Source: Noviherbaspirillum sp. UKPF54
Lineage (GTDB): Bacteria > Pseudomonadota > Gammaproteobacteria > Burkholderiales > Burkholderiaceae_D
Length of the DNA: 64,000 nt
Direction of reading: 5' to 3'
Assembly: GCF_007874125.1 (NCBI RefSeq)
Contig: NZ_CP040128.1
Coordinates: 4,030,001 to 4,094,000 of the forward strand
The notes under the pieces were generated by a model. It made no database searches. It saw only the letters and a program-made list of their open reading frames with translations, and was not told where the DNA came from. Made by a program: the position numbers and the translations under genes. Shown in pieces: positions 1 to 64,000 of the stretch. The stretch's first letter is position 1. Every line of letters starts with the position of its first letter.

Positions 1-283
1 TGTTCATCTTCACGCCGGTCATGTAGGCCGACATCGACGGCGCGCTGTCGGTGGTCTGCGCGTCGTTCGAAAAGGTCTTGATGCGCGCGGTGCGCTCCAG
101 CTTTTCGAAGTTGAGTGCGCCTTCTTCCTTGACCTTGTAGATGCGCGCGGCGGTGATGGTGGTCGGGCCCATGCCGTCGCCGAGGAAGAAGATGACGTTC
201 TTGGCTTCGCCGGCGGCGAATGCCGGAGCGGCCAGGGCGGCGTGGGTAGCGATAGCTGCCGCGATGAGGGTGCGTTTGATCAT
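1..283 (-). CDS. Alkaline phosphatase, N-terminal part (runs off the window)
   Basis: This is the first 94 residues of an exported alkaline phosphatase; the rest lies beyond base 1. The start at 283 is preceded by a clear Shine-Dalgarno (AGGAGAA). Residues 1 to about 23 form a signal peptide ending in APAFA. The mature part carries the metal-site motif FFLGDGMG and the catalytic-serine motif TDSAPSMSAYMTG typical of PhoA-type enzymes, which hydrolyse phosphate monoesters in the periplasm. The downstream gene on the same strand is a close paralogue: bases 1-62 nearly repeat bases 1451-1512. The two appear to be a tandem duplication separated by only 28 bases, so they are probably co-transcribed. 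The family assignment is firm; substrate and regulation cannot be read here. Confidence 0.85.
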   Translation of the reverse strand, partial: MIKRTLIAAAIATHAALAAPAFAAGEAKNVIFFLGDGMGPTTITAARIYKVKEEGALNFEKLERTARIKTFSNDAQTTDSAPSMSAYMTGVKMN

Positions 284-311
284 GGTGGGTTCTCCTGTAT
301 TCGGGGCGGCG

Positions 312-1739
312 TTACAGTCCGGTCGCGTTGCGGACCAGGGTGAACACTTGCGTGTTGTCGATCGTGCCGAGGAAGCTGTCGGCGCCCTTGCCGATCGCGC
401 CCAGGAAGACGTCGGTGCCGCCGTGCGTTTCGCTGCCGGCCGCCATGCGCACCACCGCTTCCTGGTGATAGGTGTCGGCGCCGGCGGTGCTGTCGTCCAG
501 GCTGGCCATCGCGGAACGGCTGCTCTGGGTGCGGTTTTCACCGTTGCCAAAGCCGATGATGGTGTAAGGCGCGCCATCCAGGTCCTTGGCCACCGAGCCG
601 TCCACATAGCTCTTCAGTACGCCCAGCACGCCGGGGCTGCCGGCGGCGGTCTTGCCGGTGCGCTTGGCATAGCCGTTCAGCACCAGCGTGTGGTCATGGT
701 CGGCGGTGACCACGATCAGCGTGTTCTTCAGGGTGGGGTCGGATGCGCGCGCCTTGTCGAGCGCGGCCTTGATCGCGTTGTCGAACGCGACCGTGTCCTG
801 CAGCGCCTTCTTGGCGGTGGTTTCGTGCAGCGCATGGTCGATGCGGCCGCCTTCGACCATCAGGAAATAGCCCTTGTCGTTCTTGTTGAGGATGTCCATC
901 GCCTTGGTGGTCATCTCGGCCAGGCTCGGTTCCTTGGAGGCGTCGCGGTCCAGGTCATAGCTCATGTGGCTGGAGGTGAACAGGCCCACCAGGCGGTCGG
1001 TCTTGGCCGGGTCGATCGCGTTGAACTCGCCGGCATTGGCGGCGTAGGCATAGCTCTTGGCCTTCAGCTCCGCGATCAGGTCGCGGCCGTCGGCGCGCTT
1101 GCCGCCGGCGGACACCGGCAGGAAGAATTGCCGGCCGCCGCCGAGCACGACGTCGATGCCGTTCGCGCCCAGCGCGGCATTAAAGCCGGCGCCGCCCGGC
1201 ACCAGCGCGGCGGCGATATCGTTTTCCAGGTCGCGGTGGCAGATGTGCGCATAGGTCGCCGCCGGCGTCGCGTGGGTGACGCGGGTGGTGGTCACCACGC
1301 CGGTCGAAAGCCCCTTGCCCTTGGCGATTTCCAGCAACGTCTGCACCGGCTGGCCATTGCTGCTGCCGCAGGCATTGGCCAGCTTGTTGCCGTTGGCATC
1401 GGCCACCGGATCTTTGGCGATGGTGTCGGACGACATGGACAGCACTTCATTGTTCATCTTCACGCCGGTCATGTAGGCTGACATCGACGGCGCACTGTCG
1501 GTCACCTGCGCATCGTTGGAAAAGGTTTTCACGAACGCGGTCTCGGGCAGCGTGTCCATGGTGAGGTCGCCGTCTTCGCCTACCGCATAGATGCGCGCCG
1601 CGGTCATGGTGGTCATGCCCATGCCGTCGCCCAGGAAAAAGATCACGCGCTTGGGCTCTTCCGCCGTTTGCGTGGCGGTGCCGCAAGAACTCAGTAATGC
1701 GGCCGTCAGCACGGCCGCGATGATTCGTTTTGTCATCAT
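312..1739 (-). CDS. Alkaline phosphatase, predicted lipoprotein
   Basis: This encodes a 475-residue PhoA-family alkaline phosphatase that releases inorganic phosphate from phosphomonoesters. The start at 1739 (ATGATG) sits 7 bases after GGAGG. The N-terminus has a short hydrophobic signal ending in LLSSC, a lipobox, so the enzyme is probably lipid-anchored rather than soluble. All family motifs are visible: FFLGDGMGM (metal Asp), TDSAPSMSAY (nucleophilic Ser), VEGGRIDHALH, TADHDHT and SETHGGTDV (metal-binding Asp/His). Its length matches the family. It lies directly upstream of the paralogue at 1-283 on the same strand. No Pho box was recognised in the 190 bases upstream. The enzyme class is well supported; the lipoprotein call is inference from the lipobox. 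Confidence 0.93.
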   Translation of the reverse strand: MMTKRIIAAVLTAALLSSCGTATQTAEEPKRVIFFLGDGMGMTTMTAARIYAVGEDGDLTMDTLPETAFVKTFSNDAQVTDSAPSMSAYMTGVKMNNEVLSMSSDTIAKDPVADANGNKLANACGSSNGQPVQTLLEIAKGKGLSTGVVTTTRVTHATPAATYAHICHRDLENDIAAALVPGGAGFNAALGANGIDVVLGGGRQFFLPVSAGGKRADGRDLIAELKAKSYAYAANAGEFNAIDPAKTDRLVGLFTSSHMSYDLDRDASKEPSLAEMTTKAMDILNKNDKGYFLMVEGGRIDHALHETTAKKALQDTVAFDNAIKAALDKARASDPTLKNTLIVVTADHDHTLVLNGYAKRTGKTAAGSPGVLGVLKSYVDGSVAKDLDGAPYTIIGFGNGENRTQSSRSAMASLDDSTAGADTYHQEAVVRMAAGSETHGGTDVFLGAIGKGADSFLGTIDNTQVFTLVRNATGL

Positions 1740-1932
1740 TTCTCGCCTCCAGCTTGAAAAATTGCCAATGTAGAGGCGAAATATGACGGCGACATGAAGC
1801 TTGCATGACTGTTTAATGACACGCCGCGCCACGTTCAAGGTCGTTCATATCGGGCGCGGGATGTTGCCGCCGCACGCGGATGGCGATTATCCTGTGTGCC
1901 GCCATCAAGGCACGAAATCTGGAAAGGAAAGC

Positions 1933-2277
1933 ATGATGAAACTACTGTCGCAATTCGCCCTGGCGGCCGCGCTCGGCCTGTCTTATGCATCGTCGGTGTT
2001 GGCCGCCGATGAGCACACGCACATGCATGCGCATTCCGACGCCGCGCAGGCCGGCGCGATGAGCGAGGGCGAAGTCAAGAAGGTCGACCGGCAGGCGGGC
2101 AAAATCACGATCAAGCACGGCCCGCTGGAGAACCTCGGCATGCCCGGCATGACGATGGCGTTCCGCGTGAAGGACGCGGCGATGCTGGATCAGGTCAAGG
2201 TTGGCGACAGGATCAGGTTCGTCGCGGGAAAAGCCGGCGCGGCCTACTCCGTCGAGCGTCTGGAAGTCGTCAAGTAA
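1933..2277 (+). CDS. CusF-like periplasmic copper-binding protein
   Basis: This is a 114-residue exported protein with a signal peptide ending in SSVLAA, a His/Met-rich linker (DEHTHMHAHSD), and a CusF-type small beta-barrel domain. The core has GEVKKVD, then KITIKHGPLENLGMPGMTMAFRV, then VKVGDRIRF. The His and two Met residues of H-x9-MPGMTM correspond to the Cu(I)/Ag(I) ligands known in CusF. Such proteins hand periplasmic copper to RND efflux pumps. The start ATGATG follows GGAAAGG at a normal distance. Unlike in E. coli it is not inside the pump operon, which starts about 2 kb away. It is convergent with the DUF411 gene. Family confidence is high; copper as ligand is inferred from the conserved residues. 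Confidence 0.88.
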   Translation: MMKLLSQFALAAALGLSYASSVLAADEHTHMHAHSDAAQAGAMSEGEVKKVDRQAGKITIKHGPLENLGMPGMTMAFRVKDAAMLDQVKVGDRIRFVAGKAGAAYSVERLEVVK

Positions 2278-2353
2278 GTCAAGGAAGAGCAGACAGGGAT
2301 GCGCGGGCAGGCGCGGGCGTCTCGCGCCCGGCATGCCCGGCGGGCAAGCAGTA

Positions 2354-2770
2354 TCAATCCTTCGAAAACTGCTTGCCGGAGAAATCGACGGTGACGAGGT
2401 TGCCGTCCATTTTGCCCATGCCGGGCGAGTTGGCCGGCATGCCGGGGGCGGCAACGCCATGGACCTTCGGCTGCGCGATCAGCTTCTTGATCGCGGTAGC
2501 CGGCACATGGCCTTCGATAACCTGGCCGGAAGCGTCCAGCACGGCGGTATGGCAGGATTCGAGCTGTTCCGGCACGCCGAGACGCTTCTTGATGGCGGAC
2601 ATGTCGCTGGAATTGACGGGCTTGACCTTGTAGCCCGCCTCGCGCAGGTGCGCGATCCAGCCTTCGCAGCAGCCGCAGTCCGGATCCTTGTACACGGTGA
2701 TCGCTTCGCCGTAGGCGTGGGCGAGGGTGGATGCGACGGCCAGCGCCGCCGCAATCATCAGCTTCTTCAT
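2354..2770 (-). CDS. DUF411 family exported metal-binding protein
   Basis: This is a 138-residue protein with a signal peptide (cleavage after ASTLAHA) and a DUF411 domain starting ITVYKDPDCGCCEGW. The CxCC motif in a thioredoxin-like opening, the later ESCHTAV with Cys-His, and the ending DGNLVTVDF are family hallmarks. Members are commonly found beside copper-resistance genes and are presumed periplasmic metal binders or thiol proteins; their exact biochemistry is unsettled. The C-terminal part has repeated Met (PGMPANSPGMGKMDG), again suggesting Cu(I) binding. The start at 2770 was chosen because GGAAG precedes it and the signal peptide begins MKK; an in-frame ATG four codons upstream is less likely. 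It is probably co-transcribed with the DsbD-alpha gene upstream. Confidence 0.85.
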   Translation of the reverse strand: MKKLMIAAALAVASTLAHAYGEAITVYKDPDCGCCEGWIAHLREAGYKVKPVNSSDMSAIKKRLGVPEQLESCHTAVLDASGQVIEGHVPATAIKKLIAQPKVHGVAAPGMPANSPGMGKMDGNLVTVDFSGKQFSKD

Positions 2771-2879
2771 GGGAACTTCCATTTATCCAATTCAACCGGC
2801 AAATACCGGCCCGGAAAGTTAATCACCGGCAACACGGTTGATGACATGATTCAAGTCAAGTTTTGCAGTCTTCAGACCG

Positions 2880-3380
2880 TTACGGCAACACCAGGTTCAC
2901 GCTTTTCTCGATCGGCGGATAGCAGACGCCCAGCTTTTCCTGGCAACCCTGGTACGACGCGACCAGCGTGACGGCCTTGCCCTTGGTGCCCTTGTCGAGC
3001 GCGATCTCGACCGGCACCGCCTTCTTGTACACTTCCGTGCGTCCCAGGATCAGGTCGTTCTTCAACTCGCCCGCCGGCAGTTTCACCGTGCGGATGGCGA
3101 CGTCGCCGCTCTTGAGCGTGAAGCGGATTCTTTCCTTGTACAGGTAATAACCGTTTGCCGGCACCAGTTCGGCCGCCACCGCGCCGCCGCCTTTGGCCGA
3201 CACTTTCAGCTTGAACGCCTCGTCCGGCTCCAGCAGGGCCTCTTCCTTGGAGCTGGGAAAAACGCCGGCCAGCTTTCCCTGCAGGCCGGGCGCGGGCGAC
3301 TGCTGCGCGAGCGCATGTGCGCTCCAGCCGAGCGCGCAAAGCGCGAGCAAGAAGCTCGCGCAACGTTGGTTGATCTGCAT
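2880..3380 (-). CDS. Stand-alone DsbD alpha-domain (disulfide-reductase N-domain) protein
   Basis: This is a 166-residue exported protein (signal peptide ending in AHALAQ) that matches only the N-terminal periplasmic domain of the DsbD/ScsB thiol-disulfide transporters. It shows VPANGYYLYKERIRF and, near the C-terminus, YQGCQEKLGVCYPP with the two active-site cysteines of DsbD-alpha. In full DsbD this domain passes electrons from the membrane domain to periplasmic partners such as DsbC. Here no transmembrane or thioredoxin part follows: the frame ends in a stop right after the domain. The start at 3380 has a strong AAGGAG. Lying among copper genes, it may keep metal-binding cysteines of neighbours such as the DUF411 protein reduced; that role is inference. 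Confidence 0.82.
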   Translation of the reverse strand: MQINQRCASFLLALCALGWSAHALAQQSPAPGLQGKLAGVFPSSKEEALLEPDEAFKLKVSAKGGGAVAAELVPANGYYLYKERIRFTLKSGDVAIRTVKLPAGELKNDLILGRTEVYKKAVPVEIALDKGTKGKAVTLVASYQGCQEKLGVCYPPIEKSVNLVLP

Positions 3381-3534
3381 TGCATCTCCTTCAAGGTGTG
3401 CGGAATTCGGGGACGGCGCTTGCCGTTTTGTCATGCGCGCCTGTGCAGCGCATGCGCCATTGTCCCATCAACGCGCGTAACGCGCTGCCGCCAGGTACAT
3501 ACCCCGCCGGAGCTGCAATTGCCGCGGTATCAGT

Positions 3535-3711
3535 TCATGCCGCGCCTTCGGCGCGGGCATCAGCCTCATCCAGGTCGGCTTCGGCGAGCGAGGCCCATTC
3601 GTCGCGCAGGTAATTGGTCGGTACCAGGGCCAGCAGGATGATCATCAGCCAGAACAGGGCCAGCCCGAGCGATTCGAGCCAATGCCATTGCATCGCATGG
3701 TTCCACATCAT
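3535..3711 (-). CDS. 58-residue single-span membrane protein, unknown
   Basis: This short frame encodes 58 residues. It starts ATGATG at 3711 after a strong Shine-Dalgarno (AGGAGGA, spacing about 6). The product has a Trp/His-rich head (MMWNHAMQWHWLES), one hydrophobic helix at about residues 15-32 (LGLALFWLMIILLALV), and an acidic tail (DEWASLAEADLDEADARAEG). The family was not recognised. The RBS, the clean membrane topology and the position inside the metal island make it a likely real gene. Its start lies about 115 bases from a perfect FNR-type box at 3824-3837 in the divergent intergenic region, so oxygen-dependent control is possible. It may be a small regulatory subunit of a membrane complex, but nothing in the sequence proves this. 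Confidence 0.6.
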   Translation of the reverse strand: MMWNHAMQWHWLESLGLALFWLMIILLALVPTNYLRDEWASLAEADLDEADARAEGAA

Positions 3712-3823
3712 CGGTCTTCCTCCTGGCAGGGCGGGCTGTGCGGCCGCCGCATTCCGCTTGCGGCAAGGCGCAAGCCAACATGATTCATGATGTTTGTTTT
3801 ACCGATTCGACACCGCAGTCTCC

Positions 3824-3837
3824 TTGATACGCATCAA
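3824..3837. promoter_or_regulatory. Perfect FNR/Anr-type box
   Basis: The sequence TTGATACGCATCAA matches the FNR/Anr consensus TTGAT-N4-ATCAA at all ten defined bases. It lies centrally in the 229-base gap between the divergent 58-residue membrane protein and the His/Cys-rich protein that heads the efflux region. It could serve either side. No clear -10/-35 pair was identified, so the regulated direction is unknown. Confidence 0.5.
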
Positions 3838-3940
3838 GCGAAAAGCGCCGCGCCGCCGCGCCTGCAGCAATGCGTTCGGTCCGCGCCGTCCGGGCGCGCT
3901 ATTGACAATGTCATTCCAGGGTCGTTAGCATGTCCAGGCT

Positions 3941-4333
3941 ATGCGCTTGTTCCGCTTCTTTCTGGTATTGCTGATCAGTGTCGCGCTGCCGTTCACCAAT
4001 GTGGCCGCAGCGGCGATGGTGCATTGCGCGCAGGAAGCCACTCAGGTGCAAGCCAGCGATATCGGCATGCATGCTCATCATCATGCAGCGCAGGCACAGC
4101 AGGACACGGCGCAACATCATGCGCACCATGCTTCCGGCAAGGCGGAAAAAAGCAGCGACGGATGCAGCCAGTGTTCCTACTGCCAGTCGTGCGCTTCAGC
4201 GTTTTTCCCCGCCGTCGACAGCCGGATGCCGGCGTTTTACGCGTCCGACATCAAGCCCGAGCTGGTCGCCGTCCCGGCGCCCACACCTCACCGTGATCCA
4301 CTCTTTAGGCCTCCACGCCTGGCCTTCGCCTGA
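3941..4333 (+). CDS. His/Cys-rich exported protein ahead of metal-efflux operon
   Basis: This is a 130-residue protein with a signal peptide (MRLFRFFLVLLISVALPF, cleaved near AAAA). It contains a His-rich stretch (MHAHHHAAQAQQ and QHHAHHAS) and a cysteine cluster CSQCSYCQSC at about residues 75-84. It resembles the small hypothetical proteins, DUF2946-like in style, that often precede czc/cus RND operons, but the exact family is not certain. The composition argues for metal binding in the periplasm, either buffering or sensing. It lies 87 bases before the TolC-family gene on the same strand and is probably in the same operon. No strong Shine-Dalgarno is seen before ATG 3941. Confidence 0.7.
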   Translation: MRLFRFFLVLLISVALPFTNVAAAAMVHCAQEATQVQASDIGMHAHHHAAQAQQDTAQHHAHHASGKAEKSSDGCSQCSYCQSCASAFFPAVDSRMPAFYASDIKPELVAVPAPTPHRDPLFRPPRLAFA

Positions 4334-4420
4334 CCGCGAAGGCATGCGTTTCTCCTAGTCCGTTTGCGCATCGCCTTCTGTAGCTACTGACCTTCGTTCA
4401 CGCATACAGATGAGGTTTTC

Positions 4421-5617
4421 ATGCGCCCATTCATTTGGGCATTGGGGCTGCTTGCCTGCGCCGGTGCGCAGGCAAGCCCCTATGCCAACCTGTTGGACAA
4501 AGCCTGGCTGCGGCTGCCGCAAGCGCAGTCGCAGCCAGCACGCGAAGCGGAACTCGACGCCAGCCGGGCCGCCGCTTCCAGCGTGTTTCCGTCTCCTCCC
4601 GCGCTCGAATTGGCGCATCGCACCGACCGTTTCAACGACAACGCCGGCGCGCGCGAAATCGAAGCCGCGCTCGCCATGCCGCTGTGGCTGCCGGGAGAAA
4701 GAGATGCCCGCAAGGAGCTGGCCGCATCCGAAGCGCAGCGTTACAGCGCCGAACAGCTGGCACTGCGCCTGCAATTGGCGGGCGAGCTGCGCGAAGCGAT
4801 CTGGCAGGTGAAGCTGGCTGAAAACGCACGCACGCTCGCCCTGGGCCGCTTGGCATCGGCGCGCCAGACCGAAGCCGATGTCGCGCGCCGCGTGAAGGCC
4901 GGCGACCTGGCGCGCTCGGATCTGCTGCTGGCGCAAGGCGAGACGATGGCGGCGCAAGCGGCGATCGCCGACGCCGAGGGCGAGCTGGCCGCCGCGCGGC
5001 AGGCATACACGCGCATCGTCGGCGACGAGGTGCTGCCCGCAGTCGAGGCGGAACAGGCAGAAACGACGGCCGCCGGCGGCGATATCGAAACGCACCCCGC
5101 GCTGGCGCTGCAACGGCGCCGCGTCGCCGCCGCCCAAGCGCGGCAGCGGCTGGTGACACAAACGCGGCGCGACAATCCCGAGCTGTCGGTCGGCACCCGG
5201 CGCGAGCGCGCAACGCCCGACGAACGCTATACCAACACGGTGACAGTGGCGCTGCGGCTGCCGTTCGGCACCGAATCGCGCAACGCGCCGCGCATGGCCG
5301 CGGCCCAGGCCGAGCTCACCGAGGCCGAGGCCGAATACCGGCGCCAGCGCTTCGACATCGAGCAAGGTATCCGCAAAGCCCTGCTCGACGTGGACATAGC
5401 CCGGCATCAGGCCGAGCTGGCCGCCGCGCGCCATGCGCTAGCGCAGGACAACCTGCAACTGGTGAAAAAGGCATTCTCGCTGGGAGAAAAAAGCCTGTTC
5501 GAATTCCAGCGCACCCAGGCGCTCGCCAACGAGGCCGAACTCGCCGCCAACCAAGCCGACATCACATTGAACCGCGCCTACGCGCGCCTGAATCAGGCAA
5601 AGGGACTGCTGCCATGA
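4421..5617 (+). CDS. TolC-family outer-membrane efflux protein (CzcC/CusC type)
   Basis: This is a 398-residue outer-membrane channel of an RND tripartite heavy-metal exporter. The signal peptide is MRPFIWALGLLACAGAQA. The body is long amphipathic helices rich in Ala, Glu, Gln and Arg, with the internal duplication usual in TolC proteins: one half around residues 30-210, the other around 215-398. The second half ends with ANQADITLNRAYARLNQAKG, typical of the C-terminal OEP repeat. The stop overlaps the next start (ATGA at 5614-5617), so translation is coupled to the accessory gene. The protein should dock on the adaptor encoded at 6180 to carry metal out of the periplasm. The family is secure; the metal specificity is not set by this subunit. 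Confidence 0.88.
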   Translation: MRPFIWALGLLACAGAQASPYANLLDKAWLRLPQAQSQPAREAELDASRAAASSVFPSPPALELAHRTDRFNDNAGAREIEAALAMPLWLPGERDARKELAASEAQRYSAEQLALRLQLAGELREAIWQVKLAENARTLALGRLASARQTEADVARRVKAGDLARSDLLLAQGETMAAQAAIADAEGELAAARQAYTRIVGDEVLPAVEAEQAETTAAGGDIETHPALALQRRRVAAAQARQRLVTQTRRDNPELSVGTRRERATPDERYTNTVTVALRLPFGTESRNAPRMAAAQAELTEAEAEYRRQRFDIEQGIRKALLDVDIARHQAELAAARHALAQDNLQLVKKAFSLGEKSLFEFQRTQALANEAELAANQADITLNRAYARLNQAKGLLP

Positions 5618-6171
5618 AAAAAAACCACGCCATCGTTTCACATTTCGCCGCACCGCTGCTTCTCTGCATCGGCGTCTCCATTGCTCCTGCCGCGTTCGCG
5701 CACGGCGGGGAAGATCACGGCGACAGCCATGCTGCCGTGCCGACGGCGCAAGCGCTCGCGCCCCGCACGGAAGCGACCTCCGACGAGACCGAGCTGCTGG
5801 CGATTTATCAGGACAAGCAGCTGACGCTGTACCTGTCCGATTTCAAGACCAACGCACCGATTGCCAACGCCAAGATCGAGATCGAAAGCGGCACCGACAA
5901 GGTGCTCGCGCAAGCCGACGGCGCGGGCCGCTACAAGGCCGCCGCGCCCTGGCTGGACAAACCCGGCACGCACGGACTGATGTTCACCATCGAGGGCGAC
6001 AACGCCGCCGACCTGCTGGAGGCCAGCATCGCCATTCCGCAAGCGACCGAGCCCGGGCAAAGCAGCCGGATCGCCGGTTTCGCGCCGGCCGGCCTGATTG
6101 CCGCACTGGGCGGCGTGGGCCTCGTCGGCTTCCTGCAGGTCGGCCTGCGCCGCCGCGCCAAACACAAGTGA
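5614..6171 (+). CDS. Accessory periplasmic protein of the efflux operon, C-terminal anchor
   Basis: This is a 185-residue protein encoded between the channel and adaptor genes, with its start overlapping the upstream stop. The N-terminus is a signal sequence followed by a His-rich AHGGEDHGDSHA stretch. The middle (LLAIYQDKQLTLYLSDFKTNAPIANAKIEIE) looks like an Ig-like or carboxypeptidase-regulatory beta domain. A single hydrophobic helix near residues 150-175 (GFAPAGLIAALGGVGLVGFLQ) is followed by RRRAKHK, so the protein is held in the inner membrane with its bulk in the periplasm. Similar unnamed proteins accompany czc-like operons. The shared AHGGEDHG motif with the neighbouring adaptor suggests a common metal-capture segment. 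The function is inferred from context only. Confidence 0.72.
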   Translation: MKKNHAIVSHFAAPLLLCIGVSIAPAAFAHGGEDHGDSHAAVPTAQALAPRTEATSDETELLAIYQDKQLTLYLSDFKTNAPIANAKIEIESGTDKVLAQADGAGRYKAAAPWLDKPGTHGLMFTIEGDNAADLLEASIAIPQATEPGQSSRIAGFAPAGLIAALGGVGLVGFLQVGLRRRAKHK

Positions 6172-6179
6172 GATCGATC

Positions 6180-7319
6180 ATGAGAAAAAACACATTCCTC
6201 CACGCCCTGGCGCTCGCTGCGGCACTGGTGCCGGCCGCAGCGATGGCGCACGGCGGCGAAGACCACGGAGAAGAAAAGCCGGCTGCCGCAGCGACGAACG
6301 CGCTGCCGACACCAGCCGGCAACGAAGCGCCGGCCCGCCTGGCCGACGGCAGCGTATTTCTGCCCAAGGCCAGCCAGAACCTGCTCGGCATCCGCACCGC
6401 GCAAGCCCAGGTGGGCCAGGTCAGCCAGACGCTCGAACTGAAGGGCCACGTCAGGGCCGACCCGTCGGCCGGCGGCCAGGTGCAGGCCACGCAGATGGGG
6501 CGCATCGTCGGCACGCGCGCCGGCCTGCCGGCGCTGGGCCAGGCGGTCAGGGCCGGCGAAGTGCTGGCATGGCTGGAACCGGTCACCGGCGGCGTCGAAC
6601 TCGCCAACCAGCGCGCGCAACTGGCGCAAATCGATAGCCAGCTGCTGCTGGCCGAGCGCCGGGTGGCGCGCTATGCGCAGCTCGAAGGCACCGTACCGCA
6701 AAAGGAAATCGAAGCGGCCAGGGCCGAGTTGCAGGCGTTGAAGCAGCAGAAGGCGGCCATCGGGGGTGGCTTGAGCAACCGCCTCCCGCTCAAGGCCCCG
6801 GCAGCGGGCGTGGTCAGCAAGGTGGCGGTGGTGGCGGGACAGGTGGTCGAAGCCCGGCAAACCGCATTTGAAATCGTCGACCCGCAGCGGCTCATCGTCG
6901 AGGCGCTGGCCTATGACGCACGCACCATCGGCGACATCGCGTCGGTCTCCGGCAGCACCGCATCCGGCGACAAGCTCAAGCTGGCGCTGCTTGGCCGCGG
7001 CGTGGAGCTGCGCGAGCAGGCGTTACCGGTGCAGCTGCGCATCGCGCCGCCGCACCCGGTGCTGGCCGTGGGCGAGCCGGTGAACGTCTTCGTGCAGTTA
7101 AAACAGGAGAGAAAGGGCGTGGTGGTGCCGGTGTCCGCTGTCACCCGCGGCGCCTCGGGCGAACAGACGGTGTGGCTGCACACGGCCGCCGAGCGCTTCG
7201 CGCCGAAGAAGGTGCAGGCGCAAAGCCTGGACGCAGGCCACATGGTCGTCACCGCAGGGCTGGCCGGCGCCGAGCGCGTAGTGGTGCAGGGCGTGGCGTC
7301 TCTGGCGCAGGTGCGCTAA
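6180..7319 (+). CDS. RND efflux periplasmic adaptor subunit (CzcB/CusB type)
   Basis: This is a 379-residue membrane-fusion protein that links the inner-membrane pump to the outer-membrane channel. It has a signal peptide (cleavage after AAAMA) and a His-rich mature start (HGGEDHGEEKP). A lipoyl/biotinyl half-motif follows at about residues 85-130 (GRIVGTRAGLPALGQAVRAGEVLAWLEP), then a short alpha-hairpin with QLAQIDSQLLLAERRVARYAQ. The second lipoyl half reads LKAPAAGVVSKVAVVAGQVV, followed by beta-barrel and membrane-proximal domains. ATG 6180 was chosen over the GTG four codons upstream because the signal peptide begins MRKNTFL; the Shine-Dalgarno is weak and overlaps the upstream stop. 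The pump gene starts 9 bases downstream. The family is well supported. Confidence 0.88.
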   Translation: MRKNTFLHALALAAALVPAAAMAHGGEDHGEEKPAAAATNALPTPAGNEAPARLADGSVFLPKASQNLLGIRTAQAQVGQVSQTLELKGHVRADPSAGGQVQATQMGRIVGTRAGLPALGQAVRAGEVLAWLEPVTGGVELANQRAQLAQIDSQLLLAERRVARYAQLEGTVPQKEIEAARAELQALKQQKAAIGGGLSNRLPLKAPAAGVVSKVAVVAGQVVEARQTAFEIVDPQRLIVEALAYDARTIGDIASVSGSTASGDKLKLALLGRGVELREQALPVQLRIAPPHPVLAVGEPVNVFVQLKQERKGVVVPVSAVTRGASGEQTVWLHTAAERFAPKKVQAQSLDAGHMVVTAGLAGAERVVVQGVASLAQVR

Positions 7320-7328
7320 GGAGCCGCC

Positions 7329-10300
7329 ATGTTCAATTTCATCATTCAAACCAGCCTGCGCCAGCGCCTGATCGTGCTGGGCGTGGCGCTCTTGCTGATG
7401 GTGTACGGCGTGCTGACCTTGAAGCAGATGCCGGTCGACGTCTTTCCCGACCTGAACAAGCCGACCGTCACGCTGATGACCGAGGCGGGCGGGCTGGCGC
7501 CGGAAGAAGTCGAGCAGCTCGTCACCTTCCCGCTCGAGACGGCGATGAACGGCATGCCGGGCGTGACGCGCGTGCGCTCGGTGTCGGGCGTGGGCCTGTC
7601 GGTGGTGTACGTCGAATTCGACTGGAGCACCGACATCTACCGCAACCGCCAGCAGGTGGCGGAACGCCTGGCGCTGGTCAAGGAGCAGATGCCGGCCGGC
7701 GTGACGCCGCAGATGGGGCCGGTCAGCTCCATCATGGGCGAGATCATGCTGATCGGCTTGCCGATCGATGCCGAGCACGCCACGCCGATGCAGGTACGCG
7801 AATACGCTGACTGGGTGGTGCGTCCGCGCCTGCTGACCATCCCGGGCGTGGCGCAAGTCATTCCGATCGGCGGCGAGGTGCGGCAATACCGCGTCATGCC
7901 CGACACCGCGCAGATGCGCGACCTTGGCGTCGCCCTGGACGACGTGCAAAACGCGCTGAAGAATTTCGGCGCCAACAGCGGTGGCGGCTTCGCGGAAATC
8001 AGCTCGAAGGAATTCCTCATCAGGAACATCACACGCACCAACGAAATCGCGCACCTGCAGAACCTGGTGGTGGGCAACCGCAACGGCCAGCCGGTGTACC
8101 TGAAGCAGGTAGCGCAAGTCGGCTACGGCGCCGGACAGAAGCGCGGCGACGGCAGCATCAGCGGCAAGCCGGCGGTGATCCTGTCGGTGCAAAAGCAGCC
8201 GACGGCCGATACCGTACAGCTCACGCGCGGGATCGAGTCGGCACTGGCTTCGCTGTCGAAGAACCTGCCGGCAGGCGTGCGGACGCCCGAGATCCTGTTC
8301 AAACAGGCCGACTTCATCGAGAGCTCGATCGCCAACGTGGAAGAAGCGCTGCGCGACGGCGCAGTGATGGTGGCGGTGATCCTGTTCCTGTTCCTGGTCA
8401 ACTTCCGTACCACCTTCATTTCGCTCACCGCCATTCCGCTGGCCATGCTGGTGAGCGTGCTGGTGTTCAAGGCGTTCGGGCTGTCGATCAACACGATGAC
8501 GCTGGGCGGCATCGCGATCGCGATCGGCGAGCTGGTCGACGATGCCGTGGTCGACGTGGAAAACGTGCTGCGGCGGCTGCGCATGAATGCGCAGCAGGCC
8601 TCGCCGCGACCGGTGCTGGAAGTGATCGCGGCGGCGTCGAAGGAGGTGCGTTCCGGCATCGTCTACGCCACGCTGATCGTGGTGCTGGTGTTCGTGCCGC
8701 TGTTTGCGCTGCCCGGCATCGAGGGGCGCCTCTTCGCGCCGCTGGGCGTGGCCTACATCGTGTCCATCCTCGCATCCATGCTGGTGTCGATGACGGTCAC
8801 GCCGGTGCTGTGCCACTTCCTGCTGCCGAAGATGAAGCAGCTCGAGCATGGCGACGGCAGACTGGTAGCCAAGCTCAAGGCATGGGACACCAAGCTGCTC
8901 GGCTGGTCGTTCGACCATGCCAGGCCGTTGTTGCTGGCCGCCGCCGGCGCGGTGGTAGTGGCGGCGGCGACGGTGCCGTTCTTTGCGCGCTCGTTTTTGC
9001 CGGCGTTTAACGAAGGCACGCTCACCATCAACGTGCTGCTCAATCCGGGCACCAGCCTGTCGGAGTCCAACCGCATCGGCACGCTGGCTGAGCAGCTGAT
9101 CATGCAGGTGCCGGAAGTCGTCAAGGTGGGCCGGCGTACCGGCCGCGCCGAGCTCGACGAGCATGCGGAAGGCGTGCACTACAGCGAGCTGGACGTCGAC
9201 CTGAAACGCTCGGGGCGCAATCGCGAACAGATCATGCACGACATCCGCGACCGCCTGGCACTCTTGCCGGCGTCGACCTCCATCGGCCAGCCGATCTCGC
9301 ACCGGCTCGACCACCTGCTGTCCGGCGTGCGCGCGCAGATCGCGCTGAAGGTCTACGGCGACGATCTCGACACGCTGCGCGGCGTCGCGGCCGACCTGAA
9401 GGGGCGGCTGCAGCGCATCCCGGGGCTGACCGACCTGCAGATCGAAAAGCAGGTGCTGATCCCGCAACTGCAGGTGCGCGTCGACTACGACAAGGCAGCC
9501 GCCTACGGAGTCAATCCCGCCATGCTGTCGAGCGCGCTGGAGCGACTGGTTGGCGGCGACAAGGTCGCGCAAGTGGTCGAAGGCAGCCGGAGATTCGACG
9601 TGGTGCTGCGCATGGCCGACGGGCAGCGCCTGCAGCAGGGGCTGGCAGACCAGCTGATCGAGTCGCCCAATGGCCGCATCCCGCTGTCGCAGGTCGCGGA
9701 CGTGGTCGAGGCCGACGGCCCGAACCAGATCGCGCGCGACAACAGCCGGCGCCGCATCGTGATTTCGGCCAACACCGACGGCTCGGACATGGCGGCCATC
9801 ATCGCGCAAGTGCGCGCCGAACTGGCGGCCAGGCCGCTGCCGGAAGGCTACTTCACCAGCCTGGAAGGCCAGTTCCAGGCGCAGGAGCAAGCCACGCGCA
9901 CCATCGGCCTGCTGGCGGTCATTTCTCTGGTGACGATCTTCCTGGTGCTGTTTAGCCGTTACAAGTCGTCGGCGCTGGCGCTGATGATCATGGCCAATAT
10001 TCCGCTAGCCCTGGTCGGCAGCGTGATCGCCTTGAAGCTGGCCGGCCTGTCGTTGTCGGTGGCCAGCCTGATCGGCTTCATCACCCTGGCCGGCATCAGC
10101 ACGCGCAACGGCATCCTCAAGATCAGCCACTACATCAACCTGGCGCTGCACGAGGGCGAGCAGTTCGGCCGCGCGCTGATCGTGCGCGGCTCGCTGGAAC
10201 GCCTGACGCCGGTGCTGATGACGGCGCTGGTGGCGGCCTTCGCGCTGGTTCCGCTGATCGCCGCCGGCGACGAACCGGGCAAGGAAATCCTGCACCCGGT

Positions 10301-10433
10301 GGCGGTCGTGATCTTCGGCGGCCTGATCAGCTCCACCCTGCTGGACACGGTGATCACGCCGGTGATGTTCTGGCTGTGGGGAGAAAAGCCGCTGCAAAGG
10401 CTGGCGGCGTACAAGTCGGAAGACAGCTATTGA
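7329..10433 (+). CDS. Heavy-metal efflux RND pump, CzcA/CusA family (HME-RND)
   Basis: This is a 1034-residue inner-membrane RND transporter driven by the proton gradient. It has twelve predicted spans: TM1 near residue 15, clusters around 340-540 and around 860-1020, and two large periplasmic loops. The TM4 relay reads [13 protein letters not shown] at residues 400-412, giving Glu401, Asp404, Asp405, Asp409 and Glu411; this charged pattern marks heavy-metal pumps. Aligned by eye to E. coli CusA, the three copper-relay methionines (573, 623, 672) correspond to Asn568, Tyr618 and His662, so a CusA-like Cu(I)/Ag(I) route is not preserved. It may export divalent cations or use other copper ligands. 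Start ATG 7329 follows AAGGAGCCGCC. It is last of the four-gene efflux unit and is followed by a periplasmic protein gene. Confidence 0.9.
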
Positions 10434-10500
10434 TTTTTCAGCTTGCCGGTCCGCGCGCGGCACGGCGGCAAGCGCATTTTTCAACTGAAAGGAGCATCAA

Positions 10501-10947
10501 ATGAAATTCCTGAAAATCGCAATCATGGCCCTGGGTATCGGCGTAGCAGGCTTCGCGGCGGCGCATTCCGACGAATACCTCGACACCACCAAGGCGCCCA
10601 ATGGCGGGCAGCTGAGAATGGCCGGTGCCTACCACTATGAACTCGTGATCCGGCCGGCCGGCAAGGACAATGCGAACGAGGTGCTGGTCTACGTGACCGA
10701 CCACGGCGGCAAGGAGATCAGCGTCGCCGGCGCGACCGGCACGGCGACCATCCTGTCGAACGGGAAAGCCAGCGTGCAGCTCAAGCCGGAAGGAAAGAAC
10801 CTGATGAAAGGCGCGGGCAATTTCGCGGCAAGTCCGGACCTGAAGGCCGTTGTGTCCATCGGGCTGGCCGGGCACCAGCCGCAACAGGCGCGGTTCACCC
10901 CCTTCGCCACCAAGGTGGCGGAAAGCGGCCACATGCACCACCAGTGA
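10501..10947 (+). CDS. Exported hypothetical protein downstream of efflux pump
   Basis: This is a 148-residue protein with a signal peptide (MKFLKIAIMALGIGVAGFAAA) and a mature part beginning HSDEYLDTTKAPNGGQLRMAGAYHYELV. The rest is predicted beta-rich and ends GHMHHQ. Small proteins with the 'tkaPnGGqlRmaG.yH.ELv' pattern are common next to czc/cus RND operons; their function is undefined. The N-terminal His and the C-terminal HMHH could bind metal. It starts after a strong AAAGGAG, 67 bases after the pump gene, and is probably part of the same transcript. It ends convergent to the copper-storage gene. It is real on RBS, signal peptide and context; no function is claimed. Confidence 0.75.
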   Translation: MKFLKIAIMALGIGVAGFAAAHSDEYLDTTKAPNGGQLRMAGAYHYELVIRPAGKDNANEVLVYVTDHGGKEISVAGATGTATILSNGKASVQLKPEGKNLMKGAGNFAASPDLKAVVSIGLAGHQPQQARFTPFATKVAESGHMHHQ

Positions 10948-11024
10948 CCACCAGGCGCGTGTTTGAAATCCGGGCCGGCGCGGCCCGGATTGTTCTTGCA
11001 ACGGGCGGGAAGTAATTACACGCC

Positions 11025-11411
11025 CTACGCATGCCCGGCCGGCAGCGCGCCGGCACCTTTGGCGGCGCCCGCGGTTTTCGCGCCGGACGCCATGCGCCGG
11101 CACTCGTCGGCGCAGCGGCGGCATGCCTGGGCACAGCGCTGGCAATGCTCCATCGGATGCTGCGCACACTCCTCGCCGCAGGCATCGCACAGCTCGGCGC
11201 AGGCATTGCAGATCATGCCGGCGAATTCGCTGCCACGCGCCATATACGATGCCGCAAGGCGGCAAAGCTGCGCGCAATCCATGTCCAGCTGGATGCAGCG
11301 CGCCATTGCCTTGACGTCCTGTTCATTCAGGCAAGCTGCTGCGCACTCGTCACAGGCATCCGCGCAGGCATTGCATGCGTCGATACACGATTGAAACTGT
11401 TCATGTGCCAT
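11025..11411 (-). CDS. Csp-type four-helix-bundle copper-storage protein
   Basis: This is a 128-residue protein with 19 cysteines in CxxC and CxxxC spacing along predicted helices (SCIDACNACADACDECAAAC, MICNACAELCDACGEEC, HCQRCAQACRRCADEC). It matches the DUF326/Csp family, whose four-helix bundles fill their core with many Cu(I) ions. There is no signal peptide, so it resembles the cytosolic Csp3 type rather than the Tat-exported Csp1 type. The C-terminal tail (ASGAKTAGAAKGAGALPAGHA) is low in complexity. The start at 11411 was chosen because GAGGAG precedes it; the longer in-frame extension has no RBS. Its position beside the efflux operon supports a copper-buffering role. The family is secure; metal load cannot be read from sequence. 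Confidence 0.92.
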   Translation of the reverse strand: MAHEQFQSCIDACNACADACDECAAACLNEQDVKAMARCIQLDMDCAQLCRLAASYMARGSEFAGMICNACAELCDACGEECAQHPMEHCQRCAQACRRCADECRRMASGAKTAGAAKGAGALPAGHA

Positions 11412-11489
11412 GATGTTCTCCTCACAATCAGTTGAAGGTCGCCGACCGCGCGCGGCCGGACCGGACATCAAGCAAGCGGCATTCCATCG

Positions 11490-13748
11490 TCACGCGAAAT
11501 CTTCCTGCGCCACCAGCATTTCGCCAAAGCGCTCGGCCGGCATCGGTTCGCTGTAGTAATAGCCCTGCACCTTGTCGCAGCGGCGCTCGCGCAGGAAGGC
11601 GAGCTGGTCGGCCGTCTCCACTCCTTCCGCGATCACTTCCAGCCGCAGCGTGTGCGCCATGTGGATGATGGCCTCGATGATGGCGGCGTCGTCCGGGTCG
11701 GTGGTGATGTCACGCACGAAGCTCTGGTCGATCTTGATGGTGTCGATCGGCAGGCGCTTGAGGTAGGACAGGCTGGAGTAGCCGGTGCCGAAATCGTCGA
11801 TCGACAGCCGCACGCCCATTTCCTTCAACGTGGTGAGCCAGGCGATCGCCTTTTCCTCGCCGTGGATGGCGACGCTTTCGGTGACTTCGAATTCGAGGCA
11901 GTCGTGCGGCAGGTCGAGCTCGCCCAGCGTGCTGGTCACCTCGTCGAGGAAGCCTTCCTGGTGCAGCTGCACGGCCGACAGGTTGATCGCGATCGGGATC
12001 ATGCCGATGCCGGCCATCTGCCATTCGCGGTTCTGGCGGCAGGTCTCGCGCAGCACCCAGCTGCCGATCTGGCGGATGATGCCGCTCTGCTCGGCCACGG
12101 CGATGAACTGGCCGGGCGACAGCAGGCCGAGCACCGGGTGCCGCCAGCGCACCAGCGCTTCGGCGCCGATGATCTGGCCGCTCGACAGATCGACCTTGGG
12201 CTGGTAATACACGACGAATTCATTGTGCTCGACGGCGCGCCGCAGGCCGCCTTCGAGCTGCACGCGGCGCGCCACGGCCTCGGTCATGGCCTGGGTGAAG
12301 AACTGGAAGTTGTTGCGGCCCGACGCCTTGGCGTGATACATCGCCAGGTCCGCGTGCTTGGTCAGCGTCTCGGCGTCGCGCCCGTTTTCCGGATAGATCG
12401 CGATGCCGATCGAGCCGCCGACGTGGACTTCCTGCGTGCCGACGCGGTCGATGGCGGCCAGCGCATCGAGCAGCTTGCGCGCGACCTCGGCGGGCGCGAA
12501 GTCGTCGCTGATGTCGGGCATCATGATGATGAATTCGTCGCCGCCCTGGCGGCATACCGTGTCGCTGCCGCGCGTGGCTTGGACGAAGCAGCGCGCGATC
12601 TTCTTGAGCAGCTGGTCGCCAGCTTCATGGCCGAGCGAATCGTTGACATGCTTGAAGTGGTCGATGTCGATGAACAGCAGCGCCAGCCTCTTGTGCTCGC
12701 GCGCGGCCAGCGCCAGCGCGTGGTCGAGCCGGTCGTTCAGCAGCGCGCGGTTGGGCAGGCCGGTCAGCACGTCGTGGTTGGCGAGATAGGTCATCTGGTT
12801 GGCCGCCTGGCGCGCCGCGCTCACGTCATGGAACACCAGCACCGCACCGAGCACACTGCCGTCGTGGTCGAGCAGCGGCGCGGCCGAGCTTTCGACCGCG
12901 TATTCGCCGCCGTTGCGGCCCAGCAGCAGCGTGTCGCCGGATACCTTGCACACTTCGCGGTGCGCCAGCGCCAGCCCGACCTGGCAGGGCGCCTGTTGGC
13001 GGCTCTTCTCGTTGACAATGGAAAATACCATACCGATCGGGCGGCCGGCGGCTTCCTCGCTGCTCCACCCCGTCATGCGCTGCGCAACCGGATTGAGGTA
13101 GGTGACGCGGCGCTCGGTGTCGGTGGCGATCACGCCGTCGCCGATCGACTTCAGGGTCACTTGCGCGCGCTCCTTTTCAGCCTGCAGGTCGCGTTCGATC
13201 CGCCTTCTCGACTCGATTTCGTCCTGCAGCCGGTGGTTGGCTTCCAGCAGTTCGCGCGTGCGCGCATCGACGCGCTGCTCCAGCGTGGCGTTGAGCGCGG
13301 CCAGCCTGGCTTCGGCGCTCCTGCGCTCGGCCACCTGGTGTTCCAGTTCGCGAATGGCTTCCTGCAGCTGCGCCGCGCTGGGCAGCTTGAGCGCCTTGGG
13401 GATCAGCGGCCACATGAGGGCGGCGGTGACCACCGAGATGGCTGCCGTGGCCAGGCGCAGGCTCGCGTCGAGCCAGTAGTCCGGGTGCCAGATGGTCCAG
13501 ATCGATAGCAGATGGGTCGTGCCGCAAAAGAAGATGAACATCGAAAACAGCTTGAACACCCAGTTGAACTCGATGTCGGCGCGCTTGCGCACGAAGTAGG
13601 TGAGGGCGGCGGGAATCGAATAGTACGCCAGGCCGATGCCGCCGTCGCCCAGGATATAGGTCCACAGCAGGGATGGCGTCCACAGAAAGCAGTGGCCGTG
13701 CGGCATGAAGCCTTCGCCGCCGAGCCATTGATGAAGCGTGTCGAACAT
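11490..13748 (-). CDS. Ethylene-receptor-type sensor with PAS, GGDEF and EAL domains
   Basis: This is a 752-residue membrane protein for cyclic-di-GMP turnover. Residues about 20-125 form the three-helix domain of ethylene receptors, with LGDGGIGLAYYSIP and FFCGTTHLLSIW. Asp35, Tyr42, Cys75 and His79 have exactly the spacing of ETR1 Asp25, Tyr32, Cys65 and His69, of which Cys65 and His69 hold Cu(I). A coiled coil (about 130-200) leads to a PAS domain (about 200-315). GGDEF (about 325-485) has the intact motif QGGDEF preceded by an RGSD inhibitory site. EAL (about 495-750) has EALVRW, DDFGTGYSS and EGVET, so both activities look possible. The start at 13748 follows GGAGGA. It is the next gene after the copper-storage gene on the same strand, 79 bases away. 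Confidence 0.9.
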   Translation of the reverse strand: MFDTLHQWLGGEGFMPHGHCFLWTPSLLWTYILGDGGIGLAYYSIPAALTYFVRKRADIEFNWVFKLFSMFIFFCGTTHLLSIWTIWHPDYWLDASLRLATAAISVVTAALMWPLIPKALKLPSAAQLQEAIRELEHQVAERRSAEARLAALNATLEQRVDARTRELLEANHRLQDEIESRRRIERDLQAEKERAQVTLKSIGDGVIATDTERRVTYLNPVAQRMTGWSSEEAAGRPIGMVFSIVNEKSRQQAPCQVGLALAHREVCKVSGDTLLLGRNGGEYAVESSAAPLLDHDGSVLGAVLVFHDVSAARQAANQMTYLANHDVLTGLPNRALLNDRLDHALALAAREHKRLALLFIDIDHFKHVNDSLGHEAGDQLLKKIARCFVQATRGSDTVCRQGGDEFIIMMPDISDDFAPAEVARKLLDALAAIDRVGTQEVHVGGSIGIAIYPENGRDAETLTKHADLAMYHAKASGRNNFQFFTQAMTEAVARRVQLEGGLRRAVEHNEFVVYYQPKVDLSSGQIIGAEALVRWRHPVLGLLSPGQFIAVAEQSGIIRQIGSWVLRETCRQNREWQMAGIGMIPIAINLSAVQLHQEGFLDEVTSTLGELDLPHDCLEFEVTESVAIHGEEKAIAWLTTLKEMGVRLSIDDFGTGYSSLSYLKRLPIDTIKIDQSFVRDITTDPDDAAIIEAIIHMAHTLRLEVIAEGVETADQLAFLRERRCDKVQGYYYSEPMPAERFGEMLVAQEDFA

Positions 13749-14246
13749 GATCGTGTCCTCCGGCTGTGTCGCTGCGCCACGCCTCCATGCGTGGAATGAC
13801 AGCGGACCGGCCGGCAGGTAACGACTGGCGGACCAGGACTGCGGCCGGTGGCGAGGTCGCCGCGCTCAAACCCGTGTGTTTTTCGACCGGTCAATAACAG
13901 CGAGGTTCAGGAGAGAAAATCCCGCCTTTGCCACGAGGAAGACAGCCATGCCACCCTCTGCCGCCTGCCGCAAAAAGTATCTACAAGGCAGCATATAAAT
14001 CTGAATGGAAATTGTTTCTGTGCCAAACAGAAATAGATCTTTGCCTGCGAGCCCGCGATGCAAAAGATTGGCTCAGTAAGTCATCAACTGACGCTACAAG
14101 ACGGCAAGTGCTGCGTATAAATTATCAATTCGCCAGGCATGACGCGCCGCATCGTCCGGTTGCGGCTGACGGTCGTGCTTACCAGTCCAGGCAGCGGCCC
14201 TGTTTTCGGACGGCGCCGCCTGCCGGAATTCCCCCACGAGAGAAAC
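13749..14246. other. 498-base divergent intergenic region
   Basis: No supported gene is seen between the divergent ethylene-receptor-like gene and the binding-protein gene. The stretch 13960-14130 is clearly AT-richer than its surroundings and probably holds promoters for one or both sides. It contains a perfect 7-base inverted repeat, TTTCTGT (14015-14021) and ACAGAAA (14027-14033), with a 5-base loop, which could be an operator. No promoter was assigned with confidence. Confidence 0.4.
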
Positions 14247-15323
14247 ATGAAGCGATTGATCACACTTTTCCCATTGGTGCTTCTGCTGGGCACGTTGCCG
14301 GCGCGCGCGCTGGAGGCGCTGCCGACGGCCTGGATGGACCCGCCGCACACATTCCGCATCGAAGTACTGCAAGTCACCGACATTGAGCCCTATCAGCAAT
14401 CGCTCGACGGCTTTTTGGCCACGCTGCAGGAAAACGACATCGAACAGGGAAAGAATCTGGAGATACACCGGGTCAAGATCGATTTCGACATCGAAAAGGG
14501 CGGATTCTGGGACAAGGTCGGCGTGCTGTTCCGCGTGCGCCAGGAAGCGCGGCGCATCGCCGACAGCAAACCGGACCTGGTGCTGACCATCGGCACCCCG
14601 GCCACCAAGTACGCGCGCGCGATCCTGGAGGATGCGCATATTCCCGTCGTGTTTACGGCCGTGGCCAATCCGCTGGATGCGGATTGCCCGTCGCTGTCCG
14701 ACGGCGGCCCGGGCGTGACCGGATCGACGCTGTACATGGACATGGCGCAGTCGCTCAAGATCGTGCGCGAGGTTTTCCCGTCGATCCAGCGCATCGGCAT
14801 GGTTCACACCGACGACGAGAATGGCGTGGCGCACGTCGCCGCAGCCAGGGCGACAGCCGGCGAATGGAAGTTCGCGGTGGCGTCGCGTCAGGTGAACAAG
14901 CGCGACAGCATCATCCCTTCGCTCAAGGAGCTGTATGACCAGGGCAAGGGGGTGCAGATGTTCGCCGTGCCGCTCGATACCTATTACGGCTTGCGCCGCT
15001 ACGAGCCGACCATCGACCTGAGCGATTTCAGCGCGGAACTCGGGATTCCGGTCATCTCGCTGGCCATGGTGCGGGTGCCGGGCGCGGTGCTGTACGTCGG
15101 CGCGGACTTCCGCTCGGTGGGCAGCCTGGCCGGCACGCAAGCCGCCAAGATCCTCAAGCGCCGCACCAAGCCGGACATCCTGCCGGTGCTGCGCCAGGCC
15201 AAGCCGACCGTGCTGCTCGATCCGGCGCGCGCCCATGCGCTCGATATCCTGCTGCCGTCGTCCGTCGTCGACAGGAAGCTTCCGGCCAAGGACGGCTTCT
15301 GGCAAGTCCGGGTCGGCGACTGA
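14247..15323 (+). CDS. ABC transporter substrate-binding protein (ABC_sub_bind type)
   Basis: This is a 358-residue exported protein (signal peptide ending in LPARALEA) of the ABC_sub_bind family, the two-lobed fold shared with TrpX-type binding proteins. Typical segments are VLTIGTPATKYARA, IPVVFTAVANPLDADC, GVTGSTLYMDMAQSL, IGMVHTDDENG, and near the end LLPSSVVDRKLP. No permease or ATPase gene is adjacent, so it is an orphan binding protein. Such orphans often sit beside GGDEF/EAL or sensor-kinase genes and may act as ligand sensors; here its neighbour, on the opposite strand, is the ethylene-receptor-like GGDEF-EAL gene. ATG 14247 was chosen because the signal peptide starts there; the frame is open further upstream without an RBS. 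A rho-independent terminator follows 17 bases after the stop. Confidence 0.82.
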   Translation: MKRLITLFPLVLLLGTLPARALEALPTAWMDPPHTFRIEVLQVTDIEPYQQSLDGFLATLQENDIEQGKNLEIHRVKIDFDIEKGGFWDKVGVLFRVRQEARRIADSKPDLVLTIGTPATKYARAILEDAHIPVVFTAVANPLDADCPSLSDGGPGVTGSTLYMDMAQSLKIVREVFPSIQRIGMVHTDDENGVAHVAAARATAGEWKFAVASRQVNKRDSIIPSLKELYDQGKGVQMFAVPLDTYYGLRRYEPTIDLSDFSAELGIPVISLAMVRVPGAVLYVGADFRSVGSLAGTQAAKILKRRTKPDILPVLRQAKPTVLLDPARAHALDILLPSSVVDRKLPAKDGFWQVRVGD

Positions 15324-15340
15324 GACATGTAGAGGGGACA

Positions 15341-15367
15341 AAAAAACCGGCGCGCAGCCGGTTTTTT
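15341..15367. terminator. Bidirectional rho-independent terminator
   Basis: An 11-bp perfect stem, AAAAAACCGGC (15341-15351) and GCCGGTTTTTT (15357-15367), with a 5-base loop, has an A-run on one side and a T-run on the other. It can end transcription of the binding-protein gene (+) and of the convergent Lrp-family gene (-). Confidence 0.85.
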
Positions 15368-15393
15368 TCACTTGCCGGTGCCGGCGGGGCGTC

Positions 15394-15852
15394 CTACCGG
15401 ATCGGCAGCTTGGTCGTGTTCTTGACCTCTTCCATCACCGCATAGGTGTGCGTTTCGCGCACGCCCTTCAACTGCAACAGCGACTTGCCGAGGAATTCGC
15501 GGTAGGCGTTCATGTCCTTCACGCGCGCCTTGACCAGGTAATCGAAGCCGCCGGCGACCATGTGGCATTCTTGCACTTCGGGGATCACTTGCACGCTGCG
15601 CTTGAATGCCTCGAACACTTCCGGCGTGGTGCGGTCCAGCACCACCTCGATGAACACCAGCAGCGACACGTCCAGCAATTGCGGATTGAGCTGCGCGGCA
15701 TAGCCGAGGATGTAGCCGGCTTCCTGCAGCTTGCGCACCCGTTCCAGACAGGCCGCGGGCGACAGGTTCACGCGCGACGCCAGCTCGACATTGCTGATGC
15801 GGCCATCGTTCTGCAATTCGGAGAGGATTTTCTTGCTGATCTTGTCCAGCAT
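15394..15852 (-). CDS. Lrp/AsnC-family regulator, probable activator of putA
   Basis: This is a 152-residue Lrp/AsnC protein. Residues 1-60 form the helix-turn-helix (LDKISKKILSELQNDGRISNVELASRVNLSPAACLERVRKLQEAGYI). Residues about 65-150 form the RAM ligand-sensing and oligomerisation domain (VQECHMVAGGFDYLVKARV, then LKGVRETHTYAVMEEVK). It is transcribed divergently from putA with a 142-base AT-rich spacer. In many proteobacteria whose PutA lacks a DNA-binding domain, an adjacent Lrp-like PutR activates putA in response to proline. The PutA here also lacks that domain, so the same arrangement is likely. The family is certain; the proline-response role is inference from context. Confidence 0.9.
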   Translation of the reverse strand: MLDKISKKILSELQNDGRISNVELASRVNLSPAACLERVRKLQEAGYILGYAAQLNPQLLDVSLLVFIEVVLDRTTPEVFEAFKRSVQVIPEVQECHMVAGGFDYLVKARVKDMNAYREFLGKSLLQLKGVRETHTYAVMEEVKNTTKLPIR

Positions 15853-15866
15853 GGCGTTTTGACCAA

Positions 15867-15995
15867 AAATTTTGTTCGGAAAGATTCTCCCACAAAATAC
15901 AAAATTTCGATACGCGCTTTTATTACCGGAATTAATCCTTAGGAATCGTCACTACAATCAAATCATCATTTTTCTGTGATTTGAACGGATTCCTA
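15867..15995. promoter_or_regulatory. putA/lrp divergent control region with nested palindromes
   Basis: The spacer holds three pairs of inverted repeats: AAATTTTGT (15867-15875) with ACAAAATTT (15899-15907); TCAAATCA (15958-15965) with TGATTTGA (15977-15984); and TAGGAATC (15940-15947) with GATTCCTA (15988-15995), the last touching the putA start codon. AT-rich dyads of this kind suit Lrp-family proteins, which bind several spaced sites. Assignment to the adjacent regulator is inference. Confidence 0.45.
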
Positions 15996-18900
15996 TGTTG
16001 ATTGCTTCCCGTGAAGTTACCGCTTCCAACGTTCCATTTGCCGCTTTGCACAATGAAGTGCTGCAAAATGCCTCGCCCCTGCGCGCCGCGATCACGGCCG
16101 CGTACCGGCGCGACGAGCGCGAAGCCGTGCAATGGCTGCTGGCGCAGGCGCAGGACAATGACATCGCGCACAGCCGCATCCAGGCGCTGGCGTCCGACCT
16201 GGTGCAGACCGTGCGCGAAAAGCGCACCCGCGCGTCCGGCGTGGACGCCCTGATGCACGAATTCTCGCTGTCGTCGGAAGAAGGCGTGGCCTTGATGTGC
16301 CTGGCCGAGGCGCTGCTGCGCATTCCCGACCACCAGACCGCGGACCGCCTGATCGCCGACAAGATCAGCAAGGGCGACTGGAAACGCCACCTGGGCGAAT
16401 CGCCTTCGCTGTTCGTCAACGCCGCCACCTGGGGCCTGCTCATCACCGGCAAGCTGGTGTCCACCAACAGCGAACAGGGCCTGGGCTCCGCGCTCACCAA
16501 GCTGATCGCCAAGGGCGGCGAGCCGCTCATCCGCAAGGGCGTGGACCTGGCCATGCGCATGCTGGGCAACCAGTTCGTGACCGGCCAGACGATTGACGAG
16601 GCGCTGTCCAACAGCCGCGACAACGAGGCGCGCGGCTACCGTTATTCGTATGACATGCTGGGCGAGGCGGCGCTCACGGAAGAAGACGCGGCGAAATACT
16701 ATCGCTCGTACGAAGAGGCGATCCACGCGATCGGCCGCGCCTCCAACGGCCGCGGCATCAAGAACGGCCCCGGCATCTCGGTGAAACTGTCCGCGCTGCA
16801 CCCGCGCTATTCGCGCGCACAGCGCCAGCGCACGATGGAGGAATTGCTGGCGAGCCTGAAGAAGCTGCTGCTGCTGGCCAAGCAATACAACATCGGCCTG
16901 AACATCGACGCCGAAGAGGCCGACCGCCTGGAGCTGTCGCTCGACCTGATGGAAGCGCTCGCGTTCGACCCGGACCTGGCCGGCTTCGACGGCATCGGCT
17001 TCGTGGTGCAGGCTTATCAAAAACGTTGTCCTTTCGTGATCGATTACCTGGTCGATCTCGCGCGCCGCAGCAAGCGCAAGTTCATGGTGCGCCTGGTCAA
17101 GGGCGCCTACTGGGACGCCGAAATCAAGCGCGCCCAGGTCGACGGCATGCCGGGCTATCCGGTCTACACGCGCAAGGTCTACACCGACGTGTCGTATCTG
17201 GTGTGCGCACAGCGGTTGCTGGCCGCGGCCGACGTGATCTATCCGCAGTTCGCCACCCACAACGCGCACTCGCTGTCGTCGATTTACGTGTGGGCGCAGG
17301 AAAAGGGCGTCAAGGATTACGAATTCCAGTGCCTGCACGGCATGGGCGAAACCCTGTACGACCAGGTGGTGGGCGAGGAAAACCTGGGCAAGCCGTGCCG
17401 TATCTACGCGCCGGTCGGCTCGCACGAAACCCTGCTGGCGTACCTGGTGCGCCGCCTGCTGGAAAACGGCGCGAACTCGTCCTTTGTCAACCAGATCGTC
17501 GATGAAAACGTCGCCATCGAAACCCTGATCGCCGACCCGCTCGAAGCCGCCAAAAAGCTCGGCGGCGAGCCGCACCAGAACATCGCGCTGCCGGTCAAGC
17601 TGTTCGGCGGCGAACGCGACAATTCCGCCGGCGTCGACCTGAGCAACGAAAACACGCTGCGCGACATCGACGCGGTATTCCAGCGCTTCTCCGCCCATCA
17701 GTGGCAGGCCGCGCCCCTGCTGGCCGACGGTACCGCCAGCGGCGCCGCGCAAGCGGTGCTTAATCCAGCCGACCGGCGCGACGTCGTCGGCCAGGTCATC
17801 GAAGCCGGCGCCGACGACGTCGAGCGCGCATTGGCCGCCGCCGCGCATTACGCCGCCGACTGGCAGGCCACGCCGCCGTCGCAGCGTGCCGCAGCGCTGG
17901 CGCGCGCGGCCGACCTGTTCGAGCAGAACCAGTTCGAATTGCTGGCGCTGACGATCCGCGAAGCGGGCAAGTCGCTGCCGAACGCGATTGCCGAAGTGCG
18001 CGAAGCGGTCGACTTCCTGCGCTATTACGCCGCGCAGGTGGCCAACGAGCCGAATGCCGCCGCGCTCGGCCCGGTCGTGTGCATCAGCCCGTGGAACTTC
18101 CCGCTGGCGATCTTCACTGGCGAGGTGAGCGCGGCGCTGGCCGCCGGCAACGTGGTGCTGGCCAAGCCCGCCGAGCAGACGCCGCTGATCGCGCACCGCG
18201 CGGTGGAAATGCTGCATGAAGCGGGCGTGCCGCGCGGCGCATTGCAATTGCTGCCGGGACGCGGCGAAGTGGTCGGCGCCCGGCTCACCGCCGACTCCCG
18301 CGTGCGCGGCGTGATCTTCACCGGCTCGACCGAAGTGGCGCAACTGATCAACCGCACGCTGGCCGCGCGCGCGCTGCAAGAAAAGCACGAGATCCCGCTG
18401 ATCGCCGAAACCGGCGGCCAGAACGCGATGATCGTCGATTCCAGCGCCTTGCCGGAACAGGTGGTGCAGGACGTGCTGGCCTCCGCCTTCGACAGCGCCG
18501 GCCAGCGCTGCTCGGCGCTGCGCGTGCTGTGCCTGCAGGCCGACATCGCCGACAAGACCATCAAGATGCTCAAGGGCGCGATGCAGGAACTCGTCATCGG
18601 CAATCCGGACCGCCTGGCGACCGACGTCGGCCCGGTGATCGACGCCGAAGCGCAGCAGAACCTGCTGCGCCATATCGAGCGGATGAAAGCGCGCGCCGTC
18701 GACTTCCATCAGCTGCCGCTGCCGGCCGGTTGCGAAAACGGCACCTTCGTGGCGCCGACGGTGATCGAGATCGCCTCGCTGTCGGAGCTGCAGCGCGAAG
18801 TGTTCGGCCCGGTGCTGCACGTACTGCGCTACAAGCGTGACCAGCTGCCGCAGCTGATCGACGCGATCAACGCCACCGGCTACGGCTTGACGCTGGGCGT

Positions 18901-19675
18901 CCACTCGCGCATCGACGAGACGATCGACTTCATCACGTCGCGCGCGCACGTCGGCAACATCTACGTCAACCGCAACATCATCGGCGCGGTGGTCGGCGTG
19001 CAGCCGTTCGGCGGCGAAGGCAAGTCCGGCACCGGCCCCAAGGCCGGCGGCCCGCTCTACCTCAAGCGCCTGCAGCGCGGCGCGGCGGTGGCGCGTGCGG
19101 CGCACACCATCCATACGCCGCAGAACGCCACTCACACCATCCTCGACAGCCTGGTGTGGTGGGCCGGCCTGCACGGCCATGCGCGCATCGTCACGCTGGC
19201 CGAAGCTTACCTGCACGAGTCCCTGCTCGACACCATGCTGGTGCTGCCGGGGCCGACCGGCGAGCGCAACACCTTGACGTTCGCACCGCGCGGCACCGTG
19301 CTGTGCTCTGCTTCGAGCGTGGATGCCCTGCTGAACCAGCTGGCGGCCGTTCTCGCGACCGGCAACAAGGCGCTGGTGTCGGCGGAGTCGGCGGGCCTGC
19401 TGCCGGCAGGCCTGCCGGATGCGGTGCGCAACGCCGTCGCCACGCTCTCTGGCAACGATGTCGCGCAGGCTTCGCTGCAGATGGCGCTGGTGGACGCGGC
19501 CCGCGCGCCGCAGCTGCTGCCGCAACTGGCCGCGCGCGAAGGCGCGCTGGTGCCGGTGGTGGAAACGGCGGACATCGCCCCGATTCCGCTGTGGCGCCTG
19601 GTGGCTGAACGCGCGCTGTGCGTCAACACCACGGCTGCCGGCGGCAATGCCAGCCTGATGACGCTGCAGGCGTAA
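15995..19675 (+). CDS. putA: Bifunctional proline dehydrogenase / P5C dehydrogenase PutA (long, no RHH domain)
   Basis: This 1226-residue enzyme oxidises proline to glutamate in two steps. The proline dehydrogenase barrel (about residues 150-500) shows ISVKLSALHPRY, RLVKGAYWDAEIKRAQ and YLVRRLLENGANSSFVNQI, the last holding the paired Arg for proline and FAD. The aldehyde dehydrogenase part (about 560-1040) shows VCISPWNFPLAIFTG, FTGSTEVAQ, catalytic Glu805 (IAETGGQN) and Cys839 (GQRCSALR). A C-terminal segment (about 1060-1226) corresponds to the extra ALDH-like domain of long PutA proteins. There is no N-terminal ribbon-helix-helix domain, so it should not repress itself; that fits the divergent Lrp gene. 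There is no obvious Shine-Dalgarno before ATG 15995, which overlaps an inverted repeat. It acts at the inner face of the membrane. Confidence 0.95.
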   Translation: MLIASREVTASNVPFAALHNEVLQNASPLRAAITAAYRRDEREAVQWLLAQAQDNDIAHSRIQALASDLVQTVREKRTRASGVDALMHEFSLSSEEGVALMCLAEALLRIPDHQTADRLIADKISKGDWKRHLGESPSLFVNAATWGLLITGKLVSTNSEQGLGSALTKLIAKGGEPLIRKGVDLAMRMLGNQFVTGQTIDEALSNSRDNEARGYRYSYDMLGEAALTEEDAAKYYRSYEEAIHAIGRASNGRGIKNGPGISVKLSALHPRYSRAQRQRTMEELLASLKKLLLLAKQYNIGLNIDAEEADRLELSLDLMEALAFDPDLAGFDGIGFVVQAYQKRCPFVIDYLVDLARRSKRKFMVRLVKGAYWDAEIKRAQVDGMPGYPVYTRKVYTDVSYLVCAQRLLAAADVIYPQFATHNAHSLSSIYVWAQEKGVKDYEFQCLHGMGETLYDQVVGEENLGKPCRIYAPVGSHETLLAYLVRRLLENGANSSFVNQIVDENVAIETLIADPLEAAKKLGGEPHQNIALPVKLFGGERDNSAGVDLSNENTLRDIDAVFQRFSAHQWQAAPLLADGTASGAAQAVLNPADRRDVVGQVIEAGADDVERALAAAAHYAADWQATPPSQRAAALARAADLFEQNQFELLALTIREAGKSLPNAIAEVREAVDFLRYYAAQVANEPNAAALGPVVCISPWNFPLAIFTGEVSAALAAGNVVLAKPAEQTPLIAHRAVEMLHEAGVPRGALQLLPGRGEVVGARLTADSRVRGVIFTGSTEVAQLINRTLAARALQEKHEIPLIAETGGQNAMIVDSSALPEQVVQDVLASAFDSAGQRCSALRVLCLQADIADKTIKMLKGAMQELVIGNPDRLATDVGPVIDAEAQQNLLRHIERMKARAVDFHQLPLPAGCENGTFVAPTVIEIASLSELQREVFGPVLHVLRYKRDQLPQLIDAINATGYGLTLGVHSRIDETIDFITSRAHVGNIYVNRNIIGAVVGVQPFGGEGKSGTGPKAGGPLYLKRLQRGAAVARAAHTIHTPQNATHTILDSLVWWAGLHGHARIVTLAEAYLHESLLDTMLVLPGPTGERNTLTFAPRGTVLCSASSVDALLNQLAAVLATGNKALVSAESAGLLPAGLPDAVRNAVATLSGNDVAQASLQMALVDAARAPQLLPQLAAREGALVPVVETADIAPIPLWRLVAERALCVNTTAAGGNASLMTLQA

Positions 19676-19689
19676 TAAGCGCGGCTCAG

Positions 19690-19716
19690 CCCGCTTCCGG
19701 CATGACCGGGAGCGGG
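19690..19716. terminator. Hairpin between convergent putA and GGDEF-EAL gene
   Basis: CCCGCTTCCGG (19690-19700) and CCGGGAGCGGG (19706-19716) form an 11-bp stem with one G-T pair and a 5-base loop, exactly in the 45-base gap between two convergent genes. There is no T-run, so it is a probable transcription barrier rather than a classic intrinsic terminator. Confidence 0.5.
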
Positions 19717-19720
19717 CGCC

Positions 19721-22612
19721 TCAGTTCAGCATGGATGGCGGCGCGCTCCGGAGCAGCGCCTCGAACTCCTCGGGCGGCACCGGCCTGGAAAACAGGTAGC
19801 CCTGCGCATAGTCGCAGCCGACGGCCTGGAGGATGCGGAACTGCTCTTCCGTTTCCACTCCCTCGGCGATCACCTTGATGCCGAGCTTGTGCGCCATCAC
19901 GATCATCGCTTCGTAGAGCGCCACGTTTTCCGATTCCGGCGTCAGGTCGAGGATGAAGGAGCGGTCGATTTTCAGGTAGTCGATATCGAGCTTGCTGAGA
20001 TAGGACATCGACGAGTAGCCGGTGCCGAAATCGTCGAGCGCCACGCCCGCGCCAGCTTCGCGGAAACGCAGGATCTGGTTGGTGATGGCGGCGCTGGTAT
20101 CGAGCAGCAAGCCTTCCGTGATTTCCACCGAGATGGCGTTGGCCGGCACTCCCAAGTCGTGCAAATGCTTGAACCAGCCGAGATGGTCGATGCCGCTGTT
20201 GCGGTACTGCACCGGCGAGGTGTTCAGGCTCACCACCAGCTGCGGGTAGCGCGCGCGCCAGCGCGACAGCTGCCACACCACTTCGCGGAATACCCAGTCG
20301 CCGATCTCGACGATGAGACCGGTTTCTTCGGCAATCGGAATGAACTCGGCCGGGCTGACCAGGCCCCGGGCCGGGTGCTGCCAGCGGATCAGCGCCTCGG
20401 CCTTGCTGATGGCACCGGTGGACAGGTCCACGATCGGCTGATACTGCACGCGGAACTGCCGTTCCGCCAGCGCCAGGCGCAAGTCGCTGATGAGGCGGCG
20501 CCGCGCCTGCGCCTCCTGCTGCATGCACGGCGTGAAGTAGTGAAAGCGGTTGCGCCCCAGGTTCTTGGCGGCGTACATCGCCTGGTCGGCATTCTTGAGC
20601 AAGTCCTCGATTTCGGTCGCGTCGTCCGGATAGAACGTGATGCCGAGGCTGGCCGACACGTAGGCGACCTCGTCGCCGAGAACAAATGGCTCGGCCATGT
20701 TCCTGAGCACGTCCTGCACGATGCGCTCGACGTTGTTCGGCTGGTTCAGCTCGCCCAGGATGATCGTGAATTCATCGCCGCCCAGCCGCGCCACCGTGTC
20801 GGACTCGCGCACGCAACCCGAGAGGCGCTGCGCGGCCTGCTGCAGCAGCTTGTCGCCGACGGCGTGGCCCAGGGTGTCGTTGACTTCCTTGAAGCGGTCC
20901 AGGTCGAGGAAGATCAGCGCCATCGGCAGCGACGCGCGGTGCGACTTGCGGATTTCCTGCTCCAGGCGGTCGCGGAACATGAGGCGGTTCGGCAAGCCGG
21001 TCAGGGAATCGAAGTTAGCCTGGTGCCATACCAGGTCGTCGGTCTTTTTCTTGTACGTGATGTCGGAAAACAGCGCGATACGGCGAAACACCGTGTCGTT
21101 CGGGTTGTAGACGGTGCTGATGGTCAGCCATTCCGCATACACGTCGCCGTTCTTGCGGCGGTTCCAGATTTCGCCTTGCCAGTGCCCGGTGCTGGCGATC
21201 GCGTGCCACATCGCGTCGTAGAATGCGCGGTCCTGGCGTCCCGAGCGCAGGATGCTGATGCGCTGGCCGACGACTTCGTCCCGTTCGTAGCCGGTGATCC
21301 GGGTAAAGGCGGGATTGATGTCGATGACGATGCCCTCGGCATCGGTGATGGTCATCGCCTCGGCGCTGTTCTGGTACACCAGGGTCGCCATGCGCGCGCT
21401 CGCCTCGGCCTGCTTGCGCTCCGTGATGTCGTGCATGATGCCGATTGTCGCCGGCCTGTCGTCGAGCTGCATGACGGAGCCGAACACCTCGACGTCGAAG
21501 ATGTCGCCATCTTTCCTGCGCGCGCGCCGCTCGTAGCGCACGCCCTGGGTATCGCCGCGCAGGCGCTTCTGCATGTTCGATTCCACCAGGTTGCGATCGC
21601 CCTCCGGCACCAGGTCGTAGACGCCGACCGTTTCCAGCATCTCGTCGCGCTCGTAGCCGAACATGCCGGCCATCTTCGCATTGACGAAGCGGAAGCACCC
21701 GTCCTGCAAGACGTAGACGCCCACCACCGAGTTTTCCGCCAGCCCGCGAAACATCGATTCCGCCTGCGACAGGCTCTGGTGCTCCAGCTCGAGCTTGCCG
21801 ACGAGCGCGCCGATGCGCTGCGCGGCGTAGTTGAAGGCGTCGGCGAGCTGGCCCATTTCATCGTCGGCCCGGTAGCCGATGCGCACGTGGTAGTTGCCTT
21901 CGGCCAGTTCGCGGCTGCGCCGCGCAAGCTTGCGCAAGGGATAGACGATCCGCATGCGGATCAGCATGAATACGCCCACCAGCCCCGCCGCGTCCACCAG
22001 CAGAAGCAAATACATCGTGTTGAGCGCCTGTTCCTGCCGCTGCTGCGCATCCAGCGTCAGCGATTGCAGCAGCCGTTCGGCTCCGGCCAGCATGCGCGCG
22101 GACCCTTCGGTGATCTCGGCGAGCTGAACCGCGCTGGCGTTGCCGGTGGCGGCTCCGGCCAGCAGCGACTCGATGTAAGCGCGGTAGCCGCTCCAGTCGC
22201 GCCGGATCGCGCCCAGTTCCGTGTGCTGCTGCGCCGTGAGCGGCTTGATGGAATGGCCGAACACTTGCTTGCCCTGCGCCAGGGTTTCGAGCGCCGCCTC
22301 GTAGTCGACGATATCGCTTTCGGCAATGCCCTTGCCGGCGCTCCAGCCGTGCAGCGCATTGCTGGCGTTGAGCGCGATTTTCTGGCTCAGGAAGCGCAGC
22401 TTTCCCGCGATGTTGACCGTGGCAGCCACGCCGTTGAATTCCGCCAGCAAGGTGTGCACGACGATGACGTTGGCCACGCCCAGCAGCAGGAGCACCAGGA
22501 AAATTCCCCCGATTTTCTGGCTGAGCGCGGCGCGGGGACGGGCAATGGGCTCTTCTGGGCCGGTATCGGCAGGCAGATGTGGCACTAACTGTTCCATCGT
22601 CGTTCTTTTCAT
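19721..22612 (-). CDS. Membrane sensor with PAS-PAS-GGDEF-EAL domains
   Basis: This is a 963-residue c-di-GMP enzyme. A cytoplasmic tail and TM1 (about residues 33-53) precede a periplasmic helical sensor of the PilJ/NarX-like type, with NIAGKLRFLSQKIALNA at about 66-82. TM2 (about 203-222) is followed by HAMP (about 225-275). Two PAS domains follow (about 290-410 and 415-540; the second has AMTITDAEGIVIDINPAF). GGDEF (about 545-705) keeps LGGDEF with an RESD inhibitory site. EAL (about 715-960) keeps EALIRW, DDFGTGYSS and EGVET. Both synthesis and hydrolysis look possible. The start at 22612 lacks an RBS; ATG 22597 (MEQLVPHL) is an equally good alternative. It is monocistronic and convergent with putA. 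The signal sensed is unknown. Confidence 0.9.
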   Translation of the reverse strand: MKRTTMEQLVPHLPADTGPEEPIARPRAALSQKIGGIFLVLLLLGVANVIVVHTLLAEFNGVAATVNIAGKLRFLSQKIALNASNALHGWSAGKGIAESDIVDYEAALETLAQGKQVFGHSIKPLTAQQHTELGAIRRDWSGYRAYIESLLAGAATGNASAVQLAEITEGSARMLAGAERLLQSLTLDAQQRQEQALNTMYLLLLVDAAGLVGVFMLIRMRIVYPLRKLARRSRELAEGNYHVRIGYRADDEMGQLADAFNYAAQRIGALVGKLELEHQSLSQAESMFRGLAENSVVGVYVLQDGCFRFVNAKMAGMFGYERDEMLETVGVYDLVPEGDRNLVESNMQKRLRGDTQGVRYERRARRKDGDIFDVEVFGSVMQLDDRPATIGIMHDITERKQAEASARMATLVYQNSAEAMTITDAEGIVIDINPAFTRITGYERDEVVGQRISILRSGRQDRAFYDAMWHAIASTGHWQGEIWNRRKNGDVYAEWLTISTVYNPNDTVFRRIALFSDITYKKKTDDLVWHQANFDSLTGLPNRLMFRDRLEQEIRKSHRASLPMALIFLDLDRFKEVNDTLGHAVGDKLLQQAAQRLSGCVRESDTVARLGGDEFTIILGELNQPNNVERIVQDVLRNMAEPFVLGDEVAYVSASLGITFYPDDATEIEDLLKNADQAMYAAKNLGRNRFHYFTPCMQQEAQARRRLISDLRLALAERQFRVQYQPIVDLSTGAISKAEALIRWQHPARGLVSPAEFIPIAEETGLIVEIGDWVFREVVWQLSRWRARYPQLVVSLNTSPVQYRNSGIDHLGWFKHLHDLGVPANAISVEITEGLLLDTSAAITNQILRFREAGAGVALDDFGTGYSSMSYLSKLDIDYLKIDRSFILDLTPESENVALYEAMIVMAHKLGIKVIAEGVETEEQFRILQAVGCDYAQGYLFSRPVPPEEFEALLRSAPPSMLN

Positions 22613-22859
22613 TAAACAGGAGGGCTCGTCGTTCTTGTCCGAAACCGGTTACCGGAATACGCATTTCGGGCAAGGGCATCCACACATCTAGTTATCTAGT
22701 TACCCATAGAAAATATAATTACTATTCTCGCATTGTTGACGTGTGTCAATATTACCAATAGGGAATTGCTCTGGACCGAGCGCCCCCCTACCTAGCCACG
22801 GTAAAGCTGCATTGCGGTGAAAATGGGAAACCTGGATAGGAGTGCGAGCCCCGACGGCG

Positions 22860-23549
22860 CTAGCGGGATTGCTCGCCGAGCAGTTCTTGCAATGCCAGTT
22901 GGCCGGCGCGCGTCAAGGTGACGACGCGTGAATCGGCGGCACGGCGGGCCCAGCCTTGCTCGATACAGCGGGTAAAGAGTGCCGCACCCAGGCTGCCCGC
23001 AAGGTGATGGCGCCGTTCGCTCCAATCCAGGCAGGTGCGGCAAAACAGACGCCGCTTCGATGCGAGGGCATCGGTGTCGATGCCGATTTGCGCAAACCAG
23101 CGACGCCCGGTTTCGGTGACTGCCAAGCCGTCGCTGCCCAGCACAAGGGCCTGCATTTTCAGCAAGTGCGCATAGATGCGCACCCCGAGCTCGCCGGCCA
23201 GATGGTCATAACAGACCCTGGCCTGGCGCAACGCCGGCTCGCGCGGGCTGGAACGCAGTCTTACCGCGCCGGTGAGGTAGGCCACCCCCATCAGCGATTC
23301 CAGCAGGTGCGCGACCTCTTCATCGGCGAGGCGGTAATAGCGATGCCGCCCCTGCGCCTCCACCGCAAGCAGCCCCGCGTCCAGCAGCTTGGCGAGATGG
23401 CCGCTCATGGTCTGCTTCGTCACCGCGGCCGCATCCGCCAGTTCGGTCGCCGTGAGCGCGCGCCCGCTCATGAGCGCGGTGAGCGCCTCGGCGCGCGCGT
23501 GGTCGCCGATCAGCGCGGCAATGCGGACGATATTGGGGCCGTCTTTCAT
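22860..23549 (-). CDS. ArsR-family transcriptional regulator
   Basis: This is a 229-residue protein with an N-terminal winged helix of the ArsR type (about residues 8-90: [46 protein letters not shown], then [15 protein letters not shown]). A longer C-terminal region of about 130 residues has four cysteines, including FCRTCLDW. The family is long for ArsR, and such versions often bind organic effectors rather than metals. It is divergent from the NIPSNAP and monooxygenase genes. A perfect 9-base palindrome overlaps its own start codon, so autoregulation together with control of the divergent pair is likely. The winged-helix assignment is strong; the effector is unknown. Confidence 0.85.
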
Positions 23550-23572
23550 GGTTCGATGTTAGCCGAACCATG
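23547..23572. promoter_or_regulatory. Palindromic operator overlapping the arsR-type start codon
   Basis: CATGGTTCG (23547-23555) and CGAACCATG (23564-23572) are perfect 9-base inverted arms separated by 8 bases. The first three bases are the complement of the regulator's ATG. The centre is 70 bases from the NIPSNAP start. Position and symmetry make it a good candidate operator for the ArsR-type regulator. Confidence 0.6.
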
Positions 23573-23629
23573 CATGGCTCTCAAGGCGCTATCGTGGGTG
23601 CACTGCCACCACCGACAACGAGGAGCATC

Positions 23630-23968
23630 ATGGCGATTACCTGCTTTATCCGATACGAAATCGATCCCTTTCAACGCGATGCGTTCAAGGAATATGCGCA
23701 ATGCTGGGGCCGCATCATTCCACGTTGCGGCGGCCACCTGATCGGCTATTTCCTGCCCCATGAAGGAACGAATAACGTGGCCTGGGGCCTGATTGCGTTC
23801 GACAGCCTGGCCGCATACGAGCAATATCGCGCACGCTTGAAAGCCGATCCGCAAGGGCGCGCCAATTTCGAAATGGCGCAAGCGAAAAAATTCATTTTGC
23901 GCGAGGAGCGCACGTTTACCGAAATCGTCGATGAAACGTTCCAGACCGCCGCCTCCGGCAAGGAGTAG
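23630..23968 (+). CDS. NIPSNAP family protein
   Basis: This is a 112-residue protein of the NIPSNAP type, a dimeric ferredoxin-like (alpha/beta-barrel) fold. It opens [46 protein letters not shown] and continues with [23 protein letters not shown]. The function of bacterial NIPSNAP proteins is poorly defined; they often pair with small monooxygenases. Start 23630 follows GAGGAG at good spacing; the longer in-frame start at 23570 lies inside the operator and has no RBS. It is 4 bases before the next gene, so the two form an operon, divergent from the ArsR-type regulator. Confidence 0.85.
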
Positions 23969-23972
23969 GAAA

Positions 23973-24320
23973 ATGATCGCCGTGATTTTTGAAGCGCTGC
24001 CGCATGCCGACCAAAAGCAGGCTTATCTCGACGCGGCCGCGGCGCTGCGCCCGTACCTGGAACAGATCGACGGCTTCATTTCGATCGAACGCTTCGAGAG
24101 CCTTGCGCAACCCGGCAAGCTGCTGTCTCTGTCATATTGGCGCGACGAGCAAGCGGTACGGCAATGGCGCAACCTCGAAGTGCACCGCGCCGTCCAGGCC
24201 AAGGGACGGGAAAGCATTTTTGCGGACTACCGCTTGCGCGTGGCGCAAGTGATCCGCGATTACGGATTGGCCGAGCGCGCCCAGGCGCCGGACGATTCGC
24301 GCCGAGCCCACGCGGCATGA
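23973..24320 (+). CDS. Antibiotic-biosynthesis-monooxygenase (ABM) domain protein
   Basis: This is a 115-residue ABM-family protein. The motifs are MIAVIFEALPHADQKQAYLDAAAALRPYLEQIDGFISIERFES, SLSYWRDEQAVRQWRNLEVHR, and FADYRLRVAQVIRDYG. The domain is a small cofactor-free fold used in quinone-forming oxygenation or haem degradation, but many members have unknown substrates. ATG 23973 follows AGGAGTAGG. The gene is second in a two-gene operon with the NIPSNAP gene and shares the presumed ArsR-type operator. The family call is confident; the substrate is not deducible. Confidence 0.85.
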   Translation: MIAVIFEALPHADQKQAYLDAAAALRPYLEQIDGFISIERFESLAQPGKLLSLSYWRDEQAVRQWRNLEVHRAVQAKGRESIFADYRLRVAQVIRDYGLAERAQAPDDSRRAHAA

Positions 24321-24386
24321 AACCGGCGGCCGGCGCGGGGGGCACCCGCACCTTGAACTCCTGCATGTTTGACAAGTCTGATAGAC

Positions 24387-26411
24387 ATGTCTCGCGCGGC
24401 GAAAATACTGATCTGGAGTGGGGGCGGGCTACTCGCGATTCTCGTCATTGCCGTAGCCGTGTTGTTGAATTTCAACTGGAACAGCGTCAAGCCGTGGATC
24501 AACTCGCGTGTCAGCGAAGCGACCGGACGCGCGTTCGACATCCGCGGCGACTTGTCGCTGACCTGGCATGCGCCGCCGGGTTCGCAAGGCGGCTGGCGCG
24601 ACTGGATTCCGTGGCCGCGCCTGAATGCCCGGGATGTCGTCTTCGGCAACCCGGACTGGGCCGCCGAACCGACGATGGCCCAGGCGCGCCAGGTGACGTT
24701 CTCGGTCAGCCCGCTGCCGCTGCTGCGGCACCGCATCGTCATTCCCTCGCTGGCGTTGGACGAGCCGCGCCTGTTCCTGCAGCGCGACAAGGATGGCCGC
24801 AACAACTGGACCTTCCATTCGTCCGGCAAGCCGTCGGCCTGGGAGCTCGACCTGCAGCGCCTGATCCTGAGCAAGGGGGCGGTGCATCTGGTCGACGCGA
24901 TCAAGCACGCCGACATCAAGGCCCAGATCGACACCCTCGGCAAGGAGGGCGGCGACTACCAGATCGGCTGGAAGCTCGACGGCACCTTCAACGGTGAAGC
25001 GGTGTCCGGCAACGGCAGGGCGGGCTCGGTGCTGTCGCTGCGCGACCAGCAGGCGAAATACCCGATCGATGCGACGGTTCATGTCGGAAAAACCACGATC
25101 GATGCCACGGGCACGCTGACCGAGCCGACCAGGCTGGGCGCGCTCGACCTGCGCCTGAAGCTGGCGAGCGTCTCCATGGCACAGCTGTACCCGCTCATCC
25201 ATGTCGTGCTGCCCGAGACGCCGCCATTCTCGACCGAGGGCCACCTGTATGGCGCGCTCAACGAACTCGGCGGCGACTGGAACTATGAAAAATTTTCCGG
25301 CAAGGTCGGCAGCAGCGACTTGTCCGGCAGCCTGCACTTCAAGGCGCGCAAGCCGCGCCCGCTGCTGGAAGGCACCGTCGAATCGAACTACCTGAACTTC
25401 AGGGATCTGTCGCCCATCGTCGGCGCCGACTCGGAAAAGAGCAAGGCGCAGCGCAATGCGAAAGTCGACCAGCCCAAGGACAAGGTCTTGCCGGTGGAAA
25501 CCTTCAAGACCGACCGCCTGGACAGCATCGACGCCGACGTGCAATTCACCGGGCGCAAGATCGTGCGCGAGAAGGAGTTGCCGATCGATCACCTCGTCAC
25601 CCGCATCCAGTTGCAGGACGGCGAACTGACGCTGGCGCCGCTGAAGTTCGGCATTGCCGGCGGCAACCTGGTGTCGAACCTGAAAATCCACGGCAAGAGC
25701 AAGCCGATGAAAGCGCAATTGCGGCTGACGGCGCGCCACCTGAAGCTGAAACAGTTGTTCCCGACGATCAAAGAGATGCAGGCGAGCCTGGGCGAAATCA
25801 ATGGCGAAGCGGCGCTCAGCGCAACCGGCAATTCGGTGGCCACGCTGTTGGCGTCGTCCGACGGCGAACTGCGGGCCGTCATCAATCAAGGCACCATCAG
25901 CAAGCTGCTGCTGGAAGAAATGGGCTTGAACATCAGCACCATCATCGCCACCAAGCTGTTCGGCGACAAGCAGGTGCAGCTCAATTGCGCCGTCAACGAC
26001 TTCACGATCGAGAATGGCGTGATGCAATCGCGCGCCTTCGTGGTCGACACCAAGGATGCGACGATCTACGTCAATGGCCGCATCAATCTGGCGAAAGAAC
26101 AGCTGGCGCTGGAGATCCGCCCCGACAGCAAGGGCATGCGCCTGATCTCGCTGCGCTCGCCGCTGTATGTGAACGGTTCGTTCAAGAAGCCGGACGTCGG
26201 CGTCGACAAGGGCGTGTTGGCGGCCAAGGCCGGCGGCGCGGTCGCGCTGGGCGTGCTGGCGCCGGTGGCGGCGGCATTGATCCCGCTGATCAATGTCGGC
26301 CCCGGCGAAAAAAGCGAGTGCGGCACGCTGCTGGCGCAAGCCGGCGAAAAACCTGCCGCGCCGCCGCCGGTCGCGGGCAAGGGCGAGGGCGAACGCAGCA
26401 GCGGCCGGTGA
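24387..26411 (+). CDS. AsmA-family inner-membrane-anchored protein
   Basis: This is a 674-residue AsmA-like protein. One N-terminal helix (about residues 7-29, ILIWSGGGLLAILVIAVAVLL) anchors a large periplasmic body. The AsmA start motif reads WINSRVSEATGRAFDIRGDLSLTWH. The C-terminal AsmA_2-type part includes NGEAALSATGNSVATLLASSDGELRAVINQG and later LAKEQLALEIRPDSKGMRL. Family members take part in phospholipid transport between membranes and outer-membrane homeostasis. ATG 24387 was chosen; a TTG six codons earlier is also open, and neither has a strong Shine-Dalgarno. The tail (APPPVAGKGEGERSSGR) is low complexity. The stop is one base from the convergent mtnN stop. Confidence 0.85.
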   Translation: MSRAAKILIWSGGGLLAILVIAVAVLLNFNWNSVKPWINSRVSEATGRAFDIRGDLSLTWHAPPGSQGGWRDWIPWPRLNARDVVFGNPDWAAEPTMAQARQVTFSVSPLPLLRHRIVIPSLALDEPRLFLQRDKDGRNNWTFHSSGKPSAWELDLQRLILSKGAVHLVDAIKHADIKAQIDTLGKEGGDYQIGWKLDGTFNGEAVSGNGRAGSVLSLRDQQAKYPIDATVHVGKTTIDATGTLTEPTRLGALDLRLKLASVSMAQLYPLIHVVLPETPPFSTEGHLYGALNELGGDWNYEKFSGKVGSSDLSGSLHFKARKPRPLLEGTVESNYLNFRDLSPIVGADSEKSKAQRNAKVDQPKDKVLPVETFKTDRLDSIDADVQFTGRKIVREKELPIDHLVTRIQLQDGELTLAPLKFGIAGGNLVSNLKIHGKSKPMKAQLRLTARHLKLKQLFPTIKEMQASLGEINGEAALSATGNSVATLLASSDGELRAVINQGTISKLLLEEMGLNISTIIATKLFGDKQVQLNCAVNDFTIENGVMQSRAFVVDTKDATIYVNGRINLAKEQLALEIRPDSKGMRLISLRSPLYVNGSFKKPDVGVDKGVLAAKAGGAVALGVLAPVAAALIPLINVGPGEKSECGTLLAQAGEKPAAPPPVAGKGEGERSSGR

Positions 26412-26412
26412 C

Positions 26413-27189
26413 TCAGTGCGGCGCGCTATCCTCGCACAGGCGCTTGACGATGCCGAACGCATAGCGCGCCGCGACCCGGTCGATGAATTGCATGAAATCG
26501 ACCGGCGCATCTTCGTTGGCCGCGTCCGACACGGTGCGTACCACCGCGAACGGCACGCCGAATTCGAAACAGACTTGCGCCACCGCCGCGCCTTCCATTT
26601 CCACCGCCAGAAGCGGCGGCAGCGCCTGCTTCAGGCCGGCCAGCTTGTTGCGGCAGTCGATGAATTCGTCGCCGCTGGCAATCAGGCCGCGGTGCACGCG
26701 CGGCTGGTGCAGCCGGAAGGCCTCGATGTCCGGCACGGCGACCAGCTCCCGCAAATCCCTGTCCATGAAATCGGATGCGGCCTTGGCCAGCCGGTTGGTC
26801 AGGTGGATGTCGGAAGCAAAATGCGACTGGCCGGTCAGCGGCACTTCGAAACGCGGAAACAGCGGAGTGGCATCCATGTCGTGCTGCACCAGCGCATCGG
26901 CCACCACGATATCGCCCACGCGCACGTCTGCATCGGCGGAACCGGCCACGCCGGTAAACACGATATGGGTGACACCGAAGCGCTCGATCAGCGTGGCGAC
27001 CGTGGCCGCGGCGGCGACTTTGCCCACGCGGGACAGCACGCACACGCAATCCACGCCCCACAACTTGCCCGTGATGTACTCGCGCATGGCGCGCGTGACG
27101 GGTTGCCGGTCTTGCATGAGGTCGATCAGGCCATGTTGTTCATGTTGCAAGGCGCTGATCACGCCAAGGCGAAAGGGAGGGGAAATCAT
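26413..27189 (-). CDS. mtnN: 5'-methylthioadenosine/S-adenosylhomocysteine nucleosidase family
   Basis: This is a 258-residue nucleosidase that cleaves the N-glycosidic bond of MTA and SAH, freeing adenine and removing SAM by-products. It has GVISALQHEQHGLIDLM at the start, SRVGKVAAAATVATLIERF, VFTGVAGSADADVRVGDIVV, the substrate Glu in LAVEMEGAAVAQV, and the catalytic Asp in VRTVSDAANED. It is slightly longer than E. coli MtnN (232) and could be a purine phosphorylase-like relative, but the paired EMEG and SD motifs favour MTAN. Its upstream side faces the left copy of the origin-like module. No RBS of note was seen. Confidence 0.85.
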   Translation of the reverse strand: MISPPFRLGVISALQHEQHGLIDLMQDRQPVTRAMREYITGKLWGVDCVCVLSRVGKVAAAATVATLIERFGVTHIVFTGVAGSADADVRVGDIVVADALVQHDMDATPLFPRFEVPLTGQSHFASDIHLTNRLAKAASDFMDRDLRELVAVPDIEAFRLHQPRVHRGLIASGDEFIDCRNKLAGLKQALPPLLAVEMEGAAVAQVCFEFGVPFAVVRTVSDAANEDAPVDFMQFIDRVAARYAFGIVKRLCEDSAPH

Positions 27190-27314
27190 TGGAATCGGTC
27201 TTTATCTTCGGTGTTTCAACGTGCTGCATTAAGGCAATAGCGTAGCGTAGAGCCGTGCTGGGGTTTGCGCAACTGCGCTGGGTGAAGGGAATGCGGTTTT
27301 AATTTAAAAGTCTT

Positions 27315-27374
27315 TATATACGAATAGTAGTAATGGTTAACACCGGCCATCGCCTGTGGATAACCCGGTAAACC
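27315..27374 (-). repeat. Left arm of inverted origin-like module (DnaA box + CTA trinucleotides)
   Basis: Read on the minus strand the order is GGTTTAC, 3 bases, GTTATCCACA (consensus DnaA box, 27355-27364), 13 bases, GTTAACCATTACTACTATT, CG, TATATA (down to 27315). The same order and the same 13-base spacing recur on the plus strand at 30278-30337. The 27-base block GTTAAC to TATATA differs at one position between copies. A second exact box, TTATCCACA, lies at 27513-27521, and a one-mismatch box at 27479-27487. The rest of the 382-base gap (27190-27571) holds no gene that can be supported and is AT-rich around 27290-27330 and 27400-27570. The layout matches the unwinding core of bacterial origins (DnaA box, GC spacer, DnaA-trio, AT stretch). 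Confidence 0.7.
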
Positions 27375-27571
27375 GCCGGAAAATCAGAAGTTTACGGCTT
27401 GCATAAAACTTTTGATAAAACCTGTATGGCGCAAGGATAGTTTTGGGACAAAAATCCGGGTGTGGAAAGGTATCTTGGTTATCCCCAATGCTTCAAGCGG
27501 AAATTCAAGGACTTATCCACAGGCGTAAAAGCAACAACCAAGCAAGAAATCGTCAAAATATTAAATCTTTG

Positions 27572-28459
27572 CTATTCATTTCCCCATAACGCTTGTAGCA
27601 ATGCAAAGACGGTAGCGATCGTGGGCTCGTTCCTGCGCTTGGCCAAGGCGATGAACGACAGGTCGGTCGACAGGCTGACCTTGTCGGCGATCACCAGGCC
27701 GTGCGCATGCGCTTCGCGCAAGGCGATCGACTCGCGCATCAACGACAGCCCCACGCCCGACTTCACCAGATCCAGCATCGACGGTTCCTGGTCGACCAGG
27801 GCCACCTTGTTGGGCGTGACCTTGTAATGCCCGAAGGTCTTGGTGAGCAGGCGGTGGTGGGCCGATTCGGGCGGCGTCCACAGCCACGGCAGCTTCGCCA
27901 GCGCCGGCCAGTCGCGGCCGGCGACGCGGGTTTTCCAGCCTTGCGGCGCGACCACGTTGTAGGTAAACGACGTCAGCCGCAGCGCGTGGAATTCCTTGCC
28001 CGGGGTGCCGAGGAAATAGCCGACATCGAGCGTGCCGGCCTTGACCTGTTGCAGCACCCAGCCCGACATCCCGTGCTGCAGCTGGGTCGACAGCTGCGGA
28101 TAGCTTTCCACCAGCCGTTTCAGGAAGGGCCCGAGACGGATGAATTCCGGGTCGAGGATGGTGCCGATCGACAGCCGCCCCGACAGCGTCGAATGCAGGG
28201 CAGCCGCGCCCTGGCGGAACTCGGCCACGCTGTCCATGACGCGCTCGGCGAACGGCAAGAGCTTGGCGCCGTCGTCGGTCAGAGCCATGCCGGATGGCGT
28301 GCGGGTGAATAGCTGCAGGTTCAGCGCATTTTGCAGCGACTTGATCTGCAGGCTGACCGCCGGCTGGGTCAGGTGCAGCCGCTCGGCGGCGCGCGTCAGA
28401 TTGCCTTCGCGGGCGACGGTGACGAAGGCGCGCAATTGGGTCAGGTCCATGCCAGTCAT
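27572..28459 (-). CDS. LysR-family transcriptional regulator
   Basis: This is a 295-residue LysR protein. The winged helix-turn-helix occupies residues 4-65 ([40 protein letters not shown], then [14 protein letters not shown]). The effector domain covers about 90-290 ([30 protein letters not shown] and later [23 protein letters not shown]). It is divergent from mmsA with a 100-base spacer containing a TTATAA dyad, so it probably regulates mmsA. The start at 28459 or the ATG three codons later are equally possible; neither has a clear RBS. The family is certain; the ligand is unknown. Confidence 0.88.
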
Positions 28460-28477
28460 TATAAAACCGGCTTATAA
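28459..28477. promoter_or_regulatory. TTATAA dyad in lysR-mmsA spacer
   Basis: Two TTATAA elements (28459-28464 and 28472-28477) separated by 7 bases form a 19-base dyad overlapping the LysR start codon. It contains the T-N11-A type symmetry usual for LysR boxes. A related TTGATAA follows at 28483. It is a possible LysR binding site; the evidence is symmetry and position only. Confidence 0.35.
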
Positions 28478-28559
28478 CATTCTTGATAAGAACTCATTGG
28501 ATTTGCGATTACGGCAGGGATATGCTGTGGAAAATTGGAAATCTTTAAAAGGAATTCTT

Positions 28560-30068
28560 ATGACGCAGCAGATCCAGCATTACATCAACGGCCAAGTGGT
28601 CGCCTCCACTTCCGGCCGTGCGCAAGACGTGTTCAATCCCGCCACCGGCGAAGTCGGCGCGCGCGTGGCGCTGGCCAGCGTCGCGGAAGTCGAGGCGACC
28701 GTTGCCGCGGCGCGCGATGCCGCGCCCGCCTGGGCCGAGACCGCGCCCTTGAAGCGCGCGCGCATCCTGTTCAAGTTCAAGGAATTGATTGAAAAACACC
28801 AGGACGACCTGGCCGCTGCGATCACGCGCGAGCATGGCAAGGTGTTTTCCGATGCCAAGGGCGAAGTCACGCGCGGGCTGGAAGTGGTCGAATTCGCTTG
28901 CGGCGTGCCGCAGTTGCTGAAGACGCAATTCACCGACAACATCGGTGGCGGCATCGACAATTGGCAGCTGCGCCAGCCGCTGGGCGTGACCGCCGGCATC
29001 ACGCCGTTCAACTTCCCGTTCATGGTGCCGATGTGGATGGCGCCGATGGCGCTTGCCACGGGCAACACCTTTATTTTGAAACCATCCGAGCGCGATCCGT
29101 CGCCGTCATTGATGATTGCCGACCTGCTCAACGAGGCCGGCTTGCCGGACGGCGTGTTCAACGTGGTGCAGGGCGACAAGGTCGCCGTCGACGCGCTGCT
29201 GCACCATCCGGATGTCAAGGCGGTGTCCTTCGTCGGCTCGACCCCGATTGCCGAGTACATCTATACCGAAGGCGTGCGCCGCCAGGGCGCCTATCCACTG
29301 CGCGTGCAGGCGCTGGGCGGCGCCAAGAACCATCTGGTGGTGATGCCGGACGCGAACCTGGAGCAGGCGGTCGATGCCTTGATTGGCGCGGCCTACGGAT
29401 CGGCCGGCGAACGCTGCATGGCCATTTCGGTGGCCGTTGCGGTGGGCAGCGTGGCCGACCGCCTGATCGAGGCGCTGATCCCGCGCGTCAACGCGTTGAA
29501 AGTGAAAAACGGCATGGACGCCGATGCCGAAATGGGCCCGGTGGTCACCGCCCAGCACAAGGCCAAGATCGAGGCGTATATCGCCGGCGGCGTGCAGGCC
29601 GGCGCCAAGCTGCTGGTCGACGGGCGCGGCCTGAAAGTGGCAGGCCACGAAAACGGCTTTTTCCTGGGCGGCTCGCTGTTCGATCATGTGACGCCGGACA
29701 TGACGATTTATAAAGAAGAGATTTTCGGGCCGGTGCTGTGCGTGGTGCGGGTGCCCGATTTCGCGGCCGCGGTCGAGCTGATCAATGCCCATGAATTCGG
29801 CAACGGCGTGTCGCTGTTTACTTCCGACGGCAATACGGCGCGCGAGTTTTCCCGCCGCATCGAAGTCGGCATGGTCGGCATCAACGTGCCGATTCCCGTG
29901 CCGATGGCTTGGCATTCGTTCGGCGGCTGGAAGCGGTCGCTGTTCGGCGACCTGCATGCATACGGCGAAGAGGGCGTGCGCTTCTACACACGCTACAAGT
30001 CAGTGATGCAGCGCTGGCCGCAAACGATCGGCAAGGGAGCGGAATTCACGATGCCGGTGGCGAAGTGA
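28560..30068 (+). CDS. mmsA: CoA-acylating methylmalonate-semialdehyde dehydrogenase
   Basis: This 502-residue aldehyde dehydrogenase converts methylmalonate or malonate semialdehyde, NAD+ and CoA to propionyl- or acetyl-CoA in valine, inositol or beta-alanine breakdown. It shows INGQ at the start, the family signature [34 protein letters not shown], catalytic Cys286 in [14 protein letters not shown], and [21 protein letters not shown] near the end. The general-base Glu of ordinary aldehyde dehydrogenases is replaced in ALGGAKNH, as expected for the CoA-dependent family. ATG 28560 follows AAAGGAATTCTT. It is divergent from a LysR gene, and the pair sits between two inverted origin-like modules. 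Confidence 0.93.
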
Positions 30069-30277
30069 GGCCGGTGTTCAAGCGCTGTCCTTCCCGCTTG
30101 AGCGGGAAGCCGCTGGTGTTTCAATACTTCTGTGGATAACTCTTTGGATAGCCGCTGGATGCGTTGGGAACAACCGTCGAGTTATTCGGCCGCGGATTTT
30201 TTGTCCACGATCTGTCCTTTGTCCATACAGTGCTTGTGCAAGCACTTGTACGGCGCCTAAATGGCTGATTTATTTCC

Positions 30278-30337
30278 GGTTTACGCTGTTATCCACAGAA
30301 ATCGGCAGGCGTTAACCACTACTACTATTCGTATATA
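30278..30337 (+). repeat. Right arm of inverted origin-like module (DnaA box + CTA trinucleotides)
   Basis: On the plus strand the order is GGTTTAC (30278-30284), 3 bases, GTTATCCACA (30288-30297), 13 bases, GTTAACCACTACTACTATT (30311-30329), CG, TATATA (30332-30337), then an AT-rich run to about 30358. It is the mirror copy of 27315-27374. Another exact DnaA box (TGTGGATAA, 30131-30139) and an inverted repeat TTGTGCAAGCACTTG-like segment at 30234-30248 lie in the same 347-base gap (30069-30415). No gene is supported in the gap. Both arms have their DnaA boxes toward mmsA and their AT-rich ends pointing outward. Confidence 0.7.
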
Positions 30338-30415
30338 TCAAATACAAGATAAAAAACGTCCTTTTCCTACCGAAATCGGGGAAATGCCAATCAGACAAGA
30401 AATCGAGAGGACAGC

Positions 30416-31468
30416 ATGGAGCTGATGGATTTTTGCCGTTATCCGATCATCCAGGCGCCGATGGCAGGCGGAGCGACGACGGCGCAGCTGGTGGCGGCCG
30501 TGTCCAATGGCGGCGGCATCGGTGCGCTGGCCGCCCCCTTGCTGTCGCCGCAGGCATTGGCCGAGCAAGTCGACAAGGTCCGTGCTCTGACCACGCATGC
30601 ATTCATCGTCAACCTGTTCGTGCAGCCGGCGCCGCAACCCGCCGCCGGTGAAGTCGACCGCGCGCGCGAGCTGCTGCGCCCGGTATGGGAGCCGCTCGGC
30701 TGGAACGAACTGCCGCTGCCGACGAAATGGTGCGAGGATTTCCCGGCGCAATTCGAGGCATTGATTGCGGCAAAACCGGCGATCGCCAGTTTCACGTTCG
30801 GCATCTTGAGCGCCGAGCAGGTGGAACGCCTGCACCGGGCCGGCATCTATGTGGTCGGCACCGCCACCAACGTGGCCGAGGCCAAGGCATGGGAAGCGGC
30901 CGGCGCGGATGCCGTCTGCGCGCAGGGCATCGAGGCCGGCGGCCATCGCGGCACCTTCATCGGCGCGCAAGAAGATGGCCTCGGCACATTCACGCTGGTG
31001 CCGCAGATGGCCGACGCGGTGCGCATCCCGGTGATCGCCGCCGGCGGCATCATGGATGGACGCGGCATCGCCGCCGCCCTGGCACTGGGGGCGCAGGCGG
31101 TCCAGATGGGAACGGCTTTTCTGGCCACCGACGAGTCGGGCATCCATCCGCTCTACAAGGAGCGCCTGCTGGAAGCGGCACATGCGCCGGCGCGCGCGGC
31201 CACGCGCCTGACCCGCGCGTTTTCCGGGCGCTATGCGCGCGGACTGGTCAACCGCTTCATGGATGCGATGCAGGACGTGGAGCGCCAGCTGCCCGCCTAT
31301 CCGGTGCAGAACGCCTTGACCGGCGCGATCCGCTCGCAGGCGGCGAAACTGAATGAAACGGAACTGATGTCCTTGTGGGCCGGGCAGGGCGTGGCTATGG
31401 TGCGCGCCATGCCGGCCGCAAGGCTGCTGGAGACGCTGGTGGCCGAATGGCGCCAGGCATTGATTTGA
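30416..31468 (+). CDS. Nitronate monooxygenase family (NMO, FMN-dependent)
   Basis: This is a 350-residue TIM-barrel flavoprotein of the nitronate monooxygenase / 2-nitropropane dioxygenase family, which oxidises alkyl nitronates such as propionate-3-nitronate. It shows YPIIQAPMAGGATTAQLVAAVSNGGGIGAL at the start, the FMN/active-site motif QGIEAGGHRGTF, and VIAAGGIMDGRGIAAALALGAQAVQMGTAFLATDES for phosphate binding. Its length fits the family. The start at 30416 follows GAGAGGACAGC. The GMC oxidoreductase gene begins 30 bases after its stop, so the two may form an operon. The specific substrate is not deducible. Confidence 0.88.
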   Translation: MELMDFCRYPIIQAPMAGGATTAQLVAAVSNGGGIGALAAPLLSPQALAEQVDKVRALTTHAFIVNLFVQPAPQPAAGEVDRARELLRPVWEPLGWNELPLPTKWCEDFPAQFEALIAAKPAIASFTFGILSAEQVERLHRAGIYVVGTATNVAEAKAWEAAGADAVCAQGIEAGGHRGTFIGAQEDGLGTFTLVPQMADAVRIPVIAAGGIMDGRGIAAALALGAQAVQMGTAFLATDESGIHPLYKERLLEAAHAPARAATRLTRAFSGRYARGLVNRFMDAMQDVERQLPAYPVQNALTGAIRSQAAKLNETELMSLWAGQGVAMVRAMPAARLLETLVAEWRQALI

Positions 31469-31498
31469 TAACGACAGGGACAACGGGGGAGCGTAGCC

Positions 31499-33127
31499 GT
31501 GGAATCCGCAGGTAAATATGATTACATCATCATCGGGGCTGGCTCGGCCGGTTGCGTGCTGGCCAACCGGCTGGCGCAGGACGCGGGCGTGTCGGTGCTG
31601 CTGTTGGAAGCCGGCCGCAAGGACGATTACCTGTGGATCCACATCCCGGTCGGCTACCTGTACTGCATCAACAACCCGCGCACCGACTGGCTGTACCGCA
31701 CCGAGGCCGACGCCGGGCTGAACGGCCGGGCGCTGATTTACCCGCGCGGCAAGGTGATGGGCGGCTCGTCCTCGATCAACGGCATGATCTACATGCGCGG
31801 CCAGGCACGCGACTACGATGAGTGGGCGGCCCTGACCGGCGATGACAGCTGGCGCTGGGAAAACGTGCTGCCGGTGTTCAAGCAGAGCGAGGATTATCAC
31901 AAGGGCGCCGACGCGCACCACGGCGCCGGCGGCGAATGGCGCGTCGAAAAGCAGCGCCTGTCGTGGGAAATCCTCGACGCCTTCCGCGAGGCGGCAGCCC
32001 AGGTCGGCATCCCGAAATGCGACGACTTCAACCGCGGCGACAACGAAGGCTGCGGCTATTTCGAAGTGAACCAGAAGAAGGGCTTGCGCTGGAATACCGC
32101 GCGCGCCTTCCTGAAGTCGGCCGAAGGCAGGAAAGGGCAGCTCGACATCATGACCGGCTGCCACGTCAAGCGCCTGCGCCTGGAGTCGGGCGCACAGGGC
32201 ACCGTGTGCACGGGCGTCGAATTCACCGGCGGCGGCACGGAGTGGTTCGCGCAAGCCGCGCGCGAGACGATCTGCGCGGCTGGCGCGGTCGGCTCGCCGC
32301 AGATCCTGCAATTGTCGGGCATCGGGCCGGCGCCGCTGCTGCAGCGGCACGGGGTGCCGGTGGCGCTCGACTTGCCGGGCGTGGGCGAAAACCTGCAGGA
32401 CCACCTGCAGCTGCGCATGGCATTCAAGATCCGCGGCGCGAAAACCCTCAACACGATGGCGAACAACTGGGTCGGCAAGATGAAGATCGGCATGCAGTAC
32501 CTCGCGTCGCGCAGCGGTCCGATGTCGATGGCGCCGTCACAGCTGGGCGCCTTCACCCGCTCGGATTCCGCCCATATCACGCCCAACCTCGAGTACCACG
32601 TGCAGCCGCTGTCGCTGGATCGTTTCGGCGAGCCGCTGCACCCCTTCCCCGCGTTTACCGCCAGCGTGTGCAATTTGCGGCCGACGGCGCGCGGGCATAT
32701 CCGCATCGCCTCGGCCGATCCTTTCGCCGCGCCGAAGATCACCGCCAATTACCTGAGCACGCCGGAAGACCGCAAGGTCGCCGCCGAGGCGCTGTCCTTG
32801 ACGCGCAATATCGTGGCCGCGCCGGCGCTGAAAAAATACGCGCCCGAAGAGTTCAAGCCGGGCGCGCATTACCGCACCGACGAGGAGCTGGCGATCGCGG
32901 CGGGCGACATCGGCACCACCATCTTCCACCCGGTCGGCACCTGCAAGATGGGCCGCGCCGACGACGCGCTGGCAGTCGTCGACAGTCAGCTGCGCGTCAA
33001 GGGCGTGCAGGGATTGCGCGTGGTCGACGCCTCGGTGATGCCCACGATTACGTCGGGGAACACCAATTCGCCGACCATCATGATTGCGGAAAAGGCGGCG
33101 CAATGGATACGCGCGCAACGGCGCTGA
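31499..33127 (+). CDS. GMC-family oxidoreductase (choline dehydrogenase-like)
   Basis: This is a 542-residue FAD-dependent glucose-methanol-choline oxidoreductase that oxidises an alcohol to an aldehyde. The N-terminal dinucleotide fold reads YIIIGAGSAGCVLANRLA, followed by PROSITE-type signature 1 (YPRGKVMGGSSSINGMIYMRG, split around residue 80) and signature 2 (GAVGSPQILQLSGIGP). The catalytic His lies in FHPVGTCKMG and the Asn in TSGNTNSPTIMIAEKAA. The start is GTG 31499 preceded by GGGGGAG; no ATG alternative fits the FAD motif. It lies downstream of the nitronate monooxygenase gene and upstream of an Rrf2-like regulator and a liv-type transporter, which may together handle one imported compound. 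The substrate is unknown. Confidence 0.9.
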   Translation: MESAGKYDYIIIGAGSAGCVLANRLAQDAGVSVLLLEAGRKDDYLWIHIPVGYLYCINNPRTDWLYRTEADAGLNGRALIYPRGKVMGGSSSINGMIYMRGQARDYDEWAALTGDDSWRWENVLPVFKQSEDYHKGADAHHGAGGEWRVEKQRLSWEILDAFREAAAQVGIPKCDDFNRGDNEGCGYFEVNQKKGLRWNTARAFLKSAEGRKGQLDIMTGCHVKRLRLESGAQGTVCTGVEFTGGGTEWFAQAARETICAAGAVGSPQILQLSGIGPAPLLQRHGVPVALDLPGVGENLQDHLQLRMAFKIRGAKTLNTMANNWVGKMKIGMQYLASRSGPMSMAPSQLGAFTRSDSAHITPNLEYHVQPLSLDRFGEPLHPFPAFTASVCNLRPTARGHIRIASADPFAAPKITANYLSTPEDRKVAAEALSLTRNIVAAPALKKYAPEEFKPGAHYRTDEELAIAAGDIGTTIFHPVGTCKMGRADDALAVVDSQLRVKGVQGLRVVDASVMPTITSGNTNSPTIMIAEKAAQWIRAQRR

Positions 33128-33152
33128 TCGCGCTCGGGCGGGGTTGGCGAAG

Positions 33153-33173
33153 GTTATGCATTTCCTGCATAAC
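33153..33173. promoter_or_regulatory. Perfect palindrome upstream of Rrf2-like gene
   Basis: GTTATGCA (33153-33160), TTTCC, TGCATAAC (33166-33173) is a 21-base element with perfect 8-base arms. It lies 26 bases after the GMC gene and 58 bases before the Rrf2-like start, a good position for an autoregulatory operator. It also resembles the size of Rrf2 sites. Function is inferred. Confidence 0.5.
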
Positions 33174-33231
33174 GTCATGTTGACAAAGCATTGGATTTGC
33201 TGCGCCGCGCTCGCGTAAGCTGCTTTCCACC

Positions 33232-33765
33232 ATGATCGCCGCCCGCCCCGCCATGTACCAGAACGAAGAATTCATCCTCGGTAATGCATCGCTGCACCTG
33301 CAGCTGTCCACCGCGCTGGAAGTGATGACGCAGATTATCTGCAATGCGTCGCATCCGCCGAGTGCCGCCCAGCTGGCCGAATCGCTCGAATTATCGGTGC
33401 GCTATCTGCGCAAGCTGTTGCGCGCGCTGACGGCCGGCGGGCTGCTCAAGCCGCACGAGGCGCACCAGGATTGCTGGATCTGCACGCGCGCGCCGCATGC
33501 GATTTCGCTGGCCGACATCTATCACTGCCTCGATACCGTGCGCGAAGAGAGCGCCGCGCCGTTCGTCGCGCCGCCGCAAACCGACGCCGTCACCTCCAGC
33601 GCCGACCTGCTGATGATGCAGGCGACGGTATCGATCAACCAGATCGTGCTGCAGCACCTGCAGCGCTTCGATCTCGGCCGCCTGAAGGCGGCGGAATCGG
33701 CGATGCTGTTTACCGCCTCCCTGCGCGAGAAGGCGCGTGCATTGAGCGGCGCGATGGCTTCCTGA
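33232..33765 (+). CDS. Rrf2-like transcriptional regulator
   Basis: This is a 177-residue protein with an N-terminal winged helix (about residues 18-80: LHLQLSTALEVMTQIICNASHPPSAAQLAESLELSVRYLRKLLRALTAGGLL), then a segment LADIYHCLDTVREE typical of the Rrf2 wing and dimer region, and a C-terminal helix. Two cysteines lie close together (QDCWICTRAP), and a third is in YHCLD; the spacing is not the classical three-Cys iron-sulfur motif of IscR, so a different ligand or none is possible. A perfect 21-base palindrome lies upstream. It follows the GMC gene and precedes the liv-type transporter. The winged-helix assignment is good; Rrf2 membership is moderately certain. Confidence 0.72.
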   Translation: MIAARPAMYQNEEFILGNASLHLQLSTALEVMTQIICNASHPPSAAQLAESLELSVRYLRKLLRALTAGGLLKPHEAHQDCWICTRAPHAISLADIYHCLDTVREESAAPFVAPPQTDAVTSSADLLMMQATVSINQIVLQHLQRFDLGRLKAAESAMLFTASLREKARALSGAMAS

Positions 33766-33896
33766 ACCCACGCAATCCACAGGAGGCGGGGCAGGACCAC
33801 TACGTAGAATCACGTAATCCGCGTACATTTCCTCCGTGCTAACATGCGTTCATTACCTGCAATCAATTAATAAATAAATACAAAATTGATGCAGGC

Positions 33897-33922
33897 CAAA
33901 CAATCGGCAGAAGCATTGTTTG
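33897..33922. promoter_or_regulatory. Inverted repeat upstream of liv-type operon
   Basis: CAAACAAT (33897-33904) and ATTGTTTG (33915-33922) are perfect 8-base arms with a 10-base spacer, about 97 bases before livG. The preceding stretch 33860-33895 is AT-rich. It is a possible operator or promoter-proximal hairpin; nothing further can be supported. Confidence 0.35.
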
Positions 33923-34018
33923 CCGTATTGTCACCCTCAAAGGCGTACTGTGTACTGTGCTGGGAGTGCATGACACTCTCGAATGCACCTCACGAACAGC
34001 AGGCAACAGGGAGAACCG

Positions 34019-34789
34019 ATGTCGGATGCGGTGTTGGAGACGAGGCAGTTGACCAAGGAGTTCAAGGGATTCACCGCGGTCAACAATGTGAATTTACGTG
34101 TACAGCGTGGCCATATCCACGCATTGATCGGCCCGAATGGCGCCGGCAAGACGACTTGTTTCAATTTGCTCACCAAGTTCCTGGTGCCGACTTCGGGCCA
34201 GATCCTGTTCAACGGCCGTGACATCACGGCCGCCAGGCCCTCGCAGATCGCGCGCCAGGGCATCATCCGTTCGTTTCAGATTTCCGCCGTCTTCCCGCAT
34301 CTGTCGGTGCTGGAAAACGTGCGTATCGGCCTGCAGCGCCCGCTGGGCAATTCCTTTCATTTCTGGAAGAGCGAAAAGACGCTGGCGTCGCTCAATGAGC
34401 GCGCCATGGCGCTGCTGGCGCAAGTCGATCTCGACAAGTTCGCCGACACGATCACGGTCGACCTGCCGTACGGCCGCAAGCGCGCGCTGGAAATCGCTAC
34501 CACCCTGGCGATGGAACCGGAACTGATGCTGCTGGACGAACCGACGCAAGGCATGGGCCACGAAGACGTGAGCCGCGTCACCGAATTGATCAAGAAAGTT
34601 TCTGTCGGAAGAACCATCCTGATGGTCGAACACAATATGAGCGTGATTTCCGGGATCAGCGATCGCATCTCGGTACTGCAGCGCGGCGCGCTGCTGGCCG
34701 AAGGCAGCTACGAAGAAGTGTCGAAGAACCCTCAGGTGATGGAAGCCTACATGGGCACCACCGGCGGCGCGCTGGAAGGAGCGCACTGA
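34019..34789 (+). CDS. livG: ABC transporter ATP-binding protein, LivG type
   Basis: This is a 256-residue ATPase of a branched-chain-amino-acid-type (HAAT) importer. Walker A is GPNGAGKTT, the Q-loop region is RSFQISAVFPHLSVLENVRIGLQ, the signature region is LPYGRKRALEIATTLA, Walker B is LMLLDEPTQGM, and the switch His lies in MVEHNM. The longer loop between Walker A and the signature is usual for LivG. Start 34019 follows GGGAGAACC; the open frame extends upstream without an RBS. The stop overlaps the livF start (ATGA-type overlap at 34786-34791). The substrate may be an amide or other small acid rather than leucine, because the HAAT family is broad. Confidence 0.9.
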   Translation: MSDAVLETRQLTKEFKGFTAVNNVNLRVQRGHIHALIGPNGAGKTTCFNLLTKFLVPTSGQILFNGRDITAARPSQIARQGIIRSFQISAVFPHLSVLENVRIGLQRPLGNSFHFWKSEKTLASLNERAMALLAQVDLDKFADTITVDLPYGRKRALEIATTLAMEPELMLLDEPTQGMGHEDVSRVTELIKKVSVGRTILMVEHNMSVISGISDRISVLQRGALLAEGSYEEVSKNPQVMEAYMGTTGGALEGAH

Positions 34790-35499
34790 TGGCGGCGCCG
34801 GCGCTGTCCATCTCCGGACTGCAGGCATGGTACGGCGAATCGCACATCCTGCATGACGTGAACCTGTCGGTCGAACCGGGCGAGGTCGTCACGCTCCTGG
34901 GCCGTAACGGCGCGGGCCGCACCACCACGCTGCGCTCCATCATGGGCCTGGTTGGCGCGCGCCGCGGCTCGATCAAGATCAACGGCAAAGAAGCGATCGG
35001 CCTGCCGACCTACAAGATCGCGCATCTCGGCGTGGGCTACTGTCCGGAAGAGCGCGGCATCTTTTCGTCGCTGTCGGCCGAGGAAAACCTGATGCTGCCG
35101 CCGTTCGTGTCGAAGACGGACCGCGGCATGTCGGTCGACGAAATCTACGAGATGTTCCCCAACCTGCGGGAACGCAAGAACAGCCAGGGCACGCGCCTGT
35201 CGGGCGGTGAACAGCAGATGCTGGCGGTGGCCCGCATCCTGCGCACCGGTGCGCGCTTGCTGCTGCTCGACGAAATCTCGGAAGGCCTGGCGCCGGTGAT
35301 CGTGCAGGCGCTGGCACGCATGATCACAACCCTGAAGGCGAAGGGCTATACCATCGTGATGGTGGAACAGAACTTCCGCTTCGCCGCGCCGCTGGCGGAC
35401 CGTTTTTATGTAATGGAGCACGGTCAGATCGTCGAGACCTTCGCTGCCTCCGAACTGGATACCAAAATGCCCGTGCTGCATTCGCTGCTCGGGGTATAA
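34789..35499 (+). CDS. livF: ABC transporter ATP-binding protein, LivF type, variant Walker A
   Basis: This is a 236-residue second ATPase of the same importer. The Walker A loop reads GRNGAGRTT: the invariant lysine is arginine (Arg44). The remaining motifs are intact: LSGGEQQMLAVARIL signature, LLLLDEISEGLAP Walker B with Glu, and MVEQNFRF in the switch region (Gln in place of His, as usual in LivF). Arg might still contact phosphate but normally lowers hydrolysis, so LivG may carry most of the turnover. The gene overlaps the livG stop by one base and is followed 41 bases later by the binding-protein gene. The family is certain; the effect of the substitution is inference. Confidence 0.9.
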   Translation: MAAPALSISGLQAWYGESHILHDVNLSVEPGEVVTLLGRNGAGRTTTLRSIMGLVGARRGSIKINGKEAIGLPTYKIAHLGVGYCPEERGIFSSLSAEENLMLPPFVSKTDRGMSVDEIYEMFPNLRERKNSQGTRLSGGEQQMLAVARILRTGARLLLLDEISEGLAPVIVQALARMITTLKAKGYTIVMVEQNFRFAAPLADRFYVMEHGQIVETFAASELDTKMPVLHSLLGV

Positions 35500-35540
35500 G
35501 AAAGACCGCTCAGGTCGGCTGTTCAACTAAGGAGATCGTG

Positions 35541-36749
35541 ATGAAATTAAAAGCAATTGCACTTGCAGTTTCTGCCGCTGCGGCGTTTGGTTTTTCCGGT
35601 GCCGCGTCGGCGCAGGTCTCGGGCGACGTGATCAAGATCGGCTTCATCACCGACATGTCGGGCCTGTATGCCGATATCGACGGCCCCGGCGGCGTCGAGG
35701 CGATCAAGATGGCGATCGCCGATGCGGGTGGCGCGATCAACGGCAAGAAGATTGAGTTCATCTATGCCGATCACCAGAACAAGGCCGACATCGCCGCCTC
35801 GAAGGCGCGCGAATGGTTCGACCAGCAGGGCGTGGACGTGCTCATCGCCGGCACCAATTCCGCCACCAGCCTGTCGATGGCCAAGATCGCGGCGGAAAAG
35901 AAGAAGCCGTTCATCGCCATCGGCGCCGGCACCTCGCGCCTGACCAACGAGGAGTGCAGCCCGTACACCGTGCACTATGCCTATGACACCGTGGCGCTGG
36001 CCAAGGGCACCGGCTCGGCCGTTGTCAAGCAGGGAGGCAAGACCTGGTTCTTCCTGACCGCCGACTATGCTTTCGGTGCCTCGCTCGAGAACGACACCGC
36101 TAACGTGGTCAAGGCCAACGGCGGCAAGGTGCTCGGCAGCGTCAAGCATCCGCTGTCGGCTTCCGACTTCTCGTCCTTCCTGCTGCAGGCCCAGTCCTCC
36201 AAGGCGCAGATCCTGGGCTTGGCCAATGCCGGCGGCGACACCATCAACGCGATCAAGGCCGCCAACGAGTTTGGCATCACCAAGACGATGAAGATGGCCG
36301 GCCTGCTGATGTTCATCAACGACGTGCACTCGCTGGGGCTGAACCTGACCCAGGGCATGTACCTGACCGACGGCTGGTACTGGGACCAGAATGAGGATAC
36401 CCGCGCCTGGTCGAAGAAATATTTCTCGAAGATGAAGAAGGAGCCGTCGATGCTGCAGGCGGCCGACTACTCGGCGGCCACGCAATACCTGAACGCGGTG
36501 AAGGCAACCGGCAGCGACGACGCCGACAAGGTGATGGCGCACCTGAAGAAGACCAAGATCAGCGACATGTTCACCAAGAATGGCGTGGTCCGCCCGGACG
36601 GCCGCATGGTGCACGACATGTACCTGATGGAAGTGAAGAAGCCCTCGGAATCGAAGTACCCATGGGATTACTACAAGGTGGTGCAGACCATCCCGGGCGA
36701 GCAGGCCTTCACGACCAAGGCGGAATCGAAGTGCTCGCTGTGGAAGTAA
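35541..36749 (+). CDS. Periplasmic substrate-binding protein of the liv-type transporter
   Basis: This is a 402-residue Peripla_BP_6 binding protein with a signal peptide (cleaved after SGAASA). The mature part shows IKIGFITDMSGLYADIDGPGGVEAIKMAIADAGG, VDVLIAGTNSATSLSMAKIAAEKKKPFIAIGAG, and LTADYAFGASLENDTANVVKANGGKVLG, typical of HAAT receptors. ATG 35541 is placed 7 bases after AAGGAG; the GTG just before is not needed. A C-terminal Cys (SKCSLWK) pairs plausibly with NEECSPY, as in other HAAT receptors. Two hairpins follow in the gap to the permease genes, which may let this gene be expressed above the rest. The ligand is not identifiable; divergent HAAT members take amides, aromatic acids or amino acids. 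Confidence 0.9.
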   Translation: MKLKAIALAVSAAAAFGFSGAASAQVSGDVIKIGFITDMSGLYADIDGPGGVEAIKMAIADAGGAINGKKIEFIYADHQNKADIAASKAREWFDQQGVDVLIAGTNSATSLSMAKIAAEKKKPFIAIGAGTSRLTNEECSPYTVHYAYDTVALAKGTGSAVVKQGGKTWFFLTADYAFGASLENDTANVVKANGGKVLGSVKHPLSASDFSSFLLQAQSSKAQILGLANAGGDTINAIKAANEFGITKTMKMAGLLMFINDVHSLGLNLTQGMYLTDGWYWDQNEDTRAWSKKYFSKMKKEPSMLQAADYSAATQYLNAVKATGSDDADKVMAHLKKTKISDMFTKNGVVRPDGRMVHDMYLMEVKKPSESKYPWDYYKVVQTIPGEQAFTTKAESKCSLWK

Positions 36750-36811
36750 GCTGATCGCAACTGCACCGCCATTGCGCGCAGGTTTGTCTGTCAGCCTGTA
36801 ACGTGCCTGGT

Positions 36812-36922
36812 TTCCCTCCTTCGGCGGGAGGAGGGAACAGGGGAGTGAGCTCGCAACGATGCCGCAGCAGATTGCGACGCTCGCTTCTCATTTGCGCCTT
36901 CTCCCGGCAGGCGAAGGCGCAA
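36812..36922 (+). other. Two intra-operon hairpins between binding protein and permeases
   Basis: Stem 1 is TTCCCTCCT (36812-36820) with AGGAGGGAA (36829-36837), 9 perfect pairs, loop 8. Stem 2 is TTGCGCCTTC (36892-36901) with GAAGGCGCAA (36913-36922), 10 perfect pairs, loop 11. Neither is followed by a T-run. Such structures after a binding-protein gene commonly stabilise its mRNA or limit read-through. The gap 36750-36952 holds no gene. Confidence 0.55.
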
Positions 36923-36952
36923 TTCCGCTAATACGCTTTCCTATATTCGCTC

Positions 36953-37837
36953 ATGGAACTATTCGGCATCCCCCTGCAAGCCCTGTTAAGCCAGCTGCTG
37001 CTCGGCCTGGTCAACGGTTCGTTCTACGCGATGCTGTCGCTCGGCCTCGCGGTGATCTTCGGCCTGCTCAACGTGATCAACTTCGCGCACGGCGCGCTGT
37101 ACATGATGGGCGCGTTCCTCGCCTGGATGGGGATGAACTATTTCGAAGTCAATTACTGGGTCATGCTCATCGCCGCGCCGCTGCTGGTCGGCCTGTTCGG
37201 CATCGTCATCGAAAAGACCATGCTGCGCTGGCTGTACCAGCTCGACCACCTGTACGGCCTGCTGCTGACGTTTGGCATCACGCTCATGGTCGAGGGCCTG
37301 TTCCGCTCGTTCTATGGCGTGTCCGGCCAGCCGTATTCGGTGCCCGACGCCTTGGCCGGCGCATTCAACCTCGGCTTCATGATCCTGCCGAAATACCGTG
37401 CCTGGGTGGTGGTGGCTTCCCTGGCGGTGTGTCTGGCGACCTGGTTCGTGATAGAGAAGACCAAGCTGGGTGCCTATCTGCGTGCCGGCACCGAGAACCC
37501 GAAGCTGGTGGAAGCCTTCGGCATCAATGTGCCGCTGATGGTCACGCTGACCTATGGCTTTGGCGTGGCGCTGGCAGCCTTTGCCGGCGTGCTGGCCGCG
37601 CCGGTGATCCAGGTATCGCCGCTGATGGGCAGCAACCTGATCATCGTGGTGTTCGCGGTAGTGGTGATCGGCGGCATGGGTTCCATTCTCGGCTCGATCA
37701 TCACCGGCCTCGCCCTGGGCGTGATCGAAGGCTTTACCCGCGTGTTTTATCCGGAACTGTCCGCCACCGTGGTGTTCATCATCATGGCCATCGTGCTGAT
37801 GATCCGGCCGGCCGGACTGTTCGGCAAAGAGAAGTAA
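36953..37837 (+). CDS. livH: ABC transporter permease, LivH type
   Basis: This is a 294-residue inner-membrane permease with about eight predicted spans. It has the LivH opening LLSQLLLGLVNGSFYAMLSLGLAVIFGLLNVINFAHGALYMMGAF and the conserved cytoplasmic loop GAYLRAGTENPKLVEAFGINVPLMVTLTYGFGVALAAFAGVLAAP, where the ATPases contact it. The ending is GSIITGLALGVIEGFTRVF. The start at 36953 lacks a convincing Shine-Dalgarno. It is followed 28 bases later by livM. Together with livGF and the binding protein it completes one importer. Confidence 0.9.
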   Translation: MELFGIPLQALLSQLLLGLVNGSFYAMLSLGLAVIFGLLNVINFAHGALYMMGAFLAWMGMNYFEVNYWVMLIAAPLLVGLFGIVIEKTMLRWLYQLDHLYGLLLTFGITLMVEGLFRSFYGVSGQPYSVPDALAGAFNLGFMILPKYRAWVVVASLAVCLATWFVIEKTKLGAYLRAGTENPKLVEAFGINVPLMVTLTYGFGVALAAFAGVLAAPVIQVSPLMGSNLIIVVFAVVVIGGMGSILGSIITGLALGVIEGFTRVFYPELSATVVFIIMAIVLMIRPAGLFGKEK

Positions 37838-37865
37838 TCCAGAAGTCACTCGAAACGGTTCAACC

Positions 37866-38843
37866 ATGAACAAGAAAATCGGTTACGCAATCGCCTTCAT
37901 CGCCGCCCTGGGTTTGCCCTTCGTGATGTACCCGGTGTTCCTGATGAAGGTGCTGTGCTTCGCGCTGTTCGCCTGCGCCTTCAACCTGCTGCTCGGTTTT
38001 ACCGGGTTGCTGTCGTTCGGCCATGCGGCCTTCTTTGGCGGCGCCGGTTATGCTGCAGGCTATGTGCTGCGCGACCTGGGCTTGCCGTTCGAGCTGGGCC
38101 TTCTTCTGGGCACGGCGGCCGGGGCGGCCATCGGCCTGATCATGGGCTTGCTGGCGATCCGCCGCCAGGGTATCTATTTCGCGATGATCACGCTGGCGTT
38201 GGCGCAGATGCTGTATTTCGTGTGCCTGCAGGCGCCGTTTACCGGCGGCGAGGATGGCTTGCAGGGCGTGCCGCGCGGCCGCCTGCTGGGCATGGTCGAT
38301 CTGTCCAACGATCTCGTGCTGTACTACGTGGTGCTGGCGATCTGCATCGCCGGCTTTGCGCTGATCATGCGTACGGTGCACTCGCCGTTCGGCCAGGTGC
38401 TCAAGGCAGTCAAGGAAAACGAGCCGCGCGCCATTTCCCTGGGCTATGACGTCGACAAGTACAAGCTGCTGGCGTTCGTGCTGTCGGCCACGCTGGCCGG
38501 CTTGGCCGGGGCCACCAAGACAGTCGTGCTCGGCTTCGAGACGCTCACCGACGTGCACTGGACCATGTCGGGCCTGGTGATCCTGATGACGCTCGTTGGC
38601 GGCATGGGCACCCTGGTCGGGCCAATCGTGGGCGCGGTGATCATCATCGCACTGGAAAACAAGCTGGGCGAGCTGGGCAACTGGCTGGCCACGCTCACCA
38701 GCGTCGAATGGTTCCGTTCGATCGGCGACTCGGTCACCATCGTCACCGGTTTTATCTTCATCGTCTGCGTGCTGCTGTTCCGCCGCGGGATCGTGGGCGA
38801 GATCGGCGCGCTGTTCAAGCGTCCGCGCGCGGGCGCGCATTAA
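37866..38843 (+). CDS. livM: ABC transporter permease, LivM type
   Basis: This is a 325-residue permease with about nine predicted spans. The LivM motif AFNLLLGFTGLLSFGHAAFFGGAGYAAGY lies at about residues 38-66, the coupling loop GQVLKAVKENEPRAISLGYDVDKYKLLAFVLSATLAGLAG at about 177-215, and GGMGTLVGPIVGAVIIIALEN at about 243-263. The C-terminus ends RRGIVGEIGALFKRPRAGAH. It is the last gene of the transporter unit; a strong inverted repeat follows 11 bases after the stop, before the convergent alcohol dehydrogenase gene. Confidence 0.9.
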   Translation: MNKKIGYAIAFIAALGLPFVMYPVFLMKVLCFALFACAFNLLLGFTGLLSFGHAAFFGGAGYAAGYVLRDLGLPFELGLLLGTAAGAAIGLIMGLLAIRRQGIYFAMITLALAQMLYFVCLQAPFTGGEDGLQGVPRGRLLGMVDLSNDLVLYYVVLAICIAGFALIMRTVHSPFGQVLKAVKENEPRAISLGYDVDKYKLLAFVLSATLAGLAGATKTVVLGFETLTDVHWTMSGLVILMTLVGGMGTLVGPIVGAVIIIALENKLGELGNWLATLTSVEWFRSIGDSVTIVTGFIFIVCVLLFRRGIVGEIGALFKRPRAGAH

Positions 38844-38854
38844 TGGCAGGCATA

Positions 38855-38884
38855 GGGTAGGGCGTGCCTCGGCACACCCTACCC
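38855..38884. terminator. Hairpin between convergent livM and alcohol dehydrogenase
   Basis: GGGTAGGGCGTGCC (38855-38868) and GGCACACCCTACCC (38871-38884) pair over 14 positions with one mismatch and a very short loop. There is no long T-run. The position in the 69-base convergent gap supports a bidirectional transcription barrier. Confidence 0.55.
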
Positions 38885-38912
38885 GTTCTCATCGTTCGCG
38901 GCCAAATCCGCT

Positions 38913-40088
38913 TTACAGCGCCGCTGCATAGATCGCACGCGCATCCGCGCGCGTCACTTCCCTCGGATTGTTGGTCAACAGTCGCGTCTGCAACATCGCG
39001 TCGTCCGCCAGGCGATCGAGATCGGCCTCAGCAATGCCGACCTCACGCAACCGGGTTTCAATGCCGGTTTTCCTGGCGATCGTATCCATCCTGTCGATCA
39101 AGGCCTGGGTGCGCGCTTCGGCGCTGCCACTGATTCCCGGTGCGACGATTTCAGCCAGCTCCGCGTAGAGATTGGAAGCATGCGGCGCGTTAAAACGCAG
39201 TACGTGCGGCAATACAAGCGAATTGGACAAGCCGTGCGGCACATGGAATATGCCGCCGATCGGATAGGCGAGGGCATGCACGGCGGCGCATGGCGCATTG
39301 GCGAATGATTGTCCGGCGAGCATTGCGCCCAGCAGCATGGCTTGGCGCGCGGCCAGATTCCTGCCATCTTCGCAGGCAGTGATAATATTACTTGAAAGCA
39401 ATGAAATTGCCTGGCACGCCAGCATGTCAGACAAGGGATTCTTTTTGTGCTTGGTCGTGTACGCCTCGATGGCATGTACCATGGCGTCGATGCCGGTGGC
39501 GGCGGTGACCTTGGGTGGCAAGCCGACCGTCAATTCTGCATCGAGGATCGCGAGGTCGGCATACAACTGCGGCGACACAACCCCCATCTTGGTCGTGGCG
39601 CCGGTCGTGACGATGGCGATGGGGGTGACCTCGGAGCCGGTTCCGGCAGTCGTTGGCACTTGCACCAGTGGAAGGCGGGAGCCTTTGACATTGCCGATGC
39701 CATACATGGTTTTCAATTCCTGCTCGCTGCCCGCCAATACGGCGATCAGCTTGGCAACGTCCATCGAACTGCCGCCGCCGATGCCGATGACGATATCGGT
39801 TTCATTCTTTTTAGCTTCAGTAACGGCATGCTGCACCACTGTTTCCGGTGGGTCGGCGACAACGTCGGAATAGATGGCGACTGCCAAGCCGGCGGCGCGC
39901 AGGCTGGAAATCGGTGCTTCGATCAAGCCGGTTTTCAAAAAGCCGGCATCGGTGACGATCAGGGCGCGGCGTACATCTGGAAACTGTTGGGAAACGAGCG
40001 CACCGATGTTTTTTATTGCGCCGGTTTCACTCACGAGATGAGGGACGGTACTGAATGCAAATGCTCTGAACGCTGCCATGCTGGTCAT
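38913..40088 (-). CDS. Iron-containing alcohol dehydrogenase family
   Basis: This is a 391-residue group III (Fe-dependent) dehydrogenase using NAD(P)H. The nucleotide-binding motif is GIGGGSSMDVAKLIAVL. The substrate and metal region reads PTTAGTGSEVTPIA, with metal ligands in AILDAELT (Asp), GIDAMVHAIEAYT (His) and APCAAVHALAYPIGGIFHVPHG (two His). Start 40088 follows AGGAGACATC; the longer open frame to 40157 has no RBS. It could reduce or oxidise alcohols, 4-hydroxybutyrate or lactaldehyde-like compounds; the sequence does not decide. It is divergent from the parS-flanked gene, and codon use is a little less GC-biased than in the liv genes. Confidence 0.88.
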   Translation of the reverse strand: MTSMAAFRAFAFSTVPHLVSETGAIKNIGALVSQQFPDVRRALIVTDAGFLKTGLIEAPISSLRAAGLAVAIYSDVVADPPETVVQHAVTEAKKNETDIVIGIGGGSSMDVAKLIAVLAGSEQELKTMYGIGNVKGSRLPLVQVPTTAGTGSEVTPIAIVTTGATTKMGVVSPQLYADLAILDAELTVGLPPKVTAATGIDAMVHAIEAYTTKHKKNPLSDMLACQAISLLSSNIITACEDGRNLAARQAMLLGAMLAGQSFANAPCAAVHALAYPIGGIFHVPHGLSNSLVLPHVLRFNAPHASNLYAELAEIVAPGISGSAEARTQALIDRMDTIARKTGIETRLREVGIAEADLDRLADDAMLQTRLLTNNPREVTRADARAIYAAAL

Positions 40089-40346
40089 GATGTCTCCTGA
40101 GAGTTGGTTTTTTATTGTAGCAAGCCGAAGATCGATGTGCCCGCGGCTCATCGGCATCGCCTTCGCTCCCTTGAAAATGGGAGATGGCGATTATTGCGCG
40201 CATAGAGAAAGTGACGGGCAGACAGCACTGTGGTGGATTTGGTATAGCGGGCAAATGCGCGCACGGATAGGATTATTATTTTCTAGGTGTAATATCCTCG
40301 CCCTGTTCGATGGCGCTTCCGAAGCAGTAAGTGTAAGTGCAGCGGA

Positions 40347-40362
40347 TGTTTCACGTGAAACA
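40347..40362. other. parS centromere-like site 1
   Basis: TGTTTCACGTGAAACA is an exact 16-base match to the bacterial parS consensus bound by ParB/Spo0J. It lies 22 bases before the start of the 243-residue membrane-protein gene and about 5 kb from parB. Confidence 0.92.
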
Positions 40363-40383
40363 TTACGTATAACTGGAGTAACA

Positions 40384-41115
40384 ATGTTTGAGCCGACCGT
40401 GATTTTTCAGCGCACTCAAGCTGGGCGCGACGAGATTTATGAAAAGCAGCGTCGTCTGACACAGAGCGAGCGGCTCGTGCTGATTATGGTCGATGGAACG
40501 ACGTCTTATCAGGGAGTGCGCAACAAGCTGCCAGTACTGACCGAAGAACGCTTCCAGAGGGCACTAACCACCTTGCATAAAAAGGAGTTGATTCTGGAAG
40601 TGTTCCTTCCCATCGAAGGACAGCAACCGGAAGAAATGGAGCAAACGGTCATAGACCGTTTCATTCAACAGGAATCTACCGATCCGCTGACGATCATTTC
40701 CTTCGATCCCGAAGAGGATTTCGGCATCTTCGGCCCGGCCATTTCTGCCACCAACATGCCGCAGCAGCAGGGCGCACAGCGGCTGGTTTGGTTACCTGGA
40801 GCTGCGCAGGAACCGGCTTTTGTGGGGGCACCGGCCGGGACTATTTCTCCTGTGACCACGACCGGCATCATGGACGAGGCGTTGATCGAGCAAGCCGACG
40901 CGCTAGGAGCCGAGGTGAGGGCGCAACGCCCGCAATACGCGAACCCGATTGAACACATGCGCGACTTTGACAAGCCGCGCCGTGCATCGGCGAGTCGCCA
41001 ACAGGCAGTTGCCGCAACTCCGGGAAAACGAGAAAAACTACACTGGGGTTATTGGATGATCGGCATCGGCTTCGCCTTTATTATTGGTTTCCTGCTTGCC
41101 CGTTTCACTAATTAA
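40384..41115 (+). CDS. Unknown protein with C-terminal membrane anchor, flanked by parS sites
   Basis: This is a 243-residue protein of unrecognised family. Residues about 25-85 (LTQSERLVLIMVDGTTSYQGVRNKLPVLTEERFQRALTTLHKKELI) resemble a winged-helix or DUF-type DNA-binding fold. An acidic central part follows, then a Pro/Ala/Gln-rich linker and one hydrophobic helix near the end (WMIGIGFAFIIGFLLARFTN). It is therefore probably tail-anchored with its bulk in the cytoplasm. ATG 40384 follows TGGAG at 6 bases; the open frame reaches back over parS 1 without an RBS. One perfect parS lies 21 bases upstream and another 51 bases downstream, so ParB spreading should cover the gene. A role in origin anchoring is speculative. 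Confidence 0.7.
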   Translation: MFEPTVIFQRTQAGRDEIYEKQRRLTQSERLVLIMVDGTTSYQGVRNKLPVLTEERFQRALTTLHKKELILEVFLPIEGQQPEEMEQTVIDRFIQQESTDPLTIISFDPEEDFGIFGPAISATNMPQQQGAQRLVWLPGAAQEPAFVGAPAGTISPVTTTGIMDEALIEQADALGAEVRAQRPQYANPIEHMRDFDKPRRASASRQQAVAATPGKREKLHWGYWMIGIGFAFIIGFLLARFTN

Positions 41116-41166
41116 CATAAAAAACTTTCATCCAGGGTGTGCGCCGCATCCTAATGTCGTTAATAC

Positions 41167-41182
41167 TGTTTCACGTGAAACA
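41167..41182. other. parS centromere-like site 2
   Basis: This is a second exact TGTTTCACGTGAAACA, between the 243-residue membrane-protein gene and mnmG, 820 bases from site 1. A TATAAT element (41233-41238) that may belong to the mnmG promoter lies 50 bases downstream; its -35 match is poor. Confidence 0.92.
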
Positions 41183-41327
41183 AAAACGCTCACCGAAATA
41201 GCAGGCGGCGCAGGCGATACAAGAAAAAGCCTTATAATCTCGCCTCCAGGCATGCAAACTGCCAGTCCAAATCCCGGAGCGCGCCATGTATGGCACATCC
41301 CGCACTCCAGTCTCGCCGAGGCGAACT

Positions 41328-43241
<1,914 letters not shown>

Positions 43242-43242
43242 T

Positions 43243-43896
43243 ATGCGCGAATTTGACCGAAACAAGTTGCAACAGGTGTTGCACGTCGGAGTACAGGCAC
43301 TGCATCTGTCGCTTAGCGACACGCAGCTGTCGCAGCTGCTCGATTATCTCGCATTGCTGGCGAAGTGGAACAGTGTGTACAACCTGACCGCCGTACGTGA
43401 CCCGATGCAAATGGTGACGCAACACCTGCTCGATTCGCTCGCAGTGTTGCCTGCCTTCGCCCATGCGCACAACATCCTTGATGTGGGGGCTGGTGGCGGC
43501 TTGCCCGGTATTGTCCTGGCCATCGCACGTCCCGACATGCGCGTTTCGCTGATCGACACCGTGCACAAGAAAACCGCCTTTCTCACTCAAGTCAAAGCAG
43601 AGCTGCACCTGGCCAATGTTCAGGTGTATACCGGTCGCGTCGAACAATTGCAGGTGCCACAAAAGTTCGATGTGATCACGTCGCGCGCATTCGCCGATCT
43701 GTCCGACTTCGTCAGCTGGTCCGGTCACTTGTTGCAGGAACAGGGATGTTTCATCGCCATGAAAGGTATCGCGCCAGACGCGGAAATCGCACGCCTGCCT
43801 GCTCCGTGGCAAGTGGTTAAGGTAAGTGCATTACAGGTGCCGGACCTGCATGCGGAACGGCATCTTGTCTTCATTCAACGGAGGGAGCCACAATGA
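43243..43896 (+). CDS. rsmG: 16S rRNA (guanine527-N7)-methyltransferase RsmG (GidB)
   Basis: This is a 217-residue SAM-dependent methyltransferase acting on G527 of 16S rRNA. It shows [29 protein letters not shown], the SAM motif [22 protein letters not shown], and [18 protein letters not shown]. The start at 43243 lies one base after the mnmG stop; translation is probably coupled, since GGAATTTG lies inside the mnmG end. Its stop overlaps the LysE-family start (ATGA). Length and motifs match the family. Confidence 0.95.
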
Positions 43897-44525
43897 TCGA
43901 CATGTTTCACGCCCTTGGCATCACTGACGTACGGCAATTAATTATTGCCACCATGGTGTTTCTCATGCTGCCCGGGCCCGGGACGTTTTGCGTGCTGACA
44001 TCCACCGGCAAGCATGGTGTGCGCGGCGGTTTTGTTTCGCTGGCTGGACTGATGCTGGGCGATGTCGTCCTGATGTTTCTCGCTGCAATCGGTGTGGCGG
44101 CCCTGTTGCAGGCGAACCCGTTATTGTTCAAAGGTATGCAGTACCTCGGTGCCGCTTATCTGGCTTACCTCGGCATCCGACTGATGATCGCGAAACCGGA
44201 GCAGGGTGGCGGAGCCGTACCATTTTCGAATGCCGCTGATTTTCGCCGCGGATTTCTCGTTACCTTGATTAACCCGAAAGCGATTGTGTTTTATATGGCT
44301 TTCTTTCCATTGTTTATCGATCCTGCCACCCATCAAGGCAGTGCGACTTTCATCGCAATGGGAATCGTGATTTCCAGCTGCACCTTGTTTTACGGCAGCC
44401 TATTAGTACTTATTGGCAATGTTGCTGCGCGCAAGCTTGCGCGCAATCGGCGTATTGCCGCATATGCATCGAAAGCGGCTGGCGTGTTTCTGATCGGCTT
44501 TGGCATCAAACTCACTACCAATTAA
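43893..44525 (+). CDS. LysE-family amino-acid exporter
   Basis: This is a 210-residue membrane protein of the LysE/RhtB family with about six predicted spans. It has [48 protein letters not shown] near the N-terminus and [27 protein letters not shown] in the middle, the latter being the family hallmark NPK. Such proteins export amino acids or homoserine lactones. The start overlaps the rsmG stop, and GGAGGGAG precedes it. Its insertion between rsmG and parA is seen in related betaproteobacteria as far as I recall. The substrate is unknown. Confidence 0.9.
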
Positions 44526-44531
44526 AACCCC

Positions 44532-45302
44532 ATGGCAAAAATCTTCTGCGTCGCCAACCAGAAAGGCGGCGTCGGCAAAACCACCACTGCCGTCAATCTC
44601 GCCGCCGGCTTGGCCCAACTCGATCAGCGCGTATTGCTGATCGATCTCGACCCTCAAGGCAACGCGACCATGGGTGCCGGCATCAACAAGTCCGAACTCG
44701 ACGCATCGGTTTATGAAGTGCTGCTGGGATTGTCCGATATCAAGACTGCGCGCAAGACTGACGGCAACGGCGGCTTTCACGTGTTACCCGCCAACCGTGA
44801 ACTGGCAGGCGCGGAAGTGGAAATGGTGGAACTCGAGAACCGGGAAAAGCGCTTGAAAGATGCTGTTGCCGCAGTCGATGCCGAGTACGATTTTGTGCTG
44901 ATCGATTGCCCGCCCGCGCTGTCGATGCTCACGCTCAACGGCTTGTGCGCCGCGCACGGCGTGATCATCCCGATGCAGTGCGAGTATTACGCACTGGAAG
45001 GCTTGTCCGACCTAGTCAACACCATCAAGAAAGTGCACGCGAAGCTCAATACCGACCTGAAGATCATCGGCTTGCTGCGCGTAATGTTTGATCCGCGCAT
45101 GACCCTGTCGCAGCAAGTGTCGGCACAGCTGGAACAGCATTTCGGCGACAAGGTTTTTAAGACCATTATCCCGCGCAACGTGCGCCTGGCCGAAGCCCCG
45201 TCCTACGGCATGCCCGGCGTGTCCTTCGATCCCTCGTCCAAGGGCGCGCAAGCCTATATCGCGTTCGGTGCCGAGATGGTTCAGCGCATCAAATCCATGT
45301 AA
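44532..45302 (+). CDS. parA: Chromosome partitioning ATPase ParA (Soj)
   Basis: This is a 256-residue deviant-Walker ATPase. It shows IFCVANQKGGVGKTTTAVNLAAGLA (signature Lys and P-loop), VLLIDLDPQGNATMG, and YDFVLIDCPPALSMLTLNGL. ATP-dependent DNA binding drives segregation of ParB-parS complexes near the origin. There is no N-terminal helix-turn-helix, so it is the chromosomal, small ParA type. It starts 6 bases after the lysE stop and is followed by parB 12 bases later. Two parS sites lie 3.4 and 4.2 kb upstream. Confidence 0.96.
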   Translation: MAKIFCVANQKGGVGKTTTAVNLAAGLAQLDQRVLLIDLDPQGNATMGAGINKSELDASVYEVLLGLSDIKTARKTDGNGGFHVLPANRELAGAEVEMVELENREKRLKDAVAAVDAEYDFVLIDCPPALSMLTLNGLCAAHGVIIPMQCEYYALEGLSDLVNTIKKVHAKLNTDLKIIGLLRVMFDPRMTLSQQVSAQLEQHFGDKVFKTIIPRNVRLAEAPSYGMPGVSFDPSSKGAQAYIAFGAEMVQRIKSM

Positions 45303-45314
45303 CTGAAGAAGCTT

Positions 45315-46199
45315 ATGGCTACCAAAAAATCCAAGGGACTCGGGCGCGGGCTCGATGCATTGCTCGGCGGCTCCTCCGACTTCGAGGAAGCGGTTCCCAA
45401 TGTGCAGGGCGCGCCTGCGACCCTCCATGTAGCGCAACTGCAGGCCGGCAAGTACCAGCCGCGCACGCGCATGGATGAGGGCGCGTTGAACGAGTTGGCC
45501 GCCTCGATCAAGGCGCAGGGCTTGATGCAGCCGATCCTGGTGCGCCCGATTGCACACAACGGCACCGACAAGTACGAAATCATTGCCGGCGAGCGCCGCT
45601 TTCGCGCCGCCCAGATCGCCGGCCTGACCGATGTCCCGGTGCTGGTCAAGGATGTCGACGACCAAGCCGCCGCCGCCATGGCGCTGATCGAAAACATCCA
45701 GCGCGAAGACTTGAACCCGCTGGAAGAGGCGCAAGGCATCCAGCGCCTGATCACCGATTTCAGTTTCACTCATGAGCAGGCCGCCGGCGCGGTCGGCCGC
45801 TCGCGCAGCGCCGTGTCCAACCTGCTGCGCCTGTTGAATCTAGCCAAGCCGGTGCAAACCATGCTGATGGCCGGCGACATCGACATGGGCCATGCGCGCG
45901 CCTTGCTGGCGGTCGATGCCGCGACCCAGATCACGCTGGCAAACCAGGTCGTCGCCAAGCGCATGTCCGTGCGCGATGCCGAAAAGCTGGTGGCGAAGGC
46001 ATCCGACGAAGCGACGGCCAAACCGCGCAATGGCAAGGAAAAGTCGCGCGACATTGCCCGCCTGGAAGAAGAGTTGTCCGATGCGCTAGCCACCCAAGTC
46101 GCCATCAAGCTCGGCGCGAAGAACAAGGGCCAGCTCGTCATCGATTTCGCGAACCTCGATGCACTGGACGGACTGATCGCAAAGCTGCGAGGCGAGTAG
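45315..46199 (+). CDS. parB: Chromosome partitioning protein ParB (Spo0J)
   Basis: This is a 294-residue ParB. The N-terminus is GLGRGLDALLGG, a conserved ParA-stimulating region. The CTPase/ParB-N domain covers about residues 35-125 (GKYQPRTRMDEGALNELAASIKAQGLMQPILVRP, then GERRFRAAQIAGLTDVPVLV, where GERRFRAA is the nucleotide motif). The helix-turn-helix occupies about 140-200 (FTHEQAAGAVGRSRSAVSNLLRLLNL), and the C-terminal dimer domain ends the protein. It binds the two parS sites upstream and spreads as a CTP-dependent clamp. A clear terminator follows. Confidence 0.96.
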   Translation: MATKKSKGLGRGLDALLGGSSDFEEAVPNVQGAPATLHVAQLQAGKYQPRTRMDEGALNELAASIKAQGLMQPILVRPIAHNGTDKYEIIAGERRFRAAQIAGLTDVPVLVKDVDDQAAAAMALIENIQREDLNPLEEAQGIQRLITDFSFTHEQAAGAVGRSRSAVSNLLRLLNLAKPVQTMLMAGDIDMGHARALLAVDAATQITLANQVVAKRMSVRDAEKLVAKASDEATAKPRNGKEKSRDIARLEEELSDALATQVAIKLGAKNKGQLVIDFANLDALDGLIAKLRGE

Positions 46200-46223
46200 G
46201 GCCATTGCGGCAGGGCGAGTAAC

Positions 46224-46250
46224 AGAGCGGGTTGTTGCCCGCTCTTTTTT
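46224..46250 (+). terminator. Rho-independent terminator after parB
   Basis: AGAGCGGG (46224-46231), loop TTGTTG, CCCGCTCT (46238-46245), followed by a T-run to 46250. It ends the mnmG-to-parB transcript 25 bases after the parB stop. Between here and the atp promoter (46251-46399) nothing further is recognised. Confidence 0.88.
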
Positions 46251-46399
46251 CATGTCTATAGAAAAGTATTACCTCGAGCGTCATTGGGGTGCGGCGCATG
46301 CCTTGCTAACCTAGATAACGATGTGGACAGGTACGACGGAAGCATGCACTACCGTAGTTTTACGGTAGGGGACTGCTCAAATTTCGTCGCGGCAAAGGT

Positions 46400-46429
46400 T
46401 TGACGCTCACTGTGGAAAACACTTATAAT
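46400..46429 (+). promoter_or_regulatory. Sigma-70 promoter of the atp operon
   Basis: TTGACG (46400-46405), 18 bases, TATAAT (46424-46429). It matches the -35 at five of six positions and the -10 at all six. It lies 101 bases upstream of atpI, the first gene of the ATP synthase operon, and downstream of the parB terminator. Confidence 0.65.
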
Positions 46430-46529
46430 CCCGTGGTTTCACAAAAATGCACCACCAGGAAACACCGCGGCCCGTAGCGAGAGTCTGAATAGAACAAAGG
46501 CTCCCCGGATTGCACGATTTTGGACCCTT

Positions 46530-46868
46530 ATGCTGCGCATCGTCCTGCTGCAATTTGCGACTACGGTCATCGCCGGACTGATTGCCGGCATGCTTGGCGG
46601 AGTGCATGCGCTGATATCCGCGCTTCTCGGTGGGCTGTGCTGTGTAGTGCCGAACGGCTTGTTTGCCTTGCGACTGTTTACGAACGCGCAAAAGCCGGGC
46701 GCTGTCAATCCGATGACTTTTTTCATCGGCGAGTTTATTAAGATTGCATTGACCATTGCGCTGCTGGGCGCGGTGGTCTGGCTGTACCGCGATTTGAACT
46801 GGCTGGCGCTGATCGCCGCCTTCATCGTGGCGCTGAAGAGTTACATCATCTTATTATTTAGGCACTGA
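46530..46868 (+). CDS. atpI: ATP synthase subunit I (AtpI)
   Basis: This is a 112-residue hydrophobic protein with four predicted spans. It opens [24 protein letters not shown], continues with [22 protein letters not shown] and [23 protein letters not shown], and ends [11 protein letters not shown]. AtpI assists assembly of the c-ring and is always encoded ahead of atpB. It begins 101 bases after a strong promoter and its stop lies one base from the atpB start. The sequence is poorly conserved across bacteria, so the call rests on topology, the GEFxK motif and position. Confidence 0.88.
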
Positions 46869-46869
46869 C

Positions 46870-47709
46870 ATGGCAAACGAACTGGCTGAAGCAGCGGGCC
46901 ACGCTGCAGAACACGCCCCCACCGCGTCCGAATATATCGTCCACCACCTCGGACATCTCTCCACCCATCATCAAGAAAAGATCGTCGATTTTTCAATCAT
47001 CAACATGGACACCGTGTTCTGGTCCATCGCGATGGGCGTGGTCGGCTGCCTGTTGATGTGGCTGGCCGCACGCAAGGCAACGTCCGGCGTGCCAAGCCGC
47101 TTCCAGGCGTTCGTCGAAATGGTCGTGGAAATGGTCGAAGACCAGTCCAAGTCGATCATCCACGGCGACCGCACCTTCATCGCTCCGCTCGCGCTGACCG
47201 TATTCGTCTGGGTCGCGCTGATGAACTCGCTCGACTTCCTGCCGGTGGACCTGTTCTCCGGCATCTTCCGCCTGCTTGGCATCGAAACCCACCATCGCGT
47301 GGTGCCGACCGCCGACCTGAATGGCACGCTCGGCATGTCGCTCGGTGTGCTGGCCGTGGTGATCTACTACAACCTCAAGATCAAGGGCGTCGGCGGCTGG
47401 CTGCATGAGTGGCTTGCGGCACCGTTCGGCATCTACATGGCGCCGTTCAACGTGCTGCTGAACCTGATCGAATACCTGGCACGCACCGTTTCCCTCGGCA
47501 TGCGACTTTTCGGCAACATGTACGCCGGCGAACTGCTGTTCCTGCTGATCGCATTGCTGGGCTCGATGGCCACCGCCTTCGGCTTCATCGGCCAGGTGAT
47601 TGCCGGCTCCGCATGGGCGATCTTCCACATTCTGATCGTGTTCCTGCAAGCCTTCATCTTCATGATGCTGACGCTCGTGTATATCGGCCAGGCCCACGAA
47701 GCCCACTAA
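46870..47709 (+). CDS. atpB: F0F1 ATP synthase subunit a
   Basis: This is the 279-residue membrane subunit a that forms the two proton half-channels. The essential Arg lies in [23 protein letters not shown]. Other family segments are [43 protein letters not shown] and [28 protein letters not shown]. The N-terminus carries a longer His-containing stretch ([23 protein letters not shown]) as in other betaproteobacteria. The start is one base after the atpI stop. It is followed by a U-rich spacer and atpE. Confidence 0.96.
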
Positions 47710-47732
47710 AGAATCGAAAGATAGTAGCTGTA

Positions 47733-47754
47733 ATTTTTTAGTTTTTTATTTTTA
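47733..47754 (+). promoter_or_regulatory. U-rich translational enhancer-like spacer before atpE
   Basis: The 70-base atpB-atpE gap contains an almost pure T stretch interrupted by A/G at 47733-47754, followed by GAAGGAAATC as Shine-Dalgarno. In E. coli an unstructured U-rich region upstream of atpE raises translation of subunit c, which is needed in about tenfold excess. The function here is inferred by analogy. Confidence 0.5.
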
Positions 47755-47761
47755 ACCTTAA

Positions 47762-48025
<264 letters not shown>

Positions 48026-48098
48026 TACGGCTTATAGCTGATTTCCATCCGCCGAACCCTCCTGGTTCGGCGCTCGTTATTCTGAGAAGGAAAACACC

Positions 48099-48569
48099 GT
48101 GAACCTGAATGCAACCTTGTTTGCGCAGTTCGTGGTCTTCTTCGTCCTCGCGTGGTTCACGATGAAATTCGTGTGGCCGCCGCTGATGAAAGCGCTCGAC
48201 GAACGTGCTGAGAAGATCGCGAATGGTTTGGCCGCCGCCGACCGTGCCAAGACAGAGATGGCTGCCGCCGAAAAGCGCGCGCAGGCTGAACTGACTTCCG
48301 CCCGCGACGAAGGCCAGAAGCGTATCGGCGACGCTGAAAAGCGCGCTGCAGCAATTATCGAAGAAGCCAAGAAGACTGCATCTGACGAAGCCGCGCGCAT
48401 CCTCGCCGCTGCCAAAGCAGACGCAGAACAGCAAGTGATTCGTGCACGTGACGAACTGCGCGCGCAGGTCGCGACCCTCGCGGTCAAAGGCGCCGAGCAG
48501 ATTCTGAAACGTGAGGTAAATGCAGCGGCGCACGCCGATCTGCTGAACCAACTGAAGACTGAGCTGTAA
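48099..48569 (+). CDS. atpF: F0F1 ATP synthase subunit b
   Basis: This is the 156-residue peripheral-stalk subunit. One N-terminal membrane helix ([42 protein letters not shown]) is followed by a long charged coiled coil and the C-terminal delta-binding region. The start is GTG 48099 after AGAAGGAAAA; no ATG gives a better fit, and the family begins at exactly this point (MNLNATL). Its length equals that of E. coli subunit b (156). Confidence 0.96.
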
Positions 48570-48571
48570 TC

Positions 48572-49105
48572 ATGGCCGAACTCGCAACGATTGCTCGTCC
48601 TTACGCAGAAGCACTGTTCCGTGTAGCCCAATCCGGCGATCTCGCCGCCTGGTCCGACCTCGTGTCGGAGATGGCCGCCGTTGCCGCTCTCCCTGACGTC
48701 AAGTCATTCGCCAGCAATCCGAAAATCCCGGATCAGCAGGTTGTCGAAACGTTCCTGTCGCTGTTGAAGTCCAAGGTTTCCCCCGAAGCGAAAAACTTCG
48801 TCGGGATGCTGGTCGAAAACGGCCGTCTGACGCTGTTGCCGGAAATCGGCGCGCAATTCCACGCATTGAAGAATGCGGCGCAAGGTGCAGCCGATGCGGA
48901 AATCACGAGCGCGTTCGAGTTGACCGGCGCTCAGGTGAACGACCTGGTGGCGACGCTGGAGAAGAAATTTGGCCGCAAGCTCAATCCGTCCGTGAAAGTG
49001 GATAGTTCGCTGATCGGTGGCGTACGCGTGGCAGTAGGCGACGAAGTGCTGGATACCTCGGTACGCGCCAAGCTGCAGCAAATGTACACCGCCCTGGCGT
49101 CGTGA
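48572..49105 (+). CDS. atpH: F0F1 ATP synthase subunit delta
   Basis: This is the 177-residue subunit that links the b-dimer to the top of F1. The N-terminal helical domain starts [26 protein letters not shown]; the C-terminal signature region includes [40 protein letters not shown]. It begins 2 bases after the atpF stop. Motifs and length fit the family. Confidence 0.95.
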
Positions 49106-49151
49106 GCCTGTCACGCTAGCGTAAGCAGAGAAACAAATTTTAGGAGTTATT

Positions 49152-50687
<1,536 letters not shown>

Positions 50688-50712
50688 TCACCGGGCTAAG
50701 GAGTAATTACTC

Positions 50713-51582
50713 ATGGCTGCAGGCAAAGAGATACGCGGCAAGATCAAGAGCGTAGAAAGTACGAAGAAGATCACCAAGGCGATGGAAATGGTCGCCGCAT
50801 CCAAAATGCGCAAGGCGCAGGACCGGATGCGTTCGGCCCGCCCGTACAGTGACAAGATTCGTAACATCGCCGCTCACTTGTCGCAAGCCAATCCAGAGTA
50901 CACGCATCCGTTCCTGGTTCAGCAAAACGAAGCAAAGACGGTGGGTATCATCGTCGTCACGACCGACAAGGGTCTGTGCGGCGGCATGAACACCAACGTG
51001 CTGCGGATGGTGACCAACAAGGTGCGTGAACTCGAAGGTCAAGGCATCAAGACCGAAGCAGTCGCGATCGGCAACAAGGGTCTCGGTTTCCTCAATCGCA
51101 TCGGCGCCAAGGTCGTGGCCCAGGCTGTCCAGCTCGGCGATACGCCGCATCTGGACAAGCTGATTGGCCCGGTCAAGGTCCTGCTCGATGCGTACGTGGA
51201 AGGCAAACTGGACGCGGTCTACCTGTTCTACACCAAGTTCATCAACACGATGAAGCAAGAGTCGCGGATGGATCAACTCCTGCCTCTGGCGTCCGAAAAG
51301 ATGGAAGCGGACAAGACGTCACTGGCATGGGACTACATCTACGAGCCGGATGCGCAAAGTGTGATCGATGAACTCCTGGTGCGTTATGTCGAGGCGCTGA
51401 TTTACCAGTCCGTCGCGGAAAACATGGCGTCCGAGCAATCGGCGCGCATGGTCGCGATGAAGGCAGCGTCCGACAACGCAGGTAACGTGATCGGCGAGCT
51501 GAAACTGGTCTATAACAAGACCCGTCAGGCCGCGATTACCAAGGAACTGTCCGAGATCGTCGCCGGTGCGGCAGCGGTTTAA
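50713..51582 (+). CDS. atpG: F0F1 ATP synthase subunit gamma
   Basis: This is the 289-residue rotor shaft. The N-terminal helix reads [33 protein letters not shown], the central Rossmann-like part includes [15 protein letters not shown], and the C-terminal helix carries the family signature [22 protein letters not shown] precedes the start at a normal distance. The length agrees with E. coli gamma (287). Confidence 0.97.
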
Positions 51583-53016
<1,434 letters not shown>

Positions 53017-53025
53017 TGCCGGTTA

Positions 53026-53050
53026 GCTCCTCTTCCTAGCGGAGGGGAGC
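53026..53050 (+). other. Intercistronic hairpin between atpD and atpC
   Basis: GCTCCTCTTC (53026-53035), loop CTAGC, GGAGGGGAGC (53041-53050) form a 10-pair stem with two G-T pairs. There is no T-run. It may lower or separate expression of the epsilon subunit relative to beta. Confidence 0.45.
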
Positions 53051-53093
53051 AATTAAGCGGTCTGGTCTTCAGACGAACAACAAAGGTTCTAAC

Positions 53094-53516
53094 ATGGCAC
53101 ACACTATTCACGTAGACGTCGTCTCCGCCGAAGAAGAAATCTTCGCCGGCGAAGCCGAGTTCGTCGCGTTGCCGGGTGAAGCGGGCGAGCTGGGTATCTA
53201 TCCCCAGCACACGCCGCTGATCACGCGCATTCGGCCGGGTGCGGTGCGCATCAAGGTGCCGGGCCAGGCGGAAGATGAGTTTGTCTTCGTCGCCGGCGGC
53301 ATTCTCGAAGTGCAACCGAACGGCGTCACCGTGCTGGCCGATACCGCGATCCGCGGTCACGACCTGGACGAGGCAAAGGCGACCGAAGCGAAGAAATTGG
53401 CGGAAGAAACGTTGTCGAACAAGGACTCGAAAATCGATTATGCGAAAGCGCAGGCTGAATTGGCCGCCGCGATCGCACAATTGGCAGCGATCGAGAAATT
53501 GCGCAAGAAACGCTGA
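53094..53516 (+). CDS. atpC: F0F1 ATP synthase subunit epsilon
   Basis: This is the 140-residue epsilon subunit. The N-terminal beta sandwich reads [48 protein letters not shown] and the C-terminal two-helix regulatory part includes [17 protein letters not shown] and [24 protein letters not shown]. It couples the rotor and inhibits hydrolysis. It is the last gene of the operon and is followed by a strong terminator. Confidence 0.96.
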
Positions 53517-53535
53517 TGATGCAGGCAGTACAATG

Positions 53536-53561
53536 AAAGGCAGCTTCGGCTGCCTTTTTTT
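53536..53561 (+). terminator. Rho-independent terminator of the atp operon
   Basis: AAAGGCAGC (53536-53544), tetraloop TTCG, GCTGCCTTT (53549-53557) and a T-run to 53561. This is a perfect stem with a UUCG loop, 19 bases after the atpC stop. Confidence 0.93.
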
Positions 53562-53657
53562 GTTTTGGCGCCTACTGCGTGCTCGCCGCCCGGCCTGCGC
53601 GCATGCGTCGCCTGCACCGAAACTTCGTTTTGTGTCGTTATGTGACGCGGGATTCCC

Positions 53658-54092
53658 ATGATGCTGGATGCAGATGCGATTCGAGCCTTGCTCACCGAAA
53701 GCCGCACCATCGCGGTGGTCGGCCTTTCCACCAAACCAGAACGCCCGAGCTACGGCGTGGCCAAGTACCTGCAGCTGCACGGCTACCGTGTCGTCCCGGT
53801 CAATCCGACGCACGCGGGCGAACATATCCTCGGCGAATATTGCCATGGCACGCTGACGCAGGCCGCCGATGCAGTCATGCGCGCAGGCGCGCGAATCGAC
53901 ATCATCGATTGCTTTCGCAAGTCGGAACACGTGGCGCCGGTCGTCGACGAAGCGATTGCCGTCGGCGCGCGCTGCGTATGGATGCAGCTGGGCGTGATCG
54001 ATCACGCCGCCGCCACCAAGGCAGAGACCGCTGGCCTGGCCGTGGTGATGGACAAGTGCATCAAGATCGAACATGCGTTCGTCATGCGTTGA
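53658..54092 (+). CDS. CoA-binding domain protein (YccU type)
   Basis: This is a 144-residue single-domain Rossmann-fold protein of the CoA_binding_2 family. It shows TIAVVGLSTKPERPSYGVAKYLQLHGYRVVPVNPTHAGEHILGE, VDEAIAVGARCVWMQLGVIDHAAATKAETAGLAVVMDKCIKIEH. Related proteins bind CoA; their cellular role is undefined. Start ATGATG at 53658, with no strong Shine-Dalgarno. Its stop directly abuts the SGNH hydrolase start, indicating an operon. Confidence 0.88.
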   Translation: MMLDADAIRALLTESRTIAVVGLSTKPERPSYGVAKYLQLHGYRVVPVNPTHAGEHILGEYCHGTLTQAADAVMRAGARIDIIDCFRKSEHVAPVVDEAIAVGARCVWMQLGVIDHAAATKAETAGLAVVMDKCIKIEHAFVMR

Positions 54093-54857
54093 ATGCCCGC
54101 CAAGTTGCGCCGCTACCTGCCTGAACTGATTGCACTGCCATTGCTGCCCGTTCTGATCGCGCAGGGGCATCGCACGCGCCGCATCACCCCGCGCCTGCCC
54201 GAAGCGGGCGGGCCATGCGCGGGTATTGCCGGCACCGGCGCAGGCGAGCCACTGTCTCTGCTGACGGTTGGCGAGTCGCCGGTGGCCGGGGTGGGGGTGG
54301 CCACGCATGAAGAAGCGATCACCGGCCAGCTGGCGCGCGTCTTGGCGGTACGCCTGCAGAGGGCCGTCCACTGGCGTGCCTGCGGCAGCAACGGCGTCAC
54401 CGTGCGCGAGGCGCTGCAGCAGGTCGTGCCCTCCATTCCCGCGCAGGCGGTCGATATCGCGCTGGTGGCGTTCGGCGTCAACGACACCACCGCGTTTCAT
54501 CCGGTACGCCGCTGGCAGTCCGATCTGCGTGCATTGTTGCAAGCTGTCGACGCGCGCTGCGCCCCGCGCTTGCTGCTGCTGTCCGGCGTGCCGCCGGTCG
54601 CCCATTTCCCCGCGCTGCCGCAGCCACTACGCTGGGTCATGGGTCTCAAATCCGCCGCACTGGACGCCGCCGCACGCGAAATGGCGCCGCACCTGCCGCG
54701 CGCGTTGTACGTACCGCTCGAACTGGCGGTACGCGACACGAGCATGCTGGCCGTGGACGGCTATCATCCGTCGGCTAAAGGCTGTGCTGCCTGGGCCAAG
54801 CTGCTGGCGGATGCATGTCTTTCGCATCTCGGCGGGCAAGCAACCCATGCCGGTTAA
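54093..54857 (+). CDS. SGNH/GDSL-type hydrolase
   Basis: This is a 254-residue esterase or lipase-like protein of the SGNH fold. Block I is LTVGESPVAGVGV (nucleophile Ser in GES instead of GDS). The block III region is DIALVAFGVNDTTAF (Asn), and block V is VDGYHPSAKGCAAWAKLLAD with the catalytic Asp and His. The N-terminus (LPELIALPLLPVLIAQGHRTRRITPRLPEA) has a hydrophobic helix that may anchor the protein. The start codon begins immediately after the preceding stop. The substrate is unknown. Confidence 0.85.
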   Translation: MPAKLRRYLPELIALPLLPVLIAQGHRTRRITPRLPEAGGPCAGIAGTGAGEPLSLLTVGESPVAGVGVATHEEAITGQLARVLAVRLQRAVHWRACGSNGVTVREALQQVVPSIPAQAVDIALVAFGVNDTTAFHPVRRWQSDLRALLQAVDARCAPRLLLLSGVPPVAHFPALPQPLRWVMGLKSAALDAAAREMAPHLPRALYVPLELAVRDTSMLAVDGYHPSAKGCAAWAKLLADACLSHLGGQATHAG

Positions 54858-54886
54858 GCGCATTACCGCCGCCATAGCTGGCAGCG

Positions 54887-56719
54887 CTACGCCGACAGCA
54901 TGACGCGATTGCGGCCTTCCTTCGCGCCGTACAAGGCCAGGTCCGCTTCCTGCAGCAGCATGTCGAAATCCTTGTGTCGTCCCGGCTTGAGAGACGCCAC
55001 GCCGACGCTGACCGTCACCCGGTCTGCCACGCTGGACGATTCATGCGGCAGGTTCATGTCCCACGCGGCTTGCCGTACGCGTTCGGCCAACTCCAGGGCC
55101 TGCCGGGTGTCCACCTGGGGCAGCAGCACTGCGAATTCTTCCCCTCCCAGACGCACCAGTACCTCGTCGACACGTCGAAACAGCGGGGTCAGGGCGGCCG
55201 CCAAAGCTGTCAGGCAGCGATCGCCCTGCGCGTGGCCGTAGGTATCGTTGTAGCGCTTGAATTCGTCGATGTCGCACATCAGCACCGACAGCGGCGCATC
55301 GCTGCGCAAGGCACGGCGGAATTCCACATCCTTGATGTCGTCGAAGTGGCGTCGATTGGCTAGTCCTGTCAACGGATCGTGCCGGCATAGCCGGTGCAGT
55401 TCCCGATTGGCCCGTTGTAGCGCTTGCTGGGCCTCCAGCAGGTTCAATTGCGCGGCCTTGTGGTCGAGCATGTTGGCCGACACGCGTGCCGCCAGTTCAA
55501 GCAGCCCTGCCTTTTCGCTGTCGGGAGCAATGACGCATCCGGTCAGGGCGAGCAGGCCGATGGTGTTGCCGTGAACCTCCACGCCGACCAGTGTATATGC
55601 GTCGTCTCCAAACAATGTCAGCAGGCGTGCGTCGCCGTCGCCCGAATCGCCGCACAGCCAGACGCGCGACTGGTGATTTGCGAGCAGACGCCGTGGAAGC
55701 ATTTCCTCGGACAGGAAAACGTCGTTCTGGACGCCATGCATGCGCGGCGCCGGCCATCCGTTTTCAACCCTGAAGCCGCGCCGCCGGCGGTCATGCGTCA
55801 ACAGCAGGCAGCGGCTGGCCGAAAAATATTCACGGAATGTGCCCAGGCCATGGTCAACTGCGCTGCTAGCCTGCGCCGGCGGCAGGTTGATGAATCGGGT
55901 CAGCACGCGAATGACCAGCGCATGAAAGCTGCGCAGGCGCTCGAGCGAATGGGTGCGCTCGGCCACCATACCGGCCAGCGAGTCGCGATGGGTGCGCAAT
56001 TCCATTTCCAGTTCGCGCTGCCGGTTGATGTAGCCGGACAGTTGGCCGTGCAGCCCGTTGAAGGCATGGCATAACTGGTCGAGCTCGTCACGATAGGGGC
56101 GCTGGGCGCGATCAAGCACGATCGAGCGGCCTAGTGCGGTCGGGCGCAACAGCGAGACCTGGCCGGCCATGTGCGACAGGTGGCGCGTGACCAGGGTACT
56201 GATCAGCCAAGCCATCAGCAGGCCGAACGCCACCCCCTTGACGGCTTCGGCGCCGAGCACGCGCACGGCGTCTACCTGGAGCCGATGCAGGAAAGCGTGG
56301 CGGTCGACATGCAACAGCAGTTGCGCCACTATCTGATCCGGCCGTTCCGGGCTGAACAAGGCTTCCTGCCATGTCAGCGCCCCCTCCGCATCGGCGGCCT
56401 GCTTGCCGACCTGAATGGTCTGCCCGATCGACGTGCTCAGCGTCGCATGCCCGACCATCGGAAAATTCGCCAGCGCGTCGAGTTGAAGACGCACCGCCGG
56501 CATGTCCAAGTCCCACACGCTGTTGGCCAGGCTTTTGCGATAGCTGGCGGCGGCAAACCGCAACTGTTCGAGCGCAGCCTCGCGCTCGTCCACGTAATTA
56601 ATCCCGATTAATACCGCGGTCATCAGCAGCGTGAAAAGCACGCTGTACAACAGCGCCCACGCCACCACTTGGCGGCGCAGAGGACGAAACGGTTTGGCGA
56701 GATCGGCGTCGCTGTTCAT
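54887..56719 (-). CDS. Membrane-bound diguanylate cyclase (HAMP-like, GAF, GGDEF)
   Basis: This is a 610-residue protein with TM1 at about residues 17-40, a periplasmic loop of about 120 residues, TM2 at about 163-182, and a HAMP-like and coiled-coil linker. A GAF-type region follows at about 275-425 (FINLPPAQASSAVDHGLGTFREYFSASRCLLL). The GGDEF domain (about 440-610) has LGGEEFAVLLP, so it should synthesise c-di-GMP. The RxxD inhibitory site is not canonical (RVDE). There is no EAL domain. Its start overlaps the stop of the upstream binding-protein gene by 4 bases, so the periplasmic binding protein may feed signals to its periplasmic loop. The stop is 29 bases from the convergent SGNH gene. 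Confidence 0.88.
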   Translation of the reverse strand: MNSDADLAKPFRPLRRQVVAWALLYSVLFTLLMTAVLIGINYVDEREAALEQLRFAAASYRKSLANSVWDLDMPAVRLQLDALANFPMVGHATLSTSIGQTIQVGKQAADAEGALTWQEALFSPERPDQIVAQLLLHVDRHAFLHRLQVDAVRVLGAEAVKGVAFGLLMAWLISTLVTRHLSHMAGQVSLLRPTALGRSIVLDRAQRPYRDELDQLCHAFNGLHGQLSGYINRQRELEMELRTHRDSLAGMVAERTHSLERLRSFHALVIRVLTRFINLPPAQASSAVDHGLGTFREYFSASRCLLLTHDRRRRGFRVENGWPAPRMHGVQNDVFLSEEMLPRRLLANHQSRVWLCGDSGDGDARLLTLFGDDAYTLVGVEVHGNTIGLLALTGCVIAPDSEKAGLLELAARVSANMLDHKAAQLNLLEAQQALQRANRELHRLCRHDPLTGLANRRHFDDIKDVEFRRALRSDAPLSVLMCDIDEFKRYNDTYGHAQGDRCLTALAAALTPLFRRVDEVLVRLGGEEFAVLLPQVDTRQALELAERVRQAAWDMNLPHESSSVADRVTVSVGVASLKPGRHKDFDMLLQEADLALYGAKEGRNRVMLSA

Positions 56720-57816
56720 TGCAGCTCCCGCCGTAGGCTGAACCGGTAGCGGCGCAACCGCGGGCGCAGGTGCTTGGAGAACCGGCGGAAGTCCACCGAT
56801 GAAAAATCCTCATTACCGAAACGCTCCAGAAATACGCGCGCACGCCGCTCGTCGAGCAGCAGGAACAGCTGTGGCCGCAACTGCAATCCTTCGCTTCTGA
56901 AATCCCGGCCATGGTGATAGTCGTACAACATCACGAGGCCGAACGCGCCGGCGGCAAAATGGCCGCCCGCCAATGCCGAGATGCGACCGTCCAGGCGCGC
57001 CTGCAGCACCTCCGGTGAGTTGTTGATAGCGGAAAACAGGAGGTCTTGGCCCGCTGTACGCCCGTCAGCTTCAGCAGCCTCCATCGCGCCATAAGCCATC
57101 AGGTCGCTCGCCGCCCAGAATGCATTCAACTGTGGATAGCGCAGCATCAGCGCCTGCGCCTGTTCCCGCGCGCGGGCGCGGTCCCAGTTGCCATATACGA
57201 CTTGTTCCAGCACTACCGACGAATCGCCTGCGAATGCCCGGACAGCGCCGGCCAGACGCTGGGTCGCCGTCGGCGTCGCCTTGTCGCCGGCGATCGCCGC
57301 CACATGCACTTTGCCGTCGCTGGCAACCACACCCAGCCTGCGCGCCTGCTGCACCAGCTCCAAAGCACTCAAGCGCCCGGCTTCGGCGGCACTCGGCGTG
57401 AGCGAGCCGATCCAGTTGCGGTACTTTTGGCGCGGCTGGCCGAATTCCGCCACCTGCGCGCCCTCGAAGGTGCTGAACGTCACCAGTGTCTTGATGCCCG
57501 CCCGGTCGGCCAGCTTCAGCATTTCGCCGCCGGCCAGCTTTTCGTTGACGATCATGAGGTAATTCGGCTTGCGGCGGCGCTGCGTCACCTGCTGGACCAG
57601 CTCGATCATTTTCAGATGATCTCGCTCCGCATACAGCACCTCCAGCTCAATCCCAAGCTGCTGCGCCGCCGGCTGCATGAAGCGCGTGACGCTGCGCCAG
57701 AACGGTTCGTCCGACCGGCCCGGATTAATGAAGACAACGCTGAAAGCGGATGCCCATAACAACGGGCTTGCCAGGCCCAACAGCAATCCGACGCAGGCAG
57801 TAATCTGTCGGCGCAT
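56716..57816 (-). CDS. Periplasmic sugar-type binding protein paired with diguanylate cyclase
   Basis: This is a 366-residue exported protein (signal peptide ending in LLWASA) of the Peripla_BP_4 / LuxP-like family. It has FSVVFINPGRSDEPFWRSVTRFMQPAAQQLGIELEVLYAERDHLKMIELVQQ, then NYLMIVNEKLAGGEMLKLADRAGIKTLV and PQLNAFWAASDLMAYGAMEAAEADGR. No ABC permease or ATPase is adjacent. The gene overlaps the GGDEF gene by 4 bases on the same strand, so the two are translationally coupled. This suggests a sensory rather than transport role, similar in logic to LuxP with LuxQ. The ligand is unknown. Confidence 0.85.
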   Translation of the reverse strand: MRRQITACVGLLLGLASPLLWASAFSVVFINPGRSDEPFWRSVTRFMQPAAQQLGIELEVLYAERDHLKMIELVQQVTQRRRKPNYLMIVNEKLAGGEMLKLADRAGIKTLVTFSTFEGAQVAEFGQPRQKYRNWIGSLTPSAAEAGRLSALELVQQARRLGVVASDGKVHVAAIAGDKATPTATQRLAGAVRAFAGDSSVVLEQVVYGNWDRARAREQAQALMLRYPQLNAFWAASDLMAYGAMEAAEADGRTAGQDLLFSAINNSPEVLQARLDGRISALAGGHFAAGAFGLVMLYDYHHGRDFRSEGLQLRPQLFLLLDERRARVFLERFGNEDFSSVDFRRFSKHLRPRLRRYRFSLRRELQ

Positions 57817-58011
57817 GCCATGCTCCTCTTCGCCCGCTGAATGCGAACGGCAGGAAATTGCTTTTTGTTAAATTAAACAAAGAATTGCCACTATAGCGAT
57901 AGGGTTTTTCAAGCTGAAGCGTTTTTCGCGGTTTTGCTCAAAAGCATCGAGTTTTCGTGATCTGGATCAGCAGCAGGTCGGCGATAATGGCGGATTCATG
58001 AAAGAGATGCC

Positions 58012-59100
58012 ATGACCGCCAAATTCGCTCCCCTCCAGAACGACACTTTCCTGCGCGCCTTGCTGCGCCAGCCGACCGAGTACACGCCGCTGTGGCTGAT
58101 GCGCCAGGCAGGACGCTACCTGCCCGAATACTGCGCCACCCGCCGTCGCGCCGGCTCTTTCCTGGGCCTGGCCAAGAGCCCGGACTTCGCCACCGAAGTC
58201 ACGCTGCAACCGCTGGATCGCTACGCGCTGGACGCCGCCATCCTGTTTTCCGACATCCTGACCGTGCCCGACGCCATGGGCTTGGGCCTGTATTTCGCCG
58301 AAGGCGAAGGCCCGAAATTCGAGCGCCCGCTGCGCGACGAGAAGGCGGTCATGGCGCTGCAGGCGCCGCCGCCGGGCGCGCTGCAATACGTGTTCGACGC
58401 CGTCACCCAGATCCGCACCGAATTGAATGGCCGGGTGCCGCTGATCGGTTTTTCCGGCAGCCCGTGGACGCTGGCCTGCTACATGGTCGAAGGCGGCGGC
58501 TCGGACGACTTCCGCACCGTGAAAACCATGCTGTACAACCGTCCCGACCTGATGCACCACATCCTCAAGACCAATGCGCAAGCGGTGGCGGCTTACCTGA
58601 ATGCGCAGATCGAGGCAGGCGCGCAGGCGGTGATGATCTTCGACACCTGGGGCGGGGCGCTGGCCGACGGCATTTATCAACAGTTTTCGCTGGCCTACAT
58701 GCGCGAGGTGGTGGCGCAACTGAAACGCGAGCATGACGGCGTCAAGATCCCGGCGATCGTGTTCACCAAGGGCGGCGGCTTGTGGCTGGAGGAAATCGCC
58801 GGCATCGGCGCCGACGCGGTGGGGCTGGACTGGACGGTGAACCTGGGGCAGGCGCGGGCGAAAGTCGGGCACAAGGTGGCGCTGCAGGGCAACCTCGATC
58901 CGAACGTGCTGTTTGCCGGCCCCGAGCAGATCCGGGCGCAAGTGCGCAGGCTGCTGGAATCGTTCGGCCAGCCGCAGGCCGGTGCCGGGCACGTGTTCAA
59001 CCTCGGCCATGGCATTTCGCAATTCACCCCGCCGGAAGCAGTCGCCGTGCTGGTCGATGCCGTGCACCAGATGAGCCGGGAAATGCGTGCGTCCACCTGA
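58012..59100 (+). CDS. hemE: Uroporphyrinogen decarboxylase
   Basis: This 362-residue enzyme removes four carboxyl groups from uroporphyrinogen III to give coproporphyrinogen III in haem synthesis. The N-terminal signature is [16 protein letters not shown], followed by [41 protein letters not shown] (conserved Asp) and the later [19 protein letters not shown]. Cofactor-free TIM barrel; the length fits. Start 58012 follows GAAAGAG. The gene is next to a DnaA-box-rich gap and priA; in alphaproteobacteria such as Caulobacter the origin also borders hemE. Confidence 0.96.
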
Positions 59101-59254
59101 TGCCAAGTGGTTACTGCCCGCATGCAAAATGTGTCTTCGGGTGAACAGAAACGGACCAACTTAAAGTGGTTTATTCACAGAGATGCGCTTGTGCATTGCA
59201 GCACGAAAATTTATTTTTATCTACTTTTCCAGCCCGCATTCGATTTATAACTCG

Positions 59255-59379
59255 TTGATTTCAAACGACTTAATTTTTGCTTTTCAATTTAGCATTTTAT
59301 CGAAACCCGCATAAAACCTGGGTTCGCGGGCTGTCAAGAGGGGCTTGTCCACAAAGTTATCCACAGAGTTTGTGGATAG
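59255..59379 (+). repeat. Direct repeat copy 1 with three DnaA boxes
   Basis: This 125-base unit recurs at 59706-59830 with an offset of 451 bases and no net gap. The last 51 bases (59329-59379) are identical in both copies and hold TTGTCCACA, TTATCCACA and inverted TGTGGATAG within 35 bases. The upstream 74 bases are AT-rich and diverged, sharing TTGATTT, GCTTTTCAA and AAACCCGCAT blocks. Confidence 0.85.
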
Positions 59380-59469
59380 TTAAAAAAGCGCTTATGAAAC
59401 GGGTAGTTAGATCACTTTCTGAAAAAACGCATTAAGTTTTCAATCCGTCTATTTCATTCCCTTGATGCA

Positions 59470-59643
59470 ATGCCCTCTCTTGACACGCTTCGCAATGTCA
59501 AGGGAGAAAAAGTAGCGGTGCAATTTGTTGACGAAGATGTAAGCGGTTTTGCCCACATCAATGTGCGCGAAGTCAGAGCGCCGGAACTAAAAGACGCCAC
59601 GCCGACACAACTTATTCACACCAACAACTTGCATAGAATCTAA
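59470..59643 (+). CDS. Possible 57-residue protein between DnaA-box repeats
   Basis: An open frame of 57 codons (MPSLDTLRNVKGEKVAVQFV through NNLHRI) starts at ATG 59470 and ends TAA 59643. Third positions are not strongly GC-biased, and no Shine-Dalgarno is visible. The local base composition is slightly less AT-rich than the rest of the gap, as for a gene or gene remnant. It does not resemble a known family. It may be a chance frame; it overlaps one degenerate DnaA box. Confidence 0.22.
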   Translation: MPSLDTLRNVKGEKVAVQFVDEDVSGFAHINVREVRAPELKDATPTQLIHTNNLHRI

Positions 59644-59705
59644 AGAGATGCAACAAATTTTTTCCGCGAAATATTTTTTTGCCATCAAGGCGATTTTTTA
59701 AGTCA

Positions 59706-59830
59706 TTGATTTGAAAAGTAATTTTTCCTGCTTTTCAAATGGGCAATTTGTTAAAACCCGCATGAACGCTGGTGTTTCTGGCTGTCAAGAGGGGCTTGTC
59801 CACAAAGTTATCCACAGAGTTTGTGGATAG
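59706..59830 (+). repeat. Direct repeat copy 2 with three DnaA boxes
   Basis: This is the second copy of the 125-base unit, ending 63 bases before priA. The 51-base core 59780-59830 is identical to 59329-59379. Complete identity of the cores against divergence of the flanks implies selection on, or recent conversion of, the DnaA-box cluster. Confidence 0.85.
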
Positions 59831-59893
59831 CTGGAAAAATCCTTACAAATCTAGGATTTATCCGAATTTTTCAATCATTACATTACGCCGTTT

Positions 59894-61915
59894 GTGACCC
59901 ATCGCATTCTTCGCATCGTGCTCGACACCCCGCTGGACCGCTGGTTTGACTATCGCTGGACTGGCGAAGGCGAACCGCAGGCCGGCCAGCTGGCCCTGGT
60001 GCCGTTCGGCCAGCGCAAGGTGGTCGGCCTGATCGTCGGCGTCGAAGACCAGACCGAAGTCCCCGCCGACAAGCTCAAGGATGCGATCGCCGTGCGCAGC
60101 CAGCTCGCGCCGTTGTCGCCCGAATGGCTGGCACTGTGCGCTTTCGCGGCCGACTATTATCAGCGTCCGCTGGGCGAGGTCGCCGTGCCGGGCCTGCCGA
60201 AAAACCTGCGCGCGGAAAAGACGATTTCGCTGGACCGCGCGCTGAAAAAGATCGGGCAAGCCGAGCGCACGAACGATCCGGCGCCGCGCGCCATGCCTGT
60301 GCTGAATGACGCGCAGCGCGCCGCCGCCGATGCCATCGCCGGCGCCCAAGGATTCGCGCCGACCCTGCTGTATGGCGTGACCGGCAGCGGCAAGACCGAA
60401 GTGTATTTGCATGCCGCCGCGCAGGTCCTGGCGCAGGACGGGCAGGGCGCGGCGCAAGTGCTGATCCTGATCCCCGAAATCAATCTCACGCCTCAGCTCG
60501 AAAGCAATGTGCGCGCGCGCTTTCCCGGCGTGGCCGTGGCCACGCTGCACAGCGGCCTGGCCGAAGGCGAGCGCTTGAAGCACTGGCTGCTGGCCCATCA
60601 GGGGCAGGCACGCATCGTCCTCGGCACGCGGCTGGCGATCCTGGCGTCGCTGCCGCACCTGAAGCTGATCATCGTCGACGAAGAGCACGACCCGTCGTAC
60701 AAGCAGCAGGAAGGCTTGCGCTATTCGGCGCGCGACCTGGCGGTGTGGCGCGCGCGCCAGCTCGGCATTCCGATCGTGCTGGGCTCGGCCACGCCGTCGC
60801 TGGAAACCTGGCACCATGCGCAGTCCGGCCGCTACCGCAAGCTGGAGCTGCGCGAGCGCGCCGTGCGCGACGCGGTGCTGCCGCGCGTGCGCTTAATCGA
60901 CATGGAGCGCGACAAGCCGGCCGAGGGGCTGACCTCGACCCTGATATCGGCCGTGAAGCTGCGCCTGGAACGCGGCGAGCAGTCGCTGCTGTTTCTGAAC
61001 CGGCGCGGCTACGCGCCGGTGCTCGCCTGCGACGCCTGCGGCTGGATCGGCAACTGCCCGCGCTGCACCGCCTTCATGGTGCTGCACAAGCCCGAGCACC
61101 GCATGCGCTGCCACCACTGCAGCCTGGAGCAGCGCATTCCAAAGCATTGCCCGACCTGCGGCAATATCGATTTGCAGCCGCTCGGGCGCGGCACCCAGCG
61201 CGTCGAGGAGGGCTTGCAGCGCCTGTTTCCGCAGGCGCGCCTGTTGCGCATCGACGCCGATTCCACGCGCTTAAAGGGTAGCGCGCAAGCGGCCTTCGAG
61301 GCGGTGCACCGGGGCGACGTCGACATCCTGATCGGCACGCAGATGGTGGCCAAGGGGCACGACTTCCGCAACCTCACGCTGGTCGGCGTGCTCAATCCCG
61401 ACACCGCCCTGTTTTCGCACGATTACCGCGCGTCCGAGCGGCTGTTCGCCCAGCTGATGCAGGTGGCCGGCCGCGCCGGGCGCGCTGCGCAAAAGGAGGG
61501 CGGCAACGCCAGCGAAGTGCTGGTGCAGACGCGCTATCCGCAGCATCCGCTGTATGGCGCGGTGATGGCGCACGACTATGACCGCTTCGCTTCCGGCTTG
61601 CTGGAGGAGCGCGCGCAGGCCGGATTGCCGCCCTTCCTGTACCAGGCGCTGCTGCGCGCCGAGGCGCGGGAACTGCAGACCGCGCTCGACTTTTTGCAGC
61701 AGGCGGCCGAGTGCGTCGCGCATCCGGGCATCACGATCAACGACCCGATCCCGATGACGATGACGCGTGTGGCCAACGTCGACCGTGCCCAGCTGCTGGT
61801 GGAGTCGGCGTCGCGTCCGGCGCTGCAGGCGTTCCTGAAGGTATGGCTGGCGACGCTGCGCGAGAGCAGGACGCGCGTGAAATGGTCGCTGGAAGTCGAT
61901 CCGGTCGATATTTGA
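59894..61915 (+). CDS. priA: Primosomal protein N' (replication restart helicase PriA)
   Basis: This 673-residue DEAH helicase reloads the replisome at stalled forks. The N-terminal DNA-binding part starts LDTPLDRWFDYRW. Walker A is LLYGVTGSGKTEVYLHAA (about residues 155-170), Walker B is LIIVDEEHDPSYKQQEGLRYSARD. The zinc module has the paired motifs CDACGWIGNCPRC, CHHCSLEQRIPKHCPTC. Later motifs are LIGTQMVAKGHDFRNLTLVGVL and QVAGRAGRA. The start is GTG 59894; no in-frame ATG precedes it and no clear Shine-Dalgarno is seen. It is somewhat shorter than E. coli PriA (732). It lies directly downstream of the DnaA-box repeats. Confidence 0.95.
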   Translation: MTHRILRIVLDTPLDRWFDYRWTGEGEPQAGQLALVPFGQRKVVGLIVGVEDQTEVPADKLKDAIAVRSQLAPLSPEWLALCAFAADYYQRPLGEVAVPGLPKNLRAEKTISLDRALKKIGQAERTNDPAPRAMPVLNDAQRAAADAIAGAQGFAPTLLYGVTGSGKTEVYLHAAAQVLAQDGQGAAQVLILIPEINLTPQLESNVRARFPGVAVATLHSGLAEGERLKHWLLAHQGQARIVLGTRLAILASLPHLKLIIVDEEHDPSYKQQEGLRYSARDLAVWRARQLGIPIVLGSATPSLETWHHAQSGRYRKLELRERAVRDAVLPRVRLIDMERDKPAEGLTSTLISAVKLRLERGEQSLLFLNRRGYAPVLACDACGWIGNCPRCTAFMVLHKPEHRMRCHHCSLEQRIPKHCPTCGNIDLQPLGRGTQRVEEGLQRLFPQARLLRIDADSTRLKGSAQAAFEAVHRGDVDILIGTQMVAKGHDFRNLTLVGVLNPDTALFSHDYRASERLFAQLMQVAGRAGRAAQKEGGNASEVLVQTRYPQHPLYGAVMAHDYDRFASGLLEERAQAGLPPFLYQALLRAEARELQTALDFLQQAAECVAHPGITINDPIPMTMTRVANVDRAQLLVESASRPALQAFLKVWLATLRESRTRVKWSLEVDPVDI

Positions 61916-62046
61916 TCGGCGTTCGATCTGGCAAGCGGCGCCGACCGCGCTTGCCGGGCGCCTCAGACACGCTCTGAAACTTTAAGCAGCCGCAACGCCG
62001 CATCTGCCTGATGTCCTACAGTGAGTGCATCCGAGGGGTGAGCACG

Positions 62047-62649
62047 ATGCGATACCTATTTCTTCTTCCCGCATGGTTCCTGTCGTCTACTGTCATCGCC
62101 GCGCCGGCGCAGGGCGATTTCAGTGGCGTATGGACGGCCCTGGTTTGTCCTTCCGGCGTCAGGAATGACCCGGCCAGGTGCGGCCATTTCGTTCTCGAAC
62201 TGTTCCAGAAGCAGGACCGGCTGTGCGGTTCGCACCTGGTCGCCACCGCCGGCGCGGCACAGATGGAAGATGGCGGAGGAGGTGCTGGAGGCGGTCCCAC
62301 GCTGACCGGCACTGTCGCCGCCGATAAGGCGAGCGTGACCGTGGCCGGCAACCGGGTCGCATCGCCGGCCGGCGTGCCAGCCGAGCTGACGCTCGGGCGC
62401 GGTACGCTGCAATGGCACCGGCTCGACAAGCCCGGCAGAAACGACTTGCTGCCAGTGAATGCGCGCCTGACCAAATCGCGCGCCAAGACCTTGCTCAACC
62501 CTGTCTTTGCGCAACAACTGGCCGCCGCCTGCTCGATGATTTCCCTCCAGCCCAGCGATAAGGAGGGAACGCCGGCCACGACGCCGCCGCACCAGCAATT
62601 GCATCCGGGACAAAAAACCGGGTTGGCGGAAAACGACCGCCGCGACTGA
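62047..62649 (+). CDS. Exported hypothetical protein
   Basis: This is a 200-residue protein with a signal peptide (MRYLFLLPAWFLSSTVIAA). The mature part begins with GDFSGVWTALVCPSGVRNDPARCGHFVLELFQKQDRLCGSHLVATAGAAQMEDGGG, where three cysteines are present, and includes a Gly-rich loop. The pattern resembles small exported lipocalin-like or beta-sandwich proteins (GDFSGxW), but the family was not recognised. A repetitive C-terminal tail (TPPHQQLHPGQKTGLAENDRRD) is probably disordered. ATG 62047 follows GAGGGGTGAG; the open frame extends 12 codons upstream without an RBS. It is not clearly in an operon with its neighbours. Confidence 0.7.
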   Translation: MRYLFLLPAWFLSSTVIAAPAQGDFSGVWTALVCPSGVRNDPARCGHFVLELFQKQDRLCGSHLVATAGAAQMEDGGGGAGGGPTLTGTVAADKASVTVAGNRVASPAGVPAELTLGRGTLQWHRLDKPGRNDLLPVNARLTKSRAKTLLNPVFAQQLAAACSMISLQPSDKEGTPATTPPHQQLHPGQKTGLAENDRRD

Positions 62650-62744
62650 CGGCCTGCCACTTGCAGGACTGTTGCAGAAACTAAGCGCGCCTGTCCGCGT
62701 CGAATGAAACACAAGTCTCGTTTCCATTCGGCATAGGAGGCTGC

Positions 62745-64000
62745 TTGCGCGAATCGCTTTCCGATCATTCCACTGCCGCTGTCCTGCAACCGGGACGCAA
62801 TTGCTGGCGCATCGAGCGCGCCCGGCGCTTTTCCATGCTGGTCGACGCGGATGCCTATTTTTGCGCGGTGCGCGCCGCCATCCGCCGCGCCCGCCATAGC
62901 ATCTTCATCCTGAGCTGGGATATCGACAGCCGCGTATGGCTGGTGCCGCACGGCGCCAATGACGGCTGTCCCGAACCGCTCGGCGATTTTCTGCACGCCA
63001 TCGTCGCCGCGCGCCCCGACCTGCATGCCTACGTCCTCAACTGGGACTTCGCGATGCTGTATGCGCTGGAACGCGAATGGTTGCCGGTCTATAAGCTGGA
63101 CTGGCGCACGCACCGGCGCCTCGAATTCAAGATGGACGGGCAGCATCCGATCGGCGGCTCGCACCATCAGAAAGTGGTGGTGATCGACGACAGCGTGGCC
63201 TTCGTCGGCGGCCTCGACCTGACGCGCAGCCGCTGGGACACGCCGGAACACGCCTGCCGCGAACCGCGCCGGCGCGACAGCGACGGCCGGCCGCATGCGC
63301 CGTTCCACGACGTGCAGGCATTGGTCGACGGCGCCGCCGCGCGCGCCCTGGGCGAACTGGCGCGTGCCCGTTGGCGCGCCGCGACCGGCCACGAGCCGGT
63401 GGCGCCGCGCGAGGTGATGCCGGATGCGGCGCACGATCCCTGGCCGGCGCAGGTCGTGCCGGACTTGACCGACATCGACGTGGCCATCGCGCGCACCGAG
63501 CCGGCATTCGAGGGCCGTCCCGGCGTGCATGAAGTGCGGCAGCTGCATCTGGATGCGATTGCCGCCGCGCGCCGCAGCCTGTTTTTCGAAAACCAGTACT
63601 TCACCTCCGGCATGATCGCCGATGCGCTCGCCGCCCGCCTGGCCGAACCGGACGGGCCGGAAGTGCTGATCGTGTCGCCCCAGACCCAGAGCGGCTGGCT
63701 CGAGCAGGTGACGATGGGGGTGCTGCGCGCGCGCGTGCACCGCCGCCTGCGGCAGGCCGACCGCCATGGCCGCTACCGCATGGCCTGCCCGCAGATTCCC
63801 GGCCTGCGCGAGCAGTGCCTGAACGTGCACAGCAAGGTGTTCGCGATCGACGACGATCTGTTCTGCATCGGGTCGGCCAATCTCTCCAACCGGTCGATGG
63901 CGCTTGATACCGAATGCAACCTCGTCATCGAGGCGAGCGGCGACGGGCCGCAGCGGGACCGCATTCGCGCCGCCATTACCCATTTGCGCAACCGCCTGCT
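62745..64000 (+). CDS. Phospholipase D-family protein, N-terminal part (runs off the window)
   Basis: The first 418 residues of a PLD-superfamily protein are present; the frame is still open at base 64000. It has both HKD half-sites: SHHQKVVVIDDSVAFVGGLDLT (about residues 145-165) and NVHSKVFAIDDDLFCIGSANLSNRS (about 360-385). The N-terminus contains ARHSIFILSWDIDSR. Such proteins hydrolyse or transfer phosphatidyl groups (cardiolipin synthase and relatives); in many proteobacteria a C-terminal DedA/VTT membrane domain or endonuclease-like domain follows, which cannot be checked here. The best start is TTG 62745, 6 bases after AGGAGG; the first in-frame ATG is 30 codons later, inside the conserved domain. 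Confidence 0.85.
   Translation, partial: MRESLSDHSTAAVLQPGRNCWRIERARRFSMLVDADAYFCAVRAAIRRARHSIFILSWDIDSRVWLVPHGANDGCPEPLGDFLHAIVAARPDLHAYVLNWDFAMLYALEREWLPVYKLDWRTHRRLEFKMDGQHPIGGSHHQKVVVIDDSVAFVGGLDLTRSRWDTPEHACREPRRRDSDGRPHAPFHDVQALVDGAAARALGELARARWRAATGHEPVAPREVMPDAAHDPWPAQVVPDLTDIDVAIARTEPAFEGRPGVHEVRQLHLDAIAAARRSLFFENQYFTSGMIADALAARLAEPDGPEVLIVSPQTQSGWLEQVTMGVLRARVHRRLRQADRHGRYRMACPQIPGLREQCLNVHSKVFAIDDDLFCIGSANLSNRSMALDTECNLVIEASGDGPQRDRIRAAITHLRNRL

Follow-up and report, generated by a model that had tools for sequence, protein, structure and literature searches.

The chromosomal replication origin of Noviherbaspirillum sp. UKPF54 (Oxalobacteraceae) very probably consists of two origin units of the E. 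coli type, each complete in sequence, which point away from each other and are 2.9 kb apart. The chances that either unit is able to open are about even. A sequence-only reading of this DNA had proposed a split or duplicated oriC that encloses lysR and mmsA rather than dnaA. A duplicated oriC that encloses these two genes is the best supported reading, given the E. coli-like anatomy of the arms, the conservation of the units across the family, the location of parS nearer the units than dnaA and, in one relative, a switch of strand asymmetry that rejects dnaA. The notion of a split was not upheld, because each arm appears to be complete.

Two inverted modules and the anatomy of a unit

The window, that is, the whole stretch of 64,000 nt that was analyzed, spans positions 4,030,001–4,094,000 of the 4,718,988-base contig. 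Two inverted modules with one mismatch in a 27-base block and further exact DnaA boxes at 27513 and 30131 had been noticed in the sequence-only reading, and all of them were found again when the sequence was read directly (Table 1). The two copies of the 27-base block differ in a single base, and 100 shuffles yielded no match to it. With the pattern TTATCCACA-N13-GTTAACCANTACTACTATT and up to three mismatches, a scan of the whole 4,718,988-bp genome (a single contig) retrieved the two modules only; scattered copies would have indicated an interspersed repeat, and the restriction to two places shows that the module is not one. Likewise, the exact core GTTAACNAYTACTACTA is confined to the two modules within the 400 kb examined. 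The gap to CTACTATT in the module pattern is 24. The arms are inverted repeats of each other in three segments, 27294–27394/30258–30358 (71% identity), 27422–27454/30198–30230 (76%) and 27477–27527/30125–30175 (76%). Altogether, the likeness between the arms spans about 230 bp per arm, which is wider than originally noticed.

Table 1. Features of the locus, with positions in the window.
Feature	Position	Strand	Evidence
mtn (MTA/SAH nucleosidase), left neighbor; often adjoins units in the family	26413..27189	-	Profile match and family probes
Left arm, GTTAACCATTACTACTATT (degenerate second DnaA box and trios) and putative TATATA unwinding stretch, pointing left	27315..27341	-	Sequence, shuffles, family-conserved block
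Left arm, R1-like high-affinity DnaA box TTATCCACA	27355..27363	-	Exact match
IHF-consensus site YAANNNNTTGATW of the left arm (one mismatch; distance to the R1-like box, 18 bp)	27382..27394	-	Sequence and family statistic
R4-like DnaA box of the left arm, inverted (distance to the R1-like box, 158 bp)	27513..27521	+	Exact match, arm alignment
lysR-type regulator, between the arms	27572..28459	-	Pfam HTH_1 and LysR_substrate
mmsA, CoA-acylating methylmalonate-semialdehyde dehydrogenase, between the arms	28560..30068	+	TIGR01722, 690.8 bits
R4-like DnaA box of the right arm, inverted (distance to the R1-like box, 158 bp)	30131..30139	-	Exact match, arm alignment
IHF-consensus site of the right arm (one mismatch), preceding the R1-like box by 18 bp	30258..30270	+	Sequence and family statistic
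Right arm, R1-like high-affinity DnaA box TTATCCACA	30289..30297	+	Exact match
Right arm, GTTAACCACTACTACTATT (degenerate box and trios) and putative TATATA unwinding stretch, pointing right	30311..30337	+	Sequence, shuffles, family alignment
NMO-family (nitronate monooxygenase) gene, right neighbor; often adjoins units in the family	30416..31468	+	Profile match and family probes
parS, perfect	40347..40362	.	16-bp site match
parS, perfect	41167..41182	.	16-bp site match
parA-like gene	44532..45302	+	ParA-family matches, best model under its own cut-off
parB	45315..46199	+	TIGR00180, 194.3 bits, above cut-off

The anatomy of a unit was derived from 88 stretches matching the pattern together with the window. 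These contained 163 units, five of which were left out because they were too near a stretch end, and the remaining 158 were aligned on the GTTAAC core. The common order is an inverted DnaA box, an IHF site, exactly 18 bp, TTATCCACA, 11–13 bp, GTTAAC-CTACTACTA and an AT-rich DUE, with 84% A+T in the 20 bp past the trios. An inverted box-like match is present at −230 to −120 of the core, about 180 bp before it, in 142 of the 158 units. After removal of near-duplicates, 115 units remained, of which 106 contain an inverted exact box anywhere in the piece; distances of 156–159 bp were counted 99 times and distances of 122–124 bp 19 times. The IHF sites are predicted sites, scored with the IHF consensus. 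Of the 115 non-redundant units, 106 match this consensus with at most one mismatch at a distance of exactly 18 bp to the box (52 of them without a mismatch), compared to a mean of 0.10 of 115 units at 59 other distances.

Both arms of the window fit this description, including the distances of the IHF-consensus match and of the inverted box (Table 1). In both, the high-affinity R1-like box points into the AT-rich DUE, and at least three trios adjoin a DnaA box (the right arm has CTACTACTA and the left arm has TTACTACTA). The distance from the exact box to the first trio is 21 bp, and a degenerate box, with two mismatches in the right arm and three in the left arm, intervenes. Conserved blocks are also present between the R1-like and the R4-like boxes.

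The order of elements is the same as in E. coli oriC (located between mnmG and mioC), where the DUE is followed by the R1 box that faces it, the IHF site and an inverted distal box. The E. coli sequence TTGATC, with two mismatches to the IHF consensus, is separated from TTATCCACA by the same 18 bp as in the units. The distal inverted box is at 180 bp in E. coli oriC and at 158 bp in the window arms, and mnmG, which adjoins oriC in E. coli, is about 11 kb away from the units of the window. Furthermore, whereas E. coli has a median of one place per genome, two units with perfect CTA repeats and genes between them are present here. For E. coli, the passages of PMC5742627 on spacing and on the left half of the origin describe the R1-IHF and DUE-R1 distances as strictly required and the left-half complex as fully active in unwinding. 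Taken together with this activity of the left half, the E. coli-like order and the 18-bp spacing make each arm resemble a whole origin. Thus, as judged by sequence, each arm looks like a complete origin unit rather than one half of a split origin.

Units, orientations and enclosed genes across the family

When up to three mismatches were allowed, the strict pattern was found in 26 of 100 relatives, all of which belong to the family (26 of 60 family genomes, compared to none of 40 outside); it was absent from the other 34 family genomes. A looser pattern, consisting of the IHF site, 18 bp and the box with at most one mismatch, was run on 399 genomes of the order. It matched 12 of 13 family members, 11 of which have two or more matches within 3 kb, and 67 of 386 genomes outside the family, six of which have two matches within 1 kb (five in family f27 and one in f41). 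The reversed pattern, used as a control, matched three of the 399 genomes.

Members of the family often have two or three units. Among 89 stretches picked for holding a unit, the main scan detected two units in 63, three in 6, one in 19 and none in 1, so that 69 of the 89 have two or three. Not all of these stretches are separate genomes. Some, such as L178 and L247, are tiles that cover one and the same locus, and part of the single-unit stretches is due to this tiling. In the stretch with no unit, the unit is cut by the stretch end, and one further stretch (L170) has a second, looser unit. Others, such as L234, have one unit despite room for a second. The relative orientation of neighboring units varies: 68 pairs are direct (360–3570 bp), 4 are convergent (498–1120 bp) and 3 are divergent (2868–2934 bp).

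The enclosed genes vary as well. With 24 proteins of the window as probes, lysR-mmsA was found between the units in Noviherbaspirillum, with both units in one stretch in the window, L181 and L239. An EAL/GGDEF-type gene takes this place in a Pseudoduganella and in several Duganella and Rugamonas, though not in all members of the latter two genera. In Herminiimonas fonticola, in Undibacterium terreum and in two further records, the enclosed gene is mtn. In the two-unit stretches of Massilia and Herbaspirillum, these 24 probes recognized no gene between the units.

In six Noviherbaspirillum genomes (that of the window and five others), the identity is 64% among the lysR-side arms, 67% among the mmsA-side arms and 62% across the two kinds. 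The same blocks are conserved in both kinds, and the R1-like box, the trios and the AT stretch are kept in both. In the lysR-side arm of N. aridicola, the distal box is inexact, the IHF site deviates from the consensus at two positions and one trio is altered; two other Noviherbaspirillum arms have one altered trio each. The similar conservation of the same blocks in both kinds of arm argues for selection that maintains both arms.

Comparison with known origins and a possible mechanism

With the DnaA-trio basal unwinding system (Pelliciari 2021, PMC8287927), the units share the exact DnaA box, the degenerate tandem box and at least three trios, as far as that system is described in the pertinent passages of the paper. 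They differ from it in the 21 bp between the exact box and the first trio, in being present twice and in the added IHF-consensus site. According to the rule of the BUS survey, as worded in the same passages, the box lies within 16 bp of the trios and a tandem second box is allowed; the 21-bp spacer exceeds this published distance unless the degenerate box is counted. The screening in this survey is described as leaving a single candidate in >99% of genomes (PMC8287927), and a second unit would therefore be dropped.

Bipartite origins, as characterized in the relevant parts of two reports, consist of two box clusters, only one of which has a DUE, and the gene that separates the clusters is in most cases dnaA (PMC4285127); in Epsilonproteobacteria, unwinding occurs in oriC2 (PMC5043019). 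By analogy to Helicobacter pylori, one arm could open while the other is an accessory DnaA-binding half that is joined by looping. This alternative, which is nested within the claim of an oriC at this locus, is a serious one, even though we consider it to be rather less probable than not. It has in its favor, besides the DUE in one half of the published cases, that the second unit departs from the core in several genera, with a gap of 11 or 12 bp. However, in the six Noviherbaspirillum genomes, the R1-like box, trios and AT stretch are present in both arms, and the small deviations of the IHF sites and distal boxes occur in arms of either kind. In addition, the relative orientation of the units varies across the family. 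Thus, the locus shares with the bipartite origins around dnaA of B. subtilis and H. pylori the two DnaA-box regions with a gene between them, but differs in having trios and, as judged by sequence, a DUE in both regions, lysR-mmsA or another spacer instead of dnaA, and a variable orientation. The trios and AT stretches in both halves fit a twin oriC of E. coli anatomy rather than a classical bipartite origin. Putative double origins on one chromosome have been listed before (Gao 2015, PMC4403523); those pairs also comprise two origin-like regions, but are 150–882 kb apart or beside a duplicated dnaA, whereas the units described here are 0.36–3.6 kb apart and occur in many genera of one family.

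The twin arrangement of complete origins is best read as a possibly new form of bipartite origin. In titles and abstract openings, mainly of the open literature and apart from DoriC, neither an origin study of Oxalobacteraceae nor twin DUEs appeared among the matches listed. The common notion that an origin opens at one site may not apply in this case. In each of the two units, DnaA would occupy the R1-like box together with the distal box that faces outward, and IHF, at its site 18 bp away from the former, would introduce a bend. DnaA could then spread across the degenerate second box onto the trios and open the TATATA stretch, at which the helicase would be loaded. ParB on parS about 10 kb away may segregate the new origins. 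One unit would start a given round, the other being a redundant or cooperating site, and the enclosed genes would be passengers that vary within the family. What the sequences show is the anatomy of the units, their conservation and number, their linkage to parS and the asymmetry switch of G032; from these, we infer the binding of DnaA and IHF, the unwinding, the firing and the sharing of work between the units. More generally, many family members might possess two, sometimes three, complete and independently competent DnaA origins within a few kb, with free orientation and with genes allowed in between, of which the cell picks one or fires both; we advance this tentatively, with prospects slightly below even.

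According to PMC4285127, the reason for the splitting of origins is not known. Among the relatives, pairs of units are arranged in tandem, convergently or divergently and either enclose genes or do not, and this natural variety makes it testable whether spacing, orientation and a second unit are required. Furthermore, the IHF-R1 spacing of 18 bp shared with E. coli and the perfect DnaA-trios bring the IHF-bend and the trio models of unwinding together in one sequence. In practical terms, the units provide a simple pattern for finding oriC in Oxalobacteraceae, in which the distance to dnaA varies widely.

Position of the origin on the chromosome

Perfect parS sites were found in 9 of 11 genomes tested, 2.6–17.5 kb from a unit, and no perfect site was found in the other two. 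In the nine positive genomes, no other perfect parS sites were seen, and parS is nearer the unit than dnaA in all nine. For the window, the nearby parS and parAB that the sequence-only reading had named as agreeing with an origin are indeed present, as two perfect 16-bp parS sites, a parA-like gene and parB (Table 1). The distance between dnaA and a unit is about 150 kb in UKPF54 (dnaA at C1:3.907 Mb), about 7 kb in G039 (contig taken as circular), 347 kb in G032 and 2.56 Mb along the contig in G005.

Strand asymmetry was assessed with a k-mer strand classifier that was trained on the arms of the UKPF54 genome (95% in cross-validation on 66 pieces, with the best of five penalties) and with KOPS polarity, which assumes that KOPS acts here as in E. 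coli. In G032, the k-mer switch is at 1.855 Mb and the first unit at 1.854 Mb, and dnaA, at 2.201 Mb, carries a cost of 6.8 log units. The polarity of KOPS in this genome changes around 1.982 Mb, 129 kb from the unit, with 0 plus and 22 minus on the left and 24 plus and 2 minus on the right; the cost is 4.4 for the unit and 17.5 for dnaA. In G005, the best KOPS switch is at 0.585 Mb, 48 kb from the unit, which costs the unit 4.3, and the k-mer switch is loose (170–680 kb). A fourth genome, G014, in which dnaA is far from the modules, was set aside because its asymmetry flips many times; mis-ordered contigs are our guess at the reason.

In UKPF54 itself, the best k-mer switch is at 3.97 Mb, with support from 3.94 to 4.06 Mb that includes the locus, the training arms being partly in the test range. 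The cost is 1.6 log units for the locus, 3.7 for dnaA and 7.9 for the DnaA boxes between hemE and priA, and other word lengths place the switch at 3.98–4.05 Mb. The best switch in the polarity of the KOPS-like GGGNAGGG is at 3.733 Mb and matches none of the candidates, with costs of 19.0 log units for the locus, 9.9 for dnaA and 18.7 for hemE-priA. The cumulative GC skew, which had been suggested as a check, is flat, with a shallow minimum at 3.99 Mb (400 kb) between dnaA and the locus; it does not place the origin. Because the k-mers allow the locus, the skew minimum is about 67 kb off and KOPS disfavors the locus, the asymmetry of this genome leaves the place of the origin unsettled. A recent rearrangement near the origin could be the cause of the mismatch. 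A related case has been described in Cupriavidus metallidurans (PMC2864759): a distance of about 90 kb separates dnaA from the skew switch, and the 213-nt region next to this switch contains three perfect boxes.

These data bear on an origin upstream of dnaA, in which case the two modules would be DnaA-binding regulatory or titration sites. Two inverted exact boxes are present upstream of dnaA (C1:3907566 and 3907622), three further exact boxes are found within 8 kb of the gene, and KOPS in UKPF54 prefers dnaA over the locus, with neither fitting. In G039, dnaA is so close to the unit that the two are indistinguishable as the origin. However, the exact core GTTAACNAYTACTACTA occurs at the two modules only within the 400 kb examined, both k-mers and KOPS reject dnaA in G032, and parS favors the units in all nine genomes; moreover, titration would have no need of a kept IHF site, the 18-bp spacing and a DUE. 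We therefore regard this location as improbable. Still less probable is an origin at the DnaA-box cluster between hemE and priA (window 59171–59830), even though it has two box triplets 451 bp apart and a hemE-adjacent origin has been predicted for Ralstonia pickettii 12D (Gao 2015, PMC4403523): the k-mer switch of UKPF54 disfavors this cluster by 7.9 log units, KOPS rates it about as badly as the locus, and in G032 a distance of about 2.35 Mb separates the asymmetry switch from two triplet matches, identified by pattern, at 4.20 Mb. When the sequence of this cluster was read by eye, no trio core was seen. A mobile element with lysR-mmsA as its cargo and the modules as its ends, or a role of the modules as promoters through which DnaA controls mtn and the NMO gene, would agree with an inverted pair that flanks a gene pair and with the position of each module upstream of a gene start. 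We consider this reading to be the least probable, given the single module pair in the genome and the family modules, which occur in all relative orientations, with differing or no recognized cargo and next to different genes. Three 16S genes were found, at 4.192, 4.594 and 0.754 Mb, all of which point rightward, in line with an origin at the units.

Twin units and motifs in other genomes

In Duganella- and Rugamonas-type loci (L164, L169, L172, L177, L182, L187, L189, and L210), two origin units in direct orientation, about 3.1 kb apart, enclose an EAL/GGDEF-type (cyclic-di-GMP) gene. Five genomes of another family of the same order, f27 (G085, G211, G276, G394, and G444), each carry two tandem IHF-18-box motifs, that is, an IHF-consensus site exactly 18 bp from a DnaA box, with a spacing of 246–337 bp. 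Judging from these tandem pairs, twin origin units may therefore also exist outside Oxalobacteraceae.

DnaA boxes outside the origin units

Between hemE and priA, the window contains two copies, spaced 451 bp, of a DnaA-box triplet with the layout TTGTCCACA-N3-TTATCCACA-N4-TTGTGGATA. A pattern search allowing up to 3 mismatches found at least one match in 64 of 100 relatives; in several family genomes, triplets are paired about 390–465 bp apart and lie roughly 18–46 kb from an origin unit. Possibly, these triplets are a DARS- or datA-like DnaA-regulating site. The two boxes upstream of dnaA lack the exact GTTAAC-trio core and perhaps serve dnaA autoregulation.

DnaA boxes in Noviherbaspirillum sp. 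UKPF54
Feature	Region	Position
DnaA-box triplet, copy 1	hemE-priA interval	window 59345-59378
DnaA-box triplet, copy 2	hemE-priA interval	window 59796-59829
Two inverted exact DnaA boxes	dnaA upstream region, outside the window	G000 C1:3907566 and 3907622

Anomalies of strand asymmetry

Across 3.73–4.06 Mb of the UKPF54 genome, k-mer strand asymmetry and KOPS-like polarity conflict. In the relative G014, strand asymmetry flips many times along contig C17 (5.13 Mb), which suggests a mis-ordered assembly or heavy rearrangement.
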